Shown here piece by piece: positions 1 through 58,594 of a stretch of 58,594 nt of DNA; the first letter of the stretch is position 1, and each line of letters starts with the position of its first letter. The DNA is from a virus, in IMG/VR virus record IMGVR_UViG_3300028111_000007, positions 1 to 58,594 of that record; one strand, written 5' to 3'. Position numbers and translations under genes: made by a program. The notes beneath the pieces were generated by a model that was not told the origin of the DNA, made no database searches, and worked only from the letters and a program-made list of their open reading frames with translations.

Positions 1-1498
1 TTGGAATTACAAAGATTTCTTTTAAAAATGGATATTGTTTTTGAACCGCCTTAAACATATCTAATTGTGTCTTCTCATCATAAGGTCTTTTAAATGCATC
101 TTCCTTTTTCTTATTCTTTGCTTTTACTAATAAAACAACCACAGGATATCCATTTTCTTTGTGTATAGTTTCTAATACTTTAGCATGTCCAAGTGTAAAT
201 GGTTGGAATCTACCAACAAACATATTTACTAATTCTCCTCCTTGTTCAGGATGATCTACTTTAAGTGCTTCATTTAAATTAACACTTGTCTTTACTTTAT
301 TATGTAATATGAAATTATTAAAGTCGTATATGGAATTTTCATCGGTATTCTCTACAAATACTTTCTTATCTATAGTTTCTACTATTTGATTTAAATGCTC
401 TAACATTTCTGCATTTATGATATCGCTTTCCTTGCTTCTCTTTTTTCTAAAAGAACCTAAAGTTATTTTAAATAATTCTGCAAGTATTTCGTTTTCAACA
501 TAAGAAAGAGTGGTCTCGTTCTTAATGTATTTAGTATTTAGTTTAAAGGAATCTGAATCTGCAAAATCAGCTGATTCAAAGTTAACACCAATAAACTTAG
601 CAGAGTGTTCTTTAACATACGTATTAAACATCACTGACATTAATTCAATATATCTCCAGTCTGCTGTTTCTTCATTTAGTTGAATGTCTTTCATTTCAAA
701 TGTAGAAATAAATTCAATAAGACCAGCAATAGTAATTTGATACATGTGGCTTGATCTCTTATTTTCACTAACAGTTCTTGTAAAATCTTCTAATTTAAAA
801 GATCTAGATTTTTTCTCATCAATAAAAGAAACTATTAATCCGTCAATTTCTACTTCAAAGTCTTCATTTAACGTAGGAGAAACTGCATTTGGATTAAATG
901 TCTTAATCATCTTTTGAGTGAAAGGTAATCTTGCATCTGTATTTGGATCATAATCAAATGCTTCAGAAAACTCCTTATCTGACATAGATAAAACACTTAT
1001 TAATTCTTCTTTTTGCATTTGAGATAGCATACCATCAAACACAATGCTAGGTCCTTGAACCTCTAATATCTTTGCCCATTTATTTAATATAATTGGATCG
1101 CTAATTGTTTTTCTAATCTTACCTGACTCATTCATAGTTTGAATGTGCGTAAGTATTAAATTGTTTTTAGGTAGTTTAGTATATTTATATTCTGACACGT
1201 TTAATTCAGGTAAATATTCAAAACCAAATTTCCAATCATGTGGCATTTGTTCCTTTATACTAGGATCTAAACTTTGGATGTGCTTGACACCTGTTTCATA
1301 TAAACCTACTATTGTTCTGTCTATCATGTTCATTCTAGAATCTCCAGATTTGTAATATTCAAATTTAGTCTGGTTTCTTCTAACGTGAAATGAAGCTCCT
1401 TGTATTTTTTCAGTTACTAGAACCCTGCTATTCAACATATCTTGAAATGCATTGATATTAGTTTCCTGAAATACTTGTCTTAGTTTTTTAAGTGCCAT
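1..1498 (-). CDS. Ligase-like nucleotidyltransferase fused to a HIGH-type nucleotidylyltransferase (3' end cut by window)
   Basis: This frame is open from an ATG at 1498 to the window edge, so at least 499 residues are present and the C-terminus is missing. The N-terminal part has the hallmarks of the covalent nucleotidyltransferase (ATP-dependent DNA/RNA ligase) fold: a motif I-like EKIQG with candidate nucleophile Lys31, a later IDGLIVSF resembling motif IV, and SFKL resembling motif V. From Met426 there is a second domain, GRFQPFTLGHAKVL, the GxFxPxxxGH signature of HIGH-type nucleotidylyltransferases such as NMN adenylyltransferase. Seen: the motifs. Inferred: a bifunctional enzyme, perhaps in RNA repair or NAD metabolism; the substrate is unknown. 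It lies 10 bases after another ligase-like gene. GATAAATA, a possible late-promoter variant, lies about 7 bases before the ATG. Confidence 0.7.
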   Translation of the reverse strand, partial: MALKKLRQVFQETNINAFQDMLNSRVLVTEKIQGASFHVRRNQTKFEYYKSGDSRMNMIDRTIVGLYETGVKHIQSLDPSIKEQMPHDWKFGFEYLPELNVSEYKYTKLPKNNLILTHIQTMNESGKIRKTISDPIILNKWAKILEVQGPSIVFDGMLSQMQKEELISVLSMSDKEFSEAFDYDPNTDARLPFTQKMIKTFNPNAVSPTLNEDFEVEIDGLIVSFIDEKKSRSFKLEDFTRTVSENKRSSHMYQITIAGLIEFISTFEMKDIQLNEETADWRYIELMSVMFNTYVKEHSAKFIGVNFESADFADSDSFKLNTKYIKNETTLSYVENEILAELFKITLGSFRKKRSKESDIINAEMLEHLNQIVETIDKKVFVENTDENSIYDFNNFILHNKVKTSVNLNEALKVDHPEQGGELVNMFVGRFQPFTLGHAKVLETIHKENGYPVVVLLVKAKNKKKEDAFKRPYDEKTQLDMFKAVQKQYPFLKEIFVIP

Positions 1499-1508
1499 AT
1501 TATATTAT

Positions 1509-2879
1509 TTATCTTCCGTACTTTATGATTCCCATCAGCTGATTGATAGCAGCAAAAGTACCTGTTAGTTTCATAGTCTTTCCTTTATATACAAAAACTA
1601 TTCCTTCAGTTGGTATGATAGATTCTACTCCTCCAATTCTATCTAATCTCTCTAGTTCTTTCATTACCTTTTCGATCTGAGTAACGCTTCCATCTTTTTT
1701 GATCTTTTCAGATTCTGATCTAATTTGATTATGTAGTCTTTGCATCTCTTTGTCTGGATTTGCAGCTACAAAATTAGAAGCATTCATAAGAATTATAGAC
1801 CCTAGTTCTAAAAATAAATCTTCAAACGGTCTAATGTTTTCTTTATATTTCTTTTTAACATCTTCTTTGTCAAATTTCTTAACAGAAGCAGCTTCATCTT
1901 TTCCTATCTCCTTTGCAAGTGATCTCATATTTAAAGACTTTTTATCTCCATAAGCCCATCTTAATAATAAACCTTCCTTATAGTCTTGTTGTAAATCTGG
2001 GAAATTTGCATCTATTGTTTCTCTCCACCACATTTCATGATATCTAGAAACTTCGTCACCGTCTGTTAAGTTATAACGATCTCTTAATTTTTCAATCTGC
2101 TTTATAAATTTAGCTTGATTTTTATCAAAATTAATATCTTTACCTAGTTTTAAAATCTGAGGAGGAATTATTGTAAATGTCTTTTGAACATCGGCATCTA
2201 CTTCCTTTAAAGCTTTGACTAATTCTCCTGCTATTTTTCTAGATCCTGTAATATTACCATTCCCATCAGTTTCTTGAATATCGTGAAATTGAAGAACATC
2301 TCTTTCGTAATAGATTACATTTGGGTTTTTAGAATAGATTAATTCTATATTTATAAAATCTTTACCGTCATTAAATATGGACTGATCTTTAATTTTTGGA
2401 AGAGCTTCATTTAGATCTTTAGCTGCAAACACGTATGTTTCTCGCACTAAAGGTACCTCATGCTTTTCAAACATTTCTATAATACCGTCTAAATCAACGG
2501 GACTAATTAATTGACCTTTATTTCTAGAAAACATCGTAACTCCGTTTTTTACGGTTGCTAATAGATTTTGACCGTCTGTTTTTTCAGTGGCTACCTCTTC
2601 AAAGTTTAATTCTCCTTGAAGACCGGACGTTACGATCTTTTTAAAATCTGCGAATGTTAAATCTTTTTCATCGAAAGGATGAGACATGTGACCAGCTGCA
2701 CCGCCTTCTAAGATTAATTCTTCTTTAAGTGTATTGTATTTTTCAACGATATATTCGTCAAATGATAAAACTTTACTCTTATTTTCACTCATATAATGTG
2801 CAACATATTCCTCTCTGGTCATGCCTTGTGCATCTGCGTGATGTTGAATAAAATCTACAAAGTTGTTATTTAGTTCCAT
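1509..2879 (-). CDS. Ligase-like nucleotidyltransferase, 456 aa
   Basis: This is a soluble protein with a covalent nucleotidyltransferase signature: motif I EKTDG (candidate nucleophile Lys100, KxDG at 100-103) and, near the C-terminus, EGIVF (Glu425) followed by KLTG (Lys437), matching motifs IV and V of ATP-dependent ligases. The GGAAGHMSHPFD segment (residues 59-70) precedes the catalytic core; I recall similar sequences in cyanophage and other marine T4-like proteins, but could not search. The reaction is probably AMP transfer to a nucleic acid end, but the substrate is not visible. It follows a strong terminator, so it probably has its own promoter; CTATATAC lies directly before the ATG. 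The next gene encodes a second ligase-like domain, so the two may work together. Confidence 0.65.
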   Translation of the reverse strand: MELNNNFVDFIQHHADAQGMTREEYVAHYMSENKSKVLSFDEYIVEKYNTLKEELILEGGAAGHMSHPFDEKDLTFADFKKIVTSGLQGELNFEEVATEKTDGQNLLATVKNGVTMFSRNKGQLISPVDLDGIIEMFEKHEVPLVRETYVFAAKDLNEALPKIKDQSIFNDGKDFINIELIYSKNPNVIYYERDVLQFHDIQETDGNGNITGSRKIAGELVKALKEVDADVQKTFTIIPPQILKLGKDINFDKNQAKFIKQIEKLRDRYNLTDGDEVSRYHEMWWRETIDANFPDLQQDYKEGLLLRWAYGDKKSLNMRSLAKEIGKDEAASVKKFDKEDVKKKYKENIRPFEDLFLELGSIILMNASNFVAANPDKEMQRLHNQIRSESEKIKKDGSVTQIEKVMKELERLDRIGGVESIIPTEGIVFVYKGKTMKLTGTFAAINQLMGIIKYGR

Positions 2880-2895
2880 GTATATAGCTAATATA

Positions 2896-2931
2896 ATTAA
2901 AAAACTTGACCCGGAAAAATCCAGGTCAGTT
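2896..2931 (-). terminator. Rho-independent terminator after the 708-aa gene
   Basis: Read on the minus strand, AAACUGACCUGG pairs with CCGGGUCAAGUUU (one G-U pair and one bulged A) around a short AUUUUU loop, followed by a run of U. It sits 16 bases beyond the stop codon of the 708-residue gene. Confidence 0.85.
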
Positions 2932-2946
2932 TATTTTTATTTTTTA

Positions 2947-5073
2947 TTATAAATATCTATCGATAAATTCTTCTTTGCTACCAACAAATGATCTAGTCTT
3001 TGGGCCGAAAAGAACAATCTCAGCACCTTCTGATTTAAGCCAATCTGCAACTTTTTGAGCTTTTTTCTTATCAGCTGATAACCATACTGTGTCAAATTCA
3101 GGACCATGAGACCTTTGCATTACAATACCTCCTTTTTCATTTGTAAATTTAAACTTATCTCCAAGAGCAACACTTACTTTAATATTTTTATCAAAATTCT
3201 TTTTATGATTCTTAAAAGAATATGCTAAAGCACCTGAGTAACTTTTAGTGTCAGTTGTAAATTCATCTAAAGATGTAGTAGTACCTTCATAAATATTTGA
3301 TTCAAATGCTGGAACTAATCCAGTTTCTCCGTAGATATCTGCCATCATCCATTTTTTAGAACCTTCATCCCATAAATAAACGAATTCTGCACCACCTTCG
3401 TAATTTGCATCTTTAATATATTTGTTAATATTCTTAACATTACCTTTCATCAGATTAACATCTCCGCCATAGAAATTAATTTTCTTAACGTCTTTATCTA
3501 AACCTGAATTATCTCCATTTTTAAGAACAAAATCTACATTTTTACCACTTTTAAAGGTTGATTTAATAATAGGCAACATGTTTTCAGGATATGAATCATA
3601 GTGAGTATATACTGAAGTAATATTTCCTTTCTTGTCTATTTTACCAAATTGACCTCTAGTTCCTTCATTAATTACATAATTGATTACTTCGTTAAATTTA
3701 GATTCTTTTAAAGAAATTTCTTCTTCAGTTAATTGAAACTTAACTGATTCTTCTACTGCGTTAAATCCTGCTAATAATTTTTCAGCAAGTTTAGATTCAC
3801 CAATAGATTCTAAATATAGAGCAGTGCCTTCAGCAACTCCAATACCTGACCATCCGGCAGCATTTGAAATTCTAGAATAATACTCATCTAATATCTGTGA
3901 TATTTTCTTTGCTCCTACTATAATAGCTTGTTTACCAAGAGTTAAAGGATTAACAGTAACACTTCCTAATCTTCCTTTGATAATTTTTTCAGTAGCTGTT
4001 CTTTCTCTATGGAAATTAGCATCAGTTAATGCTTCAGCGTAAATATATTTAATAGCTCCTAAGTGAGAAATTTTATCAGCTGTTAAGCTTCCTAGTTCTG
4101 CAAATATTTTATTGTATTGAGTTAATACTTTCTTTGCATCTCTTTTATATTTAATATCTAAGGCCTCATTCATTAATGATTCTCCTAATCCCCAGTAATT
4201 TGCGTGATCGTATTCAACTGGGAATATACCTAAATCACCTTCATCACCTTCTTCACTTTTAACAATTTTAGCAAGATAGTAATCTCCCTTTGCAGTATCT
4301 TCATATCCGTATGAATCTGCATCTGATCCCATTTCTTTTTTAAATTGCTTTGATATCTTTCTCCAATTATCGATAGCGATTATTTCAACTTCGCTTCCAA
4401 TTGAATTTTCAGTAGTATCTCCTACTTTAAATTTAGCTTTTTCAGTAACTAAAGATTCTGAAAATTCTTCAATATGTTCCATATCGATTTCATCTTCTCC
4501 CTTTAATTCTTTTTGTACTTCTTTAGACTTTACTAATTTTGAAAGATCTTTCATAGTGATTTCTCCATCAATGAAGTCAGCTAGTATATAGTATTGATTA
4601 GAAGAATATCCTTCACTGTCTCTAAAATCACCAATTTCTTCAATTGCTGCTTTAGTAACGGTCTTAGCTTCAGTAACTAAAGATTCGCTTAATGAATTTC
4701 TTAGACCACAGTGTACGCATTCTACCGTTCCGTCCTTGTCAATTTGCTTATATAAATGTCCTTTTTTATTAGTACACTTTGGTTCGTCTGATTCAGTAAC
4801 TTCTTCTGATGCAGTAACATCTTCTACCTCTACTTCTATTTCAGCTATTTCTTCTTCTGAAACATCTCCAAATATTTTTGAGATAATTGATTCTTTCTGA
4901 TCTTCTTCTAAACCTTCGAAAGAAGTTAATCCTAATTCATCTAGAATAGCAGCTATTTTACCAACTGATTCTTGTCTTTTTAAATTGTTTTCTTCTCTAA
5001 GTTTACTAACAGATTCCTGTTTTCTAATCTCTGTAAACGATTTAAATGAAGAAATTTTATTAACTTGTGCCAT
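2947..5073 (-). CDS. Modular capsid-tagged protein with zinc ribbon and cleavage-like linkers, 708 aa
   Basis: Not recognised as one family. The N-terminus contains SSFKSFTE, resembling the capsid-targeting tag on other proteins here. Residues 60-98 are very acidic. A zinc-ribbon-like cluster follows (Cys100, His106, Cys119, Cys122). Three near-identical linkers, SESLVTEA (cut-like Glu135), SESLVTEK (Glu211) and GESLMNEA (Glu303), separate the zinc ribbon, two small domains and a large C-terminal part. They look like sites for a T4 gp21-type prohead protease, which cuts after Glu. I infer a protein packaged in the head and possibly cut into pieces. A GATATATA motif lies 34 bases upstream and a terminator follows, so it is probably a single-gene late unit. 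Confidence 0.55.
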   Translation of the reverse strand: MAQVNKISSFKSFTEIRKQESVSKLREENNLKRQESVGKIAAILDELGLTSFEGLEEDQKESIISKIFGDVSEEEIAEIEVEVEDVTASEEVTESDEPKCTNKKGHLYKQIDKDGTVECVHCGLRNSLSESLVTEAKTVTKAAIEEIGDFRDSEGYSSNQYYILADFIDGEITMKDLSKLVKSKEVQKELKGEDEIDMEHIEEFSESLVTEKAKFKVGDTTENSIGSEVEIIAIDNWRKISKQFKKEMGSDADSYGYEDTAKGDYYLAKIVKSEEGDEGDLGIFPVEYDHANYWGLGESLMNEALDIKYKRDAKKVLTQYNKIFAELGSLTADKISHLGAIKYIYAEALTDANFHRERTATEKIIKGRLGSVTVNPLTLGKQAIIVGAKKISQILDEYYSRISNAAGWSGIGVAEGTALYLESIGESKLAEKLLAGFNAVEESVKFQLTEEEISLKESKFNEVINYVINEGTRGQFGKIDKKGNITSVYTHYDSYPENMLPIIKSTFKSGKNVDFVLKNGDNSGLDKDVKKINFYGGDVNLMKGNVKNINKYIKDANYEGGAEFVYLWDEGSKKWMMADIYGETGLVPAFESNIYEGTTTSLDEFTTDTKSYSGALAYSFKNHKKNFDKNIKVSVALGDKFKFTNEKGGIVMQRSHGPEFDTVWLSADKKKAQKVADWLKSEGAEIVLFGPKTRSFVGSKEEFIDRYL

Positions 5074-5106
5074 TTTTTAATGTTTATTTAATTTAGTTTC
5101 GTTATT

Positions 5107-6615
5107 CTATATATCTCCGTCAAATTTGACTTTCTTAATACTATACTCAAATTTCTCTTGTTTATAAATTTTCTGCCTCGCCTTACTATGTTTATATAAA
5201 TAGTTATCCCATTCGTCAGTTCTAATGTCATCCACAAAATCGACAATTAATACAGCTTCTTTAGACTCATGCTGCCTTAGACCTCTACCAATTGACTGCC
5301 TGATGATCACCTCGGACTTAAATGACTCTGTAAAGAATATATTGTGTATTTTCTTAATGGAAATTCCAGTAGAAAATGTACCATAACTCGCTACAATAAC
5401 TACTTCATCTCCTGCTTCCATTTTCTTTTTATATTCTTCTCTAATATCTTTATCTGTTCCTCCATCTACATAAAAAACTCTTTTATCTGAGTTTTGGCGG
5501 AGCTGTTCGTATATTTTTTTACCATGTTCTATTCTATGAAACAGAACTAGAGAGTTCCTAGGGACCTTGCCAACAACATTACATATAAAATTAAGTCTAC
5601 CAAAAGAATTAATAATATAATTTTGTTCCAGTTGAAAAACATCCTTCCTATCATACTTATTAAATGCTAATTCTTCAAATGCTTTTTTGGCGGAATCAGG
5701 TGCGTAATTCATTTCAATTACTTTTACTTTACATTTAGCGATGTGACCCTGACTCTGTAAAAATGCAGCCTTAACTTCGCTAATTACAGGACCCGTTTGA
5801 CTCATTAGTGTTAACTTGTCTAAAGATCCATCTTTAGGAATTGTACCCGATAAACCATATTTATATTGTGCACTTGTACATTTTTGTAATATAGTCTTAA
5901 TAGAATTAGATTTCGCTTTATGAGTTTCATCTACAATAACAGCATCGAACTGTTGAAAATATTCTTTAGGCTTTTTAACTAAGGACTGATATGTACCTAT
6001 CACTACATTCCTGTCTGACTTTATTTTCTGGCCGGCATATATCTGTTGTATCTTTAGTTTTATTCTATTCTTATTATTGTATTCGTGGAAATCTTCATGG
6101 GCCTGAACAACTAGAGAAACATTAGGAACTATAAATAATATCTTTTCGGCCTTTTCTTTTTCTAACATATACGCCACTGTTAAAAAACTAATAAGTGTTT
6201 TCCCAGCGGAAGTTGCTAATTCAGCTAAACATCTCCTAAACTTTAGGATATTAAATGCTGTTTCTATTTGATAATCCCTTGGAACAAATTTACTACCCTC
6301 AAAAAATTCTAAAGCCCATGCTTCAAATGATTCTGCACCTATGTTTCTATCAAATAGTCTTTGAATTCCATTAAGTTTAAGATCAAACTTATATTCCTTG
6401 CAAATGAGCATAACGTATCTCCAAAGACCGGCGGGAATCCACTTATCGTCTTTGATGTATGAAACATATCCGTCCCATATTCCTTTCTTGACTAAAGGAT
6501 TAAATCTCCAACTATCAATTCTTTTAGTTAAAGATATTTTAATCTGCTCTAGTTCAAGTTCCTCTGCTTCATCAATTCGTAAGAATTGATTATCATCTGT
6601 TAGAGTTAAAATCAA
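5107..6615 (-). CDS. uvsW: UvsW-like DNA/RNA helicase
   Basis: Superfamily 2 helicase of 502 residues; T4 UvsW is somewhat longer. It has Walker A ATSAGKT (134-140), the DExH box DETH (229-232), motif III SGT, and the C-terminal motif VI QSIGRGLRQ. The N-terminal region before VPRDYQ matches the UvsW DNA-binding domain in position. In T4, UvsW unwinds R-loops and branched DNA, switching replication from origin- to recombination-primed and helping strand exchange. It follows the uvsY-like gene by 17 bases, the same partnership as in T4. No Shine-Dalgarno sequence is visible. Confidence 0.93.
   Translation of the reverse strand: MILTLTDDNQFLRIDEAEELELEQIKISLTKRIDSWRFNPLVKKGIWDGYVSYIKDDKWIPAGLWRYVMLICKEYKFDLKLNGIQRLFDRNIGAESFEAWALEFFEGSKFVPRDYQIETAFNILKFRRCLAELATSAGKTLISFLTVAYMLEKEKAEKILFIVPNVSLVVQAHEDFHEYNNKNRIKLKIQQIYAGQKIKSDRNVVIGTYQSLVKKPKEYFQQFDAVIVDETHKAKSNSIKTILQKCTSAQYKYGLSGTIPKDGSLDKLTLMSQTGPVISEVKAAFLQSQGHIAKCKVKVIEMNYAPDSAKKAFEELAFNKYDRKDVFQLEQNYIINSFGRLNFICNVVGKVPRNSLVLFHRIEHGKKIYEQLRQNSDKRVFYVDGGTDKDIREEYKKKMEAGDEVVIVASYGTFSTGISIKKIHNIFFTESFKSEVIIRQSIGRGLRQHESKEAVLIVDFVDDIRTDEWDNYLYKHSKARQKIYKQEKFEYSIKKVKFDGDI
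5108..5115 (-). promoter_or_regulatory. GATATATA late-promoter-like motif before the 708-aa gene
   Basis: GATATATA on the minus strand, overlapping the uvsW stop codon and 34 bases upstream of the ATG at 5073. Confidence 0.6.
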
Positions 6616-6632
6616 TTTTCATTTAACTTTTT

Positions 6633-7070
6633 TTACAGTCTCGAAATATCAAGGCGATTCTTTATTGCAAAGCCCATATTGTCGAGAGTTTTTACTGAGC
6701 CTTCAATAAAGGCCTTTTGGCTTTCAAGTAAATCCAAAATCTGTTTATCATCTGAAAGATCTGCGTCGATAAAACGTTCTCTTTGTTTATCCGTTATCTT
6801 ATAATCAAACTTATAATATTCAATCCATTTCTGTTTATATAACTTGTCTACTGTTCCCTTCTGTGTTCTAATTTTACCAGCGATAGTTGCTAAATTTTCA
6901 ACTAATATTTGCCTATAACTTAATGTATATGCACTAACATCTTCTAGGTTAATACCTTCTTTTAAGTTTGCAGTAAGTTCTTTAATCTTTAAAGTCCATT
7001 CTGATCTTTGGTTTGCTAAATATTCGTCTAATTGTACAATCTTAGATTTGTTAGTTGATTGTTCTGTCAT
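6633..7070 (-). CDS. uvsY: UvsY-like recombination mediator
   Basis: A helical protein of 145 residues, close to T4 UvsY (137). The C-terminus, LDNMGFAIKNRLDISRL, matches the T4 UvsY ending (a GFAIK segment followed by an amphipathic helix). UvsY loads the UvsX recombinase onto gp32-coated single-stranded DNA. Its position between primase/gp32 and uvsW supports the call. The uvsX gene is not in this window. The start at 7070 comes 10 bases after the preceding stop. Confidence 0.8.
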   Translation of the reverse strand: MTEQSTNKSKIVQLDEYLANQRSEWTLKIKELTANLKEGINLEDVSAYTLSYRQILVENLATIAGKIRTQKGTVDKLYKQKWIEYYKFDYKITDKQRERFIDADLSDDKQILDLLESQKAFIEGSVKTLDNMGFAIKNRLDISRL

Positions 7071-7080
7071 GTGGTGTTTT

Positions 7081-7293
7081 TTAGAATAATGAGTTATTAT
7101 TAGTATTCTTCTTAATATAAACTTGACTCTTAAATTTCTTTTTGTATTTAGGAGTTATTTTAATTTCTTTTTCAGCGTGTGATAAATCGGCTGCTGCAAA
7201 CCCAATAATCATTTTTAGATTTTTGTGTCTTTTTCCATCTTCTTCGAATTGATCTAATTCGTCATTTACCATTTGTACGTAATCGTCTATCAT
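7081..7293 (-). CDS. Small protein of unknown function, 70 aa
   Basis: Not recognised. The N-terminal half is acidic and helical; the C-terminal half is lysine-rich (KKKFKSQVYIKK), suggesting nucleic-acid contact. Its start overlaps the primase stop by four bases (ATGA type), so it is translationally coupled, and it precedes uvsY in the replication/recombination cluster. Confidence 0.6.
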   Translation of the reverse strand: MIDDYVQMVNDELDQFEEDGKRHKNLKMIIGFAAADLSHAEKEIKITPKYKKKFKSQVYIKKNTNNNSLF

Positions 7294-8372
7294 AAGTAAT
7301 AAGCATCTAGTCGTGAATTACTAAAATACTTATCCATTGTGGATAAACATTTATTTTTTGTTTTCCAAGCAGCGATAACTAGATCGTTTAGATCTTTAAT
7401 CTTGCTAGGATATTTATCCATCTTTGATTCAGACATAAATTTGTCCCATGTAAATACTTCTTTACCTCTTTTTAATTTTTGCATCATCTTTGATTTTCCT
7501 GCTTCGTCATTATCAAACATATATCGTATTGTTGGAATTTCATCTAACTCTTCGGTTGATCTGGTTACAGACGCCAATGCTATAGAGTTAGGCATAAATA
7601 AGGCATCTAAAGGTCCTTCGAATACCGTACAGGGCATTTGGAAGTTTGCAGTCATGATACCAAACAAAGTTGATAACTTCTTAGAGGATATAAGCTGTTC
7701 ATCCTGGAGAGGTATTTCTTTATTCATTTCCTGATATATCTTTTCTATATCGTATGTTAGATATCTTGTGTTTTTACTTTTCCTTAAAGATCTACTTTGA
7801 AATCCTATAACCTTACCTTCAGGTGCTAAGTTTAAAACTAAGATTCTTTTATCTCTGGGAGAATACAAGAAGTGATTAAGCTTCTTATGTAAAAACCTGT
7901 TCTTTAAATAGAAAAAAGCAGGATCTCCTGGTTCTATCTCTACTAGTTTAAAAACTTCTTTAAGTTCCTTTCTCGTAGGTGATAAATCATATAAGGTTTT
8001 AAATACACCATGTTGTAGAGTGTCTACTTCATTAACAGATACTTTGTGTTCTTTAATGTATTCTATAATTGTAATAGAATCTTGAGTATCTTTGAATTTT
8101 AGGTGATGATCTTTTAAAAAACCATATAGATCTGAGTGTTGTCCACAATTAAAGCAGTGGAATTGTAACGTTGCCCAATATAGATTACCTCTTTTCTTAT
8201 GAGTTTCACCATGCGAGTCACCACAATAAGGGCATGCCAGGTTTAAACGACCTGGCATTTCCTTAATCATGTGTTTGTTAGGGTCAGTATGTTCTTTTAC
8301 ACAAACTTGTTTAACTAAACTTCTGACCTTCTGCTTTAAATCTTCTGTGATTTTTTTAGATTCCGATTTCAT
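7290..8372 (-). CDS. 61: DNA primase subunit (T4 gp61-like)
   Basis: 360 residues, close to T4 gp61 (342). The N-terminal zinc-binding domain has Cys47-x2-Cys50 and Cys73-x2-Cys76. A Toprim-like catalytic core follows, with FEGPLDAL (acidic EGxxD) and MFDNDEAG (DxD). It would make RNA primers at the fork together with the gp41-type helicase, which is not in this window. The start overlaps the end of gene 32 by 17 bases, so the two are cotranscribed and probably coupled. Confidence 0.88.
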   Translation of the reverse strand: MKSESKKITEDLKQKVRSLVKQVCVKEHTDPNKHMIKEMPGRLNLACPYCGDSHGETHKKRGNLYWATLQFHCFNCGQHSDLYGFLKDHHLKFKDTQDSITIIEYIKEHKVSVNEVDTLQHGVFKTLYDLSPTRKELKEVFKLVEIEPGDPAFFYLKNRFLHKKLNHFLYSPRDKRILVLNLAPEGKVIGFQSRSLRKSKNTRYLTYDIEKIYQEMNKEIPLQDEQLISSKKLSTLFGIMTANFQMPCTVFEGPLDALFMPNSIALASVTRSTEELDEIPTIRYMFDNDEAGKSKMMQKLKRGKEVFTWDKFMSESKMDKYPSKIKDLNDLVIAAWKTKNKCLSTMDKYFSNSRLDAYYL

Positions 8373-9312
8373 CTAAGAAAGAATCTAGATCATCGCTATC
8401 TGCTGATGCAGTTGAAGATTTTGTTTCTGCTGCCGTTGGAGTCGCTGTCATTGTGTCAGGGAATTCAAAGTTAGCATCATTTCCTGTTACCGGAGCTGCT
8501 TCTTTTACTGCTGCTTTTTTAGCAGCTGGCTTCGGTGTAGAAATTACAGAATCCATTGAAGAACCAGGGTTAAGATATTGTCTTAAAATACCATTGACAA
8601 AGTCAAGAGTTTCAGCATCCCATTTCTTATATCCATAAGGATCTAAAGATGGCGCTGTATCTAATTCACCTTTAATAGATGTCATAGCTTCTTGGTTTCT
8701 TTCAGCTGGTTTTCCATCAATTGCAATAGCTGATCTAGTTGCAGAGAATTTAGACTTATCATAGTTATTATATTCACCTTGGCGAGTAATAATAAGTTCA
8801 AAGTTCTTTCCTTCGAATAAATCATAAATCTGAGTTGGTTCACCAAATGCAGGTTTAGTTTCTTCTTCGATCTTCTCTTTAATTTTGTAACCGAATTTAA
8901 ATACTTTATAAGTACCTTCTAATTCAGGGTTCTGAGGATCTTTCACTACTTTGATAAGTGAGTAATACTGTTCTCTACGCTTAAGCTTGTCGCTCATCTT
9001 ACGGTCTACTGCTGAATCACTCTTACGAAGTTTGAAGAATGCATCTGCAATTGGACACTTATCTCCTACCGTTGAAGGTGAATCAATAAGTCTTCCATCG
9101 CCGTTAGCGTCAGTTAGCCAGTGTACATACTTTTTAACTAATGAATTTCTTGGGTTTGTTGGGTTTGGAACAAAACGAATAAGTGCTTTGTAAGTTCCGT
9201 CTTTACCATCATCTGCGGATGGTTTGTAGATCTCATTTGTAGAGCTTGAGCTCTTTGTTTCATGAGTTTCAACGTCTGATACGCTGAGGTTAAAAATGTC
9301 AAAATCTGCCAT
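8356..9312 (-). CDS. 32: Single-stranded DNA-binding protein (T4 gp32-like)
   Basis: 318 residues against 301 in T4 gp32. The core shows the gp32 OB-fold features: ALIRFVPNP, KYVHWL, YSLIKVVKDPQNPE and GEYNNYDKSKF. An Ala/Pro/Thr linker leads to an acidic tail (DSDDLDSFLDEIGI) like the T4 protein-interaction domain. Oddity: T4 gp32 has a structural zinc held by His and three Cys; here only one Cys exists (in DKCPIAD), so the zinc site appears lost. The leader carries repeated TTAAAG elements suggesting autogenous translational control. Confidence 0.93.
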   Translation of the reverse strand: MADFDIFNLSVSDVETHETKSSSSTNEIYKPSADDGKDGTYKALIRFVPNPTNPRNSLVKKYVHWLTDANGDGRLIDSPSTVGDKCPIADAFFKLRKSDSAVDRKMSDKLKRREQYYSLIKVVKDPQNPELEGTYKVFKFGYKIKEKIEEETKPAFGEPTQIYDLFEGKNFELIITRQGEYNNYDKSKFSATRSAIAIDGKPAERNQEAMTSIKGELDTAPSLDPYGYKKWDAETLDFVNGILRQYLNPGSSMDSVISTPKPAAKKAAVKEAAPVTGNDANFEFPDTMTATPTAAETKSSTASADSDDLDSFLDEIGI

Positions 9313-9360
9313 GTCTTTAATTGCTTTAATTTACGTTAATGTCTTTAATCTTTAAAAAAC
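9313..9360 (-). promoter_or_regulatory. gp32 mRNA leader with TTAAAG repeats (putative translational operator)
   Basis: Immediately before the gene 32 ATG, the minus strand has four TTAAAG copies (three as ATTAAAG, one as TTTAAAG) plus a related ATTAACG. T4 gene 32 mRNA has unstructured UUAAA repeats here, which gp32 coats cooperatively to block its own translation. Operator function is inferred by analogy. Confidence 0.6.
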
Positions 9361-9364
9361 TTTC

Positions 9365-9411
9365 AATAGTTATACATGCAATTCCTAAAAGGTTTCACAA
9401 TAATAACTATT
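9365..9411 (-). promoter_or_regulatory. Inverted repeat upstream of the gp32 operator-like repeats
   Basis: AATAGTTAT (9403-9411) and ATAACTATT (9365-9373) on the minus strand are perfect 9-base inverted arms around a 29-base interval. They could form a stem in read-through transcripts, in a place similar to the T4 gene 32 pseudoknot nucleation site. The upstream arm would be partly outside an mRNA started from the GATATATA motif at 9413. Confidence 0.35.
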
Positions 9412-9412
9412 C

Positions 9413-9420
9413 TATATATC
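9413..9420 (-). promoter_or_regulatory. GATATATA late-promoter-like motif upstream of gene 32
   Basis: GATATATA on the minus strand in the longest intergenic gap of the window, 100 bases upstream of the gene 32 ATG. It leaves room for a regulatory leader. Confidence 0.55.
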
Positions 9421-9446
9421 CGTATTGCAGGGGGCAGGGGGAAGAA

Positions 9447-9638
9447 TTATAACTCTGAATAGGTTGATCCAGATTCGTCAATCCACTTTGAAGAAGAGTT
9501 TGGAAGACGAGCTAAACCAGCCTTTCTTAACATATCTATCATTTCATTTTCTGTTATTCTATGTTGAGTTACCATATCACTTAAAATCTCTTTAAGCTTT
9601 AATAGGTGTGCCGGTATTATTTCTCTATCTGTTTGCAT
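9447..9638 (-). CDS. Small protein of unknown function, 63 aa
   Basis: Not recognised. Mostly helical, with TENEMIDMLRKAGLARLP looking like a short helix-turn-helix-sized unit. It lies directly upstream of gene 32, a region that in T4 holds the late-transcription coactivator gp33 and gp59; no convincing similarity to either is visible. GATATATA ends only 4 bases before the ATG, so the mRNA could be leaderless. Confidence 0.6.
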   Translation of the reverse strand: MQTDREIIPAHLLKLKEILSDMVTQHRITENEMIDMLRKAGLARLPNSSSKWIDESGSTYSEL

Positions 9639-9642
9639 ATTT

Positions 9643-9650
9643 TATATATC
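9643..9650 (-). promoter_or_regulatory. GATATATA motif 4 bases from a start codon
   Basis: Minus-strand GATATATA, then AAAT, then the ATG at 9638. With T4-like late-promoter spacing, transcription would begin at or within a base or two of the start codon. Confidence 0.5.
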
Positions 9651-9718
9651 TTTTTATTTTATGAAACTTTATGGGGAAAAGACAGTATAACTTAAGACTT
9701 TAAGCCTCAGTGGTAAAT

Positions 9719-10414
9719 CTATTCCTCAGTGGCCGACATCTTTGCTCTAACGAAGTGAGTTAAAAAGTAAGCGTCAACTAAATCGTCAAAGGGTTTTGGT
9801 ATTTTTTTAGAAGGTCCAATTTCTTTCACACAAAAATCTAAAAGAGGATGTTCTGCTAAAATTTGATCTCCTAATACATTACTTAAAAAGGCATCCCATA
9901 ATTGAGACTTATTCATGTTTCCTTTTCCAGCGTGTTTCTTAATTGTAGTGGGAGCAATGGTTTGAATATCTAAGATTTCAAGTTGACTTAGCATTCTTTC
10001 TTTAAGTATCGCAGCTCCTGCAGCCATATCTATAATATTATTAGTTCCCATTTTAGAACCGAAAGAAGTTCCTTCAAAAGAAATAATATATTGCTTCTTT
10101 GTTTTTGTAATATCCGTTATTAAATTAATAATGTCATCTGCGGTTTTAGCGTATCTCTTTATCTTTGCTAATTCAACGCTTGAATAATCTTCACCATGTT
10201 TTCCCCAGTCAGGTTGATTAATAAGAGTAACTCCCTTTAAATGAGATATGTCTTCTTGCCAAGCTCTTTCTTTCTTGGTTCCTTGACCTTCTTTAATATA
10301 AGATATGAAATGATATTCGTTAGTTTCTTCTTGGTATATAAAAATACCTGGAGAATTTAATGAAAAGTCTACTGATACGTAATTCAAATTAGAATGATTT
10401 TCCGATAGCCGCAC
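9719..10414 (-). CDS. RuvC-like Holliday-junction resolvase/RNase H-fold nuclease
   Basis: 231 residues with the acidic residues of a RuvC/RNase H fold in order: Asp16 in VSVDFSLNSPG, Glu114 in ISFEGTSFG, and Asp211/Asp214 in KPFDDLVDAYFL. A KKHAGKGNMNK segment resembles the loop before the last motif in RuvC. I infer cleavage of branched recombination or replication DNA, the job of endonuclease VII (gp49) in T4. Its start lies 26 bases inside the preceding tagged gene in another frame. It sits upstream of gene 32 in the recombination cluster. Confidence 0.78.
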   Translation of the reverse strand: MRLSENHSNLNYVSVDFSLNSPGIFIYQEETNEYHFISYIKEGQGTKKERAWQEDISHLKGVTLINQPDWGKHGEDYSSVELAKIKRYAKTADDIINLITDITKTKKQYIISFEGTSFGSKMGTNNIIDMAAGAAILKERMLSQLEILDIQTIAPTTIKKHAGKGNMNKSQLWDAFLSNVLGDQILAEHPLLDFCVKEIGPSKKIPKPFDDLVDAYFLTHFVRAKMSATEE

Positions 10415-10757
10415 CTAATCCAGCGCCAACTAATCTTGAGGTTAATAAATCGTAAAAAATACCTTTCTGAATTCCTAGAACTTTAGCAACTGTTTTACCA
10501 ATTGTTTTACCTAGAGCAAATCCTGTAAGGCCACCAAATATAGAACCTAAGAAACCTTCATTTGTTAATTCCTCATTAAATCTTTCAAAATCAAACGTTC
10601 CATCTTCATTTGCATACTGTCTAGTAAATTCTTCTAAAGCAGCATCTACTTTTTGCTCTAATTCATCAGTCCATTCTGACTGCAGAGATTCTTCTAAAAG
10701 GGTAATTTCCTCTTTAGTTATATTCTCTTCGCTTAAGTATTCAAAAAATGTTTTCAT
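10389..10757 (-). CDS. Capsid-tagged protein with glycine-rich hydrophobic C-terminus, 122 aa
   Basis: The N-terminus MKTFFEYLSE is strikingly like the T4 capsid-targeting sequence MKTYQEFIAE found on internal proteins and gp68. A second cut-like site, LTNE-G, occurs at Glu67. After it the protein becomes hydrophobic and Gly/Ala-rich (GSIFGGLTGFALGKTIGK, then GAGLGAAIGKSF), suggesting membrane insertion. I infer a core protein packaged in the head and trimmed by the prohead protease; the C-terminal part could enter the host membrane during DNA entry. A GATATATA motif lies 25 bases upstream. Confidence 0.65.
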   Translation of the reverse strand: MKTFFEYLSEENITKEEITLLEESLQSEWTDELEQKVDAALEEFTRQYANEDGTFDFERFNEELTNEGFLGSIFGGLTGFALGKTIGKTVAKVLGIQKGIFYDLLTSRLVGAGLGAAIGKSF

Positions 10758-10782
10758 TATATTGGTCTATATTGTTATGGAT

Positions 10783-10790
10783 TATATATC
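10783..10790 (-). promoter_or_regulatory. GATATATA late-promoter-like motif before the 122-aa tagged gene
   Basis: Minus-strand GATATATA 25 bases upstream of the ATG at 10757, the spacing expected of a T4-type late promoter with a short leader. Confidence 0.6.
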
Positions 10791-10794
10791 TCGT

Positions 10795-11352
10795 TTATTT
10801 ACCGTCTATCTCTGAGATAATATTAAACTTATTATAATAGAAGTTAAGTGTAAATGTAGAAAAATCAGCAACATTACTTGACATGTTTAACTCTAATTCA
10901 GAAATAGAATTAAGAATAGGCTTTTCAAAAACTGCACTCATTAAATGTATACCTTCTGCATCCATTATTTGAAGTTTTAGATCGTTAATAAAAGGGTCTC
11001 TAACTTGTTTTGAATAATAATATAATAAAGTATCTTGCATTATCCAATAATTAATATACCCGTCTAATAGCTGTAACTCTATAGAGAATTGTCTTTCAAC
11101 TGTATTTTGAATAGGAATAGACCCTCTATGGTATGTGATAGTTCCGTCGTTAGGCGATTGCTGTATTGGATCAAAATTAATTCCAGGTAAACTTAAACCC
11201 TGTATTGAATAATTGACAAAATCAATAGGTTCTTCTATTATGTTGCCTGGCATTTTACCCAAATAAGATCTATATTTGTCAGCTACTTCCTTCGGAATAA
11301 ATGTCCTAGGAAATTTAAAGTTAAATAAGTTATTTCTACTATTTAATATCAT
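10795..11352 (-). CDS. Tail-tube-like structural protein, 185 aa
   Basis: Tentative match to the gp19 tail-tube fold: an initial FNFKFPRTF strand, a middle segment about a native orientation (YINYWIMQDTLLYYY), then LKLQIMDAEGI, a PILNSIS element and a final FTLNFYYNKF strand, in the order seen in tube proteins. It is the size of a tube subunit, but the gene lies far from the other tube/baseplate genes and could instead be a tube-derived baseplate or terminator protein. Its start overlaps the stop of the preceding gene by one base (TAATG), so the two are coupled. Confidence 0.5.
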   Translation of the reverse strand: MILNSRNNLFNFKFPRTFIPKEVADKYRSYLGKMPGNIIEEPIDFVNYSIQGLSLPGINFDPIQQSPNDGTITYHRGSIPIQNTVERQFSIELQLLDGYINYWIMQDTLLYYYSKQVRDPFINDLKLQIMDAEGIHLMSAVFEKPILNSISELELNMSSNVADFSTFTLNFYYNKFNIISEIDGK

Positions 11353-13409
11353 TATACTATTTCTACTTTTCCATGATACAATAAGGACTCTGTTTCTCCA
11401 TTCTTTATATTAATATAGAATTTGTCTTCGAACTTATTTGCATCTGTTTTATCAAATCTTACAGCTGTGCCTTTAGGTATTTTAAAGAATACTTCTCCTA
11501 ATCCTAAATCTATATTAGGAAATGAAGGATCATGTACTATTCTCTGTTCTATAGATCCGCTTTTAATAATTAAAATTATATTTTCAGCGCTTACTAATGA
11601 AACCGTTTTTTTATCGTCACCATCGGGCTGAGCAATATTAAATTTCACGAAGTTATCAGATACTTTAGATAATTTAATGCTAGCTTTACCTTCTTCAAAA
11701 AACTTAATGTTATCTAATTCTTCAGATTCTGTTAAATCTGTTGTAACGTTTGTAGCAGATGCTAATATACCATAAGTATCTAACGCAACTGGAACATATT
11801 TAGTTTCTCCAACGCTCGGTCTAATTGAATTAACAAATTGATTTAATTCTCTATTTACTGTAGTGTTAGGTAGTTTATTATAGATAATAGTAGGATCTAC
11901 GTTTCTTAGATTAATCTTTTCCATACGAGTACCGTATTTCTTAGGATTATATGATGTCATAGTAGCAACCTTAATAATCTGTGTATTATCGGTTTCATTA
12001 TACATTCTCATAGTATGTCTAATATAAAATGAACTTGCAATATCAGAATTAAATATGATAGGTCTAAATGGTATCGGAGCTTCATAATTTGCGGTTTGAG
12101 TAAATGTCATAGAAGATGTGTCTAAGAAATCTAAACCTATTTGTTCACTAACTTCTATGTCATGGAATATTATGATATCATCACTTGATGTTTGTATTCT
12201 TCCATTTATATAGTTTTCAAAACCTTGCCTAGATCCGTCCTTGGTCCCATATATTTGAAAATAATCCATATCTTCTACTTCCTCGACGTTTGCTGCAATA
12301 TCTACATATTCGTCTTCCATTGCGACTGTAACATCAATAGTGTCTTCTACATTGATGTATTCTACATCTCCTTCTTCAGTTAAAGTGTTTATTAATTTTA
12401 AACTTATTTCATAGTTAGTAGAATCTAATATTGCATCTTCGTTTTCTCCAAAGAATGCATCGTGAAAATCTTTATTCTTAGTTGAAACATCAAAATAAAT
12501 TAAAGAAGGTACTTTAATTTGTATGTATTTAGAATATGAAGTATCTCCTAATACAAATGAATTAGGATTACTAATTTCAAAATTAGAATGATTTAAATAC
12601 ACAATAGATGTGAAATAATTATAGACTCCTGATTCTCTTTTTGCTTTTACCTGAAACATAAAACCTTCTTTACCTCTAGCTGCAAATGAAAATCCTGTCT
12701 TTAAGTGTAATCTTATAGTGTCATACCATACATCACTTACTATACTATCATCTACGTTTGCAAGAGAAGAGTCTGTTCCATTCCATGATGAACTATCTAA
12801 ATATGCTAAATCATTTTTTAGTAAAGCCCATTTGCCATCATATTCTGAAGGAACTCCATAATATCTTCCAACTTCACCTGTTGCAGTTTTAATACTATTT
12901 CCAGTTTCTTGTTCTGGTTCTGCAAATAAAGGATTAGCTCTATTTCCTACGTTTATTTCTCCACCTCTAGCACTATCTCCAGCCATATTTTCATATGAAT
13001 ATTCAAATCTTCCATTAGTTCCTGGAGTATATATGTATGTGTTACCAATTAATTGGGTAGTTGAACCATCTATTGTGAATCCATCTATATTGTCTATCGT
13101 AGAATCAGATAGGTTAAATTTATAAGTTTTGCCGTTTTTAAGAACTAATTGCCTAGACGCAAAATCATTAATAAAAACATAACCATCTTGTATCTTTACA
13201 CTGAAGTTAACAACATCTGCTCCTAATTCATGAATTAAGAATCTAGAGGCTGAATCGTTAGATGCCTCTGTGTTTAAAAATTTAAATTGACTTCCGTTGT
13301 CGTCGTTTTCTATCTTAGCATCATCTACATAATCAACATTTTGATCATGATACATGAACTCCATTAGAATGTCGTCATCTAGTCTTAAGAATTTGGATGA
13401 TTGTGCCAT
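11352..13409 (-). CDS. Large putative virion protein, 685 aa
   Basis: Not recognised. No signal peptide or membrane segment; composition is beta-rich with many Asn, Asp and Thr, typical of phage tail proteins. An internal stretch at about 390-480 includes FRPIIFNSDIASSFYIRHTMR, and the C-terminal part resembles a beta-sandwich. It is coupled to the tail-tube-like gene and follows the membrane-anchored gene by 15 bases, so a tail or baseplate-periphery role is inferred from context only. Confidence 0.5.
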   Translation of the reverse strand: MAQSSKFLRLDDDILMEFMYHDQNVDYVDDAKIENDDNGSQFKFLNTEASNDSASRFLIHELGADVVNFSVKIQDGYVFINDFASRQLVLKNGKTYKFNLSDSTIDNIDGFTIDGSTTQLIGNTYIYTPGTNGRFEYSYENMAGDSARGGEINVGNRANPLFAEPEQETGNSIKTATGEVGRYYGVPSEYDGKWALLKNDLAYLDSSSWNGTDSSLANVDDSIVSDVWYDTIRLHLKTGFSFAARGKEGFMFQVKAKRESGVYNYFTSIVYLNHSNFEISNPNSFVLGDTSYSKYIQIKVPSLIYFDVSTKNKDFHDAFFGENEDAILDSTNYEISLKLINTLTEEGDVEYINVEDTIDVTVAMEDEYVDIAANVEEVEDMDYFQIYGTKDGSRQGFENYINGRIQTSSDDIIIFHDIEVSEQIGLDFLDTSSMTFTQTANYEAPIPFRPIIFNSDIASSFYIRHTMRMYNETDNTQIIKVATMTSYNPKKYGTRMEKINLRNVDPTIIYNKLPNTTVNRELNQFVNSIRPSVGETKYVPVALDTYGILASATNVTTDLTESEELDNIKFFEEGKASIKLSKVSDNFVKFNIAQPDGDDKKTVSLVSAENIILIIKSGSIEQRIVHDPSFPNIDLGLGEVFFKIPKGTAVRFDKTDANKFEDKFYINIKNGETESLLYHGKVEIV

Positions 13410-13424
13410 TGTTTATTTATTATT

Positions 13425-14246
13425 TTAAAATCTAAGAAATTTAGGGGACCAGTATACTCCTATACCAATTGATGGACCAGTACTTATAACTTGATTGTTA
13501 TTCAAGTTAAGTCCATATTGAAATCCAACACCAATAGACCACCCTGCTTTTTTCTCATATTTATTATTTAATCTATCGTTAACTAAGTTTATATTTTCTA
13601 TATTAGTGAACGTTACTCCTTTATATGGAGTTGTAATTTTAAGTCTGTCAAATCCTTCTTCATTAATGATGGCAGCACTTAAACCTATTCCCTGTATAAT
13701 ATCAAATCTAGAAGAGAATAAATTATAATTAGTGCTATCCTTTAAAAGAGATATACTTCCTTGAAATCTTCTCCAGTTATATTTATCAAACTCCCACTTA
13801 TCGTTTACGTCAACTGTTATCGTATCTATATTATTTATAGAATCCGTATCAACGGTTACAACTCCATTTGCGTTTATTATAGAATCTTTTACGTTTAAAG
13901 TTGTTGAAAGTAAACTATTAACATTCTCTAATTCGTTATTAATATTTAATTGATTAGCATATTTAGAAACTAGTTTCTTATTACTTTCAGTTAGGGTGTT
14001 TACATCATACTCAAAGGATCTTATACTAGAAACTAATTCTTTATTTTTATTCTTTTCAATTATAATAGTATCTTGCGTGGCTTTATAGTTATTAAGGTTT
14101 CTATCAGATACCTTCTGAACTTGTATAATTTCTCTTTTTAAGTTTTGGTTAGAGTTACATTGTTGTAAAAGACAAAACAACAAAATCGCAAGTCCTCCGA
14201 AAAGAATTACGTTTTTGTAAAGTTTATATGTGTTTATTATATTCAT
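13425..14246 (-). CDS. Membrane-anchored coiled-coil protein, possible spanin or envelope protein
   Basis: Residues about 12-30 (NVILFGGLAILLFCLL) form one membrane segment, followed at once by QQC and a long helical coiled coil to about residue 110. The C-terminal region is beta-rich, with GWSIGVGFQYGL and GIGVYWSPKFLRF ending in Phe, as outer-membrane strands do. The inner anchor, periplasm-sized helix and outer-membrane-like end together suggest an envelope-spanning lysis (spanin-like) protein, or an anchored lipoprotein, though QQC is a poor lipobox. No holin or endolysin is adjacent, so this is speculative. Confidence 0.45.
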   Translation of the reverse strand: MNIINTYKLYKNVILFGGLAILLFCLLQQCNSNQNLKREIIQVQKVSDRNLNNYKATQDTIIIEKNKNKELVSSIRSFEYDVNTLTESNKKLVSKYANQLNINNELENVNSLLSTTLNVKDSIINANGVVTVDTDSINNIDTITVDVNDKWEFDKYNWRRFQGSISLLKDSTNYNLFSSRFDIIQGIGLSAAIINEEGFDRLKITTPYKGVTFTNIENINLVNDRLNNKYEKKAGWSIGVGFQYGLNLNNNQVISTGPSIGIGVYWSPKFLRF

Positions 14247-14255
14247 ATCTTTATT

Positions 14256-17200
14256 TTAATCACATCTCAGCATTCCTCCTAGGGAAACCGATGCACCGGA
14301 ACTTGGAGTTGTTATTATTACACTACCGATCGCTGCACAGAATGTTTGTGAAGGTCCATTTACCAGGATCGTATCAAACTGTATAACACCGTTACAATCT
14401 TCATAAGAGTAAAGTGATGAGGAATTAGTCCCGGCTGTCACCACATGTGACTCACATAGACTAGGGCATGTAGCTGTTGTTAAAGAACCAGTATACGTAA
14501 TTTGCGTAGAATTACCCGCTGAATGCTGTATTACAAGATCGTTAGTGGTATATCCCATGCCTAATTGCGAACATGCTGTCACTGATTGGATATCAATTGT
14601 TCCTATTCCAGTATTAATGTTAGGTGGATTTACGGTTGCAGTATACCTAGTTCCATTTCCAGTGTTTTGGGAAGTACCTGAAATTACAATAGGAGTTTGA
14701 GTAGCATCGTTTGTTATATACTGTACCTGGTCGCTACCGTTTCCCGCTCCAAAGGAATAATCATCCAAATTAAAGGTAGACCCTCCTTGTATTTGAAGTG
14801 CTGAAGTAGGTGGATTATAGTTCTGTACGCACACTGATGGATCGTATCCCATTCCAGCCGGCTGTCTATTCCATGCTGAAGAACTGTAATCCGGACTTCC
14901 ACCGCCATTATATATACCGTTGTCAGTGTCAGGATCTAAATAATCTTCGGTTCCATCTTGTATCTTATCACTCCACCATGCAGTTCTAAATTTAATAGTA
15001 GAACCAGGATTATTATCTAAATAAGAATATATGTCGTTTGAAACTGAAGGTGATACTAGGATTTTAAATTCAACCCTCTGATATCTTCTAAATTCAGTAT
15101 CATTCTGTCCAGTATACCAATAATCCCAATCTTCTCCAGATAATACACCTGTCCCTGGGTTTTCCCATCCTCCGCTATACATCTTTTCTATGGTACCACC
15201 GGGACCGCTTATTGTCGGACCAACTTGTGTACCTATTGTTGCAGCCGTATTCCAGTGATTAGTACCCTCTGTATAGTTATATGGCATTGAATATTGTGGA
15301 AAGTCAGTTGTCGGGTCTATTGTTAAACTATCATAGAGGTCTTCTATTATACCTTTGTTCCATCTTGTAATTATAGGAACTTGAACCATCGCAACAGTTT
15401 GACCTATATCATTATAAATGTCTAAAAAGACCTCTGCTGGCCATGTCCATCTTCCCTGTTGATCATATAATTCTCCGCTTGTTAATGCGTTTGCTGTGGT
15501 AGAATTAGCCTGCTCATAAAGTGAAGGCCATACGGGCTCAAATTGACCAGGGCTTCCCGATATTGGACGTACTATTGCGCCGTCTGATGTATTAGTAGCC
15601 CAATCGCCATATCCTCCTCTACCTCCTGTTAGTGTTAAACTAAATCTGTTGTTCGGCGGAGGAGCAGAATTAGAAGGACTGTTTGATTGATTCATAGGAC
15701 TATAGTGCCAACTCTCTTCTTCAGGATCTTCTACTTTAGGCAATCTATAAAAATAACGAGGAGTACCATACCAGCTATTTCCTCCTTTTTCCCATGAGCT
15801 TCCAGTTGCAACTATATGTGCAGATGGATCTGTTATATTTAAAGCCACCGGATCTATTCCCATACTGGACTGTCCGGGAGAAACTGTATAAAAGTTGTTT
15901 TGATAACTAAAAATCTGACCTTCGTAATATGAACTAGTTGAACTTGGATTAAATTCTCCTACGTAATTCCATGCAGATGTAGTAGATGTATTTCCATTCC
16001 ATCTTTCTGACCAGTCAGTAAACCATGAATAAGATTCTGCTTCTCTTTCAGTATTGCAATTAGGTGGTGATTCTGGAGAAGGATTTGATGACCATGAGGT
16101 ATCTTTACCTCTAGCTGTTAATCTTAAGTCAAATATATTAACTTGGCCGTATTCGAGTTGAACATCTGACGTACTTCCTGCTGACCATGTTCCTGTTGTA
16201 GTATTTTTAATTTCTCTACCTGCTGATTGAAGTGGCTGTCCAACGATAATCGAATTACCTTGATATCCATTAGCATCTACTAAATTTATTTCTCTCCATC
16301 TATCTGCTCCTGCTTCATCTGGTGAATTAGGAAATACTGCATCGTTATATGTTGTGCTATTGTTATCTAATAATTTAGAATACATGGCAGGGAATGTAAG
16401 AGGAGCAGGGCCTGTAACATTATAATATAAATCAGATGCTCCTAAATATATTAATTGAGGAGTTTTAACAACCGCATACTCAGTTGTTGCATAATTAGAA
16501 TTAGTTGAAGTCTCACTTACCCATGCCTCTGTAGAATCAACAGTTATATCATATTCAATTGAATTCGCGTCTTGAGAGAAAGTAAATAGACCTCCTCCTA
16601 TAAAATTAGGTCTTGATGCACCACTTAGTGATGTTATTTGGCCTACGTTTGTTGTAAAATTAAATGAAAAGGAATTTAAATTAGGAACAGTGTAGTTTAT
16701 ATTACTATTTTTCCAAGTTTGACCATTACATAAATACCATCCCTCATATTGCGTACCTGCAACTCCTCTTCCAACTACAATATCTATCGTACTTGGATCA
16801 CTATTTAAATTTATTGTTTGATTCTGTGTAAAGTTACTAACATCAATATATGTGTCATAATGAAAAGATATTATTGTTCCTATGGGAACACTTGCACCTA
16901 TTTCAGATGCTTCCTTAAAACCTATCGTTCCAGTATTGTCTAATGCCACCGCAATCTTATCTACATCTGGGTTAGTGTTAGTTGTTCCACCTACGTAAGA
17001 GTTATTAATTTTAAAAATACTACCTGTAAATATTGCATCGTTAGTAGAAAGAAATGATCCTGTAAATTTTACACCGTTAATAGCGTCCATTGACATCATC
17101 TCATTATCATTGACATCGTTGATTATGTACGTATCTGCATTCCATCTATATTCTCCTGCCGCTACACTAGATGCAAATTTAAATTCTAGAACAGACTGTT

Positions 17201-17738
17201 CGCCAATTGAACTTAAAGCAGGATAATTAGTCAATGCTATGTCTAAATACTTATCTGTTCCTTTTTCAGATATTAATCTAATGTTAGAATCATGATAATT
17301 TGAATTCTTATTAATTAATAAAACGCTATTTAGATACCCCGATATTAAATTTAAATCATTATACTCATCATCATTACTTGCATAACCTAATAATACGTTA
17401 GTTGGAGGGAAATTCACCTGTGTTGCTGGACCTGCCAGCTCATGTTCAGGTACTATAGTTTTAATATTAAGAGCTCCATTGTACCATATTGCTCCGTCTT
17501 TCCATTTTGAATTATTAGAAGCGTCAGCAGGTCCTTGAAAACCCTGAGGACCGTCAATACCCTGAGGACCATCGTCACCAGTTGCACCCTGAAATCCCGT
17601 TTCACCAATAGAACCAGTGGCTCCCATTGGTCCACCGCCATTAGCAACTAACTGATCAAAGTTATAATTAACTTTATCCAGTTTTTCCTGTTGTGTATCA
17701 GATTGTAGAATCTGCTTTAAATTAATAGGTATTGGCAT
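14256..17738 (-). CDS. Collagen-stalk tail fibre protein A, 1160 aa
   Basis: The N-terminal module (LKQIL, then KLDKVNYNFDQL) is shared with the next fibre and probably attaches to the baseplate. Residues about 36-70 are Gly-X-Y repeats (GPMGATGSIGETGFQG and on), forming a collagen-like triple helix. Around residues 285-360 a collar-like unit reads GTIISF, GWYLCNGQTW, TVPNLN. The long Ser/Thr/Asn/Trp/Tyr-rich remainder is the likely receptor-binding part, ending in a Cys-containing tail. Trimeric fibre function is inferred. It is a diverged paralogue of the neighbouring fibre but lacks the Hint domain. Confidence 0.75.
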   Translation of the reverse strand: MPIPINLKQILQSDTQQEKLDKVNYNFDQLVANGGGPMGATGSIGETGFQGATGDDGPQGIDGPQGFQGPADASNNSKWKDGAIWYNGALNIKTIVPEHELAGPATQVNFPPTNVLLGYASNDDEYNDLNLISGYLNSVLLINKNSNYHDSNIRLISEKGTDKYLDIALTNYPALSSIGEQSVLEFKFASSVAAGEYRWNADTYIINDVNDNEMMSMDAINGVKFTGSFLSTNDAIFTGSIFKINNSYVGGTTNTNPDVDKIAVALDNTGTIGFKEASEIGASVPIGTIISFHYDTYIDVSNFTQNQTINLNSDPSTIDIVVGRGVAGTQYEGWYLCNGQTWKNSNINYTVPNLNSFSFNFTTNVGQITSLSGASRPNFIGGGLFTFSQDANSIEYDITVDSTEAWVSETSTNSNYATTEYAVVKTPQLIYLGASDLYYNVTGPAPLTFPAMYSKLLDNNSTTYNDAVFPNSPDEAGADRWREINLVDANGYQGNSIIVGQPLQSAGREIKNTTTGTWSAGSTSDVQLEYGQVNIFDLRLTARGKDTSWSSNPSPESPPNCNTEREAESYSWFTDWSERWNGNTSTTSAWNYVGEFNPSSTSSYYEGQIFSYQNNFYTVSPGQSSMGIDPVALNITDPSAHIVATGSSWEKGGNSWYGTPRYFYRLPKVEDPEEESWHYSPMNQSNSPSNSAPPPNNRFSLTLTGGRGGYGDWATNTSDGAIVRPISGSPGQFEPVWPSLYEQANSTTANALTSGELYDQQGRWTWPAEVFLDIYNDIGQTVAMVQVPIITRWNKGIIEDLYDSLTIDPTTDFPQYSMPYNYTEGTNHWNTAATIGTQVGPTISGPGGTIEKMYSGGWENPGTGVLSGEDWDYWYTGQNDTEFRRYQRVEFKILVSPSVSNDIYSYLDNNPGSTIKFRTAWWSDKIQDGTEDYLDPDTDNGIYNGGGSPDYSSSAWNRQPAGMGYDPSVCVQNYNPPTSALQIQGGSTFNLDDYSFGAGNGSDQVQYITNDATQTPIVISGTSQNTGNGTRYTATVNPPNINTGIGTIDIQSVTACSQLGMGYTTNDLVIQHSAGNSTQITYTGSLTTATCPSLCESHVVTAGTNSSSLYSYEDCNGVIQFDTILVNGPSQTFCAAIGSVIITTPSSGASVSLGGMLRCD

Positions 17739-17761
17739 TACTTAAATCTTTATTTATTTAG

Positions 17762-17769
17762 TATATATC
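17762..17769 (-). promoter_or_regulatory. GATATATA late-promoter-like motif before fibre A
   Basis: Minus-strand GATATATA 23 bases upstream of the fibre A ATG at 17738, in the short gap between the two fibre genes. Confidence 0.6.
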
Positions 17770-17790
17770 TTTAATTTCTAGAACTAATTA

Positions 17791-20700
17791 TTACTGGACC
17801 TTTTCCTCTAGCTCTTCAACATTATGGCATAAAATACCGTCTGCAATATAAACATCTTCATTTTCAACATCAATAGAATATGTGTTAACCGTTTTGTGAA
17901 TAGTTTCATTAGAGTTAACTCTTGTCCATTTTTCATTAACATATATCATGTCGGTCGTATCAATATAAAGAGCCTGTTTAAAGAATATTTCTCCATCTGG
18001 TCTTTTTATTAATATAGGGTGTTCGTTTGTTATTTTAGTTAATCCGTTATTAATATCTTGATAGTTCTTATAAGTTCCTTTTATTATTCTGACTATTTTA
18101 GCAGATGACTTAGGAGCCCTGAATTCCATCGCATTAGTTTTAAAATTTCTCCATTCACCACTATCGCTTAATCCTTTTATATCAAACGAATCTAATACAT
18201 CTCCTACTTTTAAGTTTTCAACTAATTTAGTAGTTCCATTTGCCATACTAATTACAGTACCTTCAACGTGACATGGATCAATGGAAATTCCTATAGTAGT
18301 ATCGCTAGCGAGTTCATTCAATGTACCACTATAATCAAAATCTAAGTCCAATATTTCACTAGGCTCTTCTATTGGCGTCATGATACTTAGTGATACATAA
18401 TTGTCACCTGGGTTGAAACTTACACTAGCCCAATTCATGCTGTTGCTAGGATCCTCTATAGTAAAATTAGAAGAACTAAGCTGGGATGGAGATATGCCAC
18501 TAAGCGTAAAATAAACATTTCCATTACCTCCTCCACCGAAATAATTAAGTGTATTATTGGTATTTCCGTCATCCCAGTCAAATATAACACCGGATGGACT
18601 TCCTCCCGAGCATTCTGTCGGATTAGTGGCAGTTGCTTGACTATTTGAATCAATAGCTTTATAATGTTCACCTGTATATCCTGATGTACCAGAGTCTCCA
18701 GTCCAGTCGGCTATTTTTATCGAGATGTTTGTTCCTGGAATAAAGGTATCTGATTTTAATAATGTAAGTGGATATTTTCCAAGATTAGCGATTGAACTAT
18801 AAAGAACTGTGTTAGAACTCTGGTCTTGTCTTACGTATATTTGGTTTGACAACCATGACGAAACTCTACCTTCATTCTCGGCATTTGAATTAGATGCACC
18901 TAAATTCGTTACGCGCCATGATCCAGGGTTTTCTCCTAATTCAAACATATCAGAAGAATAAAATATATCATTACCTGAAGTTGCATCACATGCCGTAGTA
19001 GCACCTATTCCAAGAGAAAGGTCTCCACTCGACCATTGTACAAATCTAGATTTTATAACATCTCCTTTAAATTCATTATCATTTGCTGACCAATATTTTC
19101 TCCATGCCATATATAATCCAGAATCTATTGTTAACATACCACCGAAGCCAAAATTAACCAGATACGTATCCGTATTTGGTACACTCCTATACCAACCATC
19201 AGTTAATTGATCTATGGTATTATTTCCATCATTACGTTTCCATATATGTGAAGTATTTTCATAATCTTTAAAATCACTAGAAGATCCCACGACATCTGGA
19301 TGATTGTCTATTTTATTAGAAATAAATACTTTTTCCAAAGAAGTGCCGGCTGGCCATCCAGTAAACCCGGTTACATCTGCCTCTGTCATTGTTACAGGAG
19401 GGAGCAGTCCGTTATTAGAAATACCAATGCTAGAATACGTACCGTCAACTCCATTTACACTTTCAGAATACATCATCCAGCATTCTTTAGGCTCTGTTTC
19501 TAAAGCGTCATCTGAAGATATCCCAACACCATTAATATATTTTCTTGCATAGCCCCATCCATTCTGTCCACCAGATTCTCTAGCTAACCATCCGTCTGCT
19601 AATTCCTGTCCGTTTGAATAGCATCTTACATTACCATTTGCAAAATTATTATCGTTATTCCAATAAGCATCTAATTGAGCTCCATCACTTGGAGCACCGT
19701 CTGCCGTCCATTGTATTGTTTCTGGGTTTAATGTAGTTGCATATTGCATTGCAATATCTATGTTAGTGCTGTACGTGCCTGGTGCGATAGTATTTGAATC
19801 CATAGATCCTGTCATCGCGTGATATTGTAATTGTATATTAGAAGAGCTGGTAGAGGCGGCGGCCGTACTCCACTTATAATCATATTCTTTCAAATAAATT
19901 ATACTAATTTGTTCTCCCATTATGATATGCTCAGAAGGCGCAAACTGTATATTTTCATTGTCATATATTCTTACATCTTCTGTACTATTATCAAAAGAAT
20001 GTGATATGACATTAGGGTTTAATCCAGAACCATCGAGACCCAATGCACTAACTCCTCCTGAAAAAAGTATATTACCATTATATGTGGCTAAGCTACCTCC
20101 ACTTGTACTGCCTGATAAATCTCCCGTTAAACCTGCTATATTAGTAATAGCCCAGTCAAACCCGTTTAAGTTAGGTGTATCGTATGCTACGATTCCTCCA
20201 TCACCCCATGTTTCTCCATTACATAAGTACCATCCTGCATAAAGCCCGGTTGGTTTACCTGATCCGAAGTTTGTTTTAATTACTTCATCTCCGTCTACAA
20301 TTAACATAGGCCCTGTCTCGGCATCCGATAGATTAAAGTTCTCTTCACCAAAGAAGGTATCACTGGGTATTCTTATTATAGATCCCACGGGGAATACTTG
20401 AAACATGTTAAAAACATCTTCCCATTCAACTCTTCCCTGTGTGTCGTGTGATTTTAGTAATTTATTTAAACTTGGAGAGTGATTAGAATACTTTATCTCC
20501 CCTACTTTAAATTCTATTACACTACCCGGCGAGGTTGCATCTACATTAAGTTCATACGGAATTACGGATTCGGCACCTAATACGTTTTGAATGGTTCCAT
20601 TAAAATAAAACCTATTGTCTCTATCAAATTTTATAGCAAATTTATTATTTACGTGATCAGCATTGATATCCGGAGTAAATGTTAAAACAGGAAATTCAAT

Positions 20701-21285
20701 ATTATTACTATCTTCTTCTATTTTTAATCCAATATTATATGACTTATCGAGATGTTTATCTTCTGCAAATATGATAGAATTCTGAGGAGATGGAGTGGGG
20801 TTATTGGGGCTTGAACCGGTTGAAGCTTCTGTTATAATATTTAATGTTCCGCTCTTCGAAGCACTGACAGGCTCTGTTGATAATTCACCATAATAAGGAC
20901 TTATTAATTCCCCATTGCTATCTAAATGAGCCGATGCACCAATTGCTAATGTAACCGTTCCACTCTGATTAACAGCAACGGAAGGATATATTACCCTTTG
21001 TGTTGGATTATTATCATCTGTTATCTCTTGTGATTTCCAAGTTCCACTTGACTCTGGTCCTATCATACCCTGTGTTCCACGTGGTCCCTCAGTTCCTTGT
21101 AGACCGTCTTCACCCTTATCACCATCTTCACCATTTGGTCCTTCAATTCCTACAGGGCCACTTGGCCCTCCGTTTTTCATTAGTCTAAAATTAAAATTAA
21201 TTTTATCAATTTTATCCTTTGACCACCATTCACTACTGTTAGGATCTAGATCACTCTTAAAAAGTTCTTTGATTCTTATGTTCAT
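17791..21285 (-). CDS. Collagen-stalk tail fibre protein B with C-terminal Hint (intein-like) domain, 1164 aa
   Basis: Same architecture as fibre A: an attachment module with DKIDKINFNFRLM, Gly-X-Y repeats (about residues 39-77), then a collar-like unit with GSIIRI, GWYLCNGETW and DTPNLNG, and a long Ser/Thr/Asn-rich adhesion region. Uniquely it ends in a 151-residue Hint domain from Cys1005 (CHVEGTVI, then NLKVGDVL) through block B TNEHPIL (Thr1086, His1089) to GILCHN (His1154-Asn1155) and nine final residues beginning with Val. No homing endonuclease is present. Autocleavage, rather than splicing, is expected because the +1 residue is not Cys, Ser or Thr. Role inferred: fibre maturation or covalent attachment. 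Confidence 0.82.
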   Translation of the reverse strand: MNIRIKELFKSDLDPNSSEWWSKDKIDKINFNFRLMKNGGPSGPVGIEGPNGEDGDKGEDGLQGTEGPRGTQGMIGPESSGTWKSQEITDDNNPTQRVIYPSVAVNQSGTVTLAIGASAHLDSNGELISPYYGELSTEPVSASKSGTLNIITEASTGSSPNNPTPSPQNSIIFAEDKHLDKSYNIGLKIEEDSNNIEFPVLTFTPDINADHVNNKFAIKFDRDNRFYFNGTIQNVLGAESVIPYELNVDATSPGSVIEFKVGEIKYSNHSPSLNKLLKSHDTQGRVEWEDVFNMFQVFPVGSIIRIPSDTFFGEENFNLSDAETGPMLIVDGDEVIKTNFGSGKPTGLYAGWYLCNGETWGDGGIVAYDTPNLNGFDWAITNIAGLTGDLSGSTSGGSLATYNGNILFSGGVSALGLDGSGLNPNVISHSFDNSTEDVRIYDNENIQFAPSEHIIMGEQISIIYLKEYDYKWSTAAASTSSSNIQLQYHAMTGSMDSNTIAPGTYSTNIDIAMQYATTLNPETIQWTADGAPSDGAQLDAYWNNDNNFANGNVRCYSNGQELADGWLARESGGQNGWGYARKYINGVGISSDDALETEPKECWMMYSESVNGVDGTYSSIGISNNGLLPPVTMTEADVTGFTGWPAGTSLEKVFISNKIDNHPDVVGSSSDFKDYENTSHIWKRNDGNNTIDQLTDGWYRSVPNTDTYLVNFGFGGMLTIDSGLYMAWRKYWSANDNEFKGDVIKSRFVQWSSGDLSLGIGATTACDATSGNDIFYSSDMFELGENPGSWRVTNLGASNSNAENEGRVSSWLSNQIYVRQDQSSNTVLYSSIANLGKYPLTLLKSDTFIPGTNISIKIADWTGDSGTSGYTGEHYKAIDSNSQATATNPTECSGGSPSGVIFDWDDGNTNNTLNYFGGGGNGNVYFTLSGISPSQLSSSNFTIEDPSNSMNWASVSFNPGDNYVSLSIMTPIEEPSEILDLDFDYSGTLNELASDTTIGISIDPCHVEGTVISMANGTTKLVENLKVGDVLDSFDIKGLSDSGEWRNFKTNAMEFRAPKSSAKIVRIIKGTYKNYQDINNGLTKITNEHPILIKRPDGEIFFKQALYIDTTDMIYVNEKWTRVNSNETIHKTVNTYSIDVENEDVYIADGILCHNVEELEEKVQ
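17821..18273 (-). other. Hint/bacterial intein-like (BIL) domain within fibre B
   Basis: Encodes Cys1005 to Asn1155 of fibre B. Block A (Cys start, GTVISMANG, LKVGD), block B (TxxHP) and the terminal His-Asn are all intact. The residue after Asn is Val. This matches A-type BIL domains, which typically cleave rather than splice. Confidence 0.85.
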
Positions 21286-21287
21286 TT

Positions 21288-24200
21288 TTATGCAATTATT
21301 TTAGAATGGACCCTCAAATTATATCGATACCCTGGTTTTTTATTATATATTAATCTGAAATTTAAAGGCTTTTCAGCGAAACTTCTGATTTCAAAATTAG
21401 TAAGTTCAAAAAACCCATCAGATGTAATATCTTCTATATTAGTTACGCTTTCCAATTCACTATATTTAGATTGATTTATATCATCACTTGGAAGATACCC
21501 TGCTATTTCAGTTCCATATACCTTTATTTGATCTATTATAAATCTAGGTATAATGTTTTCTTCAATGTATATTGTTGAATCATCTTCCAATGTTGTTTTA
21601 TCTCCATACGAATATTCAGAAGTAGCGTACCTTGAATAATACGCAGTTATATTTTCTTCTTTTAATTTTCTTACAATAGAATTAGCGATGTAGAAGTCAA
21701 TGTGAATTTTTTGAGAATCTTCAAAAATATAAGCACCATCATCTTCTCTTTCATCATATCTAATTACATCTAACGCTTGAAGAGATCTTACTCTTTTTAA
21801 ATTGTATGAAGTTATATCATATTCATTTTTAACTTTCATTATTGTAGATGCAAAGAAAGATCTTTCTTCTATAGGGCTTAATGTTCCATGGACTTCCTTT
21901 GATCTATTTGTTCCACCAAAGGACCTTGTATAATAGTCTTTAGCATATTTACTCTTAAATAGGTTTAAATCTTTTTTATCTATTGCTATTTCTCCAATTA
22001 ATGGATATAGGGGTAGTTTATCTGATTCTTGACTTAGTTTAATAACCTTCGGCTGTAATTCATTTACTTTATGAAAGAAAAAGTTATTGATAATTCCGTA
22101 ATTTTCATCAACTCCTAAATTAGAATTAAACATACAATTTACTCCTATCAGTCTGTTGTATTTTTTCAACCTGTTCTCTTGCTCTTCATTAAAAGAATCT
22201 AAGGTATTTCTAAATTTATAATTGCCATAGGGAGATGAAAAAGTTACAACATCTTTAAATAAAGGATCATAGCTACCGTTCATTCTTTTAAGAGTAGTGT
22301 AATATCCACCATCTTCTCTTGCAACCAGATTATAACCTATATTATCATTATTTAATTTAAATGCCTTAGGTTTATCATCATCTATTTCTATGTCTAAAAT
22401 TGAGGTTTTTACAAACTCAACACCGCTTTGTATTTCTAAACAAAACTGACCTGACTCTATATCTCCATTCTCTAGAATAGTAGTATACGTTATATCTCTA
22501 TGTGTATTAATTCTATCTGCAAATCCAAATGAAGAAACGTCTTGTAATGCATTATCCCATGCCTTTTTACCACCGTTATAATATTTAAGAGGTATAATGT
22601 TAGGAATCGTAGTTGGATCGTCATAGGGTACATCTAAATCCTGATAATATTCTCCAGTCTGCTGATTTAATACCCATAGGTAAGGAAGACCTTTAACTAT
22701 TATTTGTGAATCGTCTATCACCGAAACAACCTGTAAAGAATAAGTTTCATTTCCACTTTCAAATAATATATATGAATATTGCTCATCTATTTTAAAAATG
22801 TCTTGTGTAAATTTAGGTGTATTTTCGCCAACTGATTGCACCGAAGCTTCCACTATCGTTGTAATTTCAGGATCTTCAGTATTCCATACTGTTACTGAGC
22901 TACCTCCAAACTCTAAGAAACCTCTAATATTACTATCAAGTATTTCTCCTTCATTTAAAAGGTCATTTAAATTATATAACAAATATCTGTCTAATTGTGA
23001 TATATCATTTGTAGGAACTTGTAAATTTATAAGAATGCTAATAGTTTTAAATTTATTATTTCTTACAACCTCTATATCTACTCCCGTGTTGTTTATTTCG
23101 TCGTTAGAAGTATAGTTAAGTATTGTTGCAACTTTAAAATCATTTACATCAGACGAAGATTTAAAAGATATCGGGCTAGTCGATAAAAATTCAGTTCTAT
23201 CTTTATAAATATATCTTAATCCTTTAAAAACTGTAGATGAAAAATTAACAGAATCTCCACCTTGCATTTTAGTGTACATTTTAAGTGGGGTTGAATTAAC
23301 CCATTCACCGGGTTCAATTGTCGCTAGACCTGAGCTATCATTTTGATGAGCACCTGTATAGTTTAATATAGTTGAAAAATAATCAAAGTCAGTGCTTTTT
23401 AAATTTGCGACTAATTCTGAATAAGGCTTTTCGTACCCTTCATAGACATAATCCATAAGTAATGGAATACTGCTAGGTTCTAATAAATATGTAGGAATAT
23501 TATGTATATAGAAGTGTTCCATATTTAGTTTTTCAGCTGATCTTTCTGAAAGTTTAGTAATATCAGCTGATAAATTATTTACACCGAATGCTTCATTGGT
23601 GTTTAGGATGTATGATAAATTTCTAGAGTTAGTAGAATCTTTTAAATTAAATTTACATATAGTGGGTACGACTCTTGAATTAACACTCGTCTCCTTTAAT
23701 GAGTTCTCCTTTAACCTATCATATTCATTAATGATTTCTGTATCTATAAAATCACTTTCAACTATATCATCTCTAATAATACTAGATAAAGATTTAAACT
23801 TAAATAATTGACTATTACCAGGACCCGGTTTAAATATAAAATCTTCATAGATATCAGCAACGTTAGACTGGTTGAAAAAATAATTAGCAGATGCTAAATC
23901 CTTCGTGATTATTTTAGTAAAGAACATCGTACCCATTGATGTATAGATTACATCTTTTACCTCTGTCCATTCCTGTTCACCAGGATTACCTACCGTATCG
24001 ACCTTTACAAAGTCTCCTTTTTTAATAAATTCACTAACGTCTATATCATGTATTAATATATAAGGATCTGCTCCAGGAAAAGGTTGGTCATTGGCTTCGA
24101 GGACGTAAATGGAAGAAACATTTGCTACTCCAAACGAAGCTTCATCATTCTTATATTGCATGCTCTCTAAAACTAAAAAGTCTATTTTAGAATTTGAAGT

Positions 24201-26117
24201 ATCGTAGAAATCAAAATTAAAATCCTTGAAATCATACGCTGAAAACTTTCCAAAGGGAGTATCATAGGTTTCATAACTTGTAATCACATTGTCCATTGAA
24301 AAAACCACCGGTTTTTGAAAAATAACTCTAAAGTTTTCTGAATAAGGATCTTTTATTATTTCTATAATCCTAACATAGTTATCCTTATTAAGTTCTTTAA
24401 TAAAATACCCTACCTGTAGGTTTCCTATTTCGTTAGGGGATATTAATACACCCTGATTAACAGAACATCCACCAATCATAGTGTAAATTTCATAGTCTCC
24501 TAATTGCAATCCACCCGTAACAGTTCCACCTTCACTTATAAAGTCGTTATACTTATTTGAAAATGCAAGATTTGCGTCGGTTGAACTTTGCATATCGATA
24601 AAGGGGTTCGGATTAGATGAACTAATACCAAATACAGTTGTATTCTTATTCCTTCCCTGTGAGTAGTCATCTATGATCACCCTGTTCTTTATAGAGCTAG
24701 CATTATACGGTATAACTTCTGCATTTCTAATCGCCGCTGCAAGTGCTGCTGCTATTTGAGAAGTATTACCTATTGCAGAATATCTATTTTCTTGAAATGT
24801 TCCAATTGGAAGAGAAGTGTCTGCGATTAAAACAAAATCACCCAAATTAAAGTTTTCAATACTTATCTCGAGCAAGTCTCCTAAAAATACTTTATCATTA
24901 TCAGAAGGCTGGTCTATTATATTTAATTCTATAAAACCATTAAATGGTGTTTTGTTTATTACGGGGGTGTTAAACTCTGTTTGTTTTTTATTTACAAAAA
25001 TAGAAGAGTCTCCATTATATGATGTTAGTATTTGGTTTTTTTCTATTCTAGTCTTTCTAAATCTATTTAAAACGTTATGATATTTATTATTAATATCTTT
25101 TACCCATCCAAGAATCGGCTGGGTGTAATCCTTTATAGATGGTAATTTATCTAATTCGTCAGACGATGAATTGCTTATATCTAAATTTAAGTGTCCTATT
25201 GAATTTACAGAATTGACAACTACAGTTCCTTCTTGATGTTCATCTACGAAAATTCCAAAATATCTATAAACATTATAGTCGTCGGCTTCATTATCGTCAA
25301 ATAAAAATTCTAAATTAATTATATTGTGAGAAACAATTCCGTTTCTTTCAAAGCTAGTTGTTAATGTATTATTAGCTAAAATTTCGGGAAGGTCTTCTTT
25401 AACGTAATCATCATCTATATAATCTGACTTTTCAACAAAGCCACCTAACATTACGTCTATTCCGTTAAAGGAAGTAGGATCATCCAGTTCAAAATTAAAA
25501 TCAATATGCGACTTAGGAATTAAGGGATTAGATACGTGACTATTTAGATATCTCCCTAGCTTAGAGTTATTAGTCATATCATACGATTTTATTAAAGTCG
25601 CATTAGATAACATTTCTTGAATTCTAGAATTTTGACTAGGATCATCTTCTAAAGATTTTTCTTTAAAATCTACATCTTTAATTCTATAAATTATAAATTT
25701 TTCAGGAACACTTTCTTCTAACCATATTGGAGCAAATATTCTATATTGCTCGTCATAGGCCTTTGTATAATTGAATGAAGCTCCGTAATTATATAGGTTT
25801 TCATATTGTGTAGAATAGTCTTTAGAAACACTTAGATCTGTAAATTCCCTACCGACCTGATATCTTTCATCTTTACTTAATCTTCCGTAAAACTGAGCAA
25901 CGTCCCTACAATATTCACCTGAACTAGAAATAGGATATTTCTGATATTCATACTGCGATAGAGTTCTATTTGCCTTGATTGAGCTTAAATAGATATCTCC
26001 CTCTTCGTCAGTAATTAATTTGACATTAGAAGTTAACTTGGGGTTAGTTCTTAATAGGGCAAAGGACTTATCCTTATACGAAATACCTTCTGCTTGTGTG
26101 TTAATCGTTATCGCCAT
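21288..26117 (-). CDS. Very large putative tail/baseplate-periphery protein, 1609 aa
   Basis: Not recognised. The largest protein in the window; soluble, rich in Asn, Asp, Ser, Tyr and Ile, with repeated beta-strand stretches and no membrane segment or collagen repeat. It stops two bases before the start of fibre B, so they are cotranscribed, and comes after several other large virion proteins. I infer a baseplate-periphery or fibre-connector protein from this position alone. A GATATATA motif lies 28 bases upstream. Confidence 0.5.
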   Translation of the reverse strand: MAITINTQAEGISYKDKSFALLRTNPKLTSNVKLITDEEGDIYLSSIKANRTLSQYEYQKYPISSSGEYCRDVAQFYGRLSKDERYQVGREFTDLSVSKDYSTQYENLYNYGASFNYTKAYDEQYRIFAPIWLEESVPEKFIIYRIKDVDFKEKSLEDDPSQNSRIQEMLSNATLIKSYDMTNNSKLGRYLNSHVSNPLIPKSHIDFNFELDDPTSFNGIDVMLGGFVEKSDYIDDDYVKEDLPEILANNTLTTSFERNGIVSHNIINLEFLFDDNEADDYNVYRYFGIFVDEHQEGTVVVNSVNSIGHLNLDISNSSSDELDKLPSIKDYTQPILGWVKDINNKYHNVLNRFRKTRIEKNQILTSYNGDSSIFVNKKQTEFNTPVINKTPFNGFIELNIIDQPSDNDKVFLGDLLEISIENFNLGDFVLIADTSLPIGTFQENRYSAIGNTSQIAAALAAAIRNAEVIPYNASSIKNRVIIDDYSQGRNKNTTVFGISSSNPNPFIDMQSSTDANLAFSNKYNDFISEGGTVTGGLQLGDYEIYTMIGGCSVNQGVLISPNEIGNLQVGYFIKELNKDNYVRIIEIIKDPYSENFRVIFQKPVVFSMDNVITSYETYDTPFGKFSAYDFKDFNFDFYDTSNSKIDFLVLESMQYKNDEASFGVANVSSIYVLEANDQPFPGADPYILIHDIDVSEFIKKGDFVKVDTVGNPGEQEWTEVKDVIYTSMGTMFFTKIITKDLASANYFFNQSNVADIYEDFIFKPGPGNSQLFKFKSLSSIIRDDIVESDFIDTEIINEYDRLKENSLKETSVNSRVVPTICKFNLKDSTNSRNLSYILNTNEAFGVNNLSADITKLSERSAEKLNMEHFYIHNIPTYLLEPSSIPLLMDYVYEGYEKPYSELVANLKSTDFDYFSTILNYTGAHQNDSSGLATIEPGEWVNSTPLKMYTKMQGGDSVNFSSTVFKGLRYIYKDRTEFLSTSPISFKSSSDVNDFKVATILNYTSNDEINNTGVDIEVVRNNKFKTISILINLQVPTNDISQLDRYLLYNLNDLLNEGEILDSNIRGFLEFGGSSVTVWNTEDPEITTIVEASVQSVGENTPKFTQDIFKIDEQYSYILFESGNETYSLQVVSVIDDSQIIVKGLPYLWVLNQQTGEYYQDLDVPYDDPTTIPNIIPLKYYNGGKKAWDNALQDVSSFGFADRINTHRDITYTTILENGDIESGQFCLEIQSGVEFVKTSILDIEIDDDKPKAFKLNNDNIGYNLVAREDGGYYTTLKRMNGSYDPLFKDVVTFSSPYGNYKFRNTLDSFNEEQENRLKKYNRLIGVNCMFNSNLGVDENYGIINNFFFHKVNELQPKVIKLSQESDKLPLYPLIGEIAIDKKDLNLFKSKYAKDYYTRSFGGTNRSKEVHGTLSPIEERSFFASTIMKVKNEYDITSYNLKRVRSLQALDVIRYDEREDDGAYIFEDSQKIHIDFYIANSIVRKLKEENITAYYSRYATSEYSYGDKTTLEDDSTIYIEENIIPRFIIDQIKVYGTEIAGYLPSDDINQSKYSELESVTNIEDITSDGFFELTNFEIRSFAEKPLNFRLIYNKKPGYRYNLRVHSKIIA

Positions 26118-26145
26118 TTATAAATAGACTCTATTTTTGTTAGAG

Positions 26146-26153
26146 TATATATC
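26146..26153 (-). promoter_or_regulatory. GATATATA late-promoter-like motif before the 1609-aa gene
   Basis: Minus-strand GATATATA 28 bases upstream of the ATG at 26117, in a 57-base gap; would drive the 1609-aa gene and fibre B. Confidence 0.6.
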
Positions 26154-26174
26154 TTGCTTAGTTACAGCGAGATA

Positions 26175-29100
26175 TTACCTATATGGACGAGCATCGAAAT
26201 CGTATAATCTAGATGAACTAAAATCATTATATCCACTGAAGAATCTTCTTCTATTCCACCACCAGTTTCCGGAACCAAGGGAGTTTCTATAATTACTCAG
26301 CATCACTTTGTTGATACTATTTTTATTTGTTCCAACTGCTCTATATTTAGCGTAAACTTCTACATCGAAGCTAAATTCAGTTTTATAAGAATCTATGATG
26401 TCTAGCCCTATTTTCTTTGAATATGTTAAATTGGTAAATGCATTTCCATATATTCCAGCAACTCTACCTTTACCGGTTTCACTCTCTCCAAAATAATCTG
26501 TCATTCTATATTGGAATACCATATCAACTGACACTGCATTTTGACTTCCACCTTCAATTAATTTTTTACCATACTTGTTAGGTCCATCTACCGATAGACT
26601 AGTTTGGTTTATAGGTGAAAGGTATAAGAAAGAACCACATGAAAGACCACCTAATAAAAATTGATCATCTTCCGTAAATGAGTTTTTTAAAGACTTTTTA
26701 CCAATTACATTACCTTGTTCATCTATTGGTCCAGATTCACCGTCACTTCTAAATGTAATTGTCAGCGGTTGATATGCTGTTTGAATTTTTCCATTCTTAT
26801 CGTTAGATCTTTTAATAGCATATTTCGGCATCGATACAATTCCCGTTGAAACTATATCCTTTGTATTTAAACCTATGTCAGACTGAAGTAGCGGGTGTGA
26901 TTTATGAAGAAAAAGACCTGAATCATACTTAGCAGCCGTTATTTGAGAAACAGAAACTGTATCAGCTGAGTTCGGAAGAATAGCTTCAGGAACGTTCGGA
27001 TCAGATTGGAATCCGTTTTCATCTTCATTCTGCACACCCTGTCCATTATTATTCCATGTTCCATTCCATATAAAATCACCAGCTCCGTTTAAATTACTAG
27101 GTAAATCTTGATGTGGTTGTATTTTAAAGTCTGTAAAATCTCTTAAATGAGTTCTATCAGAAATTGATCCAATTCCAGAATTCGTGACTGTTGCAAATGT
27201 TAATCCATATTCTGCGCTACTTACTCCTGTTAAGTTTGAATCCCTAGACAAGTCAGTATCAGGATCTATAATCGAATAAAGATCAGCGTTATTAGCTATA
27301 TTTCTAAATCTAGAATAAATAAACTGTCCATTTAATTGAGATGATTGGTCTGGCGCAACAGAAAAATGATTGTATGAATTTCCATCACCTGTAAGATTTT
27401 GATAAACAACAGGGACTAAATCATACTGAGCCTCTGTCATATAATATGTATCATTTGCTATTTTAACATCAGGTGTTGTAGTTCCAGTTGGTTGTTTATT
27501 ACCAGTTTCTAAATTAATAATACCTAGGCCATATTCTTGTTGTGATGAAGAAACATAAGCAGGTTGTTTAAGATTTCCATTAATTCTTGCACATAATTCT
27601 AGATCAGATGCCTTAGTATTATGAAGTTCTACTCTATAATTTTTAGTAACAATATATCCTTTAGTTTCATCATCTGGTTTTTCATCTACATAATATCCTG
27701 CGAATATTTTAGCAGTTGAATTATTTTTAACTAGCGTTACTTCACCTTCTTCGTCAATAATTTTAATTTGTAATTCTCCAACGGCACCTTCAACCTTAGC
27801 TTGTAGTCTTTCTAATTGATTCTGTAATTCCAATAATTTATCATATACGCTAATAGGATTCTGTTCTCCTGTTAAAAAACCAGATGCTAGTGATTCTGCG
27901 GCATGGGCATAATAAGTATCTCCTGCCGTAAATCCACTATCAAGGTGTGTAAATAATCCTTGTGATTCTAAATCATCATTTATTTCAACCTTAACATTAT
28001 CTAAATCATTTTGGTTTACTAGGCTATTTGCTCCGTCTGTAGATATTTCTCCTTCAGGAAAAGGAATAGTAATAATATCTGACCATTCTGACTCTACTGG
28101 GGTTTGTGGGAAACCTGCTTCAGAAACAGATTTAATCATCATTTCTATTTTTTCACCAGGCTGAATAGATAAATCTATTGAGTTAAAATTAATAGCCTGT
28201 GAATCTTCTTCAGATTCTAGAATCCATCTATATCCACCATCTGCTTGCTTTTCTCTTTTTCTAATAGGACCTTTAACTTCGACCCAGTTTGAAAATGCAG
28301 CAGTTTTTTTATTAAATTTGATTTGCTCTATTACAGATGTTTTACCCGTTGAGGAAACGTATCTATATCTAGCAATAAACTGAACTACTTCTTGTGAAAT
28401 TTCATCACCAACTTTCTTTGGCTCCGGAATAGACCAAAAGCCTCTTACCCTATATTTAGGATTAACTTTAGGTAATTCATTTGATTCAGCAATCGCTTTA
28501 ATCTGTCCAACGCTTGAAGAGAATACTTTAGTTTCAGCAGCCTTTTCTCTAATGATAGAAGCTAATTCATTTTTCTCTCTATTTCTTTCTATTTTAGATG
28601 AGAACTTTTTAGTAGCAATTAATTTTCTTTTCTTTCTAATTGTAGTGTCAAGCTTTTTAATAACTTCTTTAGCTTTAACTTTATCAGATTTGATCTTTTT
28701 TACTTGTTCAACGCTAGCGTTTTGAGTAAGGTGTTTATTAATTTGTGTTACTTTAAAGTTATCTACTTCTACGATTGGTGCATCTGGGATAAGACCTTCT
28801 GATGCAGGTGGAATGTAATCAACCTTAAGTGCTTTAATAAATTGACCAAAATCAGCAACTTCTTCTTTATAGTATTTAGCAAGTGTAGTAACTATACCAT
28901 CTTCATTTTGAATAGTAAGTTCATTCGAAAAGAATGCAACACCTGGTGAGAAATCAGTAGCTGGTAGTTTAGAGATAGGATCTATTGGTTTAACAAAAAC
29001 TACTTGTCTTTCATTAAATCCAACTTTAACTTCTATAGAAACAGAAGCATCAATATCTTTATAAATAGCGAGAGCATTCGCTCCTATTTTAATCGGTGAA

Positions 29101-29990
29101 TAACCTTCTAAAAGTGACAATTCAACTTGTGTTGTTGAAGAATCAATAGAGGTTACTCTATATCTTGTGTTATATTCAGACGTGTTTACTACCAATGAAT
29201 CTCCAATTTTTAGAGTTTCAGTATCTTTCATGTCTTTATTAGAGTCCGAATATGTTAATTTATTTAGAGTATATACTTTTACGGTTTTAGTTTGACTAGT
29301 CCCGTCTATTAGAGATGTTTTCTGAACATTTTCTACTTTTAATACGTCTAACTGGCCATTATACTGAATAGATCTTACTGGCATATCTACCGTCTCTGCA
29401 TCTATTCTATATTTTAAACCATCTTCTTTTATTTTAGAAATAAATTTAGAATAATTGACATCATTCTGACCTTTAAAAATTTCATCAAAGGATTCAGTGG
29501 AAGACAAGTCTTCATGATCAAATATAACTCTTTCAGTATAAACTCTTTCAGTATCTACTGGAATTTGTCCTTTAACATCTAAACTAATAGTTAATAAAGG
29601 ATTTAAGAAATCTTCAAAGAAATCGTTTAGTTGTGTATTAAATTCTTTTGGAGTTGCTAACGACTTTATAGGTAAAGAAGGACCTTTTAATTTAGAAGTA
29701 TGTATTCTTCTATAAGAACCATCTTTAAGTTTTACATTTGCACTGGAAGTATCTAAACCACTAATCGCAGTTATGTTCTTATCAATTCTTTCAATTTCTC
29801 TTTTCAAAAATCCAAATGCTGGAATTTGAATTGCAGTCATTTCTCCTGTGCGATTATCGAATAAATCTATTGTAACCGTTTCTTTATCGGTTGAAATAGC
29901 CTCATTGATACGTTCGAAAGTTTCTAGTGAATTAGTGTTTAATTCTAGAAACTGTTCGAGTAAATGTGATATAGAATTGCTAGCGCTCAT
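26175..29990 (-). CDS. Large virion protein with coiled coil and Fn3-like segment, 1271 aa
   Basis: Not recognised as a known family. The first 400 residues are mixed; about residues 425-490 form a lysine-rich coiled coil (KKLDTTIRKKRKLIATKK). Then comes a fibronectin-type-III-like stretch (YRVRGFW, VQFIARYRYVS, WVEVKGPIRKR, a SEAGFPQTP turn), a second short coiled coil (LLELQNQLERLQAKVEG) and a beta-rich C-terminus. The segment order suggests an elongated baseplate or fibre-network protein, possibly filling the role of T4 gp10-type proteins. It starts one base before the stop of the 661-aa gene's neighbour region, so they form one operon. Confidence 0.5.
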   Translation of the reverse strand: MSASNSISHLLEQFLELNTNSLETFERINEAISTDKETVTIDLFDNRTGEMTAIQIPAFGFLKREIERIDKNITAISGLDTSSANVKLKDGSYRRIHTSKLKGPSLPIKSLATPKEFNTQLNDFFEDFLNPLLTISLDVKGQIPVDTERVYTERVIFDHEDLSSTESFDEIFKGQNDVNYSKFISKIKEDGLKYRIDAETVDMPVRSIQYNGQLDVLKVENVQKTSLIDGTSQTKTVKVYTLNKLTYSDSNKDMKDTETLKIGDSLVVNTSEYNTRYRVTSIDSSTTQVELSLLEGYSPIKIGANALAIYKDIDASVSIEVKVGFNERQVVFVKPIDPISKLPATDFSPGVAFFSNELTIQNEDGIVTTLAKYYKEEVADFGQFIKALKVDYIPPASEGLIPDAPIVEVDNFKVTQINKHLTQNASVEQVKKIKSDKVKAKEVIKKLDTTIRKKRKLIATKKFSSKIERNREKNELASIIREKAAETKVFSSSVGQIKAIAESNELPKVNPKYRVRGFWSIPEPKKVGDEISQEVVQFIARYRYVSSTGKTSVIEQIKFNKKTAAFSNWVEVKGPIRKREKQADGGYRWILESEEDSQAINFNSIDLSIQPGEKIEMMIKSVSEAGFPQTPVESEWSDIITIPFPEGEISTDGANSLVNQNDLDNVKVEINDDLESQGLFTHLDSGFTAGDTYYAHAAESLASGFLTGEQNPISVYDKLLELQNQLERLQAKVEGAVGELQIKIIDEEGEVTLVKNNSTAKIFAGYYVDEKPDDETKGYIVTKNYRVELHNTKASDLELCARINGNLKQPAYVSSSQQEYGLGIINLETGNKQPTGTTTPDVKIANDTYYMTEAQYDLVPVVYQNLTGDGNSYNHFSVAPDQSSQLNGQFIYSRFRNIANNADLYSIIDPDTDLSRDSNLTGVSSAEYGLTFATVTNSGIGSISDRTHLRDFTDFKIQPHQDLPSNLNGAGDFIWNGTWNNNGQGVQNEDENGFQSDPNVPEAILPNSADTVSVSQITAAKYDSGLFLHKSHPLLQSDIGLNTKDIVSTGIVSMPKYAIKRSNDKNGKIQTAYQPLTITFRSDGESGPIDEQGNVIGKKSLKNSFTEDDQFLLGGLSCGSFLYLSPINQTSLSVDGPNKYGKKLIEGGSQNAVSVDMVFQYRMTDYFGESETGKGRVAGIYGNAFTNLTYSKKIGLDIIDSYKTEFSFDVEVYAKYRAVGTNKNSINKVMLSNYRNSLGSGNWWWNRRRFFSGYNDFSSSRLYDFDARPYR

Positions 29991-29991
29991 A

Positions 29992-31977
29992 TTATCTTAA
30001 GATATCGTATTCAAACGTTTTATTTACTGGATCTACACATACTATTTCGATATATGGTTTATTAGATAATAAGTCCGATAAAGAAATAGAAAGTTTTTGC
30101 GACCATCCATTACTCTTATCAGTCCACAGTGTTATGTAATGTGTTGATAAGTTTTTTATTTTATTTTTAAAAGTTACTCTAACTACTTGGCCTTTTTTCC
30201 AACTTGTTATTGTATCATCTAAGTATATATTTAGATTAGAATCAAAGTCCTGTGCCTGATCTGTATAGACCATAACTAAGTTGTCAAATTCTTTAAGTCT
30301 TTGCCATACCGCCTTTGTTCCAGCTTCATCTGGTAAAAACATAGAATCAGCAGATAATTCTCTTTCATTAGTAGAAGTTACAGTATCATATACATAAGCT
30401 TGTCCTAAAGAATAGCCATAATTAACACAACTGATTTTAACTTTACCATTGTTTGATTTATCAATAGACACTCCTGGGTTACCTGACTCTAAAACATCTG
30501 TATTATATTGTATCTCTGTTGGAATTACACCAGAAATAACCTGATTTAATCTAGAGTTGGTATTTGTTATTAGATCTAAAAGACTTCTTTCATCTTGAAA
30601 ATTAATAGTAGCATTTTCAACATCCTGTTCTATATGGTCTAGTCTCTTAGATATTCCTTGTAAGTTTTCAGAACTTAAAAAGAAACTTTCTAACATTTCA
30701 ACTTTCTTAGAAATATCATTGTATCTAGTATTAGCATCTCTTAATAATTGAACCGCGTTTTCTAAGGCACTTGTTGTGTCTAAGAAAATGTCCATTGAGA
30801 AAGTAGAATAATCATTAACATTCTTTTCTATCCCAACATTATCTAGCGCTGAATTAAATTTAAGATTTAATTTAAGTGCAAATGCATTACCATTAAGACC
30901 GGTAACTTCATTCGGCTTATACTTAGTTAATTCTGGAATATACCATCCATCATTTGAAGTATCTTCTTTCCAGTTATCTAATAATATTATACCGTATAGG
31001 TTTGTTGCTTTATTTCCAATGTTAGACTTTGAATATATGTCATAATACACTAGGATAGCATTGAATCTAAAATCTCCACCTCTTTTAGAATAATCTAATA
31101 TTGAATCTAATTTAGGATCATTTATTATTTTAGAGTAGGCGCTTGAATTAAAATCAATTCCAAATGTTGGAACTTCATTTTCGTCAGTATTATAAGTTCC
31201 GTCAGCTTGATCAGCATAAGATTCTACATTTAAAAAAGGATCTGGGTGAGTATCATCATTTGTTCTTCCTTCAATTTCAGCACCAGGTACAAACTTAATA
31301 TTATTAGTATTAAACTTAGATGTTTCTAATAAAACTTCAGGAGTATATCCTACAGAAGAAGGAACGTTAACAAATATTTCGTTGTACTGTTGCCCTTTAT
31401 AATTTTTATCGTTAGTTACATCAATATTTCCAATGTATTTTATAACTTGACTATATTCAGAACCGGCTTGAGTAGAATCATCTAGCTCTATCATTCTAGA
31501 ATATCCTGTTGAAACTTCTTGTGAAGTTGCAGTTCTTACTCTTATCGCATTGATGTGATATAAGTATTTAAAGAATATTTTTTCAGCATCACTTTGAAAT
31601 AAAACATCATCAAAATCATCATTAACCTCTGGGTTAAGAAGCATGTTCTCTAAATTAAGAGCATAACTTTGAAAAGTTTGTGCAAAATGTACGTTACCAT
31701 TACCATCATGTAACGAATCATTATAAGAACTAGCATTAGAACCGCCACCTCCTTCAAATAGTCTATCATACTTGATATAATTAGGACCCTCTGATAGATC
31801 AGTCGGATCACTTTGAATAAAATCAGCATATACTGGCAAGTCTAGTAATGCAAATTTAGAAAATTCAAAGTTAATATCCGGATTATAATAAGCGCGTGTC
31901 AAATCCCTTGCTGCATTAGCAAATGCATACATCGTACCTCCTTGTTCTTGTGGAATCCTTATTAATGGTGTAGCCAT
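29992..31977 (-). CDS. Putative baseplate/virion protein, 661 aa
   Basis: Not recognised. The N-terminus (PLIRIPQEQGGTMYAF) is compact and polar. A helical segment around residues 400-470 (VEMLESFFLSSENLQG, then RLDHIEQDVENA) probably forms a coiled-coil trimer stem, followed by a beta-rich C-terminal domain. It lies between the short fibre-like protein and the 1271-aa protein within the wedge operon, so a role at the outer baseplate, where T4 has gp8-gp11, is inferred from order only. Confidence 0.5.
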   Translation of the reverse strand: MATPLIRIPQEQGGTMYAFANAARDLTRAYYNPDINFEFSKFALLDLPVYADFIQSDPTDLSEGPNYIKYDRLFEGGGGSNASSYNDSLHDGNGNVHFAQTFQSYALNLENMLLNPEVNDDFDDVLFQSDAEKIFFKYLYHINAIRVRTATSQEVSTGYSRMIELDDSTQAGSEYSQVIKYIGNIDVTNDKNYKGQQYNEIFVNVPSSVGYTPEVLLETSKFNTNNIKFVPGAEIEGRTNDDTHPDPFLNVESYADQADGTYNTDENEVPTFGIDFNSSAYSKIINDPKLDSILDYSKRGGDFRFNAILVYYDIYSKSNIGNKATNLYGIILLDNWKEDTSNDGWYIPELTKYKPNEVTGLNGNAFALKLNLKFNSALDNVGIEKNVNDYSTFSMDIFLDTTSALENAVQLLRDANTRYNDISKKVEMLESFFLSSENLQGISKRLDHIEQDVENATINFQDERSLLDLITNTNSRLNQVISGVIPTEIQYNTDVLESGNPGVSIDKSNNGKVKISCVNYGYSLGQAYVYDTVTSTNERELSADSMFLPDEAGTKAVWQRLKEFDNLVMVYTDQAQDFDSNLNIYLDDTITSWKKGQVVRVTFKNKIKNLSTHYITLWTDKSNGWSQKLSISLSDLLSNKPYIEIVCVDPVNKTFEYDILR

Positions 31978-32001
31978 CTAATTAACTGTTTTATTTTTAT
32001 A

Positions 32002-32562
32002 TTATGAAATTGTGGCTTTATGTGAACCTGTAATCCACCAAGTGCCGTCCGTACTTCCTATAAAACTGATACTACCGTTCTGTAAAACATCTATTGAGGT
32101 ATCAGCGCCATTTATATTGTCTAAACCTGTACCTTGCATTTGAAATGCAGTCGATGCAATAATAGTTAAAATTTGTCCATCTGCTGAAGGTCCTAATTCT
32201 ACATCAGCTGAACCAGTGTAAATATAAGCTCCTAGTGTAGGAGTAACTGTTCCTGCTGGAAAAGTAGCAGTAGGAGCCACTGTAAACTGGAGTGCTTTTT
32301 CTAAAATTACATTTTCTTTAAACGTAGCTTCAACGCCTGCCTCTAATGAAGATGCAGTTACGTTAAAAGTATTTAAAGTACCTGTGTTTAAGGACAGTGT
32401 GCCTGCCGTAATAGCTCCAGTTAAAGATAACGTAGAACTTGTCGTGTCTAGAACATTTGCGATTAATCCTAATTCTTCATTTACGTTATCAAAATTATTA
32501 TTGATAGTAAGTCTCGAAGAAGAAAGAGAATGCGTTCCTAAAATTGTTGTAATACTTGCCAT
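32002..32562 (-). CDS. Short fibre-like beta-structured protein, 186 aa
   Basis: Almost entirely small polar and hydrophobic residues in repeating short strands (TLSLTGAITAGTLSLNTGTL), as in trimeric beta-helical fibres. The start contains INNNFDNVNEELG, resembling the NYNFDQL element of the attachment module of the two long fibres. I infer a short tail-fibre or baseplate-spike subunit. It starts two bases after the stop of the gp7-like gene. Confidence 0.55.
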   Translation of the reverse strand: MASITTILGTHSLSSSRLTINNNFDNVNEELGLIANVLDTTSSTLSLTGAITAGTLSLNTGTLNTFNVTASSLEAGVEATFKENVILEKALQFTVAPTATFPAGTVTPTLGAYIYTGSADVELGPSADGQILTIIASTAFQMQGTGLDNINGADTSIDVLQNGSISFIGSTDGTWWITGSHKATIS

Positions 32563-32563
32563 T

Positions 32564-35353
32564 TTATTTAATTGTTAAGATGTTTTTTCTTGTTATGTTT
32601 TTATTTCCGTTCAAATCAGTTAATTCAAGCTCAATACTGTACTCTCCCTTAGTGTCAAATAAGTATGTCAGCCACTGATTATCATAATATATATCTTCTT
32701 TTTTTACACTATTATTTATCAATCTCCATTTCTGTTTTATTATGCCCGGCATTTTAGTCAGGTCATATGAAAATGTCATGTGATTTAATAGATTAATAGT
32801 ACCGTGATCGTCTATTATATAAGAATCATTGAAGCTAGGATTGTATGCTTGGTATTTAACAAAACTATCTGGATCTATGATTCCAGTGCTAGTCGTAGCA
32901 TTGTAAAAATCATATACTTGATTGGGTTGTTTAGAAACTACGAGCATATAATTACATACATCTGCTCCATCAAAATTATTTACTATATTTCCATCAGTAT
33001 CTTTATATATCGGATTCCAATTGAATTTAGTAAAAATAGGCCATTGGTTAGGATTCAAATTATTCAATTCATCCTTTAAGCTTTCCCAAGCCGCAAAATC
33101 AGTATTAGACGTAGGATATGTTGCAACAGGTGTATATTCTTCTATTATTTCTAAATCTGTAAAAGGATCTAATTGTGAAACAGAAATAGTTCCATTATTA
33201 GCGCCGTTTAATTCTAATTTAAAAGAAGAATTTAAATCTGGTCCAACCCTAGTTTGATCCCAGCATATTTCGGGACCATCATTCCATACATGTTTTCTTA
33301 ATGATTTCCATTGATAAGGCCCTGTCGTTTCATTAAATCCAGTTGGAGTTGTAGAATCTGCAAATCTTCTTACCATTGAGAATTCTTTACCATCTTCATC
33401 TTCGTGTAAATAATTAGCTCTATCGAGAGTTAGATAATATGTAGCAATACTTTCTTCAACAGTGTTTAGGTTTTCTCTACCCCATTCCCATGAAGAACCT
33501 GCTTCATCCCATTGATATTTATAATTAGCCCAATCTAATTCAGGCGTGAGTTTCTGATACATTCCATATACTTCAACATTCTTAGATTTAACTGTTATCT
33601 TTTCATTGTGACTAATACTTCTTATGTTATATAAATCCCAAAAAGCAACATCAATAGTGTACTCACCGATGTATGGAAGTATTATTGGTAGTGTATACCA
33701 ATTGTCAATAGATCCTCTGATAGTTTTAAAGTAGCCTCTAGGACCTTTAATTATCCATTCAATTTCATATACACTTCTTTTCCACCAATCATCCCATGTT
33801 AAATAAGGATCTTGTAAAGTGGTATATGGAGGTTGTCCGGGTGGAGAATGTAAAATATTAGCATCATCGTCAGTATCGTTTGCATCTATGAAAGTAAAGT
33901 CTGCATCATCCCATGTATCTTTAAGTGAAGTTCCAGTTAAAATAATAGGAGCTCCTATTGGAATTCCTGCAATGGTATTATGTGAAGACATATCTTCATC
34001 GTGCCAATCTGTATAGAAAGATCTAATAGAATCTTCTAATTCATTTCTTTCTGTTTTATTAAAAACTTCTATCTTTTGATTACGACCTTCTAGTCTATAA
34101 TCTACTTTCCTAAGATCTTCTATATAAATTGATTTAGCATCTGGAAATATATCATAATGTACGTCTTGTCCAGCATACTGTGCGTGTATTTGGTGTTGAT
34201 TATTCCAAACTCTCTGATTTACTCCGTCAAAGTAATCACCCTCTGCTGTGATATCTACGATCTTTGCGTTAAGCGGTAAATATTCTTTCTGTAGTTTACG
34301 CTTTAAAGCATATAATTTTATTAAGATTTCATCCGGCGAAAAATCTGTAATTTCCTCTACTTCTGGTAAATCAAATTCATTTAATTTTCCAGTAGGAACG
34401 TTTAATCGGTATGCTAATGAAAATCTAGAAGTTTTCTTTTGATTAGAATTAGGAAGGTTCTTATTTCTACTCTTTTTTGCTAAGAAACCTACTTCAGTTT
34501 GATTAGCAACAGGAACCACCATCATTTTTCCAAATCCTTCAGATTGTTCGTTTATGTTTAACCAATACTCTCTAAGACTTACATTACTATATCCAAAGAA
34601 ATCAATAACACCTAATAGGGCTTTATATGTTCCTATAAAGGGTTTAATAGTAGAAGCCTGTAATAAAAGTTCTTTTCTTTTTCTATTTAATAGTTTATAA
34701 TCTACACCAAGGTCTTTAATATCAGAATCTCTAAATATCAAATAATCCATTTCGTCTAGATTTAATGCCATGTTAGTTAAAAGACTTTTTAGTCTTTCAT
34801 CTTCAGCAACTACTTCACCATAAACTTTAATTTCTGCAACCTTTACTTCATTACCATCTTCGGTCGCATATACATTTAATGTTCTAATATGAAAACCTTC
34901 TTTATCTGAACTTAATGCTATATTGGCGATGCATGCTTGTACATTCAATGCCGCTGCGTTTAAAGGAACTATTTTAAAACCATCAGAGTCAATTGAAGTG
35001 TAGTGACTGTTGTCTCTCATTTTAGAAACCTGAGAAGAATCTACAACTACTTCGTAGTCTCCGTTCTTCATTGTTCCACTATAAAGAAAAATATCATTAC
35101 TATCTCCATAGCCTGAAACAAATTCAAATCTTAAAGTATTAGTATTAGCATCGACTGATATAGGATGTACAAATCTTTGATTATCTAATTCATCCCTTAC
35201 TTCTTCTAGAACATATAAATTTATCGTTTCATATAGGCCTGTCGATATTTCAGGTAGAAATATAGTACCCGTAGAATATTCTAAAGTAGAATCATACGTT
35301 AAATTTAATTCGTTAGAACTATTATCAAAGAATCTAAGATTTTGATATGGCAT
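32564..35353 (-). CDS. Baseplate wedge protein, gp7-like by position, 929 aa
   Basis: Large protein directly downstream of gp25-gp6, the place of gene 7 in T4 (gp7 is 1032 residues). Residues about 225-270 (LLQASTIKPFIGTYKALLGVIDFFGYSNVSLREYW) resemble the conserved helix of gpI/gp7-type wedge proteins that docks on gp6. The C-terminal half has Ig-like or PKD-like beta repeats (WIIKGPRGYFKTI, and again GEYSIELELTDLNGNK at the end). Inferred: the connecting arm of the wedge. Confidence 0.55.
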   Translation of the reverse strand: MPYQNLRFFDNSSNELNLTYDSTLEYSTGTIFLPEISTGLYETINLYVLEEVRDELDNQRFVHPISVDANTNTLRFEFVSGYGDSNDIFLYSGTMKNGDYEVVVDSSQVSKMRDNSHYTSIDSDGFKIVPLNAAALNVQACIANIALSSDKEGFHIRTLNVYATEDGNEVKVAEIKVYGEVVAEDERLKSLLTNMALNLDEMDYLIFRDSDIKDLGVDYKLLNRKRKELLLQASTIKPFIGTYKALLGVIDFFGYSNVSLREYWLNINEQSEGFGKMMVVPVANQTEVGFLAKKSRNKNLPNSNQKKTSRFSLAYRLNVPTGKLNEFDLPEVEEITDFSPDEILIKLYALKRKLQKEYLPLNAKIVDITAEGDYFDGVNQRVWNNQHQIHAQYAGQDVHYDIFPDAKSIYIEDLRKVDYRLEGRNQKIEVFNKTERNELEDSIRSFYTDWHDEDMSSHNTIAGIPIGAPIILTGTSLKDTWDDADFTFIDANDTDDDANILHSPPGQPPYTTLQDPYLTWDDWWKRSVYEIEWIIKGPRGYFKTIRGSIDNWYTLPIILPYIGEYTIDVAFWDLYNIRSISHNEKITVKSKNVEVYGMYQKLTPELDWANYKYQWDEAGSSWEWGRENLNTVEESIATYYLTLDRANYLHEDEDGKEFSMVRRFADSTTPTGFNETTGPYQWKSLRKHVWNDGPEICWDQTRVGPDLNSSFKLELNGANNGTISVSQLDPFTDLEIIEEYTPVATYPTSNTDFAAWESLKDELNNLNPNQWPIFTKFNWNPIYKDTDGNIVNNFDGADVCNYMLVVSKQPNQVYDFYNATTSTGIIDPDSFVKYQAYNPSFNDSYIIDDHGTINLLNHMTFSYDLTKMPGIIKQKWRLINNSVKKEDIYYDNQWLTYLFDTKGEYSIELELTDLNGNKNITRKNILTIK

Positions 35354-35355
35354 TA

Positions 35356-35625
35356 TTATCTAATTTTTTTATCATCTTTTTTCATGGTGTAAGATTTGTA
35401 AATTTTTAAATAGTTTACAGAATCTACCCAATCGGCGATTGTATCTTGAATAAGATTAACAAAGTCGTTCATTTGATTATTTCTCCAAATATGAGAAGAA
35501 ATTGAGTTTTTCAAAATATTACTTCTATAATCATTACCTAAATTTTTTCTATCGTCAAATGCATTTTCCCTGATAGAATATAATCTCTTTTTTCTACTTT
35601 TAAAAAGGTTACTAAAAATACTCAT
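35356..35625 (-). CDS. Small basic protein in wedge operon, 89 aa
   Basis: Not recognised. Basic N-terminus (SNLFKSRKKRLYSIREN) and a helical C-terminus ending in lysines. It overlaps the gp6 stop by one base and precedes the gp7-like gene by two bases, so it is tightly coupled to wedge synthesis. Possibly a small wedge component or chaperone. Confidence 0.6.
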   Translation of the reverse strand: MSIFSNLFKSRKKRLYSIRENAFDDRKNLGNDYRSNILKNSISSHIWRNNQMNDFVNLIQDTIADWVDSVNYLKIYKSYTMKKDDKKIR

Positions 35626-37445
35626 TATATAGCTTTTCTATTTTTAGCCTGAACTTTAGCGAATATGCTATTTTTCACAGCTGGTTCATCAAAGTAAATT
35701 GAAAGAGCTGCTTTTTCTCCAGTCTTTACTGAATCATCCACCATGTTTCCATTTTGATCTAACCAGCCACCTCTAAATAATGCAACTTCTTCTTTTTCTA
35801 AAATTATATCTCCAAATGAATCTAAATTAATTACATTCTCTGGAAGAGGTGCATTGGGTTCAAAATTAATTTGCCTTTCAGTTACTGTTCTTTTAAAGAA
35901 AACCATTTTTTGTTTTCCATTACCTATATCTTCTAAGATTGGGGTAGAAGGAGTTACCGTTACTGTTTTAGAAGTATAATATCCTAATCTTCTAGCCGTT
36001 TCTTCTTTTTCAGAAGTGAATTTAACGTTAACGGAATCAATACCTTCAATTGATTCAACAATAGCGACAATATCAGATTTTGGTAATCTATCTCTTCTTG
36101 TAATGTTAATTAGGTATTCTGCTATTTTAGATCTAATTTCAGTAGCAAGATTAGCCTTTGTATATCCTTCAAAGTATCTTACTTTAATATCCATTCTAAA
36201 ATATTGTGGGGAAGGATCTACTATTTTAATTTCAGTTGTTACCATCTGTCTTCCTGATTTTTCTAATAATCCCATAATTCCTTCTTTTTCTATTTCAGTA
36301 AAAAAGAATTCAGAATTATCTAAGCTAAAATAATCTTTATTGTTTTGTAATTTTTTAAGAGTATTAGGCAACATGAACAGATAGATAACATTATCATCGT
36401 CTAAATATCCATCATCTGTAGTGTTATATGCATCTAAATAAGAAAACATACCATATCTTGAAAGAAAGTGCTCATAGTTATCAGGAGTTGCTAATACAAA
36501 TGAATGTGACTGTAATGGGGCAATTAACTTTGTTAATTCAATATCTTCTGGATTTGCTCCCATTTTAGGTGCAACTGTAAATTCAGATTCTAATAATTCA
36601 TTTAGATCATGCGTATTTCCTAATGAATCTGTTCCTTCAGTTTTGAATTCAAACGATAAATCAGCTCTACCGTTTAAATTACCCATAGCACCTCCTATTT
36701 TTAAATATTCGATTTCAATCGATGCACCTGTTGGAGGAATGTCACCAAATGAACCATTACCGAAATAAAGATCTAATCCACCTGTAATTCCTGTTTTTAC
36801 TAAATAACCTTCAGTTCCCTTTTTCATATCATATAAAGAATCATATTTAGTCCATAAATTAGAATTAACCTTTACTCTAATCTGTCCATGGTCTATCATG
36901 CTTTTAGTTATTACATTAAAGGATTGAAAAGATTCTCCAGTTGAGGTTAATGTTTGAGATTCATATTCTCCCTGAATTACAGGAATATAAATATAATTTG
37001 CGTTTGATTTTTCTAATCTAAATTGATCATTACTTGTTCTCAGGGTGTATTTAAGACCGTTGTCTTTGCATTCTATAATAGCATTGGATGGAATGTTTAA
37101 AGCATCACCAGCAATATCATCTAAACCCTGCACTCCTAATCTAAGCTTTAATTCACCTGAAGCGGCAGCTCCTCTAAATGAATCATGTCCTGCTAATCTT
37201 GAGAGTCCATATATTGATTCTGGGTTTTGAGCTGTAAGAATATTTTGCTCTACTGTAGAATCTTCAATGTAGAAGAATATTAATCTTCCTATTTCTGAAA
37301 TAACGTCTAGGATTTGTGAAAACGGAGAGGCTGTTGTAAATGCACCTTCTACCTCGCCATATATCCTAGTAATATAGGATCTAATGTCGTCAATCATTTC
37401 TCCAGCTTTTATTCTGGAAGTTGATAAAAATTTATTATCTGCCAT
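35625..37445 (-). CDS. 6: Baseplate wedge protein (T4 gp6/gpJ-like)
   Basis: 606 residues against 660 in T4. The N-terminus (SPFSQILDVISEIGRLIFFYIEDSTVEQNI) matches the helical start of baseplate J/gp6 proteins; the middle and C-terminal parts contain the J-type pattern (YFRMDIKVRYFEGY, then LPKSDIVAIVESIEGIDSVNVKF). gp6 forms the inner iris ring of the baseplate with gp25 and gp53. It follows gp25 by 17 bases, the T4 order. Confidence 0.88.
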   Translation of the reverse strand: MADNKFLSTSRIKAGEMIDDIRSYITRIYGEVEGAFTTASPFSQILDVISEIGRLIFFYIEDSTVEQNILTAQNPESIYGLSRLAGHDSFRGAAASGELKLRLGVQGLDDIAGDALNIPSNAIIECKDNGLKYTLRTSNDQFRLEKSNANYIYIPVIQGEYESQTLTSTGESFQSFNVITKSMIDHGQIRVKVNSNLWTKYDSLYDMKKGTEGYLVKTGITGGLDLYFGNGSFGDIPPTGASIEIEYLKIGGAMGNLNGRADLSFEFKTEGTDSLGNTHDLNELLESEFTVAPKMGANPEDIELTKLIAPLQSHSFVLATPDNYEHFLSRYGMFSYLDAYNTTDDGYLDDDNVIYLFMLPNTLKKLQNNKDYFSLDNSEFFFTEIEKEGIMGLLEKSGRQMVTTEIKIVDPSPQYFRMDIKVRYFEGYTKANLATEIRSKIAEYLINITRRDRLPKSDIVAIVESIEGIDSVNVKFTSEKEETARRLGYYTSKTVTVTPSTPILEDIGNGKQKMVFFKRTVTERQINFEPNAPLPENVINLDSFGDIILEKEEVALFRGGWLDQNGNMVDDSVKTGEKAALSIYFDEPAVKNSIFAKVQAKNRKAI

Positions 37446-37462
37446 TTTTATTTTTAGTTTTA

Positions 37463-37816
37463 TTATACGTAAACTCCAAGTTGATATCTATTATCAATTC
37501 TTATATCTACAAACACTGCATGTCTGTCAACTTCTTTTGTGAAATCAACATCAACAGTTACGTTAAATTTTCTAGCTAAAGGAACATATTTATAAATCTG
37601 TTCTGCAACTACTTTTTTTAATAAATAGTCATTATAACTTAATGAATATACATAGTCTTCTAAATTAGCTCCGAATTCAGGATCACCTAAAACATCTCCT
37701 CTTCTCGTAAAAAGAACAGTTTCTATCTGCGTCATCAACCTAGCTAATTCAGAACTAATTTCTAATTTGCTTGGATCGAATCCAGGATCTCCTTTTGCTT
37801 TTATATAAAACTCCAT
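37463..37816 (-). CDS. 25: Baseplate wedge protein (T4 gp25-like)
   Basis: 117 residues against 132 in T4. It has the GPW/gp25 family pattern: TRRGDVLGDPEFGANLEDY, with the conserved GDPEFG and the following hydrophobic helix (LLKKVVAEQIYKYVP). gp25 links the baseplate wedge to the sheath initiator. The family was once called a lysozyme, but it is structural. A GAATATATA motif ends 5 bases before the ATG. Confidence 0.93.
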   Translation of the reverse strand: MEFYIKAKGDPGFDPSKLEISSELARLMTQIETVLFTRRGDVLGDPEFGANLEDYVYSLSYNDYLLKKVVAEQIYKYVPLARKFNVTVDVDFTKEVDRHAVFVDIRIDNRYQLGVYV

Positions 37817-37821
37817 TTAAC

Positions 37822-37830
37822 TATATATTC
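37822..37830 (-). promoter_or_regulatory. GAATATATA motif 5 bases from the gp25 start codon
   Basis: Variant of the GATATATA motif on the minus strand, then GTTAA, then the ATG at 37816. If used as a late promoter it would give a leaderless gp25 transcript. Confidence 0.4.
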
Positions 37831-37832
37831 TA

Positions 37833-38666
37833 TTAAGAATGCATCATCCAATCGGTGCCTTCATCTGTTTTTATTTCTTCAATCACTGCTTCCAGTTCTC
37901 CTTCACCTAAACCCTGAATTGCGTCTGCATTGACTTCAATATTTCCAGGTAAAGCAAAACCAAATATACTTAACTTTTGTCCTAATGAAATTTTAATCTT
38001 TGCAGCACAATATCTAAAGAATGCTTCATCTTCAAATAATGCACACTCTGGAATTGTTTCATATACTTCTAATATAATATCTCTGTTAGGGGTTTCTCCA
38101 GTAAATTTAATCTCATGTGTTAGTTGGTTATAGTGATAGCCAATGGGGTTTTCTAGAATTTGTCTAGCCATATCAAAGAAACTTTCATTAACCACATAAT
38201 ATTGAAGGTTCTCTGCGGCATCTACTACACCATCTCCACTGAACATTCCAGTATACATCATTCTTTCGATAGCAAAATCACCTTGTGAAAATCTAATATC
38301 TGTTCCACCTGCATACTTTGATCCAGTTTCAAAACATCCATATACTGAATAAACTTCTCCACCACCTGTAACTGGATCCATCTTTGGAAGAGTAAAGCAT
38401 CTTCTAGATTTAAAAAGATTAGACTTAAAAAGTTCTTTAGGTAAAACCATAAAGTTTTCTTTCATCGAATACTCGTAATTTTTATAGAACCATTTCTTTG
38501 CTCTCTTGACAATATTCTCTACTTCTGATTTTGGAAGATTCATAGGAATCATACAAGACCCTGTTACTTCCGATGCCAACTCATTTACAAAGTCGTTAAA
38601 GCATTTATTATCATCCCATGTAGGTTTATCTAAGTGGCTATTATTACCTATTATATTATCACTCAT
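37833..38666 (-). CDS. Putative neck or head-tail connection protein, 277 aa
   Basis: Not recognised with certainty. MNLPKSEVENIVKRAKKWFYKNYEYS near residues 42-67 looks like the N-terminal helix of neck or adaptor proteins, followed by a beta-rich region and a helix FRYCAAKIKISLGQKLSIFGF near residue 230. Cytoplasmic, no membrane segment. It sits between the amidoligase and gp25, 17 bases from each neighbour. A structural role is inferred from the operon. Confidence 0.5.
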   Translation of the reverse strand: MSDNIIGNNSHLDKPTWDDNKCFNDFVNELASEVTGSCMIPMNLPKSEVENIVKRAKKWFYKNYEYSMKENFMVLPKELFKSNLFKSRRCFTLPKMDPVTGGGEVYSVYGCFETGSKYAGGTDIRFSQGDFAIERMMYTGMFSGDGVVDAAENLQYYVVNESFFDMARQILENPIGYHYNQLTHEIKFTGETPNRDIILEVYETIPECALFEDEAFFRYCAAKIKISLGQKLSIFGFALPGNIEVNADAIQGLGEGELEAVIEEIKTDEGTDWMMHS

Positions 38667-38682
38667 TTTGTTTTAGTTATTT

Positions 38683-39978
38683 TTAAACTTCCGTATAAAG
38701 TATTTTTTCAGTGTTGTCAAACTTTGCAGTTCTTTTATCGTATTTACCGTCTCTAAATATACCTCCTTGCATCGTCCCTTTCATTATTCCATTTCCGTAT
38801 ATGTAACAGTCTTTTAATACACAAGACTGGTGAACGTATGAACTTTCTAATTTAGATGAATTAACCTGTGTAGATTGATAGAAATTACACGTATGTATGT
38901 CAGATCCATTTATGTCACATCCGAAGAAATCACAATTTGTGAATTCTCCTCTCAAAGAACATCTTACAAATTCATATCCTTCTAATTCTACACAATATGA
39001 TAAGTTACCATGATCAACTTGAATTACACCATTGTCGGCATCATAGTTAATATGCCCTTTTGTTAATTCACCATGTGTAAATAATCTAAGAACTCTTTCT
39101 CTAATATTAGGCCAGTGTAAATCTATTATCTTTTCATTGTCATTTAAATCAACCGTTAATTTAACATCTTGATTCCAACCTGTATTAATGGTTTTCCAAT
39201 CTTTTCTAGCCTTTATAACTCTTTCATTCTTAGCAAGAATTTTTCTAAGCTCTATTGAATTAAGATTGTTAAATTGAACATTACCCGTGCTATTCCATAG
39301 TTGAGTTATAAAAAGATCTAGCATTTGTAGAATCTTAGAAGTTTTCTTTTCCCAATCTTTTCCACCGAGATATCTAAATTCTAAATAATTCTTATGTCTT
39401 TTTTCAAAGTTAATTCCGTAATATTTAGAATCAGGATATATGAAATTACTAGGAGTAATATTTAATCCATCATAGAAATAAGTATCTGACTTAGGTAAAA
39501 CGAATTTAATTGATTTTGCGTATGCAGAATCTTTTCTTTCAGGAAAAAACTTAAAGACTTGACTTTCTTTAAAATCTAAAATAAATTTAAGAACATTCAT
39601 CTTAGATATTCTATGTTTATTTTCTATTTTATCTGTATCGAAAGAAAGGTTTAAGTGAATAGAACTTCTATCATTCGTATATCCATTTTCTTCTATCCAT
39701 TTACATACTTTAATAATCATCATCCTTGCAGCATAATACGGCTGTGCGCCTGTTACGAGTTCCATTAGTTTTTCACCACCTGACATATCAGGTTCAATTT
39801 TAAACTCATCTCTTGTAACTTCAAAATCACTATGCGCCTTTGCTTCTACTCTAATCTTTTTACCTAAAAGACCCGCTAACTCTTTAGCAGTCGTATCGAT
39901 ATCCTTGTTAGAATAAAATTCAAATTCAACACCTACCAGTGCATTCTTTAATATGTCTGAATTATTAATATTATTCAT
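38683..39978 (-). CDS. Amidoligase (glutamine-synthetase-like COOH-NH2 ligase) with pentapeptide-like C-terminus, 431 aa
   Basis: The N-terminal 210 residues match the amidoligase family: GVEFEF (Glu18, Glu20), EPDMSGGEKLMELV (Asp64, Glu73), SSIHLNLSF (His108) and YLEFRYLGG (Glu200, Arg202), in the family's order. Such enzymes use ATP to join a carboxylate to an amine, often on peptides. From about residue 325 to 410 is a run of short repeats (CSLRGEFTNCDFFGCDINGS), resembling a pentapeptide right-handed beta-helix. Lying among baseplate genes, it may modify or crosslink a virion or host protein; the target is unknown. GATATATA lies 28 bases upstream. Confidence 0.75.
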   Translation of the reverse strand: MNNINNSDILKNALVGVEFEFYSNKDIDTTAKELAGLLGKKIRVEAKAHSDFEVTRDEFKIEPDMSGGEKLMELVTGAQPYYAARMMIIKVCKWIEENGYTNDRSSIHLNLSFDTDKIENKHRISKMNVLKFILDFKESQVFKFFPERKDSAYAKSIKFVLPKSDTYFYDGLNITPSNFIYPDSKYYGINFEKRHKNYLEFRYLGGKDWEKKTSKILQMLDLFITQLWNSTGNVQFNNLNSIELRKILAKNERVIKARKDWKTINTGWNQDVKLTVDLNDNEKIIDLHWPNIRERVLRLFTHGELTKGHINYDADNGVIQVDHGNLSYCVELEGYEFVRCSLRGEFTNCDFFGCDINGSDIHTCNFYQSTQVNSSKLESSYVHQSCVLKDCYIYGNGIMKGTMQGGIFRDGKYDKRTAKFDNTEKILYTEV

Positions 39979-40006
39979 TTACGTAATTATATAACTTAAG
40001 TTGGTT

Positions 40007-40014
40007 TATATATC
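40007..40014 (-). promoter_or_regulatory. GATATATA late-promoter-like motif before the amidoligase
   Basis: Minus-strand GATATATA 28 bases upstream of the ATG at 39978 and just beyond the terminator of the S1-like gene, so a new transcript would begin here. Confidence 0.65.
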
Positions 40015-40035
40015 TCTGTTAGATACACTATAACG

Positions 40036-40063
40036 TGAAAAAGCCCGAGTGATCGGGCTCTTT
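40036..40063 (-). terminator. Rho-independent terminator after the S1-like gene
   Basis: On the minus strand AGCCCGA, loop UCAC, UCGGGCU form a 7-bp G/C-rich stem, extended by flanking A/U pairs and followed by UUUUC. It sits just past the stop of the S1-like gene at 40084. Confidence 0.92.
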
Positions 40064-40083
40064 CAACTAAATTATAGATTTGA

Positions 40084-41412
40084 TTATAGTTTAAGGAATA
40101 CTTTTCTAGTGTCTTCTTCAACTCTGATCACTTGAACAGTAATATCTGCACCTTTTGATATGTCTTTAATATCTATGTTTTCAGGGAATTCAGATACATG
40201 TAAGAGTCCTACTACACCTTCTTCTATTTCTACAAATAAACCATAGTCTTTAGTAGATTTTACCTTTCCTACCACTTCAGTTTTCTTAGTATATCTTGAA
40301 GAAATACCTTCCCATGGATCTACTTTCTTTTCAGCAGGAGAACCTTGAACAAGTGTAATTTTTCTTTCATTAATAACTTCTTTAACATAGAATTTAATCT
40401 CTGTTCCTGGCTCTAAAGATCTATCTCTATGTGCCTTTGAAGTTTCAGTATCTAAGTCGTTAACGTGAATCATACCAGTTAAACATCCTTCAAACTCAAC
40501 GAATACACCGTATTTTGCAGAACCAGTAACGTGACCTGTTCTTTCAACTGTAATATCTTCTTGTATTGTTTTGAGTGTATTAGGAATAAGAGCTCTTAAA
40601 TATGCTCTATGTGAAACTACCACAGTTCCTTTTTCTTCCGAATAACTTACAGGTACTACATACATTTCCGTGTCGATGATTGATTCAAAGTCATGCAATT
40701 TATTTACACCAGCTAAAGAACCTGGCATAAAGCAATCAATTCCTTGAACTTGAACAATATATCCTCCACCTGGAATCATTTTAGAAACAATACCACTATA
40801 TGCTGTATTTCCATCGTCAATAGATGCTACGATTTCTTTAATAACTTTAGTCTTAAGACCTTCAGTCACAGAACCTATCATATATTTCTTGACATTCATT
40901 GAAGTATCGGCGATCAATTGAACATCGACTTCAACTCCTTGTTTTAGAAGTTCTCTTACTTCTGTAGTTTCTCTTGATAAATCTACATAGATTAATTCTC
41001 TATATCCTACATCAATTGATGCCCATTCGGAATCAACTGCATACACCTTTCCAGTATAGCTAGCTCCTAATTGTAAAGAATATAAAGTATTTGAAGTTAG
41101 TGAATGACCTTCCATTAGGTCAAATAGTTCTTGGGCGTATGATTCTCTGCTATATACCTTTACACCTTTAGGTGTTTTAATATGTGGATTGGGTTTCCTA
41201 AGCTTAGTTACACATGTTGCCTCATATTGGTCCCACATGAATTCTCCGTTTTCATCCATATAATTTGTATCTGGACCGGGAGTTGGTTTTTCCGGGGTTG
41301 CGGCGTTTAATGAAGTTTCTACTTTAACTTCTGTTTCTTGGTTAGCTTCTGTAAGCTGTGTAGTTGTCGAGAGTCTTGGTCTCTTTTGTTTTTGAGTTGT
41401 CTTTGTTGACAT
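40084..41412 (-). CDS. Ribosomal protein S1-like protein with four S1 RNA-binding domains, 442 aa
   Basis: After a disordered, Lys/Thr/Pro-rich 110-residue N-terminus come four S1 (OB-fold) repeats at about 115-182, 205-270, 291-358 and 377-442. The last two are most typical: GHVTGSAKYGVFVEFEG with GMIHVNDL, and GKVKSTKDYGLFVEIEE with GLLHVSEF. Bacterial S1 uses such domains to bind mRNA and bring it to the 30S subunit. Inferred role: steering host ribosomes to phage mRNA, or protecting RNA. It has its own GATATATA motif (41 bases upstream) and terminator, so it is a single-gene late unit among structural genes. Confidence 0.88.
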   Translation of the reverse strand: MSTKTTQKQKRPRLSTTTQLTEANQETEVKVETSLNAATPEKPTPGPDTNYMDENGEFMWDQYEATCVTKLRKPNPHIKTPKGVKVYSRESYAQELFDLMEGHSLTSNTLYSLQLGASYTGKVYAVDSEWASIDVGYRELIYVDLSRETTEVRELLKQGVEVDVQLIADTSMNVKKYMIGSVTEGLKTKVIKEIVASIDDGNTAYSGIVSKMIPGGGYIVQVQGIDCFMPGSLAGVNKLHDFESIIDTEMYVVPVSYSEEKGTVVVSHRAYLRALIPNTLKTIQEDITVERTGHVTGSAKYGVFVEFEGCLTGMIHVNDLDTETSKAHRDRSLEPGTEIKFYVKEVINERKITLVQGSPAEKKVDPWEGISSRYTKKTEVVGKVKSTKDYGLFVEIEEGVVGLLHVSEFPENIDIKDISKGADITVQVIRVEEDTRKVFLKL

Positions 41413-41453
41413 TTACTTTGTTTTTTAAAAGGGTTAATGTATGTTTTACTAGT

Positions 41454-41461
41454 TATATATC
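41454..41461 (-). promoter_or_regulatory. GATATATA late-promoter-like motif before the S1-like gene
   Basis: Minus-strand GATATATA 41 bases upstream of the ATG at 41412, overlapping the stop codon of the preceding gene. Confidence 0.6.
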
Positions 41462-43178
41462 AAATTACGGTGGCGTCAAATCCTATCATTGGAACGTAAG
41501 GAACAGTAGGAACTGGTATACCACCCATATAAATAAATTTCATTTCACTAAGATGCGTAAAATAAGAATATGCAAGTGCTTTAGCCACTGCATTGGCTGC
41601 ACCTTCCCTATCTAATCCATAATCTTTACCTGAATTAAGAGCTCTTCTTAAATTATCTGCTAATTTCCTTTGATTTCCGTAACTAACTCCTATGTATTTT
41701 CCGCCTAAAGGAGGAACAGATAAACATGGTGGTGTCGGGGGATCAGTTGCAAATGGCTGTATTGTTGCATCTTTCCAATATTTAAGAGTTGCCTTTGCAA
41801 GTTCTTTATATGGATCATCTTTACTTCCACCTTCTGCTAACATTGCAGCTTCAATTCCCATTTCTACTATTAAAGTATTTCTAATTTGCTTAGCTAAAGT
41901 TCCCGTTTTAGACATATCTATATTCACAATAGAATCCTGTGTTTCGTCGTTTTCAGTAAGAGGACATCCTTGCCATTTTTTTCTTAATTCATCTTCTAGA
42001 AAAACGGGTTTAACTTTATTTTTTTTAAAACCATAGTCTTGTTTACCGTTCCATGTAAATTCTGTAATAACATACTGAGTTAATGCAGGTGGCATTTTAT
42101 TATTTTCATCAAAAGGCTCCTGTATTTTTAAATTAGTTAATTTAAATGGATATCTTACTTTTAATTTTTCGGCAGGTTCCATTTCTTCATATCCTACGGG
42201 TAATGTAGTATCAAAGGGCCATGGATATTTAATAGCTTGTATAGAATCTTTCTTTAATGCGGTTTCCTCACTGTATAAAAACTTTCCATCGCTATCTACA
42301 GTTGGATGGCACTTCTTTATTTCATCAATTACATATTTAGAAACTAGTAGATGAAATTCACCATCATAATTTCTATTATTATTATTTATTGAAACACCCG
42401 AGGAAGATTTAAATGATTGCCAACCCCAGTCTAATCCCTTTAGTGTAGATATGGCTGCCTTCCTGTTATTGTTCATCTGCTGAATGTCTTGATTACTAAA
42501 TCCTGAACCGCCAACCCCAGCTGTGGAATTGCTTCTAATTTCATTAGTTCCCATCCAAGTCGCCCAGTGCCAAAAATCCCATCTTTTATCTCCGTCAGAA
42601 ATATCCTCAAATTGCATTAATAATCTTGTTGCAAATATTCTAGCTAATTCATCGCCGGTTTCTTTACCATCTAAGCGATGAAACTCGAAGAATTTAAATC
42701 TATATAGGTTTTCTGCTTCGTCATCCTTAAACTCTTCCAGATACTTGTCAAGCTCTTCAGTTGGCTCGTATTGTATACCTCCTGAAATTTCACCTTCTAG
42801 TTTATTATATTCAGGATCATTGTCTTTTCCTGCAATACTTAACCTGGAAGCTGCGCCAGCTGCACTCGCCAACCATGTTGCAATTCCTATTTTCTTTTCT
42901 TCGGTGTCTGGTGTTTCCATGACAGGTTCTCCTTTTTCAAAAAGGTCAGTGAACCAATGTTCATAGCTTGCTATGAATGCACTCTCCCCGGGTGATGATT
43001 CATGAGGTGCCATTCCTGGAATACACGTTGCATTAGGACCAGAACCTTTTTTAACATCAATCGTATATTGTGTGGCTAATAATTTACCGAATTCTGCGGC
43101 ACTAGTCGGTGGGGCAGTAGGTGCGCTTAAAAGAAATCCTTCTACTTCACTAATAAAATTAGTCCAATCTGCAGCCAT
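41460..43178 (-). CDS. Putative virion protein, 572 aa
   Basis: Not recognised. N-terminal Ser/Thr/Pro/Ala segment (APTAPPTSAAEFG), acidic middle, an aromatic stretch RWDFWHWATWMGT near residue 200, and a Pro-rich C-terminus (GGIPVPTVPYVPMIGF). No membrane segment. Two bases follow the gp5-like stop, so it is cotranslated with the spike protein; a baseplate-hub or tail-tip partner is inferred. Confidence 0.5.
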   Translation of the reverse strand: MAADWTNFISEVEGFLLSAPTAPPTSAAEFGKLLATQYTIDVKKGSGPNATCIPGMAPHESSPGESAFIASYEHWFTDLFEKGEPVMETPDTEEKKIGIATWLASAAGAASRLSIAGKDNDPEYNKLEGEISGGIQYEPTEELDKYLEEFKDDEAENLYRFKFFEFHRLDGKETGDELARIFATRLLMQFEDISDGDKRWDFWHWATWMGTNEIRSNSTAGVGGSGFSNQDIQQMNNNRKAAISTLKGLDWGWQSFKSSSGVSINNNNRNYDGEFHLLVSKYVIDEIKKCHPTVDSDGKFLYSEETALKKDSIQAIKYPWPFDTTLPVGYEEMEPAEKLKVRYPFKLTNLKIQEPFDENNKMPPALTQYVITEFTWNGKQDYGFKKNKVKPVFLEDELRKKWQGCPLTENDETQDSIVNIDMSKTGTLAKQIRNTLIVEMGIEAAMLAEGGSKDDPYKELAKATLKYWKDATIQPFATDPPTPPCLSVPPLGGKYIGVSYGNQRKLADNLRRALNSGKDYGLDREGAANAVAKALAYSYFTHLSEMKFIYMGGIPVPTVPYVPMIGFDATVI

Positions 43179-43180
43179 TC

Positions 43181-43906
43181 TTATTTATTTTCTTGTTGAT
43201 AATCAGGGTGTTTACTTTTCAAAGATGCAACACCCGATGGGGTAGGAGGTAATGAAACCGCAGTTCCTGATGGACCAACTCCGGTTGGATGTATATGGTT
43301 TTCAAAAAGAGTTAAATACTCGTCTAACCATGCTTCTAGTGATTTACCCCTTACAGCGGGTTCTGAAGTATCTTCTCCACTTTCACCTGTATTACTTAAA
43401 TATACGTCTCCTGAATCTATGAATATTCTATCGTCCGTAGAAATTTTAATATCACCTACTTCGTCGATTTGAATTATAGGTCTTTCTTTTGCGCCAAATC
43501 CTCTGGTAATTACAAGACCATCTTCTTCTGAGTGATAAATTCTTACGTTTCTTTCAGCATCATACACTAAACTGATTACATTTTCAGCATTGCCTGCACC
43601 ATCTAAAATATCTTCTTTAAGAAAAAGATTCTGCTCTATTTGAAACCAATATTCAGGATGATATAAATTTCCATTATCAAATCTAGCTGAAACTATATCC
43701 CCTATTCTTGGAACATGATGTGAACCTACTGCATTTCTATTCATAGGAGTTGCCCATGGAATAGCATCATCCGGTAAATTATCATATTTACCCAGGACCT
43801 TAACCTTACATCTACCTAGTTTAAGAGGATCGACATTATCGATAACTTCTCCTAACCAATGAGTGTCTCTAAGATTATCAGTATTTAATTCTTTTTCTGT
43901 TGACAT
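43181..43906 (-). CDS. 5: Baseplate spike protein (gp5/gpV-like OB-fold, no lysozyme domain)
   Basis: 241 residues, less than half of T4 gp5 (575). The N-terminal OB-fold (WLGEVIDNVDPLKLGRCKVKV, then IPWATPMN and RIGDIVSARF) is typical. No lysozyme catalytic region is present; after a short beta-prism (VGDIKISTDDRIFIDSGD) the protein ends with a helix and HIHPTGVGPSG. The HxH (His204, His206) resembles the iron-binding spike tip of P2 gpV-type proteins. I infer a simple membrane-piercing needle without muralytic activity. Confidence 0.82.
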   Translation of the reverse strand: MSTEKELNTDNLRDTHWLGEVIDNVDPLKLGRCKVKVLGKYDNLPDDAIPWATPMNRNAVGSHHVPRIGDIVSARFDNGNLYHPEYWFQIEQNLFLKEDILDGAGNAENVISLVYDAERNVRIYHSEEDGLVITRGFGAKERPIIQIDEVGDIKISTDDRIFIDSGDVYLSNTGESGEDTSEPAVRGKSLEAWLDEYLTLFENHIHPTGVGPSGTAVSLPPTPSGVASLKSKHPDYQQENK

Positions 43907-43909
43907 ATA

Positions 43910-45166
43910 TTAATCGTTTATATTACCAAGGGATTGGGCTGCTGCATCGTTTAGTGCAGCTCCTACTGTCGCACTAGTATCTACATTAAATACATTCTCT
44001 GCGATGTTAGAACCAATATTATCTACTCCATCAGAAACACCTCGTAAGGCGTCTTGATATATGTTTTCAAAATTAGGAACTCTACCTCTAATACCGTCCC
44101 TTGCACCTTGAACTAATTCATCTTTCTTTTCTCTTGCTAATCTGTTCAGGTCGTTTAAACCTCTTTCTCCTATTTCTTTAAGTTTAGCTAGCGCCTTATC
44201 TTTTAAAAGACCTAATATCCCATCAGCTTCATAATTTTCAGAATCATGTGCTGGGGATAATGCGTTAGGTATAGTATCAGAAACAATTCCATTTAATACT
44301 CTTGCATCCATACTATCTACAACTTCATATTGCATTTCAATAGTTTGTCTAGCCTGTTCGCCTGGATTTTTAGTAAGATCTCCAAATATTTCAGAACCTG
44401 TGTTTAAGGCAAATTCACATTCACCGAATCTAAACATAAAGAAGGGTCTATTGTCAGATCCTGATATACCTTTGTTTGAATTATCAACTCCTAGGCTTGG
44501 TTTCATATTTCCAGGAAAACCCTTAATAGCAGCCAAGTCTATCTTTTTAGGAACCCCTGATAATGTAATTTTAGACATGTTTTGGATCTTTCTAACCTCA
44601 GTAACATATACTATCATTGAAAACTTTCTTAAATTTTCAGGTAAAATCCAATTCCATTTAACTTCGTCAAACACTGCTTTTCTATAAAGGTGCATAAGAC
44701 CAGAAACTCTAAGGTTAATAGATTCTAAACAGCTTAGTGTTAACTTAGCATCATCGCCTCCGTAATATGGAGTAGTAGGATTAAAATTTGTAATTGCTCT
44801 ATCAACACCCTGTAATCCTTGGAAAAACCACGGTGTATTTCTATTTATGTCTAGTAATGCCTTTTTAAATTTAACTAGAGCATCTAATCTTTCTTCATAG
44901 AATTTAGTTGATCCCGCAGAAGCACTTGAACTAAGTGCAGATAATCTATTAGTGTCTTTGCTACTTTTTTTAGCTGACTCCGGCGGCTTTTTTGTAGCTC
45001 CTAATTGATTAACGTAGAATTCTTCGGCCGCTCCAGATAATAGAGGCGAATTAGTATGATCGCTTACGTTAAATAATATAACAAACGATAAAAAAGTCGG
45101 ATCCTGATATGGCGACTGTGCTAATTTACCTTTTTGAAAATCTAATTTACTTTTAAAATCTGACAT
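43910..45166 (-). CDS. Tail-tube/baseplate-associated protein, 418 aa
   Basis: Not assigned firmly. FLSFVILFN and NTPWFFQGLQGVDRA in the N-terminal third, then WNWILPENLRKFSMIVYVTEVRKIQ and MFRFGECEF, an order reminiscent of gp19-fold baseplate tube proteins such as T4 gp48/gp54. The C-terminus is Ala/Asn/Asp-rich and helical. It lies between the gp27-like hub and gp5-like spike genes, which supports a hub or tube-initiator role. Confidence 0.5.
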   Translation of the reverse strand: MSDFKSKLDFQKGKLAQSPYQDPTFLSFVILFNVSDHTNSPLLSGAAEEFYVNQLGATKKPPESAKKSSKDTNRLSALSSSASAGSTKFYEERLDALVKFKKALLDINRNTPWFFQGLQGVDRAITNFNPTTPYYGGDDAKLTLSCLESINLRVSGLMHLYRKAVFDEVKWNWILPENLRKFSMIVYVTEVRKIQNMSKITLSGVPKKIDLAAIKGFPGNMKPSLGVDNSNKGISGSDNRPFFMFRFGECEFALNTGSEIFGDLTKNPGEQARQTIEMQYEVVDSMDARVLNGIVSDTIPNALSPAHDSENYEADGILGLLKDKALAKLKEIGERGLNDLNRLAREKKDELVQGARDGIRGRVPNFENIYQDALRGVSDGVDNIGSNIAENVFNVDTSATVGAALNDAAAQSLGNIND

Positions 45167-45197
45167 ATAGTATATATTATTATTTGATAGGGTTTAA

Positions 45198-46676
45198 TTA
45201 TCCTTTAACGTTATTTAATCTACTCGGCCATTCTCTTCTTAATAGAGTAAGTTTTTGAATAATTCCAGTAGACTCCTTATATATGTATTTAATTCCACCT
45301 ATTACATAATAACCTGTTAAAAATTCATCTTTAACCTGATCTGCGTTTAAATCATTTACGCTTTCAACTTCTTCTTCATTTTCTGTTTCAAATCCCTTTT
45401 CATCTTTATCGCCACCTATACCCTGCTGTGCAGTCATTTGTGTAAACCCACTTTTTAATATTTGAATAGGTATTTTTTGCCACAAATGAATTCCAGGATT
45501 AAATGTCTTTAAGGTTATTTCTAACTGCATTTTATTCATTTCATCTAAATTCTGTTGATTGCTTAATGCGGCAAATGAATAGTTAAGATGTACATTTGGC
45601 ATATCATCTGATTGAATAGGGAGCCTTCCCATGTATTTTGATTTTACCTCTTTAGTATATCTGTCTTCATCTCTTCTTCCCTTTAGCGGCTCCTCAATGT
45701 CCTTCATACTATCACTAGCGAGTGGTTCTATTTCATGAGCAACAACACCAACAGAGTCGTTCTCAAAATATATCATTTTTCTTTTATAGCCGTTCTTTTT
45801 AGAAAGTCCGCCTGAATTGTTAACTAAGTTATAGCTTTGTATGAATGAATTAGTAGAATTCATAGACGAAGCGTTAGTTAGCATGTTAGGTATTCCTATT
45901 GCGTTTGAAGTCTGTTCTTCTCCATCTTCATCGAAATCTATTTCAAAGTTAATAAGTGTTTCATCCATTCCATCTTCTGAATTTAAAAGAGCATTAATAT
46001 CTACGAAACATATATTATAATAAGGATCGATACAATATGTCTGAAAACTATCTTCACCGACATATGAATGTTCCACTAAATTATTTAAAAATTCTATATT
46101 AGGTTGACATGCATTAAGTGCTTTCATTGCGTCATCCGATGAATCAATGTTAGTTGCTAATCCTAGTTTTAAATTATTAGCAAATTCTTCTATCTGTTCT
46201 CTAGATGTTCCTTCATACGAAGCACATCCTTCTGAATATAATGTAGGTACTTTCATCGTACCCTGTATAGAAAATTTAGTGCCACTAGTGGCTTTTTTCA
46301 AATCGCCAGTAGCAGGGCCTCCTATTTCATCTATATCAAAATCTATTCTAATATCTTTAAAAGTGTCTTGTTGTCTTGCTGCAATTCTAACTGAAACGAC
46401 ATCACCATCTCTTGGAATTTGATCCGCATCAAAGGTTCCTCTAGTGTCTATTATAGTTAGGGCTAATTTAGGAATTTTAGTACTACAATCAATTTCAAAT
46501 CTCTTAACATCTTGTCCCGTAAATGAAGCTCCATTAATAACTACCATTGGAATAGGACCTCCTATTTCATGGCTCATTTTCTGTCCACCCTCATCTTCAC
46601 CATGTGCATCAAACTTTATTGTGTCTAATTCCAATGAGTGTTCTATTACATTTAGAATGTGATTATCTATCGGCAT
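45198..46676 (-). CDS. 27: Baseplate hub protein (T4 gp27/gpD-like)
   Basis: 492 residues (T4 gp27, 391). Pattern of the late-control-D/gp27 family: an initial beta-barrel (IPMVVINGASFTG, FEIDCSTKIPKLALTIID, DGDVVSVRIAA), a helix (EQIEEFANNLKLG), then FLNNLVEHSYVGEDSF and a second barrel with YNICFVDINALL. It would form the trimeric hub that receives the spike. Its order upstream of gp5 is consistent. It probably connects the tube to the baseplate centre. Confidence 0.72.
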   Translation of the reverse strand: MPIDNHILNVIEHSLELDTIKFDAHGEDEGGQKMSHEIGGPIPMVVINGASFTGQDVKRFEIDCSTKIPKLALTIIDTRGTFDADQIPRDGDVVSVRIAARQQDTFKDIRIDFDIDEIGGPATGDLKKATSGTKFSIQGTMKVPTLYSEGCASYEGTSREQIEEFANNLKLGLATNIDSSDDAMKALNACQPNIEFLNNLVEHSYVGEDSFQTYCIDPYYNICFVDINALLNSEDGMDETLINFEIDFDEDGEEQTSNAIGIPNMLTNASSMNSTNSFIQSYNLVNNSGGLSKKNGYKRKMIYFENDSVGVVAHEIEPLASDSMKDIEEPLKGRRDEDRYTKEVKSKYMGRLPIQSDDMPNVHLNYSFAALSNQQNLDEMNKMQLEITLKTFNPGIHLWQKIPIQILKSGFTQMTAQQGIGGDKDEKGFETENEEEVESVNDLNADQVKDEFLTGYYVIGGIKYIYKESTGIIQKLTLLRREWPSRLNNVKG

Positions 46677-46687
46677 TTATTTTAGTT

Positions 46688-47113
46688 TTAATATGTGGGT
46701 TTGTTAATGATCTTCTTTTTAACGAGGATATCTACAAAATCTCTAAAGTCCATTCCTACCTTAGCTCCTTTAACGTCTTTATCACCTTCAACGAATACGC
46801 CACCATCAAAATAGTAACTCTTTCCATTATCAGCTGCTACTTTAATTAAAGTACCTAACATAACCTTTCCAGGAACTCTTACCTTAGAACCATGTAAAGC
46901 TTTTACGGAATCTTTGTTCCATTTGCTTAAATACATTTCTTCTCCAGTTGTACTTCCACCAGCTACCATTCCACCGGCTGCCGTTAATGCTTCACCTTCG
47001 GGTGTGTCTCTTTCAGCATAAAGAACTGCGATGATTTCTTTTGCTAGATCTTGGTCTCTTCCGACCTTTAATCCCTCGTTAAGGAACTGTTCAAATAATT
47101 GTACGTGTTTCAT
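46688..47113 (-). CDS. Capsid-tagged protein, 141 aa
   Basis: Unknown function. It begins MKHVQLFEQFLNEG, the shared tag, with a cut-like LNE-G after Glu13. The remainder is compact, with GSKVRVPGKVMLGTLIKVAADN suggesting a small beta-barrel and MDFRDFVDILVKKK a final helix. It lies between the gp53-like and gp27-like genes, unlike T4 where such tags are on head core proteins. I infer packaging into the head followed by trimming. Confidence 0.65.
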   Translation of the reverse strand: MKHVQLFEQFLNEGLKVGRDQDLAKEIIAVLYAERDTPEGEALTAAGGMVAGGSTTGEEMYLSKWNKDSVKALHGSKVRVPGKVMLGTLIKVAADNGKSYYFDGGVFVEGDKDVKGAKVGMDFRDFVDILVKKKIINKPTY

Positions 47114-47136
47114 AATTGTTTTTATTTATTTTATTC

Positions 47137-47613
47137 TTAGATTTTAACTTGTCCGTTACTGACGTCGATATTTGTTTCGCCAGATCTTAAAATATTTGGA
47201 GGTAATATTTCTTTATTATATTTTTTAGATAGATACTCAATTCTATTAGCATCCTTAACTGGTAGTCTTTTTGTATTAATAAACTGTTCTCTAATAGGAT
47301 TTTTATAAGTAGCATTAAGCATTAATTTCCATTTCTTCTTTCCAGAATCTTGATTAGGAATTAGTAATACATCACCTTCTTTGATAGAAAATGGATTTGA
47401 AATTCCATTAAATTTTAAAATATCATCAGTACGATCATGTGTTCCGTATTCTGACAAAGATATTAGATCTATTCTACCCGTTTCGTCAGCTTCTACAATA
47501 TGTATTGATTGTACTGCGCTTTCCGTCATGTCTAGAAAAACAAACGATGGAGAAGCCATTGTTAGTTTATCCTCAGATAATTTCTTATTATCTATACTAT
47601 ATAGTTTTATCAT
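47137..47613 (-). CDS. 53: Baseplate wedge protein (T4 gp53-like)
   Basis: 158 residues (T4 gp53, 196). Residues about 48-88 (RIDLISLSEYGTHDRTDDILKFNGISNPFSIKEGDVLLIPN) match the gp53 core, a LysM-like fold, in the order L-I-Y-G, W/D-I-L, N-I, P-F, G-D. gp53 joins wedges to each other. It overlaps the preceding gene by one base and sits in the baseplate operon. Confidence 0.75.
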   Translation of the reverse strand: MIKLYSIDNKKLSEDKLTMASPSFVFLDMTESAVQSIHIVEADETGRIDLISLSEYGTHDRTDDILKFNGISNPFSIKEGDVLLIPNQDSGKKKWKLMLNATYKNPIREQFINTKRLPVKDANRIEYLSKKYNKEILPPNILRSGETNIDVSNGQVKI

Positions 47614-49376
47614 TATCCGTTAGCTATTTTTCTAAATTCTCTATTGAGAGCCTTTCTCTTATCTTTACCACCGTAGGCTGTTTCAATATAAGTTTGATTA
47701 ACATCAACTCCTTCTTCAGGCTGTAAATAAAATCTACCTCTACCCATATTAAACATAGATTCAATATCCAGTTTATCTCTAGCTCTACCAGGCTTAAGAG
47801 TTATTTCTACTGTCATTCTTTCTGGAAAATCTTGTACACCCATACCTCCTTCAAAGGTAACGTTAGTTTCTCTACATGTTAAATTACCTACCATCATTAT
47901 AGGATTTAAAGGATTACCAACCGTAAGGTGCCATGAACCCGTAGGATCACCTGTTAATAAAGATGCTGCCGCCTGTCCACCTCCTGGAGAATTAAACATT
48001 TTCATTAAAGTACCTCCTAATATATTATTTAAGAATTTAGAATCACCTTTACCAGACATCGCGTTTCCTATATCTTTGGCAACTCCTTTAAACATGTCTC
48101 CTAAACCAGATGCAACGCTTTTAATAAATCCACTATAATTACCCGATTTAATTAAACTAAGATCACCCAATGGTTTACCAGCTGATCCGTTTCCTACATA
48201 TCTAACTGATCCTCCCCAGAAAGGAGCCTGACTGGAAGTTAGTACCATTATGTTTGCTAACTGATCTAGCATTAAAACCTTAGGATTTGCTCCACCAAAG
48301 GATCTTAATTCATATTCAAATTTAAGTTTAAATTCTTGATTAAAAGTTAAACCTTGATCTCTAAAAGATACATCTTTAATTACATTCACCGGACCGAATA
48401 TATGATTAGGATATGTAGTTGCTTGTGCATCATATCCACTTCCTCCGTTTTTTCTTCTTTGTGCCGTTACACCATCTACACCTGCCGCTGCATTAGCCGC
48501 TGCAGTACCTATTACACTAGAATCTAAGAATTGTCCAAATGCACCTCTTCTGCTTGAGTTATTAGATTGTACAGTTTGCACTGAAGCTGATTCATCTTTC
48601 CAATTATATCCATGTGACCAATTAAGAATTGAGGACATACTATTACCTGTAACTTCACTCATCCATGTTACTGCTCTTGCAATATCGGGTTGATCTGTTT
48701 CACGCACTTTACCATCTTTATCAATGTCCATTGGTGTAATAATATCATCCTGTACTGGATATGGAAATCTTCTTAAAGTTAGTAGATAATTATTAGGTAT
48801 TTTACCATTATATCTACACATTGCAAAGTCGGCGTAATTATACATATATCCATATCCACTTGAACCGGCTGCATTATTTTTAGTAACTTCTACTATTTTA
48901 GAAACAGTAGGATTATCTAATGTTCTCTCGTCTATTTTATTATATTCAATAGAGTCTACTCCTTTAGACTTAGCAGCTCCACCTGGTGTAAAGAAACTAC
49001 CTCTATAATTTACTAGAGTATATTTATTAAAAGTAGAATATGCATGTACACCATCCGTTATTTTTTCTTTAGTGTCTTTTCCATCCTTTCCTCTTTTATA
49101 ATATATTACTGAGTCAGCCTCTTGTGTATAATATTGTGATTTTCCACCAGGAGCAACGTTACTTAAAGGCTCACCCACTAAAAGAGCTCTACTTCTTGTG
49201 TTAGGGTTATCAAACGTTCCGAGCAGTGTATTCTGAGGATCTACATTCGCAGAACGAGCACCCTTTCCGTCTGGGCTTGACAAATTAAAGAAGTTATCTA
49301 CTTTATCTCCAAATCCTGAAACTGATGATTTTAAACTGGAAGCGGCTCCCGCTGATACTAATCCAAATAATGGCAT
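47613..49376 (-). CDS. Tail-tube/baseplate structural protein (gp48/gp54-like, tentative), 587 aa
   Basis: N-terminal Ser/Gly-rich region with a helix, then a structured domain: FKLKFEYELRSFGGANPKVLMLD and WHLTVGNPLNPIMMVGNL, ending with VTFEGGMGVQDFPERMTVEITLKPGRAR. The pattern of PERMTVEITLK after a hydrophobic loop suggests a gp19-fold end, as in tail-tube initiators. A gp48/gp54 type is proposed, not proven. It is 28 bases downstream of GAATATATA and precedes gp53. Confidence 0.5.
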   Translation of the reverse strand: MPLFGLVSAGAASSLKSSVSGFGDKVDNFFNLSSPDGKGARSANVDPQNTLLGTFDNPNTRSRALLVGEPLSNVAPGGKSQYYTQEADSVIYYKRGKDGKDTKEKITDGVHAYSTFNKYTLVNYRGSFFTPGGAAKSKGVDSIEYNKIDERTLDNPTVSKIVEVTKNNAAGSSGYGYMYNYADFAMCRYNGKIPNNYLLTLRRFPYPVQDDIITPMDIDKDGKVRETDQPDIARAVTWMSEVTGNSMSSILNWSHGYNWKDESASVQTVQSNNSSRRGAFGQFLDSSVIGTAAANAAAGVDGVTAQRRKNGGSGYDAQATTYPNHIFGPVNVIKDVSFRDQGLTFNQEFKLKFEYELRSFGGANPKVLMLDQLANIMVLTSSQAPFWGGSVRYVGNGSAGKPLGDLSLIKSGNYSGFIKSVASGLGDMFKGVAKDIGNAMSGKGDSKFLNNILGGTLMKMFNSPGGGQAAASLLTGDPTGSWHLTVGNPLNPIMMVGNLTCRETNVTFEGGMGVQDFPERMTVEITLKPGRARDKLDIESMFNMGRGRFYLQPEEGVDVNQTYIETAYGGKDKRKALNREFRKIANG

Positions 49377-49404
49377 ATTGTAATATTATGTTTTTACTAG
49401 GTTT

Positions 49405-49413
49405 TATATATTC
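49405..49413 (-). promoter_or_regulatory. GAATATATA late-promoter-like motif before the 587-aa gene
   Basis: Variant motif on the minus strand, 28 bases upstream of the ATG at 49376, overlapping the previous stop codon; placed like the other GATATATA copies. Confidence 0.5.
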
Positions 49414-50002
49414 ACAATTCTATGTCATCCAGATCGTCTGACTGTGGTCTATATAAAAGCTTATCATAATATTTATCCGTCTTTGGTTCTCTATCTCCTA
49501 AAAACTTCTTGAGATGGGCAGCATATACTCCCCTGGATTGATAATAATATTTGCCAGAAGAATATACACTTCTGCTTGAGAGTTCAAATATATCTTTAAA
49601 ATTCTTTTCGATTAAGAAATCTTGTATATTATTAAATAGATCTATTACCTCTGTCTTGGTTTTAACACACATTACAGAATCAACTGAGATCATATAAGAT
49701 TCCCATTTAGAATCTATTTGATTCTGAAAATCTTTCATAGATTTATAGTTCTTTCTAGTAAGACCGAATGTTGTAGTTCTATTATTAAAGTCTTTTGAAA
49801 ACTTCATACCGAAGAGATATCTTTTTAAGAAATCTATGTTGTCATGAAACTTAGTAATTCTTATTTGATACCTTGGCATATCCTCGTCGAACTTAACGTC
49901 ATGAATTATTCCATAAACGGGAAATACAATGTGAGAATGTCTAGTGTTGGATATAAGGGCATGTATTCTTTCACCCTTTGAAAATAACTTATGCCTTATC
50001 AT
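49412..50002 (-). CDS. Unknown protein, 196 aa
   Basis: Not recognised. N-terminus (GERIHALISNTRHSHIVFPVYGIIHDVKF) is a likely SH3-like beta-barrel, followed by helical and aromatic stretches and a Tyr-rich C-terminal region (YSSGKYYYQSRG). The final residues are acidic. It overlaps its upstream neighbour by one base. Placed just before tail genes, so an assembly or baseplate-hub helper role is possible. Confidence 0.55.
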   Translation of the reverse strand: MIRHKLFSKGERIHALISNTRHSHIVFPVYGIIHDVKFDEDMPRYQIRITKFHDNIDFLKRYLFGMKFSKDFNNRTTTFGLTRKNYKSMKDFQNQIDSKWESYMISVDSVMCVKTKTEVIDLFNNIQDFLIEKNFKDIFELSSRSVYSSGKYYYQSRGVYAAHLKKFLGDREPKTDKYYDKLLYRPQSDDLDDIEL

Positions 50003-50403
50003 TATAGATCGATTATCTTGACGCTTTCGAATCTTTTAAGAACGCCTTTAGGATAATCATCTCTGTTAATGACTGTTAAGTTTAGTGATGCATCAGGTTC
50101 TATTGTTTCTTTTAAAAATAATTTAAAGTTGTCAATAGTTTCTGCATCTAAATTTTTAAATAAGTAAATGATTTTTTCTAAGTCGGCATTCTTATTTAGA
50201 ACATTAATGAAAGAATCTCTTATTGCAAGACCAATTACAGAGCGATGTGGTTCAGTGTCATAGGGATCTGATTTAACTAGCTTATTTCTAATGCTATAGA
50301 AATCTATAACCGTTTCTCCTGGGTTGTTTCTACAGAATTTATTAAATTCCTTTCTACTATTACACCATACACATTCTATTGTAATTTCAGTCGTTGTTGT
50401 CAT
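50002..50403 (-). CDS. Unknown protein with CxxC, 133 aa
   Basis: Not recognised. N-terminal IECVWCNSRKEFNKFC has three cysteines (one CxxC), perhaps a metal site or a redox pair. The rest is alternating helix and strand (IIYLFKNLDAETIDNF, LNLTVINRDD). It overlaps its upstream neighbour by four bases and belongs to the run of coupled genes 49412-51845. Confidence 0.55.
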   Translation of the reverse strand: MTTTTEITIECVWCNSRKEFNKFCRNNPGETVIDFYSIRNKLVKSDPYDTEPHRSVIGLAIRDSFINVLNKNADLEKIIYLFKNLDAETIDNFKLFLKETIEPDASLNLTVINRDDYPKGVLKRFESVKIIDL

Positions 50404-50714
50404 CTTATCAATTTCTCCAATTCTTTAATTTTAGTTTGTAAAGTTTGGATTTTATGTTTTGTTTCGATGGTAGAGGGACTGTAATTAGTTCCCCATTCAG
50501 TGACCACCTTTATTTGATTAGATTGTTTTGAATTACCAAAATCTAATCCGACATCGATACAGATATCTCTGATAAAATTTAATCTATCATCGATACCTTT
50601 ATCAAAATCATAGACAATAACTGACTCGTATTTCTCACCAGCCGCATTGATGTTATCATCTGTTACGGTTTTAATTACACCGTTATCTGCTATCTTAAGA
50701 GTTATCTCCTGCAT
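50400..50714 (-). CDS. Unknown protein with C-terminal coiled coil, 104 aa
   Basis: Not recognised. An alternating N-terminal part with VIVYDFDKGIDDRLNFI, then a C-terminal helix of heptads (KHKIQTLQTKIKELEKLIR). Overlaps the upstream gene by 20 bases, so it is coupled. Possibly an assembly chaperone in the place of T4 gp26/gp51, from position only. Confidence 0.55.
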   Translation of the reverse strand: MQEITLKIADNGVIKTVTDDNINAAGEKYESVIVYDFDKGIDDRLNFIRDICIDVGLDFGNSKQSNQIKVVTEWGTNYSPSTIETKHKIQTLQTKIKELEKLIR

Positions 50715-51081
50715 TTAGTCTTTCTTCTAGGGATTGTTGAACTTTCTTGTATATTTTCCTAGCCGCTTTTCTATCAGCTCTATAAGTTTCTTTATCTTTG
50801 ATTGTAGTCATTGCGAAGGCTTCTTCTAATAAATCAATCTCTTCTTTATTATAACCCACCTTAGTCCATGTTTCCTTTAATGAATTAAGCTTTGAACCTA
50901 ACTGCTCTTCAATTTGGTCATTGACTTTTTTCTCATGAGCCTCTTGGAATTGTTTTCCTTCCTCCTGTTTCATGGCGTACCACGCTATTCCTTTTTCAGA
51001 GAATCTTCCCCATTCGTTTTTAGCTTTTAATAACCCAGCTCTTTTATAGGTGTCTCTTCTGTATTTTCTTGCTTGACTCAT
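50695..51081 (-). CDS. Basic helical protein, 128 aa
   Basis: Not recognised. Rich in Lys, Arg, Glu and Gln throughout with a basic first segment (RKYRRDTYKRAG), suggesting helical bundles or nucleic-acid contact. Both ends overlap neighbours (by 4 bases upstream, 20 bases downstream). No membrane segment. Confidence 0.55.
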   Translation of the reverse strand: MSQARKYRRDTYKRAGLLKAKNEWGRFSEKGIAWYAMKQEEGKQFQEAHEKKVNDQIEEQLGSKLNSLKETWTKVGYNKEEIDLLEEAFAMTTIKDKETYRADRKAARKIYKKVQQSLEERLNAGDNS

Positions 51082-51596
51082 AGTTTATAATAATTAGTTA
51101 CAAATTCAGTTATTTGTTCGTTTAAAAATTCTTGTAGGTTATTTATCTCTATTTGAGAAACAGCTGATTTAGAGATCTCTTCTAAGATTTGTTCTTTTTC
51201 TTCTTCAGAGTTTTCAACTAGCATGTTAAATATTTCTTTCTTAGGAAGATTAATTCCTACGCTTAATTGAAATGATTCGACATTCTTAGCAGATAAAGTT
51301 TTAATTAATTGACCAAGGGGAGAAGTATTTTCTTTAACTTCTACCTTTTTTTCAATTTCTTTAACGGGAGCTTTTTTAGGCGTAGGTGTAGTTCCTACAA
51401 GCTCGACTCCAGGAAATGGTAATCCTTCAGTAGTTATTAGTTCTAAAAACTCAGGTAATACTTTGTTGAATATTTTAGATCCATCTTTAAAGTAAGTAAA
51501 TTCAGAATCTTTAGATTCTACCTCAACCACTTTACCAAAATTATCTCCCTTTTTCCACTGATATTTTACAATATCTTTTTCTTCAGTTGTTTGCAT
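51078..51596 (-). CDS. Unknown protein with SH3-like start and helical C-terminus, 172 aa
   Basis: Not recognised. Residues 10-50 (YQWKKGDNFGKVVEVES, then YFKDGSKIFNKVLPEF) look like a small barrel, then a Pro/Lys linker (TPTPKKAPVKEIEKK), then a helical domain with NSEEEKEQILEEISK. Two-domain adaptor-like protein in the overlapping operon. Function unknown. Confidence 0.55.
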   Translation of the reverse strand: MQTTEEKDIVKYQWKKGDNFGKVVEVESKDSEFTYFKDGSKIFNKVLPEFLELITTEGLPFPGVELVGTTPTPKKAPVKEIEKKVEVKENTSPLGQLIKTLSAKNVESFQLSVGINLPKKEIFNMLVENSEEEKEQILEEISKSAVSQIEINNLQEFLNEQITEFVTNYYKL

Positions 51597-51629
51597 GATT
51601 TAACCTATTTTATTATTATACACCTAAAC

Positions 51630-51845
51630 TTAGAAAAGTTTAAGCTGTGGTATAATATAGAAGGTATTAGATTCTCCTTCTTGATAGAACTTTATAAAGT
51701 CGTTTATAAAGGCATGGGATGTAGATGGTCCTATCATTGCCTCTGTCTTTTTAATATACCTTCTAAAAAACTCATGGCTTCCATGTTCTTTTAAATAGTC
51801 TTCTAGGCGGTTTACTTCTGGTAAGTTTATTTTATTAATGCTCAT
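51630..51845 (-). CDS. Small unknown protein, 71 aa
   Basis: Not recognised. EVNRLEDYLKEHGSHEFFRRYIKK is a likely helix pair; the remaining sequence is aromatic. Its start overlaps the end of the dCMP deaminase gene by 11 bases, supporting that it is translated. Confidence 0.55.
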   Translation of the reverse strand: MSINKINLPEVNRLEDYLKEHGSHEFFRRYIKKTEAMIGPSTSHAFINDFIKFYQEGESNTFYIIPQLKLF

Positions 51846-52341
51846 TCCATACGATTACTTGTTCAACAATAATTCCTGCCTTTTTTAATAAAGAAATACC
51901 TGACAGATCTCTATATCCTTCACAGTAGAATACTTTTTCTACACCAGCTTGTATAATTAACTTAGCGCATTCAAAGCATGGAGAAGTAGTAGTATATAGG
52001 ATCGATCCTTTCGAAGTAAGTGTAGATTTTGAAATCTTCATTAGTGCATTTGATTCTGCATGTAAGACTTCTTGTTTAGTAACTTGTTTAGAACAACAAG
52101 TATCTTCACATTCATATCCTTTTTCTATTAAAATTTCTTTGTGATCAGGATTATCTATATTTCTAGTTTGAGTTTCTTCACATTGATTATCAAAACCATG
52201 TGGAGTTCCATTATATCCAAATGAAACAATCTGCTCGTCTTTAACTACTATACAGCCGACTTTCCTTCTCTCAGCATAACTAAGTTTAGAAATTTGATAT
52301 GCTATTTGCATGTATATTACGTCTACTGAAATTCTTGGCAT
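51835..52341 (-). CDS. cd: Deoxycytidylate (dCMP) deaminase
   Basis: 168 residues (T4 Cd, 193). The zinc and catalytic motif HAE (His94, Glu96) and PCFEC (Cys122, Cys125) are intact, along with GYNGTPHGFDNQC typical of dCMP deaminases, and extra cysteines CEDTCC for a second zinc. It converts dCMP to dUMP for thymidylate synthesis, adjusting the nucleotide pool to the phage's AT-rich DNA. It follows a terminator, so it needs a nearby promoter; TTATAAAG just before the ATG is a weak candidate. Confidence 0.95.
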   Translation of the reverse strand: MPRISVDVIYMQIAYQISKLSYAERRKVGCIVVKDEQIVSFGYNGTPHGFDNQCEETQTRNIDNPDHKEILIEKGYECEDTCCSKQVTKQEVLHAESNALMKISKSTLTSKGSILYTTTSPCFECAKLIIQAGVEKVFYCEGYRDLSGISLLKKAGIIVEQVIVWNEH

Positions 52342-52352
52342 ATTACTTTATA

Positions 52353-52390
52353 AATAAAAAGGGTCCATGTATTATACATGAACCCTTTAA
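52353..52390 (-). terminator. Rho-independent terminator after the acidic tagged gene
   Basis: On the minus strand arms of 14 bases (52375-52388 and 52358-52371) pair fully with one G-U pair, around a 3-base loop; a U-run follows. It separates the acidic tagged gene from dCMP deaminase. Confidence 0.92.
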
Positions 52391-52415
52391 AAAGTTTATA
52401 TTGTTAATTTTAATA

Positions 52416-53441
52416 TTAAGCTTCTGGAGTTTCCTCACCAACAGCTGAATCAGATTCTTTCATCTCATTCACTTTCTTAGAATATGCTTCGATCATTTCA
52501 TTACATGCAGCTTCATAAGCTTCAACTGAATAATCTTCTTTCATTTCTTTAAGGCATTGAGCAGCCATTCCGCCAACTAATGCAGCATTTTCTTTCATAT
52601 AAGTTTCAACAGTATGCTCATCATGTGCATCGTCTTCCCATGCTTTAGCTTCATTTTTACAAGATTCGTAAACCTCTTTTAACATATCAGAAACTAGTGC
52701 TGTTTCTTCCTCTTCTTCAGCAACCTCTTCAGTTTCTTCTTCAGCAACTTCTTTAGTTTCTTCTTCAGCAACAACTTCTTCAGTTTCTTCTTCAGCAACT
52801 TCTTCAGTTTCTTCAGCTTCAGAAATTTCTTCATTTCCAGCAGCATCAACAGTGTCTTCTAATTCAGCTTCTAATTCGTCTGATTTGTCTTCAGGAGTTT
52901 CACAGTCATTATCAACTACTTCAGTTTCATCTTTTAAATCTTCAGCAGGTAAACCAGCTTCTTCACCAGATTCAGTTACTGCTTCGATGTTTTCAACTAT
53001 TTCATCTTCGATTACTTCTTCAGATTCTTTAATACCTAAGAAATCGGCAGCAGCTGCCTTTAATTCGTCATAAGTATATTTGCCTGCTAGAGCGTCATCA
53101 AGAATTGTTCCTCCTTTTTTACCAATCGCGTATAATGATACGTGATCAAATCCTAACCAAGGTCCAACGAATTCGTCTGATGCTTTTAAACCTAAATCAA
53201 CGGATAGTGTCCATGATAAAGATCTTCTTCCTAGGAATTGGTCATTGTAACCTAATTTTCCAGCTTTAATATAACCGGATGCGTTTACTGCTTCTTCTAT
53301 AGCATCACCGTTTCCTTGAACTTCTTCCGCTTTTTCTTCAGATTGTTCAACTGGCTCAGCTGTTGCAACTACGTCTTGTTGCACCTCCTCAGTTCTATCC
53401 ATCTCAGATAAAAACTGTTCAAATGATTTTAATTTTGCCAT
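52416..53441 (-). CDS. Capsid-tagged, Glu-rich acidic protein, 341 aa
   Basis: N-terminus MAKLKSFEQFLSE carries the shared tag and a cut-like LSE. After an acidic segment comes a compact domain (about 50-135, LGYNDQFLGRRSLSWTLSVDLGL to AAADFLGI), then a very acidic region with imperfect repeats of (V)AEEETEE, and a helical C-terminus containing CKNEAKAWEDD and KEMKEDYS. Acidic, tagged and helical proteins in T4 are head scaffolding or core proteins. I infer a head-core or packaged protein. GATATATA lies 40 bases upstream and a terminator follows. Confidence 0.6.
   Translation of the reverse strand: MAKLKSFEQFLSEMDRTEEVQQDVVATAEPVEQSEEKAEEVQGNGDAIEEAVNASGYIKAGKLGYNDQFLGRRSLSWTLSVDLGLKASDEFVGPWLGFDHVSLYAIGKKGGTILDDALAGKYTYDELKAAAADFLGIKESEEVIEDEIVENIEAVTESGEEAGLPAEDLKDETEVVDNDCETPEDKSDELEAELEDTVDAAGNEEISEAEETEEVAEEETEEVVAEEETKEVAEEETEEVAEEEEETALVSDMLKEVYESCKNEAKAWEDDAHDEHTVETYMKENAALVGGMAAQCLKEMKEDYSVEAYEAACNEMIEAYSKKVNEMKESDSAVGEETPEA
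52705..52825 (-). repeat. Degenerate tandem repeat encoding Glu-rich units
   Basis: Short units based on CTTCTTCAGTTTCTTCTTCAG (plus strand), interrupted and of unequal length, encode repeated (V)AEEETEE within the acidic tagged protein. Coding, likely prone to slippage. Confidence 0.7.
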
Positions 53442-53481
53442 AATTTTTTATTTTATTTGTTTTATTGTATTAATTACTATC

Positions 53482-53489
53482 TATATATC
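53482..53489 (-). promoter_or_regulatory. GATATATA late-promoter-like motif before the acidic tagged gene
   Basis: Minus-strand GATATATA 40 bases upstream of the ATG at 53441. Confidence 0.6.
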
Positions 53490-53494
53490 CCTTT

Positions 53495-53977
53495 TTATAG
53501 GGTTTTAATCTTATTTTGTTTCATCCAGGCTTCTAGCTCTTTAACTGCTCTATCGAATACCCTGTTTCTATCAATTTTTAATTCAAATGAATTAAAGTAA
53601 TTTTTCATCATATAATACGCAGGTTCTACGCTTTCATCATTCGCTGCTAGATCTTCTACGTGTTTAGAAACTTCATACGCATAATATGCAGATTTTTCAG
53701 CCATAGGGTTTGTCATTGCTTGATAGAATTGTCCACCATAGAATTTACCTACTATGTCTCCGAATTTTTCTTTCATTTCTATCCATGAAATTCCTTCTAA
53801 TCCAATCCATAATTTGGCTTGAACAGATTTCGTATCTTTTCTAATAAAACCGGCCTTAGCCATTTCTTTAGATATATCTTTAATTTTCTTAGGAATTGGT
53901 AATTTACCAAACTCTTTTTCCCATGTAGAAATTTCTTTGTCGTTTACAAAGGATTCAAATAGCTTTATGTGTTTCAT
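53495..53977 (-). CDS. Capsid-tagged protein, 160 aa
   Basis: Starts MKHIKLFESFVND, the shared tag with Asp in the cut-like position. The remainder is helical with aromatic residues (GLEGISWIEMKEKF, MAEKSAYYAYEVSKH) and a basic end. No known domain. It overlaps its upstream neighbour by four bases. I infer a head-packaged protein. Confidence 0.65.
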   Translation of the reverse strand: MKHIKLFESFVNDKEISTWEKEFGKLPIPKKIKDISKEMAKAGFIRKDTKSVQAKLWIGLEGISWIEMKEKFGDIVGKFYGGQFYQAMTNPMAEKSAYYAYEVSKHVEDLAANDESVEPAYYMMKNYFNSFELKIDRNRVFDRAVKELEAWMKQNKIKTL

Positions 53978-54318
53978 TTTTTAGTTATTTGTATTTTCAA
54001 AGAAGAAGTACCCTGTATAATTCTATGATACTCTCCTGCATTTACTTCTATATATCCTTTTAATTCTATAGGGAGCTTATTATCATATTGGAACTTCCAA
54101 TCATTTTCGTTTAAAGCTTCGATAACCCTGTCCTCCTCGTCGAAGTGCCATTTAAAAAGATGTTCAGGTTGGTTTGGTAAGAATTCTCTAATGATTATAT
54201 TTTTTGAAACAGTCGTCTCCGTAAAGGGTAATGTTTTATCATCGACCATGGATATCATTTCTTCCATGGACATTTCTCCACAACCGCAACTTTTACATTT
54301 ACAATCTTTATCTACCAT
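53974..54318 (-). CDS. Cys-rich N-terminus protein, 114 aa
   Basis: Begins with CKCKSCGCGE (four closely spaced cysteines), then a beta-domain with LPNQPEHLFKWHFDEEDR, NENDWKFQYDN and GEYHRIIQGTSSLKIQI; I recall related phage proteins but no named function. The terminal domain may be a small beta-barrel. Overlaps both neighbours (by 4 and 7 bases), within the tagged-protein cluster. Confidence 0.6.
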   Translation of the reverse strand: MVDKDCKCKSCGCGEMSMEEMISMVDDKTLPFTETTVSKNIIIREFLPNQPEHLFKWHFDEEDRVIEALNENDWKFQYDNKLPIELKGYIEVNAGEYHRIIQGTSSLKIQITKK

Positions 54319-54851
54319 GGTTGATCACTTTTTATACCAAGCTGTTTTCCAAAAAGAGTAGGTCCGTAACATGCCCAAAATCCCGCCTTAGTCGGATCCA
54401 TCTTAGCCATTTTATCACAACCGTGTCTAGCCCAAAAGTTAGCTGCTCTTCCCGGGTCGTCGTTCTTAATAGTAGATGAAGGATCTCCCCATTCTAATTT
54501 CTTAGCAATGATGTTTCCTTCTTTATCAGTTCTTCCACTATTTCTGTAAACTATGAATTTCTTATTTCCACCCCTTGTTGGTGAATCTAATTTTACATTC
54601 TTTTGATTTCCTCCTCTAGGTTTATAGACTGCTTTAGTTCCTACTTCTAGATTTTTAGCCATCCATCCTGAAGGACCCTTTAAGATAATATTGTTTTTAT
54701 CCCAATATTGCTTTACTTCTTCAAATAATTCAATATATGCATCGCTTCCTAAACGAAAGAATGAATTAGTAAGATCTAATCCTTCTTCAATGTGAGCTTT
54801 TAATTCGGGGGAAACTTCGTTCCAATCTTCAAATGTCTTTATAAACTTCAT
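54312..54851 (-). CDS. Capsid-tagged protein with RARH-type C-terminal domain, 179 aa
   Basis: Starts MKFIKTFEDWNE, the shared tag with a cut-like WNE. The C-terminal part (SSTIKNDDPGRAANFWARHGCDKM and GFWACYG) resembles the DPxxRxxFxARHxCD domain seen in many T4-like phage virion proteins (DUF5872-like, from memory). A packaged or head-associated role is inferred. The ATG is 4 bases from a GATATATA motif. Confidence 0.6.
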   Translation of the reverse strand: MKFIKTFEDWNEVSPELKAHIEEGLDLTNSFFRLGSDAYIELFEEVKQYWDKNNIILKGPSGWMAKNLEVGTKAVYKPRGGNQKNVKLDSPTRGGNKKFIVYRNSGRTDKEGNIIAKKLEWGDPSSTIKNDDPGRAANFWARHGCDKMAKMDPTKAGFWACYGPTLFGKQLGIKSDQPW

Positions 54852-54855
54852 AACT

Positions 54856-54863
54856 TATATATC
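54856..54863 (-). promoter_or_regulatory. GATATATA motif 4 bases from a start codon
   Basis: Minus-strand GATATATA, then AGTT, then the ATG at 54851. It overlaps the UVDE gene stop. T4-like spacing would put the transcript start at or very near the ATG. Confidence 0.5.
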
Positions 54864-55795
54864 TATGATAGAACGAGCTCCTTTAAAAACTCCTGCTTGT
54901 ATCGCTGTAGGGCAAGTTCTTTCGCCTTTGCTTCGAGTTCGATATCTAGATCCATACCATACGTTTCAATGTGATCATATACATAATCAGCATGTGCACG
55001 TTTATTGCCTTGTGTAGCATCTTCGTGTATTTGTTTACATGAAGAATAGTGGCATAGTTGGCGAATTCCTTTAGGCCATGATTTAGCTGCAAGTTCTAGA
55101 GCTTCTTTTTCTGGCATTGAATCTTCGTAGCACCAGTGATGATGATAGTCAAATGTGATTGGAGTTTTACCCGTTAATAGATGTATGTCATATAAATCCT
55201 GTACCGAATACTGTGCTGTTTTGTCATCGTTTTCGATAACTAGACGATTCGCTGCACCTGGAGTAAGTCGCTTGAAATTTTCAGCAAATCTTTTCTTAGT
55301 AGCTTCTTTATCGTCGTAGGTTCCGCCGATGTGAATATTGATAGCAGCATAAGGAGTTTGTGGTAAATCTAGCATATCCATTATTTCGCCGTGTTGACGT
55401 AAATCTTTAAGGGCTTTGATAACTACCTTTTCATTCGGAGAAGCAAGAACATTGAAAGGACCTGGATGGAATGTCAATCTTTGGCCATATTGTTTAGCAA
55501 GTTTACCTGCACCTTTCATTAGATTACACACTTTGTCATAATCAGGAAGTTCAGATAATTCGTATTCCGACATCCATGGAAATAGATTACTTGACATACG
55601 ATACATTGTTATGTCGTTCTTGTAATTCCACTTGATAATTTCTATCATGTCCTTGATATTTAACACTGCAAGTTCTGATGCGTATTTAATACCTTTTTCC
55701 ATGAAGGTTCTTTTAATCATTTTTCTACCAACATATATGTTCGATTCTTTTTTAAGAGTCATGTTGATACAACAATATCCGTAGTCTGCTGCCAT
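54863..55795 (-). CDS. uvsE: UV damage endonuclease (UVDE/UvsE-like)
   Basis: 310 residues with the UVDE TIM-barrel pattern: GYCCINMTL at the start, MYRMSSNLFPW, LTFHPGPFN, AINIHIGGTYDDK, RLVIENDD, FDYHHHWC and CHYSSC carrying the metal-binding His, Glu and Asp residues. The enzyme nicks DNA 5' of UV photoproducts and starts excision repair without photolyase or UvrABC. A lysine- and Glu-rich C-terminal tail is present. It would protect phage DNA in sunlit water, an inference. Confidence 0.93.
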   Translation of the reverse strand: MAADYGYCCINMTLKKESNIYVGRKMIKRTFMEKGIKYASELAVLNIKDMIEIIKWNYKNDITMYRMSSNLFPWMSEYELSELPDYDKVCNLMKGAGKLAKQYGQRLTFHPGPFNVLASPNEKVVIKALKDLRQHGEIMDMLDLPQTPYAAINIHIGGTYDDKEATKKRFAENFKRLTPGAANRLVIENDDKTAQYSVQDLYDIHLLTGKTPITFDYHHHWCYEDSMPEKEALELAAKSWPKGIRQLCHYSSCKQIHEDATQGNKRAHADYVYDHIETYGMDLDIELEAKAKELALQRYKQEFLKELVLS

Positions 55796-55805
55796 ATATT
55801 TTATA

Positions 55806-56048
55806 TTAAGAGTTTGTATTAAGTTTCTTTTTTACTTCTTTGACCGTTCGTTCGGCCATGCATGCTTCTTCTAACGTAAATACATCGAAATCCATAAAAA
55901 GTAATCGGTCTTCAGTCTGAACAAACAGATTGTCACCAATTACTTCATATCCATTTTGTCTGTATACTACACTGTCTTCTATTCGTACGACATGAGTCGT
56001 GCCTTCGATTCTAGCAATGCGTTCATACATTGAAATCATTAGTCCCAT
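55806..56048 (-). CDS. Small unknown protein, 80 aa
   Basis: Not recognised. A compact alpha/beta sequence (GDNLFVQTEDRLLFMDFDVFTLEEACM). Overlaps the previous stop by 10 bases; several Met codons near the N-terminus (MGLMISM) make the exact start uncertain. It lies between unknown genes and UVDE. Confidence 0.55.
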   Translation of the reverse strand: MGLMISMYERIARIEGTTHVVRIEDSVVYRQNGYEVIGDNLFVQTEDRLLFMDFDVFTLEEACMAERTVKEVKKKLNTNS

Positions 56049-56452
56049 TGCTTTTCAAATTCGTACCAATGATCTGTTTCTGCACAACACTTGAGTCCGT
56101 CGACAATAAGCATATCAATTTCAGAAGCGGAGAGAGTGTCGAACCATGCGCTAATGATACCTTCTAAAAGAGGAAGAGTTTCCTCAGATGTCATTGAATT
56201 GCGACCCATGTTAGAATAAATGTATTCTTCCTGTGCTTGTCTAACAATTGCTCCACCAATTCTAATTGCTACATCACCGTTATCGTTAAATCGCCTTCCT
56301 GAAAAGTATTCGCCATCTCCGAACTTTTCGAAAATATCCTTTTCTGGATGTCTCATTTTAAAGATTCCAATTTGAGTAGTGAGATGTGGGATAATAGATT
56401 TTGCAGGTTCATACCAACTAATTCCGTTTGCTTTGATTGATTCTAAGTTCAT
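56039..56452 (-). CDS. Unknown protein, 137 aa
   Basis: Not recognised. Helical with KMRHPEKDIFEKFGDGEYF, GGAIVRQAQEEYI and DMLIVDGLKCCAET. Likely soluble. Preceded by the 59-base repeat (copy 1), which is a candidate promoter ending about 20 bases from the ATG. Confidence 0.55.
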   Translation of the reverse strand: MNLESIKANGISWYEPAKSIIPHLTTQIGIFKMRHPEKDIFEKFGDGEYFSGRRFNDNGDVAIRIGGAIVRQAQEEYIYSNMGRNSMTSEETLPLLEGIISAWFDTLSASEIDMLIVDGLKCCAETDHWYEFEKQWD

Positions 56453-56471
56453 GTGTTTGTTTTAATTATTA

Positions 56472-56530
56472 ATTACTATACTAATATAAGCAAAATACTT
56501 GAGATAAAAAAACATTTTACTGTTTATTTT
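56472..56530 (-). promoter_or_regulatory. 59-base promoter-like repeat, copy 1
   Basis: 59 bases nearly identical (53 of 59 by my count) to copy 2 at 56908-56966, also upstream of a gene (137-aa). On the minus strand it holds a T-run, TATCTCA, TTTTGCTTATATTAGTATAG, looking like a -35/-10 pair. Probably an early or middle promoter. Confidence 0.55.
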
Positions 56531-56667
56531 TAATCTTCTTTATTTTTATGCTTATTCTTTCTTCGATACTTTTTCTTGTTTCTCACAGGAGTAGGCATAC
56601 GAAGGGCATCAAGCCACTCTTGTAATGTTAAATTTACTTCTTTTAATTTCTTACCCTTGTTTTCCAT
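56530..56667 (-). CDS. Small basic protein, 45 aa
   Basis: An open frame of 45 codons from ATG 56667 to the stop at 56530. The protein starts MENKGKKLKEVNLTLQEW and ends in a highly basic KYRRKNKHKNKED. Its start overlaps the preceding stop by one base (TAATG), as in coupled genes, which supports that it is real. Possibly RNA- or DNA-binding. Confidence 0.55.
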   Translation of the reverse strand: MENKGKKLKEVNLTLQEWLDALRMPTPVRNKKKYRRKNKHKNKED

Positions 56668-56891
56668 TACCTTTCTAAGATTACAAAATCTCCAAACGCT
56701 TCGTCAAATACCTTAATAAGATTTTCATAGTCTCCTCCTGTCATTTGAGAATAAAGAGTTTCCCAATCCTTTCCAAGATCTTTTGAAAAACTTTTTGCGT
56801 AGGCTAATAGCATGAAGGCATTTCCTTCAGGACCCGTTAAGTCGATTATTACAGGATTTGATTGATGTTTGTGAAGTTTTTTTCTGATCAT
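56667..56891 (-). CDS. Unknown phage protein with GPEGNAF motif, 74 aa
   Basis: VIIDLTGPEGNAFMLLAYAKSF and MTGGDYENLIKVFDEAFGDFV form a compact helical unit. I recall similar small conserved proteins in many phages, none with a known function. Its ATG lies about 16 bases downstream of copy 2 of the 59-base repeat. Confidence 0.65.
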   Translation of the reverse strand: MIRKKLHKHQSNPVIIDLTGPEGNAFMLLAYAKSFSKDLGKDWETLYSQMTGGDYENLIKVFDEAFGDFVILER

Positions 56892-56907
56892 TATTATTGC
56901 TTGATTG

Positions 56908-56966
56908 ATTACTATACTAATATAAGCAAAAAATCTGAGATAAAAAAACTTTTAGCTGTTTATTTT
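56908..56966 (-). promoter_or_regulatory. 59-base promoter-like repeat, copy 2
   Basis: Direct repeat of copy 1 at 56472-56530. It lies between a terminator (56966-56996) and the 74-aa gene, exactly where a promoter is needed. Confidence 0.6.
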
Positions 56967-56996
56967 CAAAAAACTTTTGGTTATAACCAGAAGTTA
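56966..56996 (-). terminator. Rho-independent terminator after the glutamine amidotransferase gene
   Basis: On the minus strand AACUUCUGGU, loop UAUA, ACCAAAAGUU (10-bp stem with one G-U pair), then UUUUG. It starts two bases after the stop codon at 56997. Confidence 0.8.
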
Positions 56997-57593
56997 TTAC
57001 AAAAACTTATGGTACAGTTTACCTAAAGGATATTCGTTATCTTCTGACTCCATCTTTTCAGGATGCCATTGAACTGCCCATATCTTTTTATCTAAGTCTT
57101 CGAATCCTTCAACTACAGAATATAATGGATATGAAAGATGTGTAGCTTTGAAGTTTTTAGCTAGTATATTACAGTGTTGATGATGCCTAGAATTAACACT
57201 AGTTAATGTTCCATTTAAATCTTCAACCGTATGGAATTGAGATGGCTTCCCGCTATGATCAACGTCTTCTGAAAAGTCAGCTGCTTTATGATCTTCTACT
57301 ATTGCATCAGATAAATCTTCTACCGTTCCTCCAAAATAATGATTTAGGATTTGCATTCCTCTACATATTCCTAATATTCTATTATTAGAATCCAGGGCCT
57401 GTTTAATCCATACGAATTCTTTAGCGTCCCTTTCTTCGTCTTTTCCAATGTCTGCTCCTCCACATAATAGTAAAGGGCCTTTGACCTTGCGTCTAAGATC
57501 TAGCCATATTATTTCATGGTTGTAATGTGAAAGCCAGAGTCGAATTGCCTCTTTTTCCTTTATTCCCCTTGGAGGTGCTACGTAAATAGTCAT
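56997..57593 (-). CDS. Class I glutamine amidotransferase (peptidase C26, PuuD-like)
   Basis: 198 residues with LLLCGGADIG, a nucleophile elbow GICRGMQIL (Cys77), and the catalytic VQWHPE (His177, Glu179). C26 proteins hydrolyse gamma-glutamyl amides or supply ammonia. The substrate is unknown. Phage amidoligase genes are often discussed with such hydrolases; one amidoligase lies 17 kb away in this genome. A terminator hairpin lies directly before the ATG and another after the stop. Confidence 0.85.
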   Translation of the reverse strand: MTIYVAPPRGIKEKEAIRLWLSHYNHEIIWLDLRRKVKGPLLLCGGADIGKDEERDAKEFVWIKQALDSNNRILGICRGMQILNHYFGGTVEDLSDAIVEDHKAADFSEDVDHSGKPSQFHTVEDLNGTLTSVNSRHHQHCNILAKNFKATHLSYPLYSVVEGFEDLDKKIWAVQWHPEKMESEDNEYPLGKLYHKFL

Positions 57594-57596
57594 AAT

Positions 57597-57621
57597 AAAA
57601 ACCCAATGAATTTGGGTTATT
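57597..57621 (-). terminator. Rho-independent terminator between the tagged gene and the amidotransferase
   Basis: On the minus strand AACCCAA, loop AUUCA, UUGGGUU, then UUUAUU; the U-run runs into the ATG at 57593. It is partly symmetrical, so it might also act in the other direction. It leaves little space for a separate promoter for the amidotransferase. Confidence 0.75.
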
Positions 57622-57630
57622 TTTAAAAAG

Positions 57631-58188
57631 CTAGGATTTGAAAAGGTTGTTTACCTGATCAACGATATCTTTTCCTTTATAAGATGCCTTAAAATGTTTA
57701 AGCAATTCTTTCTTAGCTTTCTTTTTATCAGAAGATGATAAATTGTCAAATCTGTCTATAATAGAAGAATTGTTATCTTTTGCGGCTCTATATTGTCCAC
57801 CATCATCGATGTATTGTGCATATAGATCGTATGATTTAAAGTATTTTAAGAATAATTCTAGATCAGATAAGATTTCTTTTTCTAGTTGATTCTTTAATTT
57901 TCTATAGATGGTTTTCTTTTTGTTATAGTAATATTCCCATCCATCATTTTCTTGCATTCTCCATCCACTTACTTTATACATGTGGATTGTATCTTTAGAA
58001 GATAATTTGATTTCAAATTTAATACCCTTGTCAGTTGAAAGATCTTCAATGCTTTTAAGCATATCTTCCTTAGGTAATAATCTCGCCATAATCCATTCAA
58101 CTTCCTGTTTCATTTCTTCAGGAGAACCCCAGTTCTTTTTGAAATCGTTATATGCGTAATACTTTTCGAATGTCATTAGATGTTTCAT
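57631..58188 (-). CDS. Capsid-tagged protein, 185 aa
   Basis: Begins MKHLMTFEKYY, the shared tag, with a cut-like YND further on. Lys-rich and helical, with aromatic clusters and an acidic-basic mosaic (KKKTIYRKLKNQLEKE). No known domain. GATATATA lies 4 bases before its ATG. Inferred packaged protein. Confidence 0.6.
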   Translation of the reverse strand: MKHLMTFEKYYAYNDFKKNWGSPEEMKQEVEWIMARLLPKEDMLKSIEDLSTDKGIKFEIKLSSKDTIHMYKVSGWRMQENDGWEYYYNKKKTIYRKLKNQLEKEILSDLELFLKYFKSYDLYAQYIDDGGQYRAAKDNNSSIIDRFDNLSSSDKKKAKKELLKHFKASYKGKDIVDQVNNLFKS

Positions 58189-58192
58189 ACTC

Positions 58193-58200
58193 TATATATC
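58193..58200 (-). promoter_or_regulatory. GATATATA motif 4 bases from a start codon
   Basis: Minus-strand GATATATA, then GAGT, then the ATG at 58188; overlaps the preceding stop codon. Confidence 0.5.
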
Positions 58201-58594
58201 TATCCTACGAATCCAGGATCTCCAGCTCTTCTATCCCATCCGATATGTTTGACATATCCATCATTATCGTCCACTGATAAACTAACAACTATAAAACCCT
58301 GATCTCTATACCAGTGATCTACGAGATGTTCTCTAACCATTCCCGTGTACCCGTTATTTAATAGTCTATAGTCGCTCATTCTTTTTAAGCCTGGATTCCA
58401 GCTAAATCCCATATAATCCCTGACTATCATGGGAGTACCGTCCTCGTTCATGTCTCCTGTTGAAAAACTAGCAGGAAGAACAGCTCTAACTTTCATTCCG
58501 TTTAATTCAAATACTCTTTCAGATATTTTATTTAAAATCCTATCGTTCTTTGGGCGTATCCACGCTTGTAATATTTTTTCACTAGCAGAGAGAA
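58200..58594 (-). CDS. Partial gene of unknown function (5' end beyond window)
   Basis: A frame open from the window's right edge to a stop at 58200. Met at 58496 is an internal possibility only, as 32 further codons without a stop precede it (including SEKILQAWIRPKNDRIL). The visible part has a likely beta-rich domain with FSWNPGLKRMSDYRLL and GFIVVSLSVDDNDGYV. No family recognised. Confidence 0.55.
   Translation of the reverse strand, partial: LSASEKILQAWIRPKNDRILNKISERVFELNGMKVRAVLPASFSTGDMNEDGTPMIVRDYMGFSWNPGLKRMSDYRLLNNGYTGMVREHLVDHWYRDQGFIVVSLSVDDNDGYVKHIGWDRRAGDPGFVG

Follow-up and report, generated by a model that had tools for sequence, protein, structure and literature searches.

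Two fibre genes lie on the minus strand of the window (the whole stretch analysed, a 58.6 kb virus record of 58,594 nucleotides), with tail-tube, baseplate and head-tail adaptor genes as neighbours. The baseplate wedge protein has its closest relatives in uncultured megaphages and in Prevotella Lak phages and also matches Tenacibaculum phages; these relatives point to a likely contractile-tailed phage of Bacteroidota. The wedge protein (35625-37445) is 33-42% identical to its Lak and other uncultured megaphage counterparts, and contigs of the phage group studied here reach only ~180 kb at most. Fibre A (14256..17738; 1,160 amino acids), delineated by its ORF, profiles and BLASTP, has an N terminus related to that of fibre B (17791..21285; 1,164 amino acids, closed by tandem stops TAA TAA), and the two proteins align over only ~390 N-terminal residues, at 27% identity. 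BLASTP of A against B also showed that they have in common the motif GWYLCNGETW (fibre B residues 351-360; 20206..20235), which we take to be collar-like. Directly after the fibres, here (13425-14246) and in relatives L015, L017, L043, L046 and L215, comes a 273-amino-acid protein with an N-terminal membrane segment, a putative spanin-like protein by position.

Fibre B starts with a segment that presumably attaches it to the virion (residues 1-39; 21169..21285; 90-98% identity across clade relatives), followed by a collagen-like stalk (residues 40-77; 21055..21168), whose Pfam Collagen match (0.0012) falls below cut-off and which also matches tail fibre profiles of PHROG. At the other end, residues 1005-1155 (17821..18273) form a Hint domain of the bacterial intein-like (BIL) type, recognized from profiles, a structure model and Foldseek. 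It opens with Cys1005 (18271..18273), predicted to undergo an N-S acyl shift, contains block B as Thr1086-Asn-Glu-His1089 (18019..18030) and closes with His1154-Asn1155 (17821..17826), where Asn cyclisation is predicted; the family alignment shows Cys1005, the Thr and His of block B and the final His-Asn to be invariant. Immediately before the N-terminal bond predicted to be cut, at -1, stands Pro1004 (18274..18276), within a DP pair that is NP or GP in relatives. Beyond Asn1155 only the tail VEELEEKVQ remains (residues 1156-1164; 17794..17820), starting with Val1156 and modelled at pLDDT below 50 for its last four residues. Within it Lys1162 (17800..17802) is the conserved tail lysine that we propose as acyl acceptor, on the strength of the lysine counts, held-out set and tree described below. 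The ORF and motifs agree with the initial annotation, which had recognized a complete Hint domain here with Val after the final Asn and nine residues left.

Profiles and predicted structure identify this domain consistently. Searched in isolation, it gave weak single-sequence matches to Pfam Intein_splicing (1.7e-4) and Hint_2 (8e-4), both under the Pfam curated cut-offs, and to TIGR01443 (intein C-terminal region), whose cut-off it exceeded (17.6 bits against 15.6); PHROG 38766, a 'virion structural protein' family, matched at 1.2e-10 over residues 999-1157. A profile of 56 diverse C-terminal viral Hints matched the Clostridium thermocellum BIL structure at 2.3e-18 and Tetrahymena BIL2 at 1.5e-17, both above every intein. 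The AlphaFold2 model (pLDDT 88, pTM 0.82), submitted to Foldseek, returned BIL2 (PDB 6y75) first at 1e-9 and the bacterial BIL second; 61 PDB chains reached E<=0.001, and all among the matches listed have the Hint fold. Because both profiles and fold match, the domain is not a chance hit: the fibre B C terminus is a Hint with all catalytic residues, closer to BIL domains than to any intein. The initial annotation had likened it to bacterial intein-like domains and proposed a profile search. No Ubl profile matched upstream of the Hint; a ThiS-like match (E 0.02, under cut-off) overlaps the Hint itself.

By every feature tested, the fibre B Hint groups with type A BILs. Like the C. thermocellum representative (PDB 2lwy), it has Cys1, TxxH and an HN end and lacks Cys, Ser or Thr at +1, and type A BILs reside in variable proteins just as this Hint sits behind bodies that diverge to ~30% and behind many stalk types. 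It differs from them in lying at the extreme C terminus of a virion fibre and in its lysine-bearing tail. The PT-HINT profile of polymorphic toxins (PF07591) is matched by 32 of the 56 family members. In those toxins, the HINT directly precedes a toxin domain (PMC3482391), whereas fibre B has none; we rejected a toxin-releasing HINT, as only nine residues lie downstream before TAA TAA. Unlike Hedgehog Hog domains, the fibre B Hint retains HN and has nine residues downstream rather than a sterol-recognition region. An intein, decayed or ordinary, lodged at the C terminus would account for the shared fold and motifs, yet we consider this highly improbable: the domain lacks C/S/T+1 and an endonuclease insert, is always C-terminal in many different host proteins and matches BILs ahead of inteins. 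Nor does it resemble a canonical (class 1) intein, which has Cys, Ser or Thr at +1 and interrupts a conserved host protein that also exists in intein-free form: fibre B has Val1156 at +1, the domain is always C-terminal in its relatives, and among the relatives examined no Hint-free allele of fibre B was found. Val1156 rules out only canonical transesterification, and the earlier statement that the domain cannot splice was too strong.

We compared fibre B with four relatives (L015, L017, L041 and L043). The N-terminal 40 residues are 90-98% identical in all four; past residue 80 the body falls to 74-86% (L015), 49-61% (L017) and 29-45% (L041 and L043). Hint identity is 97% for L015, 95% for L017 and 61% for both L041 and L043, and its codons differ from those of L017 by 25 synonymous and 8 non-synonymous changes. 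With 95-97% identity kept behind bodies at 49-86%, and mostly synonymous codon differences from L017, the Hint is under purifying selection. Identity in the nine-residue tail is just 22-67%, with the lysine kept (VEELEEKVQ, VENIEEKIQ, IEEEKISG, QEEAKTE and QEQEQKYN). The initial annotation correctly reported that fibre A has no Hint, but its idea of a recent gain or loss does not fit the relatives: in every one examined, with fibre bodies down to ~30% identity, the Hint is on B and absent from A.

An alignment of the 56 diverse C-terminal viral Hints is invariant only at Cys1, at the Thr and His of TxxH and at the final His and Asn. The sampling patterns sat at block B or the HN end, and each of these sites was also invariant in loci found via another pattern. 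Invariance confined to catalytic positions implies that N- and C-terminal chemistry are both retained. It also makes improbable a catalytically dead Hint with a receptor-binding or structural role at the tip, a reading favoured by its location, typical of receptor-binding tips, and by the Pro at -1: a binding tip should vary like the body, whereas the Hint is the conserved part.

Searches beyond the window showed that such C-terminal domains are widespread. Among isolated phages, tblastn located them on tail proteins from jumbo phages of Erwinia, Dickeya and Yersinia, from Alcaligenes phage Afa-NA1 and from Phage NCTB; the Vibrio phage match examined is an intein, internal to a P-loop ATPase and with Cys+1. 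The PHROG 38766 tail proteins from these Erwinia, Dickeya and Yersinia phages, and the 'intein domain' proteins of NCTB, have the same collagen or Gly-rich part, Hint and short lysine tail as fibre B, but their Hints are only ~30% identical to it, lack Pro at -1 and, in most Erwinia and Dickeya members, have Thr+1. In the Erwinia clade this Thr, a possible canonical nucleophile, occurs together with the tail lysine. Scans of IMG/VR yielded several hundred loci with a Hint, on contigs of up to 179 kb for the domain found here. The proteins that carry it are diverse, with domain names assigned by eye: collagen fibres, BACON-like N termini with P/T-rich stalks, Fn3-like giants and a 1,764-amino-acid tail protein. 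Poly-Gly, often GGGGGG, abuts Cys1 in many members, with Gly at -1 in 60 of 100 terminal Hints and Pro in 7, including the fibre B clade, which has DP, NP or GP before Cys1 and Val, Ile or Gln at +1. At a syntenic locus, the collagen fibre carries the Hint in L215 (3612-5904) and the adjoining P/T-stalk ORF carries it in L046 (2755-5507); this difference in placement suggests that the module moves between adjacent fibre genes. A first scan of bacterial genomes found no relatives of the fibre B Hint, and a plasmid search gave no match to it.

The feature common to these otherwise dissimilar tails is a lysine. Among C-terminal viral Hints of the first sample with tails of up to 30 residues, a tail lysine was present in 101 of 101 unique sequences, 57/57 at <70% identity, 31/31 at <50% and 20/20 at <40%. 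Length-matched C termini of 622 other long ORFs from the same loci, 39% of which have a lysine, gave expectations of 12.2 of 31 and 7.8 of 20 for the two most stringent sets (log10P -14 for the <50% set, assuming independence). The tails are 1-26 residues long and lack a common sequence, and mostly contain exactly one lysine; for the <50% set, the first lysine lies anywhere between +1 and +9. Arg is rarer than expected (13% versus 34%) and Cys is absent. On a quick tree of 55 Hints, which has several long branches, the position of the lysine shifts at least 25 times with zero losses.

Two further scans provided a held-out test, in which 15 of 16 new non-redundant Hints had a tail lysine. The exception, L460, is the sole C-terminal viral Hint found without one; it has Cys+1 (HN-CNCGISPYVEV), the canonical acceptor, and could represent either a late intein or a control provided by nature. 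Viral inteins with C/S/T+1 carry a tail lysine in just 2 of 7 cases, and internal, non-tandem, non-intein viral Hints have one within 12 residues downstream in 27 of 29. All 17 Hints examined inside large proteins of the phylum to which a Saccharibacteria MAG belongs (Patescibacteria) carry a lysine between +1 and +3, often with GG-Cys ahead of it; cellular C-terminal Hints have a tail lysine in 6 of 9 and none in 3 of 9. In Patescibacteria-type genomes, L508-L522, L525 and L526 encode proteins of 1,100-2,300 amino acids whose internal Hint has GG on its N-terminal side and (D/E/A/N)KG on its C-terminal side.

Several other origins of the lysine were discarded. A Shine-Dalgarno or C-terminal composition artefact does not fit 100% against 39% in length-matched ORF ends; the amino-acid patterns used in the scans stop at or before HN, which removes a search artefact; a recoded stop concealing a longer tail is at odds with TAA TAA in fibre B and TAA in most family members; and selection for positive charge rather than an amine is contradicted by the depletion of Arg. 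A residue that stays Lys without giving way to Arg, wanders along the tail and can be dispensed with next to Cys+1 behaves as a nucleophile on a flexible tail would. A literature search, with most subscription journals outside its coverage, found no description of C-terminal Hints on phage fibres or of the lysine rule, which as a pattern across C-terminal viral Hints appears to be new here.

A reported precedent for lysine chemistry exists in BIL2 of the Tetrahymena BUBL1 polyubiquitin locus (PDB 6y75, 6tmm), the best fold match and second-best profile match of the fibre B Hint. When BIL2 splices, the side chain (epsilon-NH2) of a lysine is reported to become joined through an isopeptide bond, and its structure places a nucleophilic lysine of ubl5 at the N-terminal junction (PMC8616854). 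Both proteins have a lysine in the C-terminal flank, in the folded ubl5 domain for BIL2 and in a short tail for the fibre B candidate; BIL2 differs further in being eukaryotic, in lying between two ubiquitin-like domains and in its ~20% identity to the fibre B Hint. In type A BILs, according to a review, thioester formation and Asn cyclisation are accompanied by ligation through the free amino end of the C-terminal flank, and cleavage products dominate (PMC4031507). For the phage family, the BIL2 chemistry acting on a lysine of a short tail is the simplest account.

We lean, by a little, towards the fibre B end being an autoprocessing BIL-type Hint that would excise itself and join the fibre C terminus to Lys1162 of the same or a neighbouring chain. 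Cys1005, assisted by Thr1086 and His1089, would convert the bond that follows Pro1004 into a thioester; the acyl group would then move to an amine in the C-terminal tail, most probably that of the Lys1162 side chain, in the same or a sister chain; and cyclisation of Asn1155 would release the Hint. This would leave a mature fibre that stops at Pro1004 and bears the nine-residue tail through an isopeptide bond. The reaction could serve to discard a domain that folds the tip, or to fasten the chains covalently once they are assembled. We infer the occurrence of this reaction, its step order, its cis or trans course and its benefit from fold, motifs, conservation and the lysine rule. Against it count Pro1004, the Thr+1 next to Lys in Erwinia-clade Hints, the cellular C-terminal Hints that lack a tail lysine and the mainly cleaving behaviour of type A BILs tested so far; moreover, tails can be as short as one Lys, and the benefit of attaching such a tail is not obvious.

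Experience with intein engineering is that Pro at -1 slows or blocks the first step, and Pro1004 is expected to slow it in the fibre B clade, where C-terminal cleavage alone is therefore possible. A Hint that merely trims itself off, by N- and/or C-terminal hydrolysis or Asn cyclisation alone after chaperone-like help in folding, with loss of the tail, is a less probable but serious alternative. Pro at -1 disfavours the thioester step, and a C-terminal domain that stays constant while the body ahead of it changes fast suits a role in processing or folding. The Peptidase S74 intramolecular chaperone of tailspikes is likewise C-terminal, conserved and self-removing; its position and proposed role resemble those of the fibre B Hint, and its fold and chemistry are unrelated. 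Type A BILs also yield mostly cleavage products (PMC4031507). Cleavage alone, however, leaves unexplained both the lysine in 101 of 101 otherwise free tails and the escape of inteins from the lysine rule.

The initial annotation had also proposed attachment to an amine, on another protein or the host surface. Transfer to an amine stands as the best mechanism; the target changes, as a lysine conserved in the protein's own tail indicates an acceptor in cis or on a sister chain, leaving linkage to the host surface unsupported. That the thioester links the fibre to a different protein of the virion or to the host surface, with the tail lysine only tuning the reaction, seems to us improbable. Gly-rich ends ahead of Cys1 in many relatives do recall ubiquitin-type donors; against this, the conserved lysine lies within the same protein and no partner was identified. 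A second Hint in the same genome was rejected as conjugation partner, each 168-179 kb relative having a single one.

If acyl transfer to the tail lysine is right, phages form isopeptide bonds in their adhesion fibres through one self-acting domain, a type of splicing hitherto reported for one ciliate locus. A role would follow for many unannotated 'intein' or 'Hint' ends of phage structural proteins, a sequence rule (HN and a nearby Lys, without Cys+1) would tell these Hints from inteins, and protein engineering would gain many new self-ligating domains. More tentatively, widespread 'lysine-acceptor' Hints of phage fibres and Patescibacteria might all splice onto a lysine of an otherwise unconstrained C-terminal flank, giving isopeptide-built phage fibre tips, possibly joined between chains, with no separate enzyme and no ATP.

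Some viral proteins carry more than one Hint: L312, L284, L172, L304, L319 and L271 have two or three in tandem, separated by linkers of 2-10 residues, the final one ending in HNK-stop. In Phage NCTB (L479:8420-15679), three tail-region proteins each terminate in a Hint, with tails APVDQKH, KVD and AVMVAKK, and their mutual cross-linking is possible.
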